Origin: Nitrospirae bacterium GWC2_57_13
Lineage (GTDB): Bacteria > Nitrospirota > UBA9217
Length of the DNA stretch: 34,338 nucleotides
Assembly: GCA_001805055.1 (NCBI GenBank)
Contig: MHDZ01000026.1
Span: 1 to 34,338, forward strand
Reading direction: 5' to 3'
Of the stretch, positions 1 through 34,338 are shown piece by piece. The notes under the pieces are model-generated. The model ran no database searches, was not told the origin of the DNA, and saw nothing but the letters and a program-made list of their open reading frames with translations. Both the position numbers and the translations under genes were made by a program. Position 1 is the first letter of the stretch. Each line of letters opens with the position of its first letter.

Positions 1-66
1 TGGCGCATGGAGCCGAGGGTTACAAGCGTTCTGCGCTGTGCACTATGCTCTATGCTTCTTCATGTG

Positions 67-150
67 TCCATCCGTGCAAATCCGCGGCAATGAGTTTTTT
101 GTTTTCGCCCCATTCGTGTAAATCCGCGTTCATCCGCTGTTATCCGTGTC
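67..150. repeat. Dispersed 'ATCCGCG' type intergenic repeat (one arm)
   Basis: The 198 bases before the first gene hold no gene. They carry several near-copies of the word ATCCG[C/T]G (for example AATCCGCGGC, AATCCGCGTT, TATCCGTGTCC) at short intervals. The same words occur in the palindromic repeats near 9.3, 13.4, 14.4 and 15.7 kb. Only one orientation is visible here, so this looks like one arm of a repeat or a decayed copy. Confidence 0.55.
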
Positions 151-198
151 CCATTCTTTCCCCGGTATTTATTCCGCACTCCGAAATCCGCATTCCCC

Positions 199-1488
199 TC
201 ATCCCTCCCTCACCATCTCAGCCACGCACTCAATGTGATAGGTCCAGGGGAACATATCGATGGGCTGGATCCGGTCGAGGCGGAAGCCGAAGAGGGCGAA
301 GAACTTCAGGTCCCGGGCGAGGGTGGCGGGGTTGCAGGAGACGTAGACGATCTTCTGCGGTACAAAGGCAAGGACGCGCTCCAGGGTCTTGAGCGTGGCC
401 CCGGCCCGGGGAGGGTCAAGGACGATCACTTCGGACCGCAGTTTGCGGGCAATGAGGGCTTTCAGTCCCTTCTGCAGGTCATCGGCAATGAATTCAACGT
501 TCGTGATGTTGTTCCGTTTCGCATTCTCCCGCGCGTCATCAACGGCAGAAAATCCCGACTCAACACCGATCACGGCCCTGGCGGACCGGGCAAGCGGCAG
601 GGTGAAATTCCCGATGCCGCAGTAGAGGTCCAGGACGGTCTCGCTGCCCTGGAGTCCAGCGAAGTCGAGCACAGTCTTTACCATGTTCCTGTTCTGGCCC
701 CAGTTGATCTGGAAAAAATTTCCCTCTGTTGCATGATAGGTCAGGCCATCGTTTTCGAGGACCAGGTAGTTCCTGCCGAGAGAAAAGGACTTTTTTCGGC
801 GCGCATATCCCGTCATCCCCGCAAGCTCGGGCACGTCGGTTTGGAGCGTAGCGAACAGCGCCTCCTGCGGGGGGAGCGACGGTTCATCGCTCAAGAGGAG
901 CAGGTGGACCTCTCCGCCAGAGCCCGCGTTCATATGGATTTCCTGCAGCCGGGGCAGCATGTCAGCACGCTTCCGCAGGGCGTCAAGTGTCCTGTTGATG
1001 GCAGGGTGGACCAGAAAGGCGTTCCGGACTTCCACGAGATCATAGGAGCCCTGCCGGAAAAACCCGATCTGCTGACGACCTCCGATGGTCCTGACGTTGA
1101 ACTGGGTCCTGAGGCGGTAATGGTCCAGCGACGGAGATGGGATGACGGGCAGCGCACGTGCTGGTTCAAGTCCTGCGATGCGTCTGAGCGTATCGAGCAG
1201 GATCTCCTGCTTGAAGCGGAGCTGCGCGGGATAGGCGATATGCTGCCATGTGGCGCCGGTGCACTCGATCTCGCCGCTGCAGGGCGGATCAATGCGGTCC
1301 GCTGAGGGAAACAGTACCTTCTCAAGCCGGCCCTCGTATACTCCCTTTCTCCTGCGCCTGATGACCGCCGCGACGCGCTCTCCGGGCAGCACGCCGGGCA
1401 CAAAGATCGGCTGGCCCGATTCGAGCCGCGCCAGTCCGCTGCCGCCGTGAACAAGTTTCTCGATCGTTACTTCAACGCTCTCGTTCAT
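199..1488 (-). CDS. rlmD: 23S rRNA (uracil-5-)-methyltransferase, RlmD/RlmCD/TrmA family
   Basis: SAM-dependent methyltransferase that makes 5-methyluridine in RNA, 429 residues, the usual length. An N-terminal TRAM RNA-binding domain (about residues 4-58) is followed by the Rossmann methyltransferase domain with the SAM motif LDLYCGIGNF (287-296), LDPPRAG (357-363), the nucleophile Cys385 in SCNPATL and the general base Glu420 in HIEC. Odd: E. coli RlmD holds a [4Fe-4S] cluster with C-x5-C-x2-C plus a fourth Cys. Here C70 and C76 remain, but the third position is Ala79 and the fourth aligns with Ala157, so an intact cluster is unlikely. The ATG overlaps the stop of the upstream response-regulator gene as ATGA, so the two are probably translationally coupled. 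Whether U747, U1939 or a tRNA site is modified cannot be told from sequence. Confidence 0.88.
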   Translation of the reverse strand: MNESVEVTIEKLVHGGSGLARLESGQPIFVPGVLPGERVAAVIRRRRKGVYEGRLEKVLFPSADRIDPPCSGEIECTGATWQHIAYPAQLRFKQEILLDTLRRIAGLEPARALPVIPSPSLDHYRLRTQFNVRTIGGRQQIGFFRQGSYDLVEVRNAFLVHPAINRTLDALRKRADMLPRLQEIHMNAGSGGEVHLLLLSDEPSLPPQEALFATLQTDVPELAGMTGYARRKKSFSLGRNYLVLENDGLTYHATEGNFFQINWGQNRNMVKTVLDFAGLQGSETVLDLYCGIGNFTLPLARSARAVIGVESGFSAVDDARENAKRNNITNVEFIADDLQKGLKALIARKLRSEVIVLDPPRAGATLKTLERVLAFVPQKIVYVSCNPATLARDLKFFALFGFRLDRIQPIDMFPWTYHIECVAEMVREG

Positions 1489-1835
1489 CCCAGGATCTTT
1501 CCCACCGTTTCGCGGAGAGCCGTCATGTCGGCCGATTTCACGATGTAGGCGTCGGAGGCCCAGCTTCCGAAGTCGTTCTTGTACTGTTCATAGGCCGACG
1601 AGATGATCACGGGAAGGCCCTTGTCCTTTTCCTTCATCCGGCGCAAGGTCTCGATCCCGTCCATGCCTTCCATGCGCATGTCCAGCGTGGCGAGGTCGAA
1701 TTTTACCTTCTCCATCGCGGCAAGGGCCGAGGGACCGTCGCCGGCAACGGTGACCTCGAACCCCATCTCCTCAAACTCTTCCTTGTACAGCTGGCGGATG
1801 TTCTCCTCATCGTCGATCACCAGGATCTTTTTCAT
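1485..1835 (-). CDS. Single-domain response regulator (CheY-like receiver)
   Basis: A 116-residue receiver domain with no output domain. The acidic pocket is Asp8/Asp9, the phospho-acceptor Asp52 (LATLDMRM), the switch Ser80 and Lys100 (YIVKSAD), all in the expected spacing. An in-frame extension upstream reads through repeat DNA. The start at 1835 is preferred because GGAGG precedes it and the protein then begins MKKILVIDDEE, as typical receivers do. It lies downstream of the GAF histidine kinase at 2170-4551 on the same strand, which is the likely phosphodonor. Output would need a partner protein. The gene ends in an ATGA overlap with rlmD. Confidence 0.9.
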   Translation of the reverse strand: MKKILVIDDEENIRQLYKEEFEEMGFEVTVAGDGPSALAAMEKVKFDLATLDMRMEGMDGIETLRRMKEKDKGLPVIISSAYEQYKNDFGSWASDAYIVKSADMTALRETVGKILG

Positions 1836-1893
1836 AGTGGGCCTCCGTTTCGTAGCTAAAGAAATTACAAAAATTTTACCCAAGCGGACAGCC

Positions 1894-1953
1894 GCAAAGA
1901 TGCGCAAAATTCGCAAAAGGGTGTATCTGTCTTGCGTTTCTTGCGCCTTTTTT
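1894..1953. repeat. Imperfect inverted repeat of GCAAAG/CTTTGCG type
   Basis: Left arm 1894-1920 contains repeated GCAAAG/GCAAAA words. The right arm 1931-1953 reads CTTGCGTTTCTTGCGCC, an approximate reverse complement. It lies between the kinase 3' end and the response-regulator start. The same theme recurs at 7411-7441 and 7621-7655. Confidence 0.6.
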
Positions 1954-1978
1954 CTTCGTCCCGCGTCCAAAAATATAA

Positions 1979-2020
1979 TCTGACACGCCCGCCCCGGATT
2001 CAATAAAGATCGGATACGGG
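1979..2020 (+). repeat. 42-bp direct repeat, copy 1 (flanks histidine kinase gene)
   Basis: Starts TCTGACACGCCCGCCCCGGA and matches 4698-4739 at 41 of 42 positions (single difference at 2015, T versus C). A shorter shared word, GCCGGGGGAGCGGG, follows at 2107-2120 and 4739-4752. The interval 2021-2169 otherwise holds only GC-rich sequence, with an ATAGTAGT/ACTACTAT inverted pair (2037-2044, 2078-2085). Confidence 0.85.
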
Positions 2021-2169
2021 TCCCGCACCTTTGCCAATAGTAGTGGACGCGGGACTCTCGCCCGCCCCGGATAAAATACTACTATGATGCGGGCCGGGGA
2101 ACCGGAGCCGGGGGAGCGGGAACGGTCATCGTACAGCGATAGTCGGCCTCGTTGTCCGGGCCGGTGGTC

Positions 2170-4551
2170 TCATGGCCCTGCCGGTTTGCGGGTCATATAA
2201 GGCAGTTTGATCGTGAAGACCGCGCCGCCTTCGTCCCGTCGGCCGACCTCGATGGTGCCTCCATGAGCAGTGATGATCCGGCGTGTGATGGGAAGTCCCA
2301 GGCCGGTGCCCCGCTGCTTCGTGGTGTAGTAAGGGTTGAACATGCTCTCCATGGCCTGGGGGGTGACCCCGACGCCCGTATCGCCGATCTCGACGGCTAC
2401 CTGTCCGGAGCCGGGTATCCGATAGGTCCGGATGGTCAGGACGCCGCCGCTCTCCATCGCCTCCATGGCATTCGTCACCAGGTTGATGATTGCCTGGCGC
2501 ATCTGGGCAACGTCGATCAACAGCGGCGAGATCGCAGCGTCAAGGCTCTTTTCGACACGGATGTTCTTCTGGAGCAGCTCTTCAGCGTAGAGGGTCAGTA
2601 TGTCCTCGACGGCGGCGTTCAGGTCCTCCTCACCGCGTTGCGCAGGCGCCTCCTTGATGTATTGAAGGTTGTCGTTGATGATGCCTTCCAGCCTGGTCAC
2701 TTCGCTCATGATGATATCGATATACCGCTTGGTGTCTTCATTCCGCACTTTTTTTGCAAGACGCCGCGTAAATCCGCCGATCGATACGAGGGGGTTCCTG
2801 ATCTCATGGGCGATCTCAGCCATCATTGTACCGAGGGCAGCCATTTTTTCCGAGTGTACGAGCTGTTTGTGCATGGTTCGGATGTCCCGGGTGAGGGTCT
2901 CGAGGTTCGTGTGGATGATCGCGTTCTCGATGGCGAGGGACGACTGGGAGGCAAAGGTGGCGAGAAAACGCATGTCGCGGTCGGTGATCGGGCGCTGGGT
3001 GAACATGTTGTCCACAACGATGACGCCGAGCACCCGATCCTTCGCAATGAGCGGGACCGCAGCGAAACTGTTCACGCCAAGCAGCTCACGAAGCTTGCGG
3101 CCAACAAGCGGCGAAGCAGAGGCGTCGATTATGTTGTAGGGCCGCTTCTCCAGAACGGTCAGGGCCAGCACGCCTTCCTTCGGGTCCAGCGGCATCCGGA
3201 TGCCGCGGGCCAGGGCGTTCATTGCCACGTCGCGCCGTTCAAAGAGATCGCCGGTGCGGATCCATTCCATCAGGTTCGTGTGCTTGCCTGTCGCCTCGCT
3301 CCAGGCCTTGCCTGCCTCGTCCCAATTTATGGGGCCCACGCCCATCATGCCCTGGAGGAAGTTGGACCGCTCATTGGTCAGCAAAAGCATGGCCCGGTTG
3401 AATCCCAGGCCGGTGCCGCCCATGGTCACGGACGTGAGAATGATGCGCAGCAGCCGGTCAAGGTTCAGGGTCGAGCTGAGGGCCGAGGAAATATCGAAGA
3501 GCATTGAGAGCTCGCGGGCCCGCGTTTCCGCCTTCAGGGCAAGGTCCTGCATGCGCTCGTACATTGCCGCGTTCTCCACTGCCGTGGCTGCGCCGCCGGC
3601 AATGGTAGAGAGGAACTGAAGATCGTCCTCGGCAAAGGATTGTCCTCCCTGTTTGTTGTACACGGTGATAACGCCGATCACGCGTTCATGAAAGAGGAGC
3701 GGCACGCTGATGGCTGATCCGCCGGCAGGAAGGGGGAGCTGCGTCTGCGGCGATGAACTGCCGATAAGGACCGGCTGTCTGCCCTGGATGGCCATATCCG
3801 CCAGTGACTCGCCGATGCGCGCATCAAGGTCCTTTACGCCTTCGCCGTAGAGGCTGTAAGCGGGTGCTGTTTCGAGGGACTGGGTTTCAGGAAGTTTCAA
3901 AAGTCGAATGCTGCACCCTTCAGCGTGAAGGGCCTGGGCGCTGTTCTTTGCAATGAGCGATAATAGCTGCGAAAGGTCCAGCGTCGATGTCATGGCCATG
4001 GATATCTCATGGATCGTGCCGAGCTCTGACAGGCGCTGCTGCACGTTGCGCAGAAGCTGCGCGCTGCGGATCACGCCGCTGATCTGGTTCGCCGTAGTGG
4101 TGACGAGCGTTATGTCCGAAGACGTGATGTGCCAGACCGCGGCGGAGAGCACAAAAATGACGCCGAGACAATTCTCGCCGTCCAGGATCGGCGCGGCTGC
4201 CAGGGACTTGAATCGCTCGATGCCGGTCTCAGGCACATACTGGAACCGGGGGTCGGAAAAGGGGTCTTCCAGGGCAAGCGGGACCTTCTGCTCTGCCACC
4301 CAGCCGGCGATGCCTTGTCCGAGGGGGAAGCTCAGCTTGCCGACAGATTCCTGGTTCAGGCCGATGGCGGCGGCAAGGTACACGTTGCGGCCCGAGCGGT
4401 CGATCAGGAAGAGCGATGCCCCGTCCTTTTCCATGCCCCGTGTCACGGCCTCCACGATGCGCTGCAGCTTCTCCTGCAGCTCGATGGAGGAGTTCGAGAT
4501 CCGGCTGATCTCGCTCAGGAGCTGCAGTTCTGTTTTTTCCGTCGTCTTCAT
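2170..4551 (-). CDS. Triple-GAF sensor histidine kinase
   Basis: A soluble sensor kinase of 793 residues with no membrane segment. Three GAF domains lie at roughly 25-165, 190-330 and 365-545. A short linker leads to the HisKA dimerisation domain, with His582 in AHEIRNP. The HATPase_c domain has the N box around Asn690 (QAIINLVTNAMEAM), the G1 box EIGDTGVGV (721-729) and the G2 box GTGLGL (748-753). It should autophosphorylate on His582 in response to a cytosolic small molecule, redox state or cyclic nucleotide; the ligand is not predictable. The frame extends 23 residues upstream through repeat DNA. I start at MKTTEKTELQ because the extension is repeat-derived, though no clear ribosome binding site distinguishes the two. 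The receiver at 1485-1835 is the likely partner. A 42-bp direct repeat lies on each side of this gene. Confidence 0.9.
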   Translation of the reverse strand: MKTTEKTELQLLSEISRISNSSIELQEKLQRIVEAVTRGMEKDGASLFLIDRSGRNVYLAAAIGLNQESVGKLSFPLGQGIAGWVAEQKVPLALEDPFSDPRFQYVPETGIERFKSLAAAPILDGENCLGVIFVLSAAVWHITSSDITLVTTTANQISGVIRSAQLLRNVQQRLSELGTIHEISMAMTSTLDLSQLLSLIAKNSAQALHAEGCSIRLLKLPETQSLETAPAYSLYGEGVKDLDARIGESLADMAIQGRQPVLIGSSSPQTQLPLPAGGSAISVPLLFHERVIGVITVYNKQGGQSFAEDDLQFLSTIAGGAATAVENAAMYERMQDLALKAETRARELSMLFDISSALSSTLNLDRLLRIILTSVTMGGTGLGFNRAMLLLTNERSNFLQGMMGVGPINWDEAGKAWSEATGKHTNLMEWIRTGDLFERRDVAMNALARGIRMPLDPKEGVLALTVLEKRPYNIIDASASPLVGRKLRELLGVNSFAAVPLIAKDRVLGVIVVDNMFTQRPITDRDMRFLATFASQSSLAIENAIIHTNLETLTRDIRTMHKQLVHSEKMAALGTMMAEIAHEIRNPLVSIGGFTRRLAKKVRNEDTKRYIDIIMSEVTRLEGIINDNLQYIKEAPAQRGEEDLNAAVEDILTLYAEELLQKNIRVEKSLDAAISPLLIDVAQMRQAIINLVTNAMEAMESGGVLTIRTYRIPGSGQVAVEIGDTGVGVTPQAMESMFNPYYTTKQRGTGLGLPITRRIITAHGGTIEVGRRDEGGAVFTIKLPYMTRKPAGP

Positions 4552-4598
4552 GGCGTCGCTATCAGGGCAATGCATTTTTACGAAAAAAGGAAATTTTA

Positions 4599-4669
4599 CC
4601 ACAAAGTCACGAAGACACAAAGAAAAGCAGAACTCTTTAACTGATCTTCTTCGTGCCTTAGTGTCTTCC
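4599..4669. repeat. Imperfect palindrome of CACGAAGACAC / CTTCGTG type
   Basis: The left arm has ACCACAAAGTCACGAAGACA and the right arm, ending GTGTCTTCC, has CTTCTTCGTGCC, an imperfect reverse complement. It sits in the 236-bp gap between glgA and the kinase start and creates the false N-terminal extension of the kinase frame. Confidence 0.65.
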
Positions 4670-4697
4670 TCCGTCTCCGTCCCGCATCAATAAGATG

Positions 4698-4739
4698 TCT
4701 GACACGCCCGCCCCGGATTCAATAAAGATCGGACACGGG
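4698..4739 (+). repeat. 42-bp direct repeat, copy 2 (flanks histidine kinase gene)
   Basis: Same orientation as 1979-2020, 41/42 identical. The remaining 48 bases to the glgA stop codon are GC-rich with no recognisable terminator. Confidence 0.85.
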
Positions 4740-4787
4740 CCGGGGGAGCGGGGGTGGCGAGAGCTTCTTCGTTTCCGTCTGTTCGGA

Positions 4788-6227
4788 TCAATGCGCTCCC
4801 AAGAGCTTTTCATAGACCGCTACGTATTCCCCTGCCATCCGTTCAAGGGAAAAATCCTGTTTCATGCCGTTCCGCATCAGAGCGGCCCACTCCTTCTTGT
4901 CCTGAAAGGCCCGTTGCGCGCGCTGGACGCACTCCGTTAGGGCCTCGGCAGAGTATTCCTCGAACAGAAAACCTGTGCCCATCCCGCCGGGATGATCGAT
5001 CACTGTATCGGCCAACCCGCCCGTATTACGGACAACAGGGACGGAACCATACCGCAGGGCGATCATCTGTCCGAGACCGCAAGGCTCATAGAGCGAAGGC
5101 ATCAGGAACAGGTCCGAGCCGGCGTATACGGCCCGGGCCGCCGGGTCATCGAATCGGGAAATGAGGCGCATCCGGTCCGGGTACTGCTTCTCGGCAAGCG
5201 CAAGGAGCTTGAGATATTTATCATCGCCTGTTCCGAGGATCACGACCTGCAGGCCCTGCTCGAGCAGTCCGGGGAGGGCCTCTGTCAGGATGTCCAGCCC
5301 CTTCTGGGCGGCAAGGCGCGCCACCATGCCGGCAAGCGGCGCCTCTGATTCCGGAAGGCCGGTGATCTTCCGGAGAGCGGATCTGCAGGCGATCTTTCCT
5401 GCCGGAGCATCAGCATCGAACTGCTGCGCTATGGCCTGATCGTGAGCAGGGTCCCATGTCCCATAGTCGATGCCGTTCACGATCCCGTAGAGATCAGCCG
5501 CGCGGTCCATGAGGACGCCTTCCAGTCCGTATCCGTACTCGGGCGTCTGGATCTCGCGGCTGTACGAGCGGCTTACCGTGGTGATCGCATCGGCGGTCAA
5601 TAGGGCGCCTTTCATCAAATTCATCTTGCCCCAGTATTCCAGCGTCTGGGGCGTGAAGGAGTCCATGCCAAGGCTTGTGTAGCGCATGTCTTCTTGCAAA
5701 AAGACGCCCTGGTAACCGAGGTTGTGTATCGTGAAGACGGTCCTGGTGCGCCTGAAGAGTTCGCTCTCCCCATACAGTTTTTTAACATAAAAGGGAACAA
5801 GCGCCGTCTGCCAGTCGTTGCAGTGAATGATGTCGGGCCTGAAATCAAGGGCGCGGCAGAGCTCAAGGACGGCTCGCGAGAAGAAGATGAATCGCTCGGC
5901 ATTGTCGCGAAAGTCGCCGCGCGTCGTGCCGTAGAGCCCGGGCCGGTCGAAATAGACGTCCTTGCGGACGAAATAGGTCGTTACGCCGCCGGGCAGGGAG
6001 CCGGTCAGCACATCGCAACGCTCCTTCCAGGACCCGAGGGGCACGGTGAAGGTCGCTGCGTGCTGCAGGCCGAAGCGCTCCCGGTCAACGGCCTGATACA
6101 GCGGAAGCACCAGGCGGACATCGTGGCCCAGAGCCGCCAGGGCCGGTGGAAGGGTGCCCGCCACATCAGCGAGCCCCCCGGTCTTGGCAAAGGGGGCCGC
6201 CTCGGACGCGGCAAAGAGGGCCTTCAT
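4788..6227 (-). CDS. glgA: Glycogen (starch) synthase, GT5 family
   Basis: Transfers glucose from ADP-glucose (family knowledge) to the non-reducing end of alpha-1,4-glucan; cytosolic, 479 residues, normal for bacterial GlgA. It starts MKALFAASEAAPFAKTGGLA, with the diagnostic KTGGL nucleotide-sugar motif at 15-19. The C-terminal GT-B half carries PSLYEPCGLGQM with the catalytic-domain Glu and NTGGLADTV. Upstream in-frame codons overlap galT and are discounted. The ATG at 6227 overlaps the galT stop as ATGA, so galT and glgA form one translationally coupled operon read from the promoter at 7270-7298. A glycogen role is the simplest reading; no branching enzyme or ADP-glucose pyrophosphorylase lies in the window. 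Confidence 0.93.
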   Translation of the reverse strand: MKALFAASEAAPFAKTGGLADVAGTLPPALAALGHDVRLVLPLYQAVDRERFGLQHAATFTVPLGSWKERCDVLTGSLPGGVTTYFVRKDVYFDRPGLYGTTRGDFRDNAERFIFFSRAVLELCRALDFRPDIIHCNDWQTALVPFYVKKLYGESELFRRTRTVFTIHNLGYQGVFLQEDMRYTSLGMDSFTPQTLEYWGKMNLMKGALLTADAITTVSRSYSREIQTPEYGYGLEGVLMDRAADLYGIVNGIDYGTWDPAHDQAIAQQFDADAPAGKIACRSALRKITGLPESEAPLAGMVARLAAQKGLDILTEALPGLLEQGLQVVILGTGDDKYLKLLALAEKQYPDRMRLISRFDDPAARAVYAGSDLFLMPSLYEPCGLGQMIALRYGSVPVVRNTGGLADTVIDHPGGMGTGFLFEEYSAEALTECVQRAQRAFQDKKEWAALMRNGMKQDFSLERMAGEYVAVYEKLLGAH

Positions 6228-7219
6228 GGTTTCACGTCCCGAAGGAACCTTGCCGCCTCCTCCGGCGGCGTCGGGTTGATGTAGAATCCCGATCCCCATT
6301 CAAAGCCGGCAACGTTCGTGAGCTTCGGCATGAGTTCGATGTGCCAGTGATAGTAGTCGTTCTCTTCGTCCTTGAAGGGCGAGGTATGGATGACGTAATT
6401 ATAGGGCGGTACGGCCAGGGCGCGGTCGATCCGGCGCAGCACGTTCTGGAAGAGCGAGGCGAGATCGCGGAACTCATCGGTCGTCGTGCAGGCGTAGCAG
6501 GAGATATGCTTCTTCGGCATGATCCATGTTTCGAAGGGGAAGCGCGGGGCAAAGGGGGCAAGGGCGATGAAGTGCGCACTTTCGAGAATGACGCGCGTCT
6601 CGGTCTGGATCTCCTGCTTGATGATGTCGCAGAAAATGCAGCGTTCCTTCAGCTTGTAATGCTTCCTTGATCCGTCCAGTTCCTCCTGCACCTGGATGGG
6701 CACGATGGGCAGAGCGATGAGCTGCGAGTGGGTATGTTCCAGGGTTGCGCCCGCAGCGAGGCCTTCGTTCTTGAAGATCAGCGTATACTGGAAGCGCCGG
6801 TCCTTCTTCAGGTCGTCCATCCTGTCCCGGTAGGCCCAGAGCACCTCTTCCATGGACCGTTCGGGAAGCGCGGCAAGGGTAGCGTTGTGATTGGGGCTCT
6901 CGATGATCACTTCATGGGCGCCGATGCCGTTCATCTTGTCGAACATGCCTTCGCCCTGCTTGTTCACGTCTCCCTCCACCTGGAGCGCCGGGAACTTGTT
7001 CGGTACCACGCGAATGCGCCAGTCGGGGCCGTTGGCCTGTCCATTGTCCCGATAGGCAAGGATCTCGTGCGGTGTCGTGTGCTCGTTGCCGGCACAGAAG
7101 GGGCAGAAGCCGGCACGCTTCTTTGTGCGCTGCTCATGGAAATCAATGGGCCGCTTGCTTCGCTCCGATGAGATGATGACCCAGCGGCCGGTGATGGGGT
7201 CCTTGCGCAGTTCAGGCAT
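6224..7219 (-). CDS. galT: Galactose-1-phosphate uridylyltransferase (HIT superfamily)
   Basis: Exchanges UMP (or another NMP) between a nucleotide sugar and a hexose 1-phosphate, 331 residues. The nucleophile motif is H162-T-H164-S-Q166, a variant of the HPHxQ/HxHxQ signature. C39-x2-C42 fits the zinc site, a second CIFC pair is at 194-197, and a second HWHIELMPK element near 285 is typical of the C-terminal half. An excellent ribosome binding site (AGGAGG, spacing 4) precedes the ATG. It is the first gene of the galT-glgA operon, so it may feed glucose 1-phosphate or ADP-glucose metabolism rather than a galactose pathway; no galK or galE is near. Specificity for UDP versus ADP sugars is open. 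Confidence 0.9.
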   Translation of the reverse strand: MPELRKDPITGRWVIISSERSKRPIDFHEQRTKKRAGFCPFCAGNEHTTPHEILAYRDNGQANGPDWRIRVVPNKFPALQVEGDVNKQGEGMFDKMNGIGAHEVIIESPNHNATLAALPERSMEEVLWAYRDRMDDLKKDRRFQYTLIFKNEGLAAGATLEHTHSQLIALPIVPIQVQEELDGSRKHYKLKERCIFCDIIKQEIQTETRVILESAHFIALAPFAPRFPFETWIMPKKHISCYACTTTDEFRDLASLFQNVLRRIDRALAVPPYNYVIHTSPFKDEENDYYHWHIELMPKLTNVAGFEWGSGFYINPTPPEEAARFLRDVKP

Positions 7220-7269
7220 GAGACCTCCTTTTTCTTGCGGCGTCGAGCATGATGCGTTGGTGATTGCCT

Positions 7270-7298
7270 ATTATATCGCTCCCCATTCCTGATGTCCA
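7270..7298 (-). promoter_or_regulatory. Sigma-70 type promoter for galT-glgA
   Basis: On the minus strand a TGGACA -35 box (7293-7298) and a perfect TATAAT -10 box (7270-7275) are separated by 17 bp. They lie about 50 bases upstream of the galT start in the correct orientation. Confidence 0.7.
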
Positions 7299-7410
7299 GC
7301 CTGTTCCGGGTCAGGGAGGAGGGGTCAACAGGGTCGTGCGCGGGGTTTTCCGGACAGGACAAGCCCCGCTGGGCGGGGCAAAGATGGGGCAGGCCGAAGC
7401 CAAAAAGCGT

Positions 7411-7655
7411 CTCTCGCAAAGCTCGCAAAGGACGCAAAGGAAACCTTTACGTCCAGGGTTAAAATCAAAAAAGACTGTAACTACTCAGGTAGTTTTCGCT
7501 TAAAGCCGTCATTCCCGAATGATTTTATCGGGAATCCAGGGGTTCATAAAAGACACTGGGTCCCCGATAGAGGCACTCGGGGACGACGAATAGGGGGACC
7601 TGAGCAGTTACAAAAGACAGGGCCTTTCTTGGCGCTCTTTGCGCCTTGGCGAGAA
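7411..7655. repeat. Outer GCAAAG inverted repeat interrupted by a nested element
   Basis: The left arm at 7411-7441 (CTCTCGCAAAGCTCGCAAAG and on) and the right arm at 7621-7655 (ending CCTTGGCGAGAA) are imperfect reverse complements of the GCAAAG theme also seen at 1894-1953. Between them lies a second, independently bounded palindromic element (7477-7611), which suggests insertion of one repeat into another. With 7299-7410, where I see only the GGACAAGCCCCG word and no gene, this fills the galT-aldehyde dehydrogenase gap. Confidence 0.65.
7477..7611. mobile_element. 135-bp MITE-like palindromic element with 14-bp terminal inverted repeats
   Basis: Left terminus GTAACTACTCAGGT (7477-7490) and right terminus ACCTGAGCAGTTAC (7598-7611) are inverted at 13 of 14 positions. 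Inside, 32-nt arms at 7508-7539 and 7556-7587 pair at 24 of 32 positions around a 16-nt loop, and most mismatches are transitions that become G-U pairs in RNA. It encodes no protein. A half copy (right end plus ACAAAAG) is at 9378-9397. Calling it mobile is inference from the terminal repeats and the nested placement. Confidence 0.6.
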
Positions 7656-7736
7656 CATCTTGCCTATTACAGGGCTTTTGACTGAGACACAGACATCGAC
7701 AATCCTTTGTCGCTGTTATGTTATAAACGTAATCGC

Positions 7737-9116
7737 CTACCGGTCCCACGTGAAAAATTTCTTGAGCCATCGTAATTTTCCCGCATAGGGCGGATACCGG
7801 AGCGGGTTGTCGAGCAGGGTGGGTCTCGCCAGAATGCTTTTTCTATGAGAAAAGGCGTCGAAGCTCGCTTTTCCGTGGTAGCTGCCGAAGCCGCTCTGCC
7901 CGGCGCCGCCGAAGGGCAGGTGCGGATTGACCATATGCAGGATCGTGTCGTTCATGGTCCCGCCGCCGAAGGGGACATCCCTGATGATCCGCTTCTGCTT
8001 TTTCCGGTTCCGGGAGAAATAGTAGAGTGAAAGCGGCCTGGGCATGCTGATGAGCTTCCCGATGACGTCGTCGAGATCGTCAAAGATCAGGACCGGCAGC
8101 AGGGGTCCGAATATTTCCTCCTGCATGACCCGCGCATCCCAGGAACTGTTCAGCAGCACTGTAGGCCCGATATACCGCGTCCGGCGGTCGATCTCGCCGC
8201 CGATCAAAATATCGCCGTCGCGCAGATAGCCCGCGAGGCGGTCGAATTGCGCGTTGTTCACGATCCGGGCGTAATCAGGGCTTTTTTGCGGATCATCGCC
8301 GTAAAAGTCCTTGATCGTTGTCCGAAGAAGAGCTAGAAAGGGATCCTTTATTGCGGCATGGAGCAGCAGGTAGTCCGGCGCAACGCAGGTCTGGCCGGCA
8401 TTCAGGAATTTTCCCCAGGCGATGCGCCGGGCAGCCATTGACAGGTCCGCATCAGCATCGACAATGGCCGGGCTCTTGCCGCCCAGTTCCATGGTCACTG
8501 GCGTGAGATGCTGTGATGCGGCCTGCATCACGATCCAGCCCACGGCCGCGCTGCCGGTAAAGAAAATATGGTCGAACCGCTCGGCAAGGAGCTGCTCGCC
8601 CACCCCTTTCCCGCCTTCAACAGCAGCAACGTGTTCCTCGCCACAGGCCTCGCCTATGATCTTTGCTACGATGCCCGACGTTGCATGCGCGATCTCCGAA
8701 GGCTTGACGATGGAGCAATTTCCCGCAGCGATCGCGCCGATCAGGGGCAGCAGGGTAAGCTGGAGAGGATAGTTCCAGGGGCCGATGATCAGTGTGACCC
8801 CATAGGGTTCAGCATAGATCCGGCTTCTGGCCGGGAAGTTTAAAAGATTGGTTCGCGCTTTTTCCGGCCTGGTCCATGAGCGGAGATGGCGCATCACAAA
8901 GGATATCTCGCGAGTGATCATGCCGATCTCTGACATGAAGCTCTCCATGGCGGGCTTCCGGAGATCGCTGTCCAGGGCCTTGTACAGTTCCTGCTCATGT
9001 GACTCCACGGCCTGTTTCAGCCGTTTCAGCGCCTCGATCCGGAAGGAGACATCACGAGTTCTTCCGGTCAGGAAAAAGCGCCGCTGGTTCTCGATCAGGC
9101 TTTTAAGGTCTTTCAT
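7737..9116 (-). CDS. Class-3 (fatty/aromatic) aldehyde dehydrogenase
   Basis: NAD(P)-dependent oxidation of an aldehyde to the carboxylic acid; 459 residues, matching the shorter class-3 (AlkH/YwdH-like) enzymes. Visible signatures are PWNYP with Asn115, the base Glu210 in MELGGKSP and the nucleophile Cys244 in NAGQTCVAP; EIFGPLLPV follows in the C-terminal half. The end (GKLRWLKKFFTWDR) is basic and hydrophobic, compatible with peripheral membrane contact. Thirty-four in-frame upstream codons are repeat-derived. The start at 9116 has AGGAGC just upstream. It is monocistronic and sits between repeat arrays on both sides. The substrate cannot be predicted. Confidence 0.92.
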   Translation of the reverse strand: MKDLKSLIENQRRFFLTGRTRDVSFRIEALKRLKQAVESHEQELYKALDSDLRKPAMESFMSEIGMITREISFVMRHLRSWTRPEKARTNLLNFPARSRIYAEPYGVTLIIGPWNYPLQLTLLPLIGAIAAGNCSIVKPSEIAHATSGIVAKIIGEACGEEHVAAVEGGKGVGEQLLAERFDHIFFTGSAAVGWIVMQAASQHLTPVTMELGGKSPAIVDADADLSMAARRIAWGKFLNAGQTCVAPDYLLLHAAIKDPFLALLRTTIKDFYGDDPQKSPDYARIVNNAQFDRLAGYLRDGDILIGGEIDRRTRYIGPTVLLNSSWDARVMQEEIFGPLLPVLIFDDLDDVIGKLISMPRPLSLYYFSRNRKKQKRIIRDVPFGGGTMNDTILHMVNPHLPFGGAGQSGFGSYHGKASFDAFSHRKSILARPTLLDNPLRYPPYAGKLRWLKKFFTWDR

Positions 9117-9160
9117 GGGCTCCTGTCCTAACCCGGACAAACCCCGATACTCGAGACAGG

Positions 9161-9216
9161 CCGGAATTGGAAATTGAAAATGGTAAATTGGAAAGTGCAA
9201 ATTTATGAAAAACGGC
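9161..9216 (+). repeat. 'GGAATTGGAAATT' AT-rich repeat, copy 1
   Basis: Begins CCGGAATTGGAAATT and ends GAAAAACGGCA. It is closely similar to 9521-9556 in the same orientation; related text occurs at 10941-10983 and, inverted, near 25335. Confidence 0.7.
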
Positions 9217-9284
9217 ACTTCAAAAATCGCAACTCTTCAGATTCTTTTCAGAATGGGATAAGCCACATCTGAGAAAAAACCTTC

Positions 9285-9370
9285 AATCCGCAGATTTCTC
9301 AGATGGGCGCAGATTTAAAAACCAGAATTCGGGTTTGCTGTTTTCTGCGTAATCCGCGTAATCTGCGGAT
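9285..9370. repeat. Imperfect palindrome of AATCCGCAGATT / AATCTGCGGAT type
   Basis: Left arm 9285-9316 (AATCCGCAGATTTCTCAGAT and on) and right arm 9344-9370 (ending GTAATCTGCGGAT) are imperfect reverse complements. It lies within the 462-bp gap between the aldehyde dehydrogenase and the DUF721 gene. Confidence 0.7.
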
Positions 9371-9377
9371 AAAAAAT

Positions 9378-9397
9378 GACCTGAGTAGTTACAAAAG
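9378..9397. repeat. Half copy of the 7477-7611 element (right terminus)
   Basis: GACCTGAGTAGTTACAAAAG matches 7597-7616 with one difference. Its 14-bp core (9379-9392) is the exact reverse complement of the left terminus at 7477-7490, so the aldehyde dehydrogenase gene lies between perfectly inverted 14-mers. Confidence 0.75.
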
Positions 9398-9479
9398 CCT
9401 GCCGGGGAAAATAGTATCCCAGCCGGGCGCTTCTGTCAATCGCGAAAGATTCCCGGGATAACCCACCGGCATTTTCAGC

Positions 9480-9508
9480 TTGTCTTTCCTGCAGGGGTGT
9501 ACTATTCT
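9480..9508 (+). promoter_or_regulatory. Candidate sigma-70 promoter for the DUF721 gene
   Basis: TTGTCT (9480-9485), a 17-bp spacer and TATTCT (9503-9508), four of six consensus bases in each box. It is about 70 bases upstream of the start at 9579, with a GGAATTGG repeat in between. Confidence 0.45.
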
Positions 9509-9520
9509 GAGCCAATCAGT

Positions 9521-9556
9521 CCGGAATTGGAAATTTGTAAATTTTAGGAAAACGGC
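9521..9556 (+). repeat. 'GGAATTGGAAATT' AT-rich repeat, copy 2
   Basis: CCGGAATTGGAAATT followed by a shorter spacer and GGAAAACGGCA, similar to 9161-9216. It would be transcribed in the leader of the DUF721 gene. Confidence 0.7.
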
Positions 9557-9578
9557 AGTCCGGAATCAGAGGGGCATC

Positions 9579-10052
9579 ATGGGCAAGAGAGTAGAAAAAA
9601 TATCTGACACCATCGGCCGGGTCCTTGCTCGGCGGGGAATGGCCGGTAAGCTGAAGGAGTACCGCATCTTTGGCCAGTGGGAGAAGGTCGTTGGGAAGGT
9701 GGTTGCCCGCCACGCCAGGCCGCTGTCGCTCCGGGGCAAAAAGCTCACGGTACTGGTGGACAGCTCCGCCTGGATGCAGCAGCTCTCCCAGCTCCGGCCT
9801 GAGATCATCGAGAAGGCCAACCGGGCCTTTGGCCAGGATGCGGTGGAGAGCATCATCCTGAAGATCGGGGAGGTCCCTTATTCCGGCAGCATGGTGCGGG
9901 AAACACGGGAAGCGCCGCCCCTGAGCGAGCAGGAGCGGAAGCAGGTGGAAGAATATGTCCGGGCGCTTCAGGACGGGGAGACCCGTGAAGCGGCCCGGCG
10001 CCTGATCGAGACGGATATGAGGCGCAAGAAGCTCAACAAGGGCCGGGTGTAA
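9579..10052 (+). CDS. DUF721 / DciA-like protein
   Basis: A 157-residue cytosolic protein. The N-terminal 95 residues carry the DUF721 pattern: a basic helix with DTIGRVLARRGM, then WEKVVGKVVARHARPLSLRGKKLTVLVDSS split over strands, and WMQQLSQLRPEIIEKAN. In other bacteria DUF721 (DciA) proteins recruit or load the replicative helicase DnaB, which is the best functional guess. The C-terminal third is charged and repeat-free, probably flexible. The frame could extend 33 codons upstream through repeat DNA. The start here has AGAGGGG at good spacing. It stands alone, convergent with the methyltransferase at 10197-10925; the 144-bp gap between them shows no clear terminator. Confidence 0.82.
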   Translation: MGKRVEKISDTIGRVLARRGMAGKLKEYRIFGQWEKVVGKVVARHARPLSLRGKKLTVLVDSSAWMQQLSQLRPEIIEKANRAFGQDAVESIILKIGEVPYSGSMVRETREAPPLSEQERKQVEEYVRALQDGETREAARRLIETDMRRKKLNKGRV

Positions 10053-10196
10053 CAAGCGAGCATTCGTTGGCCCTTCACGGAATACTCAGAACAAGATGGC
10101 TGGCCGCAGTGAGAGCCACGCCTTCTCATGCCACTCTTGCATCCAGACGTTCTGTTCTTGCCGTGAGGTTGTTGTTTTTTGCTTGTCGGAAATATA

Positions 10197-10925
10197 CTAC
10201 GGAGCCTGCGAGAAGACTCCGCGAACCTCCTCTGTATAAGCACCGCCGGTTTCATGGACGACCAGCGGAGGCAGCACTTCTGTTCCTGTTCCCGCAGATT
10301 TTACCGCTTCGACCAGGACCAGTGCCGCAGGCTTGTCCGCATAGGGATGGACGAATCGCAGGCGCTTGGGCTCCAGCCTTCTGCTCCGCAGCCCGGCAAT
10401 GAGTTCAGCCGACCGCTCCGCGGAAAAGACGATAAAGAACCGGCCCCTGTTCTTCAAAAAGGTCTGGAGAGCGAGCCAGTCTGCGAGGCCTCCTGCCTCG
10501 TCCTGGCGCGCTGCGCAACGTTCCGGCACAGGACTTGTTCTGCCTGTGCCGGACCCCCGAAAGGGAGGGTTCATCACGACGGCATCAAAAGCGACCGGCC
10601 CGAGAGCCTTTCCAATTGTCCTGATGTCCTGCTCCAGAAGAACGATGCGTTCTGAGGCGTCGTTCTCCTCGATGTTCTTCCGGCAGAGTTCCGAGTAGAG
10701 ATGGAGCTTTTCCACGGCAGTGATGGATATTTTTGAAAATTTCTTTGCCAGCAGGAGGGAGATGATGCCTGTGCCGGCCCCGGGCTCAAGGACCCTGTCG
10801 CGCGGTCTCAGGCGGCAGAAGTCGGCAAGGAGAATGCTGTCGAGGGTGAAGCGGTGGCCCTTCCCGGGCTGGGTGATGGTGACCACGCCTGCGTCGCGGA
10901 GCGATATGCTGTCGTGGGTAAGCAT
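10197..10925 (-). CDS. tRNA1(Val) (adenine-37-N6)-methyltransferase family (TrmN6/YfiC)
   Basis: SAM-dependent N6-adenine methyltransferase, 242 residues. SAM motif I is LEPGAGTG (46-53) and the catalytic tetrad NPPF is at 119-122 (MNPPFRGSG). A DSILLADF segment (29-36) just before motif I is characteristic of the TrmN6 group. The target is most likely A37 of tRNA-Val, by family, but a 16S or other RNA target cannot be excluded. Over 100 in-frame codons upstream are discarded because they run antisense through the YbgC gene and a repeat. The ATG at 10925 has GGAGA upstream. Confidence 0.82.
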   Translation of the reverse strand: MLTHDSISLRDAGVVTITQPGKGHRFTLDSILLADFCRLRPRDRVLEPGAGTGIISLLLAKKFSKISITAVEKLHLYSELCRKNIEENDASERIVLLEQDIRTIGKALGPVAFDAVVMNPPFRGSGTGRTSPVPERCAARQDEAGGLADWLALQTFLKNRGRFFIVFSAERSAELIAGLRSRRLEPKRLRFVHPYADKPAALVLVEAVKSAGTGTEVLPPLVVHETGGAYTEEVRGVFSQAP

Positions 10926-10940
10926 AGCGCGGTCTCCGAC

Positions 10941-10983
10941 CGCAATTGGAAATTGGAAGTTGAAAATTTCAAATTGCAAATTT
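10941..10983. repeat. AT-rich self-complementary repeat (AATTGGAAATT...AAATTGCAAATTT)
   Basis: CAATTGGAAATTGGAAGTTG is followed by AAATTTCAAATTGCAAATTT, forming an imperfect palindrome. It belongs to the same textual family as 9161-9216. The rest of the 152-bp gap to the YbgC gene shows nothing recognisable. Confidence 0.6.
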
Positions 10984-11077
10984 AATGTATGGCCAAAGGG
11001 CACATCATCTAAATATTCGCGCGAAGATGTCAAATCCTGAAAAGAAATAGCATGCTGGGTTTCGGCTGAACCTTTGA

Positions 11078-11476
11078 TCAGGCTGTGAGTTTTTCCGCGA
11101 TATCTTTCGGAATGCGCTTCGGTTTGATCGACGGATCCACGCAGACCGCTTTTGCCATCGCCTCGGTGAGCACCTTGCCTGACTCCTTTTGTTTCATGAC
11201 ATGCCGAAAGGTGATGCTGGCAGCAGTGCATTCGGACACCCAGGTTTCGATCACGATGGTGTCGCCGTATCTGCCGGACATGCGGTAATCGATCTCCACG
11301 CGGGCGATCACAAAGATGATGCCCAGGTCCATCAGCTCTTTCACCGGTGCGCCGCGATCGGCCATGTATTCCGTCCGCGCCCGCTCCATGTACCGGAGGT
11401 AGTTGGCGTAGTACACCACCCCGCCACAGTCCGTGTCCTCATAATAGATCTTTATGTCCATGCGGTGGTTTGCCAT
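11078..11476 (-). CDS. ybgC: YbgC/FadM-type hotdog acyl-CoA thioesterase
   Basis: A 132-residue single hotdog domain. The signature YYEDTDCGGVVYYANYLRYM carries the catalytic Asp16 that 4-hydroxybenzoyl-CoA thioesterase/YbgC enzymes use to hydrolyse acyl-CoA. The length is exactly that of the family. It begins six bases after the hemY stop, so it is co-transcribed with hemY. The Tol-Pal system, with which ybgC usually clusters in Proteobacteria, is absent here. The acyl substrate is unknown. Confidence 0.88.
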   Translation of the reverse strand: MANHRMDIKIYYEDTDCGGVVYYANYLRYMERARTEYMADRGAPVKELMDLGIIFVIARVEIDYRMSGRYGDTIVIETWVSECTAASITFRHVMKQKESGKVLTEAMAKAVCVDPSIKPKRIPKDIAEKLTA

Positions 11477-11482
11477 AACGGG

Positions 11483-12907
11483 TTATCCCTGCAATATCCT
11501 TTCCGACGCCACCTGGGCCTGATGCACGCAGTCGCCGATGCCGATGCCCTTGTAAGAGCAGCCTATGAGGTGGATGTCCGGATAGGACGCGAGCGTGCGG
11601 TCGAGCACGGTCATCCGGTCCAGGTGGCCCACGGTATATTTCGGCATGCCCCGGAACCAGCGGTAGACCTTCGCGAACTTCGCCTCAGCCTTCAGGCCCA
11701 ATACCACGTCCAGTTCCTCAAGCACCATTTTGATCATGGCTGGATCGTCCAGGTCGTGCACCAGTTCTTCATGGTGGCCGCCGCCGACAAAGACGCGGAT
11801 CATGACGGAGTCATCGGGCGAACGATGGGACCACTTGATGGAGCTGTAGGTGGCTGCGTTGATGCGCCTGCCTTCGACGCGGGGCACGATGAAGCCGAAC
11901 CCCCGGAGCGGAACCGTGACATCCTCGCGCCGGAACAGAATGGAGACGGTGGCTGACGACGACCACTCGATCCTGTTGAGCTGCCCTGCAAGGTTGCTGT
12001 CGAATCCTTTGATCATCTCCGCCGCGTCATAAGCCGGAGCGGCTATCATCACGTGGTCCGCCTCCAGCCGTGCGCCGTCATTCAGGTGCACCAGGTAGCC
12101 GCTGCTCTTCGGCTCCAGAGCTTTGACCGCTGCATTGAGCCGCAGGGAATGAGGGCCGATGAACTCCGTGCAGGCGCGGGAGAGGGTATCCATCCCGTTC
12201 TTAAAGCTCATAAAATAGGTCATGCGCGGCGCTCCCGGCTTGGGGGGCGGTCCGCTGAGCGTGGCAAGGGGGCGGTTCTTCATGGCCGCGATCATGCCCA
12301 GGACAAGGCTCCGGCTCTTCAGTTCCATGTCGACGAAGCGGGGAAAGGTCGAGAGCACGCTCATGTTGTCGGGGTTCGACGTGTGGATGCCGGCCACGAG
12401 AGGTTCGGCGATCTTTTCGAGGCACTCCCTGCCGAGTCGGCGCGTGACGAAGCTGGCAAGGCTCTCGTCCTCGCGGGTCTTACGTCGGGGGACAAAGAGC
12501 TCCATTCCCATGCGGAGCTTGCCGGGCCAGGTGATGAGCTTTGATTTTGCAAGAGGCATGAACATGGTGGGCACCATGAGCATGACTCCCTCAGGCAGGG
12601 GATGGAGCTCGTTCTGCGAGTAGATGAAGGTGCCCTTGAACTCGTCATTCGAGGGAAGCAGCTCCTTATCGAGGCCGAGATGGCGGGCAAGGTTGACCGT
12701 CCAGACCTTCTCGGGCAGGAAGCTGTCAGGGCCGCCTTCGAGCAGCAGGTCGTTCACGCGCTCCGTCAGGATCTTGCCGCCGGTCCGCGTGTTCTTCTCG
12801 AGGACCAGAACCTCGACGGTCTTGCCGTGTGCCTTTGCTCCGGCTTTCAGATGGACTGCTGCGGCGAGACCCGCGATCCCGCCGCCGATGATGATGATCT
12901 TCGGCAT
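11483..12907 (-). CDS. hemY: Protoporphyrinogen/coproporphyrinogen oxidase, HemY type (FAD)
   Basis: Flavoprotein of 474 residues that aromatises the tetrapyrrole ring late in heme synthesis. The N-terminal FAD Rossmann motif is IIIIGGGIAGLAAAVHL (GxGxxG at 8-13) with the ribose-binding Glu of VLEKN. GGPDSFLPEK and the C-terminal IGCSYKGIGIGDCVHQ are typical of PPOX. GAGG lies upstream of the ATG. HemY-type enzymes use oxygen as acceptor, so the host probably sees at least traces of oxygen, or uses another acceptor. Whether it acts on protoporphyrinogen or on coproporphyrinogen (CgoX route) cannot be decided here. It forms an operon with ybgC and lies in a hemE-hemH-hemY cluster. Confidence 0.92.
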   Translation of the reverse strand: MPKIIIIGGGIAGLAAAVHLKAGAKAHGKTVEVLVLEKNTRTGGKILTERVNDLLLEGGPDSFLPEKVWTVNLARHLGLDKELLPSNDEFKGTFIYSQNELHPLPEGVMLMVPTMFMPLAKSKLITWPGKLRMGMELFVPRRKTREDESLASFVTRRLGRECLEKIAEPLVAGIHTSNPDNMSVLSTFPRFVDMELKSRSLVLGMIAAMKNRPLATLSGPPPKPGAPRMTYFMSFKNGMDTLSRACTEFIGPHSLRLNAAVKALEPKSSGYLVHLNDGARLEADHVMIAAPAYDAAEMIKGFDSNLAGQLNRIEWSSSATVSILFRREDVTVPLRGFGFIVPRVEGRRINAATYSSIKWSHRSPDDSVMIRVFVGGGHHEELVHDLDDPAMIKMVLEELDVVLGLKAEAKFAKVYRWFRGMPKYTVGHLDRMTVLDRTLASYPDIHLIGCSYKGIGIGDCVHQAQVASERILQG

Positions 12908-12947
12908 GAGTAAACCTCGTGATAACGAAAAGCTAAGAACATAACCT

Positions 12948-12990
12948 GGACACGGAAACGACGGAAACGATGGTAATTACGGATGAGGCG
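12948..12990. repeat. GGACACGGA repeat arm, left of the GxxExxY gene
   Basis: GGACACGGAAACGACGGAAA begins at 12948 and continues with ACGGATGAGGCGG-like text. The reverse complement of 13415-13459 begins GGACGCGGA and contains ACGGAAA, so the two arms bracket the GxxExxY reading frame. Similarity beyond those words is loose. Confidence 0.55.
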
Positions 12991-13023
12991 GATGATCGTT
13001 CTTTCCGCTCCACGAACCCTTCT

Positions 13024-13414
13024 TTACCTGTTCCGGAACATTCTGCGTTTTACTTCGGGTTTGGGGCCGAAGTTAAGCAGCAATCCGACCTCTATTTTTG
13101 TTGCTTTCAGATAGTTGAGCAATTGCGCTTCATGCTCAGGAGAAGTGCTTCGCTGCTTTTACTTCAATAATGATCAAGTCTTCGACAATAATGTCAGAAA
13201 AATAATCGCCCACGATTGTTCCATCGTAATACACGTGGATGGGGGCTTCCCGCAATGCACGAAGCCCCATGCGGTTCAATTCCATGAGCAAGGCGTTGAT
13301 GTAAATTTTTTCAAGAAAACCATGGCCGAGTGTATTATAAATTTTATAGAAAGCCTGGATGATCTGCTCGGTCAGCTCCTTATGCTTCAGGTCATGAATA
13401 TTTAGGCCAGTCAT
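13024..13414 (-). pseudogene. GxxExxY protein, broken by a single-base frameshift
   Basis: The first frame (start 13414, stop TGA at 13136-13138) gives LKHKELTEQIIQAFYKIYNT, then GHGFLEKIY, which is the GxxExxY signature, and DIIVEDLIIIEVKAAK with a D...ExK pattern reminiscent of PD-(D/E)XK nucleases. After HFS the frame stops, but the +1 frame continues with the expected family C-terminus: EHEAQLLNYLKATKIEVGLL, then NFGPKPEVKRRMFRNR and TAA at 13024-13026. One extra base near 13136 explains this, through true mutation or an assembly error. The start at 13414 is preferred over one 12 codons earlier that lies in a repeat. Function of the family is unproven. The gene is bracketed by repeat arms and interrupts the heme cluster, which suggests insertion. 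Confidence 0.85.
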
Positions 13415-13459
13415 TTTTCCGAATCCGTTCTTTCCGTGTTTTCGGTCCATTCCGCGTCC
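13415..13459. repeat. CCGCGTCC repeat arm, right of the GxxExxY gene
   Basis: Ends CCATTCCGCGTCC and contains GAATCCGTTCTTTCCGTG. It is the probable partner of 12948-12990 and related in text to 14376-14476 and 15688-15797. It starts a few bases after the hemH stop codon on the minus strand. Confidence 0.6.
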
Positions 13460-13466
13460 AGAGGGT

Positions 13467-14357
13467 TTAAAGATGCTTTTTCACGACATCCGCCAGTGCT
13501 TTGATGAACAGCGGTGACGTGTTCAGGGATCCCGCCCGTTCGAACTTCAAGCCAAGCTCTTCCGCGTGCTTCCGGTGCACGATGTCGATGTCGTACAGCG
13601 TCTCCATATGGTCGCAGGTGAATCCGATGGGCGCTTCCAGCACCGCGGAAAACCCCTCGGCTTTCAGTTTTTCCAGCGTCGGCTCCACTTCCGGTTCGAT
13701 CCACGGCTCCGTTGCCCTCGCGCCCTTGCTCTGCCAGGCGATGCGCCAGTCCTTCAGGCGGAGTTTTTCCACAACGAGCTGCACGGTCTCCTCGATCTGG
13801 TGCTGGTAGGGGTCGCCGTCCGCTATATACCGCTTCGGGATGCTGTGGCTTGTGAAGATCACGGCTGACTTGCCGGCGCGTGAAAGCGTCTGGAGGCCTG
13901 CCGAAACCTTCTCGCACCAGGCGTCGATGAAGAGCGGGTTGTCATGCCAGCTCGGTACGAAGGTCTTGCGCAGGGAAAGGCTTCCCAGCGGTTCAAAAGC
14001 GTTCTGGTAAGCTCCCGTCGTTACTTCCGTGGAAAAGGGCGACATGGAGAGCCCGATCACGCGGTCTGCGCCTCCCAGGACAGCGGCCTCGAAGGATTCG
14101 GCAATCGTAGGGTGGGAGTATCGGAAGCCTTCGCGGGCGCTGAAGCCGGCGCCGAGCTCCTTGTGCAGGGCTGCTGCCTGAGAGGCAACGAGTTCAGGCA
14201 GCGGCGACCTGCCGCCGATGAGCTTGTATCTCTCGATGACAGCGGTGACAACAGGCAACGGCGCAGGACGGCCCATGAATGCGTTCATGAAGGGCCCGAC
14301 CTCGTCGAGCGACCGGGGCCCTCCCAAGGCGATCAGTATGACGGCAGTATGAGACAT
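13467..14357 (-). CDS. hemH: Ferrochelatase
   Basis: Inserts Fe2+ into protoporphyrin IX or coproporphyrin III, 296 residues, slightly short for the family. The metal-site His171 is in FTSHSIPKRY and the acidic partner Glu252 is in PIGFTCDHMETLYDID, matching B. subtilis CpfC/HemH in order and spacing. Eight in-frame codons upstream fall in repeat DNA, so MSHTAVILIALGG is taken as the start even though its ribosome binding site is weak. It lies between hemE (upstream) and hemY (downstream), each gap filled by a palindromic repeat. Canonical or coproporphyrin-dependent heme synthesis remains open. Confidence 0.92.
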   Translation of the reverse strand: MSHTAVILIALGGPRSLDEVGPFMNAFMGRPAPLPVVTAVIERYKLIGGRSPLPELVASQAAALHKELGAGFSAREGFRYSHPTIAESFEAAVLGGADRVIGLSMSPFSTEVTTGAYQNAFEPLGSLSLRKTFVPSWHDNPLFIDAWCEKVSAGLQTLSRAGKSAVIFTSHSIPKRYIADGDPYQHQIEETVQLVVEKLRLKDWRIAWQSKGARATEPWIEPEVEPTLEKLKAEGFSAVLEAPIGFTCDHMETLYDIDIVHRKHAEELGLKFERAGSLNTSPLFIKALADVVKKHL

Positions 14358-14375
14358 GGCGAAGAATACAGAACA

Positions 14376-14476
14376 GGACACGGATATGCACGGAAAAAAC
14401 GGATAAGAATTTAGTCAAAAATCCTTGCACGACCGATGAGAAGCTTAATCCGTTTTTTCAGATTTTATCCGCGTCC
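14376..14476. repeat. Palindromic GGACACGGAT...ATCCGCGTCC element, copy A
   Basis: It begins GGACACGGATATGCACGG and ends TTTTATCCGCGTCC, so its ends are inverted. The 38 bases at 14439-14476 are the reverse complement of 15688-15725 at 36 of 38 positions. The element lies 8 bases beyond the hemE stop codon and fills most of the hemE-hemH gap. Confidence 0.85.
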
Positions 14477-14484
14477 AACGGGTC

Positions 14485-15516
14485 CTATCTTTTGCTCAGT
14501 TCATGCGTCGCATTGATGAACTCTTCGGCGCTCTCAAGGGGCGTCTGCTGCAGGATGCCGTGGCCGAGGTTCATGATATGGCCGTTCCTGCCGCCTGCGC
14601 GGTCGAGGATCTCCTGTACCCGCTTCCGGATAAAATCCTTTGAGCCGAAAAGGCTGATGGGGTCGATGTTGCCCTGGACAGCCTTATCCGCTCCCACGCG
14701 GTTCCAGGCTTCGTCGAGGTTGCACCGCCAGTCAAGGCCGACCACGTCGCCGCCGGCCTCAGCCACCATTTCGAGCAGGTGGGTCGCGCCGTGGGCAAAG
14801 TGAATGAGCGGAACGCTTTTCTTGATGCCGGCGATCACATTCTTCTGATGGGGAAGCACGAATTCCCGGTAATCGCTCGGCCCGAGCGCGCCGACCCAGG
14901 AATCAAAGAGCTGGACCACCTGCACGCCCGCGTCGATCTGGGCGTTCATGTAGTTGATGATGACGCCGGTCAGGTGCTCCATGAACAGGTGCCAGGTCTT
15001 CGGCTCAGCGAACATCATGGCCTTGGCGTTCTCGTAGTTCCGCGAGCCGCCGCCTTCGATCATGTAGCTGGCGAGCGTGAAAGGCGCGCCCGAGAACCCG
15101 ATGAGCGGAACGATGCCGTTCAGTTCCTTCAGGACGAGCTTGATGGCCTTCATCAGATAGTCGATCTGGTTCGCCGCGTCGATGGGCTTCAGCTTCTTGA
15201 CGTCCGCCGCGGTCCGGACCGGGTTGTGGATCACCGGGCCCTCGCCTTTGGCGAATTCCAGTCCGATGCCCATGGGTTCGAGAGGCAGCAGGATGTCTGC
15301 GAAGATAATGGCTGCGTCAATCTCGTATCGCCGGATCGGCTGGATCGTGACCTCGGCGGCCAGCTCCGGGGTCTTGCACATCTCGAGGAAGCTGTGCTTG
15401 GCTCGTATCTCGCGGTACTCGGGCAGGTATCTCCCAGCCTGGCGCATCATCCACACGGGTGTGCAGTCCACGGGCTCGCGCCTGCACGCTTTCAAGAACC
15501 TGTCTGCTCTCGGCAT
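14485..15516 (-). CDS. hemE: Uroporphyrinogen decarboxylase
   Basis: Decarboxylates the four acetate side chains of uroporphyrinogen III to give coproporphyrinogen III; cytosolic and cofactor-free, 343 residues, normal length. Signatures are MMRQAGRYLPEYR (23-35) with the substrate-binding arginines, the catalytic Asp74 in IIFADILLPLEPMG, GFSGAPFTLASYM and the C-terminal GHGILQQTP. A strong AGGAGAGG ribosome binding site precedes the start. It is the first gene of the heme cluster, read from a candidate promoter at 15586-15614. Inverted copies of one repeat lie on either side of it. Confidence 0.96.
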   Translation of the reverse strand: MPRADRFLKACRREPVDCTPVWMMRQAGRYLPEYREIRAKHSFLEMCKTPELAAEVTIQPIRRYEIDAAIIFADILLPLEPMGIGLEFAKGEGPVIHNPVRTAADVKKLKPIDAANQIDYLMKAIKLVLKELNGIVPLIGFSGAPFTLASYMIEGGGSRNYENAKAMMFAEPKTWHLFMEHLTGVIINYMNAQIDAGVQVVQLFDSWVGALGPSDYREFVLPHQKNVIAGIKKSVPLIHFAHGATHLLEMVAEAGGDVVGLDWRCNLDEAWNRVGADKAVQGNIDPISLFGSKDFIRKRVQEILDRAGGRNGHIMNLGHGILQQTPLESAEEFINATHELSKR

Positions 15517-15585
15517 CGGACCTCTCCTGAATATAAAATTGTCGCAAGAAAGAACGTGAAGGTGCTGCGAAGACCACGAGTGCGT

Positions 15586-15614
15586 AATATAGTATTTTAC
15601 AGGCTAAAACACAA
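15586..15614 (-). promoter_or_regulatory. Candidate sigma-70 promoter for hemE
   Basis: On the minus strand, TTGTGT (15609-15614), a 17-bp spacer and TATATT (15586-15591), about 70 bases upstream of the hemE start. The -10 is good and the -35 weak. Confidence 0.45.
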
Positions 15615-15687
15615 GAAAATTTTCCCATGCAGCTGCCTGCCGGACCGGTGGGGGCAGGGAACTGTTTTATAGTCAAAAGCATTTTTT

Positions 15688-15797
15688 GGACACGGATAAA
15701 ATCTGAAAAGACGGATTAAGCTTCTTACCAAAGGGTAAGGACTTGTCGAGAAATTCTTATCAGATTTTCCGTGCAGATCCGTGGCCACTTAGTGTCC
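15688..15797. repeat. Palindromic GGACACGGAT...GTGTCC element, copy B (inverted relative to copy A)
   Basis: It starts GGACACGGATAAAATCTG and ends AGTGTCC. Its first 38 bases match the reverse complement of 14439-14476 at 36/38, and its other half (15753-15784) resembles the reverse complement of 14376-14410. The last base coincides with the final base of the peptide-binding protein gene, so it begins exactly at that gene's 3' end. Confidence 0.85.
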
Positions 15798-17374
15798 TAC
15801 CACTCTATCCGGTCCTTCGGCACGCGCCAGTCGTTGAAGTTATAGAATATGCCGAGGGGCGCCGGTTCGATGCCCTTGAACCGTTTGTGCACGATGGGCG
15901 TGGCGTCAGGAACATACAGGAAGGCATAGGGCTGCTCCTCTGCCAGGATCGCATGGATCCGATGGTAGATCTTTTTTCGCGTTCCGATGTCGAAGGTGCG
16001 CCGGCCGGCCACCAGGAGACGGTCCACTTCTTCGTTCGCATAGCCGATGAAATTGTATTCGCCTTTCTTCGTCTTGCTTGAATGCCAGATGTCATAAAGG
16101 TCCGGGTCCCGTCCCATGCTCCACCCGAGGATGATGGAATCGAAAGACCGCTTGTCGATCTGCTCCAGGAAGGCCTGCCATTCCATGACGCGGATCTTGG
16201 CGTCGATCCCGACGGCTTTGAGATTTCGCTGGATGATCTCAGCGGCCCTGATGCGTTCATTGTTCCCCTGGTTCGTCAGGATCGTGAACCGGAAGGGCTT
16301 GCCGCCGTTGTCGAGCAGGCCGTCGTTATCGCTGTCCTTCCAGCCTGCTTCGTCCAGCATGCGTCGGGCCCGGTCGGGGTCATGCTCGTAGTTTTTTGCC
16401 GCTGGATTATAGGCCCAGGATACGTGCGAGAAGGGGCCGGTGCAGGGCCTGCCGATACCGAGGATAACTCCGTCAATGATGCTCCGGCGGTCGATGGCAT
16501 AAGACAGGGCCTGGCGCACCTTCAGGTCCTTGAAGAGCGGGTTCCGGAGATTGTATCCGAGATAGGTGTAGCCGTTGGAGGGATACCTGAACTTCTGGTA
16601 GTTTTCCTTGATCCTCCGCGTCTCGCTTTTGCGGAGGAACTGGAGCGGGTTCAGGCCCATCATGTCAACGCCGCCCGAGAGCAGCTCCTGGAACATGGTG
16701 GAGGAGTCGGGGATGATGCGGTAGATGAACTGATCTACCCTGGGCCGTCCCTCGAAGTAATCTGAGTTCGCTTCGAGCACGATCTTCTGGCTCGAGACCC
16801 ACTCTTTCAGTTTATAAGGTCCTGTGCCGACGGGCCTTCGATTGAAGGCGTCGGTGTTAAGGTCCTTGCCTTCGAGCAGATGCCTTGGGATGATGCCCAT
16901 GGCCCAGCTCTCGAGGGCCGGGGAAAAAGGCTCTTTATAGGTGACCCGGAAGACGTGACTGCTCACCACTTCCGCCCGGGCAATGTCCATGTAGGAGCTG
17001 CTGTAGGGTGTGGCGACCTTGGGGTCCGTGAGCTTTTGGTACGTAAAGAGCGCGTCAGCGGCCGTGAATTCAACGTTGTCGTGCCACTTCACCCCTTTCC
17101 GGAGATAGAAGGTAATGGTCTTGCCGTCGAGAGAGACGGTCCAGCGTTTGGCAAGGTCCCCCACGAGACGGATGTCCTTGTCGTATTTCACCAAGCCGTT
17201 GAAGATAAGGTCATTGATCGTACCCGATGCCGAATCATTGGCGATGATGGGGTTCAGGCGGCGCGCATCGCCGATGGATGCCTGGATAAGGGTGTTCGGG
17301 TTCCGTTCCGGCTTGTCAACGCAGGCGGAGAAAAGGAGTGAAAGGACAATGATGTGGATGAAGAAAGTATGCAT
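15797..17374 (-). CDS. Extracellular solute-binding lipoprotein, family 5 (OppA/DppA-like)
   Basis: Periplasmic or membrane-anchored peptide/nickel-type binding protein of 525 residues. The N-terminus has a hydrophobic signal (HTFFIHIIVLSLLF) ending in a FSAC lipobox at about residue 18, then SBP_bac_5 text: LAKRWTVSLDGKTITFYLRK, GVKWHDNVEFTAAD, RRPVGTGPYKL and AILAEEQPYAFLYV. The start at 17374 gives a sensible signal peptide; nine further codons are possible upstream. No permease or ATPase gene is adjacent, so it either works with a transporter encoded elsewhere or has a sensing role. The ligand is unknown. Confidence 0.88.
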   Translation of the reverse strand: MHTFFIHIIVLSLLFSACVDKPERNPNTLIQASIGDARRLNPIIANDSASGTINDLIFNGLVKYDKDIRLVGDLAKRWTVSLDGKTITFYLRKGVKWHDNVEFTAADALFTYQKLTDPKVATPYSSSYMDIARAEVVSSHVFRVTYKEPFSPALESWAMGIIPRHLLEGKDLNTDAFNRRPVGTGPYKLKEWVSSQKIVLEANSDYFEGRPRVDQFIYRIIPDSSTMFQELLSGGVDMMGLNPLQFLRKSETRRIKENYQKFRYPSNGYTYLGYNLRNPLFKDLKVRQALSYAIDRRSIIDGVILGIGRPCTGPFSHVSWAYNPAAKNYEHDPDRARRMLDEAGWKDSDNDGLLDNGGKPFRFTILTNQGNNERIRAAEIIQRNLKAVGIDAKIRVMEWQAFLEQIDKRSFDSIILGWSMGRDPDLYDIWHSSKTKKGEYNFIGYANEEVDRLLVAGRRTFDIGTRKKIYHRIHAILAEEQPYAFLYVPDATPIVHKRFKGIEPAPLGIFYNFNDWRVPKDRIEW

Positions 17375-17432
17375 TCTATCTGAGGGACGCAGATCAGACA
17401 ACCCGGAGTTTTCCTGTTTGTCGTTTCATCGT

Positions 17433-17482
17433 GTAGGGGTGGGCATGCCCGCCCGCACTGGGGCGACCATGGTCGCCCCTAC
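17433..17482. repeat. GTAGGGG...CCCCTAC palindrome
   Basis: GTAGGGGTGGGCATGCCCGCCC is followed by the perfect 20-bp palindrome GGGGCGACCATGGTCGCCCC (17460-17479) and TAC. Outer ends GTAGGGG and CCCCTAC are inverted. This word family is widespread in intergenic regions of unrelated bacteria. It adjoins the secG terminator. Confidence 0.8.
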
Positions 17483-17483
17483 G

Positions 17484-17513
17484 AAAAAACAAAAGGGTAG
17501 GCAGGGCCTACCC
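17484..17513 (-). terminator. Rho-independent terminator downstream of secG
   Basis: On the minus strand, GGGTAGGC and GCCTACCC form an 8-bp perfect stem with a 3-base loop (17495-17513), followed by TTTTGTTTTTT. It lies about 45 bases beyond the secG stop and would end the gap-pgk-tpiA-secG transcript. Confidence 0.8.
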
Positions 17514-17556
17514 GTGGCGACATAGAGACTCATTTTGCAACAGAGAGCATGCCCGC

Positions 17557-17874
17557 CTATTTCTGGGCCGGGGCCGTGGCAGGCGGCGCAAGCGGGAGCG
17601 GGGCCTGCTGCGTCTGCTCCTGCTTAACCCCTTCCATAACAGAGGCCTTTTTTGATGACAAGAGCGCGAGCCCCAGCGAGGTGAGCATGAAGATGACGGC
17701 CGCGCTCGTGGTGAGCTTTGCCAGGAAGCTCTGGGCGCCCCGGGGTCCGAACACGGTCTGGGTCGCTCCGCCGAAAGCGGCGCCGATGTCGGCTCCCTTG
17801 CCCTTCTGCACAAGGACCATCAGGATCATGATCCCCGAGACGATAACGTGAATGACGATCAAAAACGTACGCAC
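17557..17874 (-). CDS. secG: Preprotein translocase subunit SecG
   Basis: Small inner-membrane component of SecYEG, 105 residues. Two membrane helices (about 3-22 and 55-78) flank the conserved loop LVQKGKGADIGAAFGGATQT, then FGPRGAQSFLAK. The C-terminal tail is Gln/Pro/Ala-rich. The start codon is GTG, placed by an AAGGAGG site eight bases upstream. It follows tpiA by 38 bases, the familiar gap-pgk-tpiA-secG order, so it is expressed with glycolysis genes rather than with other sec genes. Confidence 0.94.
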   Translation of the reverse strand: MRTFLIVIHVIVSGIMILMVLVQKGKGADIGAAFGGATQTVFGPRGAQSFLAKLTTSAAVIFMLTSLGLALLSSKKASVMEGVKQEQTQQAPLPLAPPATAPAQK

Positions 17875-17912
17875 AGTATGCTCCTCCTTGGTTCTCCCGC
17901 TGCTTTGAGCGG

Positions 17913-18674
17913 CTAGGTAAATTTTACGAGTGCTGCGAACGATTCTGGCTTCAGGCTGGCGCCGCCCACGAGCGCCCCGTCAATATCGGACATGGCCATG
18001 AGCGTTGAGACATTCTCGGGCGTCACGCTGCCGCCGTACTGGATGCGCAAGGCGCCGGCCGTCTCCGGTCCGTAGAGGGCCTTGATCTGTTCCCGGATGA
18101 AGTGGTGAACGTCGTTTGCCTGCTCGGGCGTGGCGGTCTTTCCTGTCCCGATGGCCCAGACCGGCTCGTAGGCGATCACGACGGACTGCATGTCCGCGGC
18201 AGTGACGCCCGCAAGCCCGCCGGCAAGCTGGCGCCCGATGATCTCATTGACCTTGCTGGCTTCGCGCTCGGCCAGTGTCTCGCCGACGCAGATGATGGCC
18301 CGAAGTCCCTTGCTCAGGGCCTTCCGCGTCCGTTTGTTCACCGTTTCGTCGGTCTCTCCGAAGTACTGCCGGCGTTCGCTGTGGCCTATGATAACATATC
18401 TGCATCCCGAATCCAACAGCATTTCCGCCGAGATCTCCCCGGTAAAGGCCCCCTTGTCCTCCCAGTGGAGGTTCTGGGCGGCCAGCGCAATGTTCGTCTT
18501 GTTGATCGCCTCCGCCACGGCCGAAAGCGCTGTGAAGGGCGGAGCCAGTACGACCTCGCGGTCCTTTACTCCTGCAACGAGCGGAACCAGCGCTTGTGCG
18601 AGCTCCCGGGCCTCCTTCGGCGTTTTGTTCATCTTCCAGTTGCCGGCGATGATCGGTGTTCTCTTATTTACCAT
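17913..18674 (-). CDS. tpiA: Triosephosphate isomerase
   Basis: Interconverts dihydroxyacetone phosphate and glyceraldehyde 3-phosphate, 253 residues. Active-site residues are all present: Asn12 and Lys14 (GNWKMNK), His98 (IIGHSERR) and Glu170 (AYEPVWAIGTG), with the phosphate-binding YGGSV near the end. AAGGAG precedes the ATG. Third gene of the gap-pgk-tpiA-secG unit. Confidence 0.97.
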   Translation of the reverse strand: MVNKRTPIIAGNWKMNKTPKEARELAQALVPLVAGVKDREVVLAPPFTALSAVAEAINKTNIALAAQNLHWEDKGAFTGEISAEMLLDSGCRYVIIGHSERRQYFGETDETVNKRTRKALSKGLRAIICVGETLAEREASKVNEIIGRQLAGGLAGVTAADMQSVVIAYEPVWAIGTGKTATPEQANDVHHFIREQIKALYGPETAGALRIQYGGSVTPENVSTLMAMSDIDGALVGGASLKPESFAALVKFT

Positions 18675-18721
18675 TGGATGCTCCTTGTTCTGCTTCTGAT
18701 GTCCTTACAGGAATCGCGATT

Positions 18722-18847
18722 GACACGGTGACGCGGAGACAGGGAGGTGAACTGCATGACGCGGAGACACTGCGACTGGGAGAAACAGTGAAAAATCCGT
18801 TGCCGTTATCTCCCCGTCTCCCCATCCCCTCGTCTCCCTGTCACCGG
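18722..18847. repeat. Imperfect palindrome of GACGCGGAGACAGGG / CCCCGTCTCCC type
   Basis: The left arm starts GACACGGTGACGCGGAGACA and the right arm ends CTCGTCTCCCTGTCACCGG, an approximate reverse complement. It fills most of the 178-bp gap between pgk and tpiA and would form a large hairpin in the operon mRNA. Confidence 0.7.
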
Positions 18848-18852
18848 GACGA

Positions 18853-20046
18853 CTACTCCTTATCATCCGTCAGCGCGGCCAGTCCCGGCAGTTCCTTGCC
18901 TTCGAGCAGCTCCAGCGAAGCGCCGCCGCCTGTGGAGATGAACGAGATGCTGTCGGACACGCCTGCCCGATGCACGGCCACGTCCGTGTCGCCGCCGCCC
19001 ACGATGGTGAGAGCGTAGGCGTCTGCCACGGCCCGGGCGATGGCAAAAGTGCCGCGGGAATAGGCGTCCTTTTCGAACATGCCCATGGGGCCATTCCAGA
19101 TGATTGTCTTGGCGTCCTGGATGGCCTCGCTGAAGAGCCTCACCGTGGCAGGTCCGATATCGAGCCCTACCCAGCCTTTCGGGATCTCCTGGGACGTCAC
19201 GATCTTGGTCTCGGCGCCGTCGTTCATGTTCTCGGCCACGACGAAATCCACGGGCAGATAGAACTTGACGCCGCTGTCGTGGAGGCCCTTCCGGGTGCGC
19301 TGGGCCATGTCGAGCATTTCCGTTTCGATAAGGGAATTGCCCACTTCCCTGCCGCGGGCCTTGATGAAGGTGAAGGCCATGGCCCCGCCCACGATGATCT
19401 TGTCCACCTTGTCCTTGAGGTTCTCGATCACGCCGATCTTGCCCGAGACCTTTGCGCCGCCCAAAATGGCGACGAAAGGGCGCACCGGGTTCGCAACGGT
19501 CTGCTGGAGATAGGTGATCTCCTTTTTCATCAGGAATCCCGCCACCGACAGCTTCACATGCTTCGTGATGCCGTAGGTTGAAGCGTGGGCGCGGTGGGCC
19601 GTGCCGAAGGCGTCGTTGACGTAGATGTCGGCGAATGCGGCGAGGGCCCGGGAGAAGGCCTCGTCGTTCTTCTCCTCCTCGGCATGGAACCGGAGGTTTT
19701 CGAGCAGCAGCACGTCTCCGGTCCGCATACCTGCCGCCTGGTGTTCCACATCAGGACCGATGCAGTCCTTGGCGAACTGCACGTCCTTGTTCAGCAGGCG
19801 CGACAGCCTGGTTGCAACCGGCGCCAGGCTGTACTTCGTGTTCACCTTGCCCTTGGGCCGCCCCAGGTGTGAGGCAAGGATCACCTTTGCGCCGGCATCC
19901 AGGGCGTAGTTGATCGTCGGCAGCGTCGAGCGAATGCGCGTATCGTCGGTGATGTTGCCGTTCTCGTCCAGGGGAACGTTGAAATCGGCCCGGATGAACA
20001 CGCGCTTGCCCTTCAGGTCTACCTTTTCGATCGTTTTTTTGTTCAT
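18853..20046 (-). CDS. pgk: Phosphoglycerate kinase
   Basis: Converts 1,3-bisphosphoglycerate and ADP to 3-phosphoglycerate and ATP; 397 residues, normal. The N-terminal substrate-binding [14 protein letters not shown] is followed by SHLGRPKG. The C-terminal nucleotide site has the loop [13 protein letters not shown] and the closing [20 protein letters not shown]. It is read between gap and tpiA. The gaps on both sides contain palindromic repeats. 3-Phosphoglycerate, its product, would also be the acceptor for the GT81-like enzyme at 27428 if that assignment holds. Confidence 0.97.
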
Positions 20047-20056
20047 GCGTTACCCC

Positions 20057-20130
20057 GTGAAGTCAGGAGGGTAAGAAGGTACGAAAAAGCACTGCTCACC
20101 TTCTTAACTTCCTACCTTCTTACCTTCATC
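20057..20130. repeat. Imperfect palindrome of GGTAAGAAGGTA / TACCTTCTTACC type
   Basis: Left arm with AGGAGGGTAAGAAGGTACG, right arm with CTTCCTACCTTCTTACCTTC. It occupies the gap-pgk spacer. Themes differ from those of the neighbouring gaps although the architecture is the same. Confidence 0.7.
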
Positions 20131-20138
20131 TGTTGGCA

Positions 20139-21269
<1,131 letters not shown>

Positions 21270-22595
21270 TCAGTCGAGCCTGTGCATCACCAGTCCCGTT
21301 AAAAGTTTGGGGTAGAAGTAGGTGGCCTTCTGGGGCATGCGTTCTCCGGCCCCTGCCACGGCCTTCACCTCGCCGACTTTCGTGGGATTCATGAAGACGA
21401 TGATCTTCGCCTTGCCGTCGTCCAGCCGTTTGACAGCTTCGTCTGCGTCCTTGATGTATTCGATGTTCTTCCCGAGCTTGTGCGTATCAATGCCCACGCC
21501 GAGCAGTTTGTCGATGATCAGGTGGTGCAGGATGGACACGTCCAGCCTGCGGTACGCCGAAGACTTGCCGGAGAGCAGGCGGTCCATGTCCTCTTCGCTT
21601 CGGAGGGTCAGCAGATAGTAGCTGTTCCGCCCCTGCATCCGCATGCCGAAGATGCGCGACCTGGCCGCCCGAGCCGCCATGGTATCGAGCATGGTCCGCC
21701 GGGCTGTGGCCTCCGACGCGGCGTCGAAATCGAGCCGCTCCATATCGAAGTACTTGTGCAGCCCCTCTTCGAAGCTGTCGGCGCTGAAGCCGGGCAGGCT
21801 GAAGAGCGCCCGGTGCGCCGGCAGAATCGTGAGTCCCGGGTCTTCCAGCCGCGCAAGATACATGGTGACGAAATTATAGGGCTCGTCTCCGGTGAAGGTC
21901 CCTGCCGCAGCGCGGCGTTCGTTCCGGTAATTCAGGGCTGTTTCGTAGCGATGGTGCCCGTCGGCGATAAAGAAGGGCTTGTCGGCCATGGCGCGCGTTA
22001 TTGTCTCTATCACGGCGGGGTCGGTGAGCGTCCAGAGGCGGTGCAGGACATTGTTCTCTCCTGCAGCCTCCATTTCCGGAAGGCCGCTTATTTTTGACAG
22101 GACGTCGCTTATCGTTCCCGAAGGGTCCGAGAAGAGCGAGAATATCTGGCTGAAGTTCGCCTGGCAGGCGCGCAGCAGGTTCAACCGGTCGGCCTTGGGC
22201 CCCGACAGGGTGTTCTCGTGGGGAAGCACCACGCCGGAGTCGAAATCCTCGATCCTGATCTGGCAGATAAATCCCCGGAGCTTTCTGACTGCGTCGCCGT
22301 GGGGATACTGCATCTCATAGACATAGATGGCCGGCCTATCGTTCCGCTGGAGAATGCCCTGCTGCTGCCATCCCTGGAACAATGCAGCGGCGCGGGTGTA
22401 CCGGTCCTTGCCCGCGGAATCCCCGGCCGCTTCCCGACCGTATTCCAACTGGATCACATTGTACGGGCTTTTCCCATAGAGTTCCTGCTGGTCCGCCGGA
22501 GAAATGATGTCATAGGGCGGGCAGACAAGCGTATTGATGTCGCCTGCAGCCGCCTGATTATACACAATGCCCCGGAAGGGGGTGATCTTTGCCAT
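21270..22595 (-). CDS. DUF1015 family protein
   Basis: A 441-residue soluble protein of the DUF1015 family, recognised by the opening (ITPFRGIVYN, then LVCPPYDIISPADQ), VLPHENTLSGPKADRLNLL and the invariant FIADGHHRYETAL. The family has no settled biochemical role. In many genomes it sits by serine or central-carbon genes and has been proposed to be an enzyme of small-molecule metabolism. Here it lies immediately upstream of gap in the same direction and may head that operon. The strong promoter at 22643-22672 drives it. Confidence 0.9.
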   Translation of the reverse strand: MAKITPFRGIVYNQAAAGDINTLVCPPYDIISPADQQELYGKSPYNVIQLEYGREAAGDSAGKDRYTRAAALFQGWQQQGILQRNDRPAIYVYEMQYPHGDAVRKLRGFICQIRIEDFDSGVVLPHENTLSGPKADRLNLLRACQANFSQIFSLFSDPSGTISDVLSKISGLPEMEAAGENNVLHRLWTLTDPAVIETITRAMADKPFFIADGHHRYETALNYRNERRAAAGTFTGDEPYNFVTMYLARLEDPGLTILPAHRALFSLPGFSADSFEEGLHKYFDMERLDFDAASEATARRTMLDTMAARAARSRIFGMRMQGRNSYYLLTLRSEEDMDRLLSGKSSAYRRLDVSILHHLIIDKLLGVGIDTHKLGKNIEYIKDADEAVKRLDDGKAKIIVFMNPTKVGEVKAVAGAGERMPQKATYFYPKLLTGLVMHRLD

Positions 22596-22642
22596 GCAGG
22601 TAATCCTAGGATGATCTTGGTGGGTCTTGATTTGAAAGGTCT

Positions 22643-22672
22643 TTTATAGCACAGCACCCGTTTTATTGTCAA
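22643..22672 (-). promoter_or_regulatory. Sigma-70 promoter for the DUF1015 gene (and perhaps gap-pgk-tpiA-secG)
   Basis: On the minus strand, a perfect TTGACA (22667-22672), an 18-bp spacer and TATAAA (22643-22648). The start codon is about 48 bases downstream of the -10. Confidence 0.75.
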
Positions 22673-22692
22673 CAGGTTTCCGTGAACAGTGA

Positions 22693-22721
22693 TTGACAAT
22701 TCGGCCCTGTTGTGAGATTAT
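22693..22721 (+). promoter_or_regulatory. Candidate promoter for ribF
   Basis: A perfect TTGACA (22693-22698) is followed after 17 bp by GATTAT (22716-22721). The ATG is at 22743, so the leader would be only some 15 bases. No ribosome binding site is visible and no FMN riboswitch fits. It is divergent from the DUF1015 promoter, with the two -35 boxes about 20 bases apart. Confidence 0.5.
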
Positions 22722-22742
22722 CTGCTACCTGTCAATACTACT

Positions 22743-23678
22743 ATGAGGATCATTCGAGGCGTAAAAAATCTGGCCGAGTCCTTTCCTGGCCCCGTTCTGA
22801 CGCTCGGCAACTTCGACGGCGTGCATCTGGGGCACCAGGCGATCTTCCGCACGGTAACAAGCAGGGCGAAGGAGATCGGGGGGACGAGCATTGCTCTTAC
22901 CTTCGAGCCGCACCCGCTCAAAGTACTGGCGCCCGAGCGTTCGCCCCGCCTTCTGAACACGTTCCACGGGAAAATGCGCCTCTTCGAGGCGGCCTGCCTC
23001 GACATCGTTATCTGTGCCAATTTTACCCGTGCCTTTGCCGACCAGAATCCCGAGGATTTTGCAAAAGAGATACTGGTCAAGGCGATCGGAGCCCGCGAAG
23101 TCTACGTGGGCTACGATTACGCCTTCGGCAAGGGCCGCGAGGGAAGCATAGAATTCCTGAAAAAAATGGGCTCTGCCTACGGCTTCCAGGTTGGCGTCAT
23201 TGATGCCGTATCCGTTGAGGGCGCGGTGGTGAGCAGTTCCCGCATCCGTGAGTGCGTCTCGGGCGGAAGGGTCGATGAGGCGCAGCGCCTCCTGGGGCGG
23301 CACTACGCGATCGAAGGAAAGGTCGTGACCGGGGCCCGGCGGGGGCATACGCTGGGCTTTCCCACGGCCAATCTCCAGACAGCGAATGAACTTCTGCCCG
23401 ATTACGGCGTGTATGCCGTGCAGGCCGTCATTGACGGCCGGCAGCTGAACGGCGTGGCTTCCGTCGGCGTGCGTCCCACCTTCGGCGGTGGGCCTGTGTC
23501 GATCGAGGTATATCTGTTCGATCTGAACGAAGATCTGTACGGCCGCCACATGGAAGTCGCCTTTGTCCGGCGCCTGCGGAAAGAGGAGCGCTTCCCCGAC
23601 GCCGGCGCCCTGATCAGGCAGATGCAGGACGACGTTGCAGCAGCAAAAAAGATCCTTCTCGGCCTGCAGGGATCCTGA
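22743..23678 (+). CDS. ribF: Bifunctional riboflavin kinase / FAD synthetase
   Basis: Makes FMN then FAD from riboflavin and ATP; 311 residues, typical. The N-terminal nucleotidyltransferase domain has LGNFDGVHLGHQ (21-32), ALTFEPHPLKVL and the ISSSRIR-like SSSRIRE. The C-terminal flavokinase domain has GARRGHTLGFPTANL near 197-211 and RPTFGGGPVSIEVYL. The start lacks a clear Shine-Dalgarno sequence and probably has a very short leader. It is transcribed away from DUF1015 and followed after about 125 bases by the HAMP/cytochrome genes, without an obvious terminator. Confidence 0.96.
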   Translation: MRIIRGVKNLAESFPGPVLTLGNFDGVHLGHQAIFRTVTSRAKEIGGTSIALTFEPHPLKVLAPERSPRLLNTFHGKMRLFEAACLDIVICANFTRAFADQNPEDFAKEILVKAIGAREVYVGYDYAFGKGREGSIEFLKKMGSAYGFQVGVIDAVSVEGAVVSSSRIRECVSGGRVDEAQRLLGRHYAIEGKVVTGARRGHTLGFPTANLQTANELLPDYGVYAVQAVIDGRQLNGVASVGVRPTFGGGPVSIEVYLFDLNEDLYGRHMEVAFVRRLRKEERFPDAGALIRQMQDDVAAAKKILLGLQGS

Positions 23679-23729
23679 GAGGCGGTTCATCCCGGACAGG
23701 CAGTCGGGCGTAAATAGATCGCACCCCCC

Positions 23730-23758
23730 TTGCATTCTTTCGTTACTTCGGCTACACT
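23730..23758 (+). promoter_or_regulatory. Weak candidate promoter for the HAMP/cytochrome genes
   Basis: TTGCAT (23730-23735), a 17-bp spacer and TACACT (23753-23758), with three and four consensus bases respectively. It ends 45 bases upstream of the start at 23804. Confidence 0.35.
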
Positions 23759-23803
23759 TTCTGAGTATTCTCCCCCCAATGCCCGATGCTCTGGAGGCCG
23801 TTT

Positions 23804-24379
23804 ATGCAGACCTTTTCATCGCGTCCCTTCTACCGGACCCAGCTCTTTTTTCTCACACTGCTCATCGTAGTGTTCGGCGCCGCTCTGGCGGCCGCAGGCG
23901 TGTTCCTGGCGCTCCCGCGGGACCTGGGCGACGGCTATGGAGCCGTGCTGTCGACGGTCAAAGTCCTTGAAAAGGCGCTGCTCGGGAAAGCGGTTGCTAT
24001 CTATGCGGTCATGGCCCTGTTCATCGCCGGCACGGTCGTGCTGCTCCATCTATTTTATTCCCATCGCATTGCCGGTCCTGCGTATCGCCTTGCTCGGGAG
24101 GCGGGATCGATTGGTCAGGGAAAACTGAAGTGCGAGATACGGTTCCGCCGGAAGGACAGTCTTACCGATATGGCGGATTCCCTGAACCAGGCTGCGGAAC
24201 GCTATCGAGACCGCGTGACAGAGGCCCGCGACGCCCTCTCCATCATCGAAGCAAAGACGGAATCGGTCGCACACCTGATCCAGCGCGGTGAAGGCGCCCC
24301 GGCCGTGGAGCAGGCCCTGCGGGACGTTACGGGCCAGTTGCAGAAGATCGAGAGCGTTATTGCGGAGGTCCGGACGTGA
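23804..24379 (+). CDS. Two-TM HAMP-domain membrane protein (cytochrome-associated), copy 1
   Basis: A 191-residue inner-membrane protein. TM1 spans about 14-37 and TM2 about 62-86. Between them is only a 24-residue external loop, so there is no periplasmic sensor domain. A HAMP-like segment (about 87-140: GPAYRLAREAGSIGQG, KDSLTDMADSLNQAAERY) is followed by a coiled coil that ends the protein, with no kinase, methyl-accepting or cyclase output. The start at 23804 has GGAGG at good spacing; the alternative six codons earlier does not. Its stop overlaps the next gene's GTG start, tying it to the 7-heme cytochrome. A second such pair follows at 25379. The role may be membrane anchoring or redox signalling. 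Confidence 0.82.
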   Translation: MQTFSSRPFYRTQLFFLTLLIVVFGAALAAAGVFLALPRDLGDGYGAVLSTVKVLEKALLGKAVAIYAVMALFIAGTVVLLHLFYSHRIAGPAYRLAREAGSIGQGKLKCEIRFRRKDSLTDMADSLNQAAERYRDRVTEARDALSIIEAKTESVAHLIQRGEGAPAVEQALRDVTGQLQKIESVIAEVRT

Positions 24380-25179
24380 AAAAGCGGTATGTTCTGGCGG
24401 CTCTGCTGATACTGTTGACGGCGGCGCTGGCCTATACGGTGCTGCAGCGCGCCAGCCATGAATTTACGGCTGAACAGTGCACTGAATGTCATGCTGCCGT
24501 GCCGGTCAAGGGAAAGCGCGAAACGCTCGTGATGACAGCGCCGATCTCGGCGCTCTGCGGCCGTTGCCACGGGGCTCTGGGGGCATCAGCCTCCCATCCT
24601 GTTGAGATCGTCCCTGCGGAAGTTGCCGTGCCCGCCGATCTTCCCCTGTCCCGGGAGGGGAAAATGACCTGCAGCACATGCCATGATATCCACGGAGCTG
24701 TCTCGGGCAGCAGCGGCGCATCGCGTGCCTATTTGCGAAGAACAGCTCTTGGTCCGGCGTTCTGTTCCTCCTGTCACGGCCAGGGCCTCGGGCATGCCCA
24801 GATGATGGGCAGGGCCCACATGCAGCAGGCCCCGGAGAGCGCGGGCATTACCGTGGATGCTGTTTCGCGGGGCTGTCTGTCCTGTCACGACGGAAGCATC
24901 GGGCCGAACGAGACAGTGAACGCGGGAACCTGGGAACATGGAAGGCCTCTCTCCCGGTTTGACCCCCGGGGCATTCACCCCATCGGCGTTGACTATCAGA
25001 ATTCCTGGGCACGGAAGCGCGGCGGTCTTCGTCCGATCGCTGCTGTCAATCCCGTCATCAAGCTGATCGACGGGAAGGTGGGCTGCAGCTCCTGCCATGA
25101 TCCCTATTCAAAGCAATCGAAAAAGCTGGTGATGGCGAATACGGGAAGCCGGCTTTGCCTCGGTTGTCATGATAAATAG
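24376..25179 (+). CDS. Seven-heme c-type cytochrome, membrane-anchored or secreted
   Basis: A 267-residue exported protein with an N-terminal hydrophobic segment (YVLAALLILLTAALAYTVL) that may be an uncleaved anchor or signal peptide. Seven CxxCH heme sites are visible in order: CTECH, CGRCH, CSTCH, CSSCH, CLSCH, CSSCH and CLGCH. Spacing and motif resemble doubled-CxxCH cytochromes (cytochrome c3/c7-like) that carry electrons in the periplasm of anaerobic respirers. The start is GTG, overlapping the HAMP gene stop (GTGA) with GGAGG upstream. No oxidoreductase partner is near, so the electron donor and acceptor are unknown. Confidence 0.9.
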   Translation: MKKRYVLAALLILLTAALAYTVLQRASHEFTAEQCTECHAAVPVKGKRETLVMTAPISALCGRCHGALGASASHPVEIVPAEVAVPADLPLSREGKMTCSTCHDIHGAVSGSSGASRAYLRRTALGPAFCSSCHGQGLGHAQMMGRAHMQQAPESAGITVDAVSRGCLSCHDGSIGPNETVNAGTWEHGRPLSRFDPRGIHPIGVDYQNSWARKRGGLRPIAAVNPVIKLIDGKVGCSSCHDPYSKQSKKLVMANTGSRLCLGCHDK

Positions 25180-25378
25180 GGTTTTGTTCCCTTTGCAGGG
25201 GCGGCTTCCGCTGACGATCTTAGACGTACGAGTTGTAATCTACCCAAAATGGATAGAATATTTTCAGTAAAATCATAAAGGCCCTGTAAATACAGGATGA
25301 AATGGCTGTCTTTGAACCGCCGTTTTCCGTGAATTTGCACTTTTCAATTCCGCTTTATGCGGGTTCGGGGAGGATCGA
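25180..25378 (+). other. Intergenic region between the two HAMP/cytochrome pairs
   Basis: These 199 bases hold no gene. I see a 14-bp palindrome CCTGTAAATACAGG (25283-25296) that could be an operator, and TTTGCACTTTTCAATTCC near 25333, the reverse-complement style of the GGAATTGG repeats. No convincing promoter or terminator was found. The downstream gene has GGAGG before its ATG. Confidence 0.4.
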
Positions 25379-25960
25379 ATGTTCCCATTTGACAGGCGGG
25401 TATATTTCATCAACAAGGATTTTCAGTCCCGGTTCATCTTACGCTTCGTGCTCACCACGTCGTTCTGGGCCCTGGCAGCAGTAGCACTCTTCACGGTCAT
25501 CGCCGGGAGGCGGCTGCAAGACGTGCTGTACTCGCCCCATATCAGCATTCAGTCCTCCGTGGAGCTGCTGATGCCCTCGGCTCTTCAGGCCCATCTGCTG
25601 TCCTTTGTGCTTTTCGGCGCCGTGCTCTTTCTCGCTCTTCGCGCCCTCTGGAAGCGGCTGTCACTGCCGTTATACAGCTTAAAGAAGGATATCGCACGCA
25701 TTGCCGCGGGCGATCTGGTGAGCGGTGTGTCCCTGCGCGAGGGCGAGGAGTTTCAGGACCTTGCTTTTGAACTGGACGGGATGCGAAATGGATTGCGTAG
25801 CAGGTTCTCGCTGCTGAAGGAACGGCGGACGGCCCTGTCAGAGGCTGTCAGGGAACTCGAGAGGGCAGTATGGAAGGGGACGCCTTCACTTGCCCAGGCC
25901 GCAGCGGTCAAAAAAGCTGCGGAACAGTTAAGGGGGGGGCTGGATGGGTTTTCGAATTAA
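25379..25960 (+). CDS. Two-TM HAMP-domain membrane protein (cytochrome-associated), copy 2
   Basis: A 193-residue protein with the same plan as 23804-24379: TM1 about 22-43, TM2 about 68-90, then a HAMP-like stretch (LYSLKKDIARIAAGDL, EEFQDLAFELDGMRNGL) and a terminal helix, with no catalytic output. The periplasmic loop is only about 25 residues. The gene overlaps the following cytochrome by 17 bases. Sequence similarity to copy 1 is low but the architecture and gene order are the same, suggesting an old duplication of a functional pair. Confidence 0.82.
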   Translation: MFPFDRRVYFINKDFQSRFILRFVLTTSFWALAAVALFTVIAGRRLQDVLYSPHISIQSSVELLMPSALQAHLLSFVLFGAVLFLALRALWKRLSLPLYSLKKDIARIAAGDLVSGVSLREGEEFQDLAFELDGMRNGLRSRFSLLKERRTALSEAVRELERAVWKGTPSLAQAAAVKKAAEQLRGGLDGFSN

Positions 25961-26378
25961 AAGACCAGCTATGGCGGCCATTATCGGGCTGTTCCTGGCG
26001 CTGCTTTTTGCGTATGCGTCCCCGGGCCTGTCTGCTCAGCAGCAGCGGCTCGAACCGCACGATTTTCGCGGGCATGGGCTGGATTGCCGAAGCTGCCATA
26101 TCTCCGTTTCCGTAAAGCAGGACGGTGGGTTGCGAAAGCCGGTGTCCGAGATCTGCGGGGGATGCCATCGGCTTCCTCATCAAAATCATCCGGTCGACAT
26201 GGTTCCCACCCTACAGGTCCCGCCGGACCTTCCTCTCGACAAGCAGGGGAAGCTCACGTGTGCCACCTGTCATGACCCCCATCGTCCCTATCTGAATCCG
26301 TTGACCGGCAACAGGACCATGTATCTCCGCAGGGATGGACCCAACAGGGGATTGTGCCTTGCCTGTCATGCCAGATAA
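25944..26378 (+). CDS. Four-heme c-type cytochrome, secreted
   Basis: A 144-residue exported protein. The signal peptide (AAIIGLFLALLFAYASPGLSA) is followed by four CxxCH sites: CRSCH, CGGCH, CATCH and CLACH. Text between them (HPVDMVPTLQVPPDLPLDKQGKLTCATCHDPH) closely parallels the first cytochrome (HPVEIVPAEVAVPADLPLSREGKMTCSTCHDIH), so the two cytochromes are paralogous, the second being a shorter version. An AGGGGGGG ribosome binding site lies inside the end of the HAMP gene. It is likely periplasmic electron transfer. Confidence 0.9.
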   Translation: MGFRIKRPAMAAIIGLFLALLFAYASPGLSAQQQRLEPHDFRGHGLDCRSCHISVSVKQDGGLRKPVSEICGGCHRLPHQNHPVDMVPTLQVPPDLPLDKQGKLTCATCHDPHRPYLNPLTGNRTMYLRRDGPNRGLCLACHAR

Positions 26379-26402
26379 TCCCGTCTGATGACTTCTGCGG
26401 CT

Positions 26403-26434
26403 AAAAAAACAGCGGCAGGCGTTAGGCCTGCCGC
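26403..26434 (-). terminator. Rho-independent terminator for the minus-strand small-gene operon
   Basis: GCGGCAGGC and GCCTGCCGC form a perfect 9-bp stem with a 5-base loop (26412-26434). Read on the minus strand it is followed by TGTTTTTTT. On the plus strand the downstream bases are A-rich, so it terminates leftward transcription only. Confidence 0.8.
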
Positions 26435-26494
26435 AAAAGGATGCAGCGGTATCAGTAGGGATTTTGGTCCGCCCCCCCACCCGGGCGCGCCGGG

Positions 26495-26851
26495 TCAGCG
26501 GACCGCCTTGGGCGCAGCAGGCGTTGCCGATGCCTGGGTAGTAAGCTTCACGATCTTGGTGGCGGTCTTGCTGTTTTTGTCCTCTTTGTAATGCACCCGG
26601 GCCCGGTCTCCTGCCTTCATCGCCTTGGCGTCGTTCATGTTCGTTTTGTTCGTGATCATGAGCGAAACATCGCCTTTTGACTTGCTTTTGACCACGATGA
26701 TCGACGTGTTCAGGGAAACCACGTCGCCGGTGACCTGCCGGTACTGCGGCTTGTCTGCTGCCGGAGCGGCTTTCTTTTCCGCGGCGATCGCGCCCTGCGC
26801 CGTCGTGACCATGATGGCGAGAAGGACGAAAAGCGTTTTAATCCTCGTCAT
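26495..26851 (-). CDS. Small exported protein (OB-fold-like, function unknown)
   Basis: A 118-residue protein with a signal peptide (LFVLLAIMVTTAQGAIA followed by AEKK) and a Lys/Ala-rich linker. The folded part (about 40-103) reads VTGDVVSLNTSIIVVKSKSK, then GDVSLMITNKTNMNDAKAMKAGDRARVHYKED, consistent with a small beta-barrel of the DUF5666/OB kind. The tail is Ala/Pro/Thr-rich. An excellent AGGAGGTG ribosome binding site precedes it. It overlaps the upstream 74-residue gene by 14 bases and ends before a strong terminator. The function is unknown; a periplasmic metal- or ligand-binding role is only a guess. Confidence 0.8.
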   Translation of the reverse strand: MTRIKTLFVLLAIMVTTAQGAIAAEKKAAPAADKPQYRQVTGDVVSLNTSIIVVKSKSKGDVSLMITNKTNMNDAKAMKAGDRARVHYKEDKNSKTATKIVKLTTQASATPAAPKAVR

Positions 26852-27062
26852 TGAGTTTCACCTCCTTTCTCGTTGAGTTTTTTCCTGACTTTCCGTTCCC
26901 GCCCAGGGGGTTCAGAATCTTCTGGACGCGGTTCTGGAGCCTGATCACGGCTTTTTCGATGGCAATATCTTTTTCGCGGTCATCCATGCGTGCGTATTCG
27001 TCCGTGTTGGGCCGGCCATTCTCCTCGCGCTTTTTTTCACGCCCGGCTGAAGTCAAGATCAT
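26838..27062 (-). CDS. Small charged protein, function unknown
   Basis: A 74-residue cytosolic protein rich in Lys, Arg, Glu and Asp; the centre (DIAIEKAVIRLQNRVQKIL) is a predicted amphipathic helix. It has AGGAG before the ATG, and its 3' end overlaps the ribosome binding site and start of the exported protein at 26495-26851, so the two are coupled. An internal Met at residue 26 is an alternative start. I do not recognise a family. Confidence 0.6.
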   Translation of the reverse strand: MILTSAGREKKREENGRPNTDEYARMDDREKDIAIEKAVIRLQNRVQKILNPLGGNGKSGKNSTRKEVKLNDED

Positions 27063-27095
27063 TGCGTCTCCTCTCTTTTGCTTGATTGTTAGGAA

Positions 27096-27123
27096 GGTAT
27101 AGCATACGGGCGTCGCGGCGCAA
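27096..27123 (-). promoter_or_regulatory. Weak candidate promoter for the small-protein operon
   Basis: On the minus strand, TTGCGC (27118-27123), a 16-bp spacer and TATACC (27096-27101), about 35 bases upstream of the start at 27062. Between 27124 and 27258, short of the next operon's promoter, I see nothing else. Confidence 0.35.
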
Positions 27124-27258
27124 TCGCGGGATTCCGCATTTAATAGTTTGTGCAGAAAATTATTTTTGTGCTAGTAGGCGGCTATTGCCCTGAAATGGCT
27201 GCCGGGCAGCAGCGCAACGGAGTCAGATCTCACGAACGTAATGTGTTACGGTTTTTTC

Positions 27259-27287
27259 TTGACCATTGCGGCTCATGCTTCTATACT
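27259..27287 (+). promoter_or_regulatory. Strong sigma-70 promoter for the glycosyltransferase operon
   Basis: TTGACC (27259-27264), a 17-bp spacer and TATACT (27282-27287), five of six consensus bases in each box. Transcription would begin near 27294, leaving a leader of roughly 134 bases before the first start codon. Confidence 0.7.
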
Positions 27288-27293
27288 AAGAAC

Positions 27294-27427
27294 GAAGCAT
27301 CACGTGGGTGTGCCCCTCGGTGTGCCCCTCGTTCCAACCTGCTTCCCTAGCCCCATCACGCTTTCTGCGGAGATCGCAGCAAGCCTCGTTGCACCCTGCA
27401 TGACGCATATATCAGAGAGGAGGCCGC
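27294..27427 (+). promoter_or_regulatory. Long 5' leader with a 12-bp tandem duplication and a hairpin
   Basis: GGTGTGCCCCTC is exactly duplicated in tandem (27307-27318 and 27319-27330). A hairpin follows: GCTT-T-CTGCG, loop GAGAT, CGCAG-C-AAGC (27360-27384). No terminator T-run is associated with it. The leader ends in GAGGAGG before the ATG. A regulatory role is inference. Confidence 0.45.
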
Positions 27428-28636
27428 ATGGGCGATTTTTACCAGACCGGCGTTATCGCAACCTTTCATCGCCTGGGCAAGCCGAACATCGAGAAGATCG
27501 AGAGCGAACTGGCCCTCTACGCGGCGCAAAAGCCCGTGGCGCTGGTCCTGCCTTCCCTGTATTCGGAACTCCAGGGGGGGGCACTCAAGAGCATCGTGAA
27601 GGAACTGCAAGCGGTGAAGTATATCCGCCAGATCGTCGTGGCCCTCGGGCCCTGCTCTGCCGACGAGTTCAAGCATGCAAGAGGGTTCTTCTCTTCCCTT
27701 CCGCAGGAAACGCACATCATCTGGAACAGTGGACCGAGGATGCAGGAGATATACCGGACGCTGGAGGAGCATCGTCTCTCCCCCGGGCAGGAGGGAAAGG
27801 GGAAGTCGGCATGGATGGCCTACGGCTATATTCTCGCCTCAGGCAAGGCCGACGTCATCGCCCTGCACGACTGCGACATCCTCACCTATTCCCGTGACCT
27901 GCTGGCGCGGCTCGTCTATCCCGTAGTCAATCCCAACCTCGGATATGAGTTCTGCAAGGGCTTTTATGCCCGGATCAGCGACAAAATGCACGGCCGGGTG
28001 ACGCGGCTCCTGGTCACGCCGCTCATTCGTTCTCTCGAGAAGATCCTGGGCTATTTGCCGCTGCTCGTGTTCTTCGATAGCTTCCGTTATCCTCTGGCAG
28101 GGGAGTTTTCCATGATAACGGACCTTGCCCGGGTGAACCGGATCCCTGCGGACTGGGGGCTCGAGGTAGGCGTACTGGCCGAGGTGTACCGCAATACGGC
28201 GGTCCGGCGCGTTTGCCAGGTGGATCTCGCGGATAATTACGAACACAAGCACCAGGCCTTGTCGGCCGGCGACCCCGAAAAGGGTTTGATGAAAATGGCC
28301 GTGGACATCTGCAAGTCCCTGCTGCGGACACTTGCGTCGGAGGGCGTGATCTTCTCAGAGGGGCTGCTGCGCACCCTGATCGTCACGTATCAGCGCACGG
28401 CCCAGGACATGCTCAAGCGCTTTGAGGACGATTCCGCCATCAACGGATTGTACTTCGACCGTAACCAGGAGAGCGCGGCTGTGGACGCTTTCACGGAGGC
28501 GCTCAAGATCGCGGGGCAGACGATCATCGAAGTGCCGCTCGGGCTGCCGCTCATACCGAGCTGGAACCGGGTGACATCGGCGGTGCCCGATCTCCTCGAG
28601 CGCATTCAGGCCGCGGTGCTCGAGGACAATGCATAA
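27428..28636 (+). CDS. GT81-like glycosyltransferase (glucosyl/mannosyl-3-phosphoglycerate synthase relative)
   Basis: A GT-A fold retaining glycosyltransferase of 402 residues. Recognisable elements in order: ALVLPSLYSE near 38, GKGKSAW (123-129), the DxD-type metal motif HDCD (147-150), HGRVTRLLVTPLI (188-200), PLAGEFSM (222-229), DWGLEVGVLAEVY (242-254) and YEHKHQ (271-276), whose His fits a metal ligand. This order matches GT81 enzymes, which transfer glucose or mannose to 3-phosphoglycerate to make the precursor of glucosylglycerate. About 100 further residues follow the catalytic domain. No phosphatase (GpgP) gene is nearby. A GAGGAGG site precedes the start. First gene of the five-gene unit. 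Substrate assignment is inference. Confidence 0.75.
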   Translation: MGDFYQTGVIATFHRLGKPNIEKIESELALYAAQKPVALVLPSLYSELQGGALKSIVKELQAVKYIRQIVVALGPCSADEFKHARGFFSSLPQETHIIWNSGPRMQEIYRTLEEHRLSPGQEGKGKSAWMAYGYILASGKADVIALHDCDILTYSRDLLARLVYPVVNPNLGYEFCKGFYARISDKMHGRVTRLLVTPLIRSLEKILGYLPLLVFFDSFRYPLAGEFSMITDLARVNRIPADWGLEVGVLAEVYRNTAVRRVCQVDLADNYEHKHQALSAGDPEKGLMKMAVDICKSLLRTLASEGVIFSEGLLRTLIVTYQRTAQDMLKRFEDDSAINGLYFDRNQESAAVDAFTEALKIAGQTIIEVPLGLPLIPSWNRVTSAVPDLLERIQAAVLEDNA

Positions 28637-28659
28637 CCACAGAAAGGGGTGATGCTACC

Positions 28660-29310
28660 ATGGCCGTAAAACGCAAGGCAGCTGCGACCAAGTCAAAAAA
28701 AAGCATGGGGAAGGCGGCGCTCGCCGGAGGTCTCCGGTCCCGCACCCCGAAGAAGGGAGGGTCGTTCGCCATGACAGCAAGAAAAGCGATCAGCGAAAAG
28801 AAGGGGAAGATGATGGACAAGACCAAGGCGCTGTTCCGGTCCGGGAAGGAACGCATGCAGGCCGTTGACCTTCAGCCCATCTGGCAGCAGGTGAAAAAAG
28901 GGGTCGACAGTGCAAGCCGGGCCGTCGGGAAGGGTTCGGACCGGATGAAGCAGAAGTTCGGCAGCCCGTCGGAGATGATGGAAAAGGGAACGAGAAAGAT
29001 GAAGACGGGTCTGGGCGGCGCGATGGATGCCGTTGGCCGGGGGGCGGAAAAGGCAACATCAAAGGCGCTGACCCTGGCAAAGCGCATGTCGGTGCAATAC
29101 AAGATCTCCGAGCAGCATCGTAAACTTCAGGTGCTGCTGGCAGAGCTCGGCGGAAGGGTCTATGACATCACGAAGCGGAGTCCCCAGGCCCTGAACGCGA
29201 GCGATCCGGATATCATGAAGCTGGCCGGCAGGATCAGGGACGCCGAGAAGGCCCTGATGGCGCTCGAGGAAAAGGCAGGTGCGCTGAAAAACAGGGAAGG
29301 CGTCCGATGA
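28660..29310 (+). CDS. Lysine-rich histone H1-like N-tail with helical C-terminal domain
   Basis: A 216-residue protein. Residues 1-60 are Lys/Ala/Ser/Gly-rich (AVKRKAAATKSKKSMGKAAL and on), like AlgP/H1-type nucleoid proteins. The middle (about 60-140) has recurring GKGSDRMKQK, GTRKMKTGL and GRGAEKATSK segments, Met-rich and amphipathic. The C-terminal 70 residues form a helical domain (QYKISEQHRKLQVLLAELGG, then DAEKALMALEEKAG). It begins 23 bases after the glycosyltransferase and overlaps the next glycosyltransferase as ATGA, so it is an integral part of the unit. I recognise no family. DNA binding, polyanion binding or a phasin-like coat are all possible. Confidence 0.7.
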   Translation: MAVKRKAAATKSKKSMGKAALAGGLRSRTPKKGGSFAMTARKAISEKKGKMMDKTKALFRSGKERMQAVDLQPIWQQVKKGVDSASRAVGKGSDRMKQKFGSPSEMMEKGTRKMKTGLGGAMDAVGRGAEKATSKALTLAKRMSVQYKISEQHRKLQVLLAELGGRVYDITKRSPQALNASDPDIMKLAGRIRDAEKALMALEEKAGALKNREGVR

Positions 29311-30572
29311 CAGAGAACGGGATTACGGTCCGTCAGGAGATCCGGGACAAGATCGCCGCGATCGGCGAGGCCGACATCCTGGTCGGGATCCCGAGCTACA
29401 ATAATTCGCGCACCATCGGCCATGTGGTCAAGGCGGTGCAGGCGGGACTGGCAAAGTATTTTCCGAGCCAGAAGTCCATCATGGTCAATTCCGACGGAGG
29501 TTCCTCGGACGGCACCATGGACGTGGTGCATGCCACGACCATTCATGATATGAAATCGATCCTGCTCGCCCACCGCGTAGAGCCCCTGCACAAGATCGCC
29601 ACGCCCTATCACGGCATTCCCGGCAAAGGGAGCGCCTTTCGCACGATCTTTCAGATCGCCGATGCGCTGAACGTCAAGGCCTGCGCCGTCGTGGATTCCG
29701 ATCTGCGGAGCATCACGCCGGAATGGGTCGAACTGCTGATCAAACCCGTGCTGGACGAAGGGTTCGATTATGTCGCCCCGCTCTACCACCGGCACAAGTA
29801 CGACGGGACCATCACGAACAGCATCATCTACCCGCTGACGCGGGCGCTCTACGGCAAGCGTGTGCGGCAGCCCATAGGCGGGGACTTCGGATTCTCGGGC
29901 CGCCTCGCACAGTTCTATCTCGGCAAGGACGTGTGGGAAACGGACGTGGCCCGCTTCGGCATCGATATCTGGATGACCACGACGGCCATTGCCAACAATT
30001 TCAAGATCGCCCAGTCGTTCCTCGGCGCAAAGATCCATGATCCGAAGGACCCCGGAGCGGACCTGAGCGCCATGCTGTATCAGGTCGTGGGGGCTACGTT
30101 TGATCTCATGGAGGCGTACACTGACGTCTGGCGAAAGGTGCAGGGCTCGGAGCCGGTGCCGACCTTCGGCTTCGAGTACGCCGTGGGGCTTGAGCCTATT
30201 TCGGTCAATCTCGAGCGGATGATCGAGATGTTCCGGCTCGGCCTGCGGGAACTCGGCGGTATGTGGAAGGGTTTCCTGCCGCCTTCGGCGCTCGATGCCC
30301 TTGCGCGGACAGCCGGCCTTTCCGCCGCCGCCTTCCATATTCCCGATGATGTCTGGGTCGATATCGTCTATGCTTTTGCGCTGGCGGCGCATAAAAAGCA
30401 GATGAACAAGGAGCATCTTCTGAAATCCCTTACGCCCCTGTATCTCGGCAGGACGGCATCCTTTGTCGTGGACACGCGGGAAAGCGGCGCTGCCGACGTT
30501 GAGAAGAAGATCGAGGGGCTGTGCGCGCGGTTCGAGGAGAAAAAGGCGTTCCTGGTCAGGAATTTGAGGTGA
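29307..30572 (+). CDS. GT-A family glycosyltransferase (GT2/GT78/GT81-like)
   Basis: A 421-residue glycosyltransferase. GIPSYNN (27-33) and NSDGGSSDGT (61-70) form the nucleotide-binding start, followed by GIPGKGSAF (103-111), the DxD-type DSDL (130-133), QPIGGDFGFSG (188-198) and FGIDIWMTT (218-226). The GKGSAF/DSDL/GG-E/D-F/GID-W order parallels mannosylglycerate synthase (GT78) and GT81, so it may add a second sugar or make glucosyl- or mannosylglycerate directly. The C-terminal 190 residues are helical and without recognised motifs. Its ATG overlaps the H1-like gene stop. Donor and acceptor are unproven; a cell-surface polysaccharide role is the main alternative. Confidence 0.75.
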   Translation: MTENGITVRQEIRDKIAAIGEADILVGIPSYNNSRTIGHVVKAVQAGLAKYFPSQKSIMVNSDGGSSDGTMDVVHATTIHDMKSILLAHRVEPLHKIATPYHGIPGKGSAFRTIFQIADALNVKACAVVDSDLRSITPEWVELLIKPVLDEGFDYVAPLYHRHKYDGTITNSIIYPLTRALYGKRVRQPIGGDFGFSGRLAQFYLGKDVWETDVARFGIDIWMTTTAIANNFKIAQSFLGAKIHDPKDPGADLSAMLYQVVGATFDLMEAYTDVWRKVQGSEPVPTFGFEYAVGLEPISVNLERMIEMFRLGLRELGGMWKGFLPPSALDALARTAGLSAAAFHIPDDVWVDIVYAFALAAHKKQMNKEHLLKSLTPLYLGRTASFVVDTRESGAADVEKKIEGLCARFEEKKAFLVRNLR

Positions 30573-30590
30573 TTAAGAGGGGGGGTACCG

Positions 30591-31289
30591 ATGGGCAACT
30601 TTATCGACAAAATATTTGTCATGCCGATTCAAAGCTTCGGAGAGAAGCTGATCAAATTTCTTCCTGATCTGCTGAGCGCCGTGCTGATCCTGGTCGTGGG
30701 TTTTGTGCTGGGGCTGCTCCTTAAGGCGGTGCTGGTTCGCTTCTTTCGCACCATCGGCCTCGACCGCTTCTCGCAGCGCTCGGGTGTCGTGGCCGCGCTC
30801 CAAAAAGGGGGGATACGGGAGCCGGCCTCCCTGCTCCTGTCCAAGCTTTTCGCCGGGCTCGTCATTATCAGCTTCTCGATCCTTGCGATGCGCGCCTTAA
30901 AGCTCGTGGTAATTGACGATGTTCTGGCGCGGTTCCTACTGTACATACCCAACGTGTTCATTGCCGGTGTCATCATCCTCTTCGGGTATATCCTGGGCAA
31001 CTTCCTGGGGCGGGCGGTGCTCATCGCCGCGGTGAATGCCGGCGTGAAAGTGTCGGGCCTCATCAGCCGCCTGGTCAAGGTCACTGTATTTCTGCTCGCC
31101 ACTACCATGGCGCTTGAGCAGCTCGGGATCGGAAGCGGCACGATCGTCGTTGCCTTCGCCATCATTTTAGGCGGTCTGGTGTTCGCTTTTTCACTTGCCT
31201 TCGGCCTGGGAGGGAAAGAGATCGCGAAGACCTATCTGGAGAAGCGCATCAAAGGCGATGAGGCAAAGGATGATATCAGCTATCTATAG
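30591..31289 (+). CDS. TM-helix repeat membrane protein (MscS/CmpX-related, no beta domain)
   Basis: A 232-residue inner-membrane protein with about four to five helices. Two copies of the 'conserved TM helix' pattern are visible (LPDLLSAVLILVVGFVLG near 24-41 and IPNVFIAGVIILFGYILGNFLG near 118-139). It ends with LAFGLGGKEIAKTYLE, a hallmark of these proteins. The MscS cytoplasmic beta domain is absent, so it is likely a CmpX-like membrane protein that modulates membrane tension or transport, rather than a full MscS channel. AGGGGGGG precedes the ATG. It follows the second glycosyltransferase by 18 bases. An osmotic role fits the operon but is inference. Confidence 0.82.
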   Translation: MGNFIDKIFVMPIQSFGEKLIKFLPDLLSAVLILVVGFVLGLLLKAVLVRFFRTIGLDRFSQRSGVVAALQKGGIREPASLLLSKLFAGLVIISFSILAMRALKLVVIDDVLARFLLYIPNVFIAGVIILFGYILGNFLGRAVLIAAVNAGVKVSGLISRLVKVTVFLLATTMALEQLGIGSGTIVVAFAIILGGLVFAFSLAFGLGGKEIAKTYLEKRIKGDEAKDDISYL

Positions 31290-31315
31290 AGCATTACTTA
31301 GGAGGGGGTGTGACT

Positions 31316-31402
31316 ATGGCGTGCGGGAAATCCAACAAGGCAGGATCGAAGTGCGGTTCAAAAAAGACGGCTAAGAAAAAGACGGCAACAAAGAAAAAAT
31401 AG
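31316..31402 (+). CDS. 28-residue Lys-rich, two-Cys peptide
   Basis: A short gene giving a peptide that starts MACGKSNKAGSKCGSKK and ends in a run of Lys/Thr/Ala. Nearly half the residues are Lys; two CG pairs (Cys3 and Cys13) could bind a metal or form a disulphide. The case for reality is a perfect AGGAGG Shine-Dalgarno (31300-31305) ten bases from the ATG, its position 26 bases after the membrane protein, and a strong terminator 11 bases after its stop. Its Lys-rich composition echoes the tail of the 28660 protein. Function unknown. Confidence 0.6.
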   Translation: MACGKSNKAGSKCGSKKTAKKKTATKKK

Positions 31403-31413
31403 CGAGGTACGAT

Positions 31414-31449
31414 CATGAGGGGCCGTCCGGCCCCTCATGCCGATTTTTT
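31414..31449 (+). terminator. Rho-independent terminator ending the glycosyltransferase operon
   Basis: CATGAGGGGCC and GGCCCCTCATG form a perfect 11-bp stem around a GTCC tetraloop (31414-31439), followed within five bases by TTTTTT (31444-31449). Confidence 0.9.
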
Positions 31450-31614
31450 CTCTTCTCCGGCTCTCACAGGCAACATCCTGAAGCGGAACAGAACATTCTC
31501 GAGAAGCATCCGCTCCTCCTCCGACAGAGCGCCCTTTTTCATTCCCAGGATATCGGCCATCTGTTTTGTCGCTGGCAGAGTCTTCGCTGCGGCGCAGCTC
31601 TGCGCATCCGGCAT
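31435..31614 (-). CDS. Possible small protein, function unknown
   Basis: A 59-residue frame. Its second half (MKKGALSEEERMLLENVLFR, then FRMLPVRAG) looks protein-like with GC-rich wobble positions as in the neighbours. No ribosome binding site is visible and its stop codon lies inside the terminator hairpin. It could be a remnant of a longer gene; the upstream part of the frame is repeat DNA (CCCGGACGAGCCCCG). Confidence 0.35.
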   Translation of the reverse strand: MPDAQSCAAAKTLPATKQMADILGMKKGALSEEERMLLENVLFRFRMLPVRAGEEKKSA

Positions 31615-31719
31615 CGGCCGCGGAACTGTGCTGGTCGCGGACCGGGAATCCCCCCCTAACCCGGACGAGCCCCGCATCCTATTTTTACAGAAGGCGCGGG
31701 GAACCAAAAAAGTCAAAGC

Positions 31720-31801
31720 CTTTGACACGGATAACGACGGATTAACACTGATGAATAATCAGGATTCTTCATAACTCAATCAGCGTAAATCAGCGTCAAA
31801 G
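31720..31801. repeat. Palindromic CTTTGACACGGATAACG / AATCAGCGTCAAAG element
   Basis: Left arm CTTTGACACGGATAACGACG, right arm ending AATCAGCGTCAAAG. The outer seven bases are perfectly inverted and the interior is similar with substitutions. It is the same style as 14376-14476. The rest of the 31615-31984 gap holds a CCCGGACGAGCCCCG word (31661 on) and the candidate promoter below. Confidence 0.65.
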
Positions 31802-31925
31802 AAGTTTTTTAATCCCAGTTTGAGAAGATTTTGATCTGTAACTGACCAGTATATCATCCAGGCAAACGAGCTTCCTTCCCGTGCCTCAAACGATATAGGC
31901 AAGAGTGCCCTTCCGGCAATAAAAA

Positions 31926-31954
31926 TTGACATTTTGCAGGTGCTGTGTTAGAAA
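31926..31954 (+). promoter_or_regulatory. Candidate sigma-70 promoter for the CbiX-like gene and tyrS
   Basis: A perfect TTGACA (31926-31931), a 17-bp spacer and TAGAAA (31949-31954). The start codon lies 30 bases downstream of the -10 box. No cobalamin riboswitch is seen. Confidence 0.5.
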
Positions 31955-31984
31955 CAGCAATCTCCGGGGGGTAGAGAGATACGC

Positions 31985-32395
31985 ATGAAGACGGGAGTCA
32001 TTGTCCTTTTTCATGGAAGCCGGGCAGGTGATGCGGAAGCAGCAGCCCGACGGCTCTGTGACGACGTGGTGCGGCAAGGCGGCTATGGTATGGTAGAGCC
32101 CGCCTATCTCCAGCATGCCCAGCCGGGTCTTGCCGATGCCGTTGAAGCTGTTGTGCGCCGCGGCGCAGAGCGTATCGTCATCGTCCCCTTCTTCATGCTG
32201 CCCGGCGCGCATGTTACTGCTGACATTCCGGCGCATGTGAATTCGATGAGGGCGCGGTATCCTGCGGTCGAGTTCTCGGTGACCGGCCCTGTCGGGGCCC
32301 ATCCCCTGATGGCGACGATCGTAGCAGAGCTTGTCGGGAAGAGTAATGCGGAGCGCCCCGCAAGCGGGACAGGCTCCGTGCGGAGTGCGGAATAG
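31985..32395 (+). CDS. CbiX-type sirohydrochlorin chelatase-like protein (short form)
   Basis: A 136-residue one-domain chelatase of the short CbiX/SirB class, which inserts Co2+ or Fe2+ into sirohydrochlorin as a homodimer. The metal ligands are His10 in LFHGSRAGD and His76 in [11 protein letters not shown], with [12 protein letters not shown] before the second. Length fits apart from a 15-residue Gly/Ser/Arg tail encoded by a small palindrome (CCCGCAAGCGGG within GGAGC...GCTCC). It stands 55 bases before tyrS, far from the heme cluster, so siroheme or cobalamin synthesis is a guess by family. Confidence 0.85.
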
Positions 32396-32450
32396 AAAAA
32401 TACCAAGATCCTGTTTTTCATCCGTGGCAAATGGGGTTCTAAAAGAGACA

Positions 32451-33677
32451 ATGCTATCAGCCAAAGAACAACTCGAAATCATCAAGCGCGGGGCCGTAGA
32501 GGTCATCGTTGAAGCGGACCTCCTGAAAAAGCTCGAGCGCTCCATCGCGAAGAAGCAACCTCTCCGCATCAAGGCCGGTTTCGATCCCACGGCGCCTGAC
32601 ATTCACCTCGGCCACACGGTGCTGCTGAACAAGATGCGCCAGTTCCAGGAGCTGGGGCATGAGGTGACCTTCCTTATCGGTGACTTTACGGGCATGATCG
32701 GAGATCCCACGGGCAAGTCCGAGACCCGCAAGCACCTGACGAAGGAAGAGGTTGTGGAGAACGCCAGGACCTACCAGCAGCAGATCTTCAAGGTCCTTGA
32801 CAAGGACCGGACGAAGACCGCCTTCAACAGCGAGTGGATGTCGAAGATGACCGCCGAGGGGATGATCCAGCTTGCGGCGAGACATACCGTTGCCCGCATG
32901 CTCGAACGCGAGGATTTCAAGAAACGCTACCAGGCGGAACTTCCCATCAGTATCCACGAGTTTTTGTACCCACTCATCCAGGGATACGATTCCGTTATGA
33001 TGAAAGCGGACGTGGAGCTGGGCGGCACTGATCAGAAGTTTAATCTTCTCGTGGGGCGGGAGCTCCAGAAGGAGTACGGCCAGGAGCCGCAGTGTATTGT
33101 GATGATGCCGCTCCTTGAAGGGCTCGACGGCGTGAACAAGATGAGCAAGAGCCTGGGGAACTATATCGGCATCAACGAGCCTGCCCGGGAGGTCTTCGGC
33201 AAGGTCATGTCGGCCAGCGATACGCTTATGCTCCGGTATTATGAGCTCGTGAGCGCTGTATCAATGGCCGAGCTGGAGCAGATCAGGAAGGACCTTGCTG
33301 CCGGCGTGCTTCATCCTATGGAAGCGAAGAAGCGGCTGGCTTCAGAAGTGGTGGATCGGTTCTGCGGCGCCGGAGAGGGCGCAAAAGCTCGCACGGAGTT
33401 TGAGAAGGTATTCAGCAAAAAGGACATGCCCGGCGACATCCCGGTCGTAGAGGTGGCCTGGGAAGGCGAGAAGATGAGGCTGGCGAAGATCATCGCCCTT
33501 GCCGGCGCGGCAAAGAGCAATTCCGAAGCGCGCAGGCTGATCCAGCAGGGCGCGGTTGAGGTCGACCAGAGGCCGGTGAAGGACGTTGACGCAGAGTTGT
33601 CGTCTTCGGGGGAGCATATACTGCGCGTCGGAAAGAAGCGGTTCCTCAAAATACGGCCGAAAAAGCAGGGCTCCTAG
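32451..33677 (+). CDS. tyrS: Tyrosyl-tRNA synthetase (TyrZ-like, KMSKS type)
   Basis: Class I synthetase that charges tRNA-Tyr, 408 residues. The HIGH motif is HLGH (52-55), the KMSKS loop is intact (230-234, as in TyrZ enzymes rather than the KFGKS type), and Tyr-binding elements such as [14 protein letters not shown] lie near 191-204. The C-terminal S4 RNA-binding domain spans about 340-402 ([20 protein letters not shown]). A longer in-frame start 40 codons upstream overlaps the CbiX-like gene; the ATG at 32451 matches the family start. No T-box is apparent. It is followed directly by the rrn promoters. Confidence 0.96.
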
Positions 33678-33736
33678 CCGGTATTTTCCTGGGCCAAAGG
33701 ATCTGCGAAAAAAGTTGCATGGCCACGAAAAAAAGC

Positions 33737-33765
33737 TTGACTCTCCAATACCCTTGTGTTAGATT
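33737..33765 (+). promoter_or_regulatory. rrn promoter P1
   Basis: TTGACT (33737-33742), 17-bp spacer, TAGATT (33760-33765). First of two tandem promoters upstream of the 16S gene. Confidence 0.6.
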
Positions 33766-33826
33766 GCGCGCCTGCTTGAGGGAGACCTTCCGAGGATTTC
33801 CGAAGAGAATCGAAGGCAGAAAAGGC

Positions 33827-33855
33827 TTGACAACAACGAGAAGTTTGTTTATACT
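33827..33855 (+). promoter_or_regulatory. rrn promoter P2
   Basis: Perfect TTGACA (33827-33832), 17-bp spacer, TATACT (33850-33855). The strongest promoter in the window by consensus match, 90 bases downstream of P1. Confidence 0.85.
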
Positions 33856-33875
33856 CTTTATTCTGCTAACACACG

Positions 33876-33992
33876 GTCTTTGAAAACTAAATAGGTGCAT
33901 ATTTCATTGGCGGCTTTTTATAAAGGTCGTTTTGAAATAGGCGGGTTTTGAGCAATACCTGTCAATAACGAAACCTTGTTTTTGTAACAAGG
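33876..33992 (+). promoter_or_regulatory. rRNA leader with boxA-like antitermination site and hairpin
   Basis: GGTCTTTGAAAACT (33876-33889) resembles the boxA element that recruits the Nus antitermination complex. A perfect 7-bp hairpin CCTTGTT-TTTGT-AACAAGG lies at 33974-33992, just before the mature 16S end; it may be part of the processing stem, whose other half is outside the window. Confidence 0.6.
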
Positions 33993-34008
33993 ATCAATAT
34001 TTTCTGAA

Positions 34009-34338
<330 letters not shown>

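Follow-up and report, generated by a model that had tools for sequence, protein, structure and literature searches.

Probable insertion of an IS66-type MITE with a CGTC-tagged REP-dimer core into an older GCAAAG palindromic repeat of a Nitrospirota genome

REPs tagged with CGTC, including Neisseria dRS3 and Rickettsia RPE-4/RPE-6, were surveyed in 2013 (Di Nocera et al. 2013, PMC3733652), and how they move was left open. In that survey, no transposase gene with CGTC units at its flanks was found; the REPs were described as having no dedicated transposase, and transposases of many kinds were suggested as possible movers. Only one earlier case of a MITE with a REP inside is known, namely QMITE2 of Coxiella burnetii (PMC5896051), which measures 150-190 bp and whose genome also has truncated copies reduced to the REP. 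Chunjie of Geobacter uraniireducens (review PMC10969869), a mostly intergenic MITE of 178-235 bp with conserved ends and direct repeats, resembles the element reported here by description only. Single-gene IS66 elements (ISBst12-like, 1.3-2.8 kb) have GTAA-type terminal repeats and an 8-bp target duplication, and duplications of 8 bp are also known from the IS66 elements ISPpa5a and ISPpa7 (PMC3281130). In the literature we searched, of which coverage was incomplete, no description was found of IS66 MITEs, of IS66-type MITEs with exchangeable palindromic cores, or of CGTC REPs as MITE cargo.

Here we analysed a window, namely the whole stretch of 34,338 nucleotides of contig MHDZ01000026.1 from Nitrospirae bacterium GWC2_57_13, in which the initial annotation had described a palindrome nested at three levels. 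All three levels are present at the coordinates given there, each layer is a known kind of repeat, and the chain sits between two minus-strand genes, a GalT-like gene (6224-7219) and an aldehyde dehydrogenase gene (7737-9218). The features are as follows.

7411-7441, no strand assigned: outer GCAAAG palindromic repeat, left arm, with other copies in the genome
7469-7476, plus strand: target-site duplication, left 8-bp copy, AAAAGACT
7477-7611, no strand assigned: IS66-type MITE, 135 bp, without coding sequence
7477-7490, plus strand: left terminal inverted repeat (TIR), GTAACTACTCAGGT
7507-7588, no strand assigned: CGTC-tagged REP dimer (family description in PMC3733652)
7507-7510 and 7585-7588: REP dimer tags CGTC and GACG, pointing outward
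7511-7535, plus strand: REP hairpin 1, stem 7511-7518 / 7528-7535, 9-nt loop, 98.3% of cells paired, covarying
7536-7539 and 7556-7559: REP dimer tails CCAG and CTGG, face to face
7560-7584, plus strand: REP hairpin 2, stem 7560-7567 / 7577-7584, 9-nt loop, 97.2% of cells paired, covarying
7598-7611, minus strand: right TIR, GTAACTGCTCAGGT in minus-strand reading
7612-7619, plus strand: target-site duplication, right copy, AAAAGACA, 7/8 identical to the left copy
7621-7655, no strand assigned: outer GCAAAG palindromic repeat, right arm, with other copies in the genome
9229-9392, minus strand: second IS66-type MITE, from another family, with a CCGCAGATTACGC core, 94% identical to C70:42316-42451

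The 135-bp MITE is like QMITE2 in its general build, whereas QMITE2 has a GTAG REP, other ends and target duplications of 7-11 nt. With the single-gene IS66 elements it shares the GTAA-type terminal repeats and the 8-bp target duplication; compared with their length and coding capacity, it has 135 bp and no coding sequence, and only the ends are in common.

We consider it very likely that the whole chain arose when a MITE with IS66-type ends and a REP-dimer core was inserted into an older GCAAAG repeat. The GCAAAG palindromic repeat would have been present first between the GalT-like and aldehyde dehydrogenase genes. The 135-bp non-autonomous element with its IS66-type ends would then have entered the AT-rich central spacer of this repeat, and the insertion would have produced the 8-bp target duplication. 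The enzyme was most likely an IS66 transposase supplied in trans, which would have used the ends to cut or copy the MITE, with the REP dimer as a passenger. Since the MITE is built around the CGTC REP dimer, each transposition of the MITE would move the REP dimer too.

The outer layer was examined through its own copies. The alignment of its arms (7412-7442 versus 7625-7654) beat 1000 of 1000 shuffles, and the whole 245 bp used as query gave 68 matches in the own genome. At no fewer than ten loci, query positions 1-61 are joined directly to 201-245, that is, the palindrome is present minus the inner 140 bases (C92:2538-2639, C92:31836-31936, C50:30996-31096, C18:45417-45517, C17:5194-5293, C15:58778-58862, C91:53533-53622, C66:23082-23171, C102:5363-5451 and C76:7249-7346). 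These uninterrupted palindromes supply the empty site that the initial annotation had proposed to search for. In the closest of them, L006, the reverse complement reads TTAAAATTAAAAAAGACTGGGTCCTTCTTGG and the target AAAAAAGACTGGG; the window counterpart is AAAAAAGACT, then the MITE, then AAAAGACAGGGCCTTTCTTGG. The uninterrupted repeat at L006 represents the empty site of the 135-bp MITE.

Some GCAAAG repeats are broken by another short repeat, TTTCTCCGTCTCCGTCCCGCATCCA...GTCACGGAGCGGG, as in L018 (~1560-1620) and L028 (~1560-1640), which adds a further nesting layer. The reverse nesting is seen in L051 (this genome, C94:45774-45787), where a degenerate IS66-type MITE is built around a GCAAAG palindrome.

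The ends of the middle layer are 14 bp long (GTAACTRCTCAGGT), and the two TIRs are identical at 13/14 positions. Further copies of the 135-bp unit occur in the own genome at 94, 93, 84 and 71% identity, contrary to the lack of other copies that the initial annotation had named as refuting its reading. Sister copies lie between exact 8-bp duplications, which differ from site to site: TTTTCAAC (C56), CTGGAAAA (C87) and ATTTATTG (C74, a 183-bp version). An exact 8-bp duplication, GTTTTTTA, also borders a 162-bp element on C24 that has the ends of the MITE around a different core. In another genus, G005 carries a copy with 82% identity over the full 135 bp and a duplication matching at 7/8 positions (AAACGATT/AAACAATT). 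Target-site duplications, empty sites and sister copies mark the 135-bp unit as an inserted element. The idea of sequential insertion of different repeat families, put forward in the initial annotation, is supported for this layer by the empty sites and the target-site duplication, and for the inner layer by the finding of the core elsewhere, both without TIRs and in other MITE backbones. As single-stranded DNA the 135-bp unit has a much more stable fold than its shuffles (z = -5.5), and the predicted DNA fold is branched with two separate 8-bp hairpins. A comparison with Rfam gave only weak, implausible microRNA matches, far under the gathering score.

The 183-bp version of the MITE (L005 1501-1683; this genome, C74:37458-37640) has an extra hairpin insert in both REP arms. 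The two inserts complement each other, and both halves of the palindrome are altered symmetrically.

We classified the unit as an IS66-type MITE because of the exact 8-bp duplications of the sister copies and the near-identical ends on IS66 elements of the same phylum. Specifically, same-phylum genomes do carry the IS66 transposase (PF03050), and two such elements have recognisable ends and exact 8-bp duplications: L071, 1749 bp, with ends GTAACTATTCAGG, duplication TAAAGGTC and a single 504-aa ORF, and L089, 1294 bp, with ends GTAACTATTCAGG, duplication GTCCATCC and PF03050. The ends of these elements and the MITE ends (GTAACTRCTCAGG) show one difference in 13 compared positions. The unit therefore combines ends in common with IS66 elements and an 8-bp duplication with the lack of a transposase gene of its own. 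No PF03050 was found in the own genome (95.7% complete, 105 contigs), and we therefore infer the transposase from relatives: a single-gene TnpC-type IS66 transposase, now absent from the host genome or unassembled, would have moved the MITE in trans.

The inner layer reads, from 7507 to 7588, CGTC, 8-bp hairpin, CCAG, spacer, CTGG, 8-bp hairpin, GACG. It is like the published CGTC REPs (PMC3733652) in the terminal CGTC tag and its reverse complement, in 8-bp stems (8-9 bp in the family) that open with A-T pairs at positions one and two, in the short CCA tail, in its organisation as a dimer and in its paired spacer ends. The stem of hairpin 1 is ATTCCCGA/TCGGGAAT, and the first pair of hairpin 2 is G-C in this copy and A-U in 15/22 relatives. 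It differs from the published REPs in its loops, which are 9 nt in both hairpins versus 4-5 nt, and in riding in a MITE with 8-bp target duplications, of which PMC3733652 describes none for CGTC REPs. The dimer is dispersed and present in high copy number. A covariance model, R1, built from 22 phylum dimers recovered ~17 dimers in the own genome, and a DNA match to the query at E <= 0.01 was found in 114/396 genomes of the phylum. Nearly all the phylum matches listed lack the TIRs and cover the core alone (query ~29-116) or one arm (31-63), and where relatives have a free core, most of the inverted repeats surrounding it were no better than shuffles. R1 also matched a dimer in an Elusimicrobiota MAG (L200), where it is enclosed by an IS66-type MITE with different linkers.

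Most of the own-genome dimers, 11-12 of the ~17 found with R1, sit in a second MITE family, in which a related REP-dimer core is placed between the ends TTACTAAGA...TCTTAGTAA in an element of ~155 bp with 11-12 copies (C43:2714, C75:18712, C48:569, C50:41933, C37:19544, C98:20781, C35:368, C2:4830, C40:36345, C76:17360, C17:3783 and C7:13352; one end is degraded in C17 and in C35). The dimers of this family are canonical CGTC REPs with short loops. TA is probably the target of these MITEs. DDE_3 (PF13358), the candidate IS630-type driver, was not found in the own genome.

As for the pairing of the inner element, its arms (7508-7539 / 7556-7587) are separated by a 16-nt spacer and differ at 8/32 positions. 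According to the initial annotation, transitions in the inner arms mostly turn into G-U pairs, as if RNA pairing were maintained. Of the eight differences, 7 are transitions, but only four differences give G-U on the plus strand and three on the minus strand, so wobble pairing is not favoured and neither strand shows a bias toward it; A-C (three times) and A-G (once) account for the other four on the plus strand. We then compared both structures on one set of 22 sequences (A2), aligned by sequence similarity and fitted to neither structure; the shuffle control ignores relatedness, and slid controls agree with it. With the junction stems included, the two-hairpin structure had 95% paired cells, 40 double-change cells versus 10.6 +/- 2.5 in shuffles, and a covariation score of 0.267 versus 0.108 +/- 0.012. 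For the long hairpin, the corresponding values were 79.7% paired cells versus 81.9 in shuffles, 13 double-change cells versus 19.2 +/- 4.0, and a covariation score of 0.130 versus 0.153 +/- 0.012. The covariation that the initial annotation had proposed to check between the arms is found within each arm instead, and its claim of maintained between-arm pairing is not supported. The maintained structures are two local hairpins. We regard a single functional RNA hairpin with 32-bp arms, selected for between-arm pairing, as most improbable for the inner element: 24/32 arm positions pair in this copy, plus four G-U, and the long hairpin is the minimum-free-energy RNA fold of this copy, yet the 22 relatives show no compensatory excess, the local hairpins covary strongly instead and a fold with DNA parameters gives two local hairpins. 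As the maintained structure, the long hairpin is refuted at this 22-sequence sample by the missing between-arm covariation. Covariation thus needs to be tested for each candidate pairing, as the obvious long hairpin was not the structure maintained.

Two other explanations concern how the layers came about. The location between two co-directional genes, together with the frequent occurrence of REPs downstream of genes (PMC3733652), would suit a unit that never transposed and is a conserved intergenic structure, such as a terminator or RNA stabiliser, that only seems repetitive. We give this very little credence, as the target duplications are different at every site, empty sites exist and copies lie at unrelated loci, and the region's sole terminator-like stem, on the plus strand, is not part of the unit and does not exceed chance expectation. 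More probable, although still unlikely in our judgement, is that the REP dimer itself was mobile and that a palindromic MITE already in place received it, as a dimer, in its centre. CGTC dimers do occur in at least two MITE backbones here and, with other linkers, in the Elusimicrobiota IS66-type MITE; REP dimers within palindromic targets have been described in Anabaena variabilis and Halothiobacillus neapolitanus (PMC3733652); and matches to Y1_Tnp (PF01797), a superfamily that includes RAYTs, were present in 14/14 genomes searched in the family. Set against this, the own-genome matches with the ends and linkers of this MITE all have the core too, the survey's failure to find a transposase gene flanked by CGTC units speaks against a mobile dimer, and no MITE with identical linkers that lacks the REP dimer was found; a search for short REP-free versions gave none in the window's family and one unrelated 55-bp element in G046. 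The MITE may have acquired the dimer either through ends that formed around it or through insertion of the dimer into a MITE.

Returning to the REP dimer as a passenger of the MITE, the same ends also surround other palindromes in the own genome, including a GCAAAG-like core (C24; degenerate in C94), the CCGCAGATTACGC core and others. MITEs with the CCGCAGATTACGC core are found at C70, C76, C91 and, within the window (C26), at 9229-9392, where the left end is degenerate (GCAACTCTTCAGA) and the right end intact. The aldehyde dehydrogenase gene is thereby bracketed by two MITEs with the same end type. We further scanned named genomes with the pattern GTAACTRCTCAGG-N(109-139)-CCTGAGYAGTTAC, which returned at least 118 stretches from Nitrospirota, Nitrospinota, Thiotrichaceae, Saprospiraceae, Elusimicrobia, Chloroflexi, Desulfobacterota, ANME-1 archaea and others. 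Among the 80 loci read, 29 had an exact 8-bp duplication and 42 matched at 7/8 positions or better, versus 3 exact cases in 6241 control pairings, in which the left flank of one locus was set against the right flank of another. The cores of these 80 loci form 39 clusters, between which no similarity was detectable. Judged by these sequences, IS66-type ends surround dozens of unrelated cores across many phyla.

In this genome, an element with clear marks of IS66-type transposition is built around a CGTC dimer, and a second MITE has a related dimer as its core, so the question of how CGTC REPs move becomes testable. These dimers inside MITEs fit the suggestion of a broad transposase spectrum (PMC3733652). 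With the core found without ends in many genomes, a related core in the TA-ended MITE and IS66-type ends on unrelated cores, REP dimers look like cargo of several MITE types, and CGTC REPs may in general spread by hitchhiking in MITEs. It is conceivable, and we propose it tentatively, that CGTC REPs spread as interchangeable cargo in MITEs of unrelated families (IS66-type, TA-ended and perhaps a third), ends and palindromic cores being modules exchanged across many phyla.

A separate observation concerns L112, L117 and L120, in which REP dimers are flanked on both sides by a common motif near NTCTCAWAATAGTATT (TCTCAWAATAG in a motif scan), possibly a third MITE backbone.
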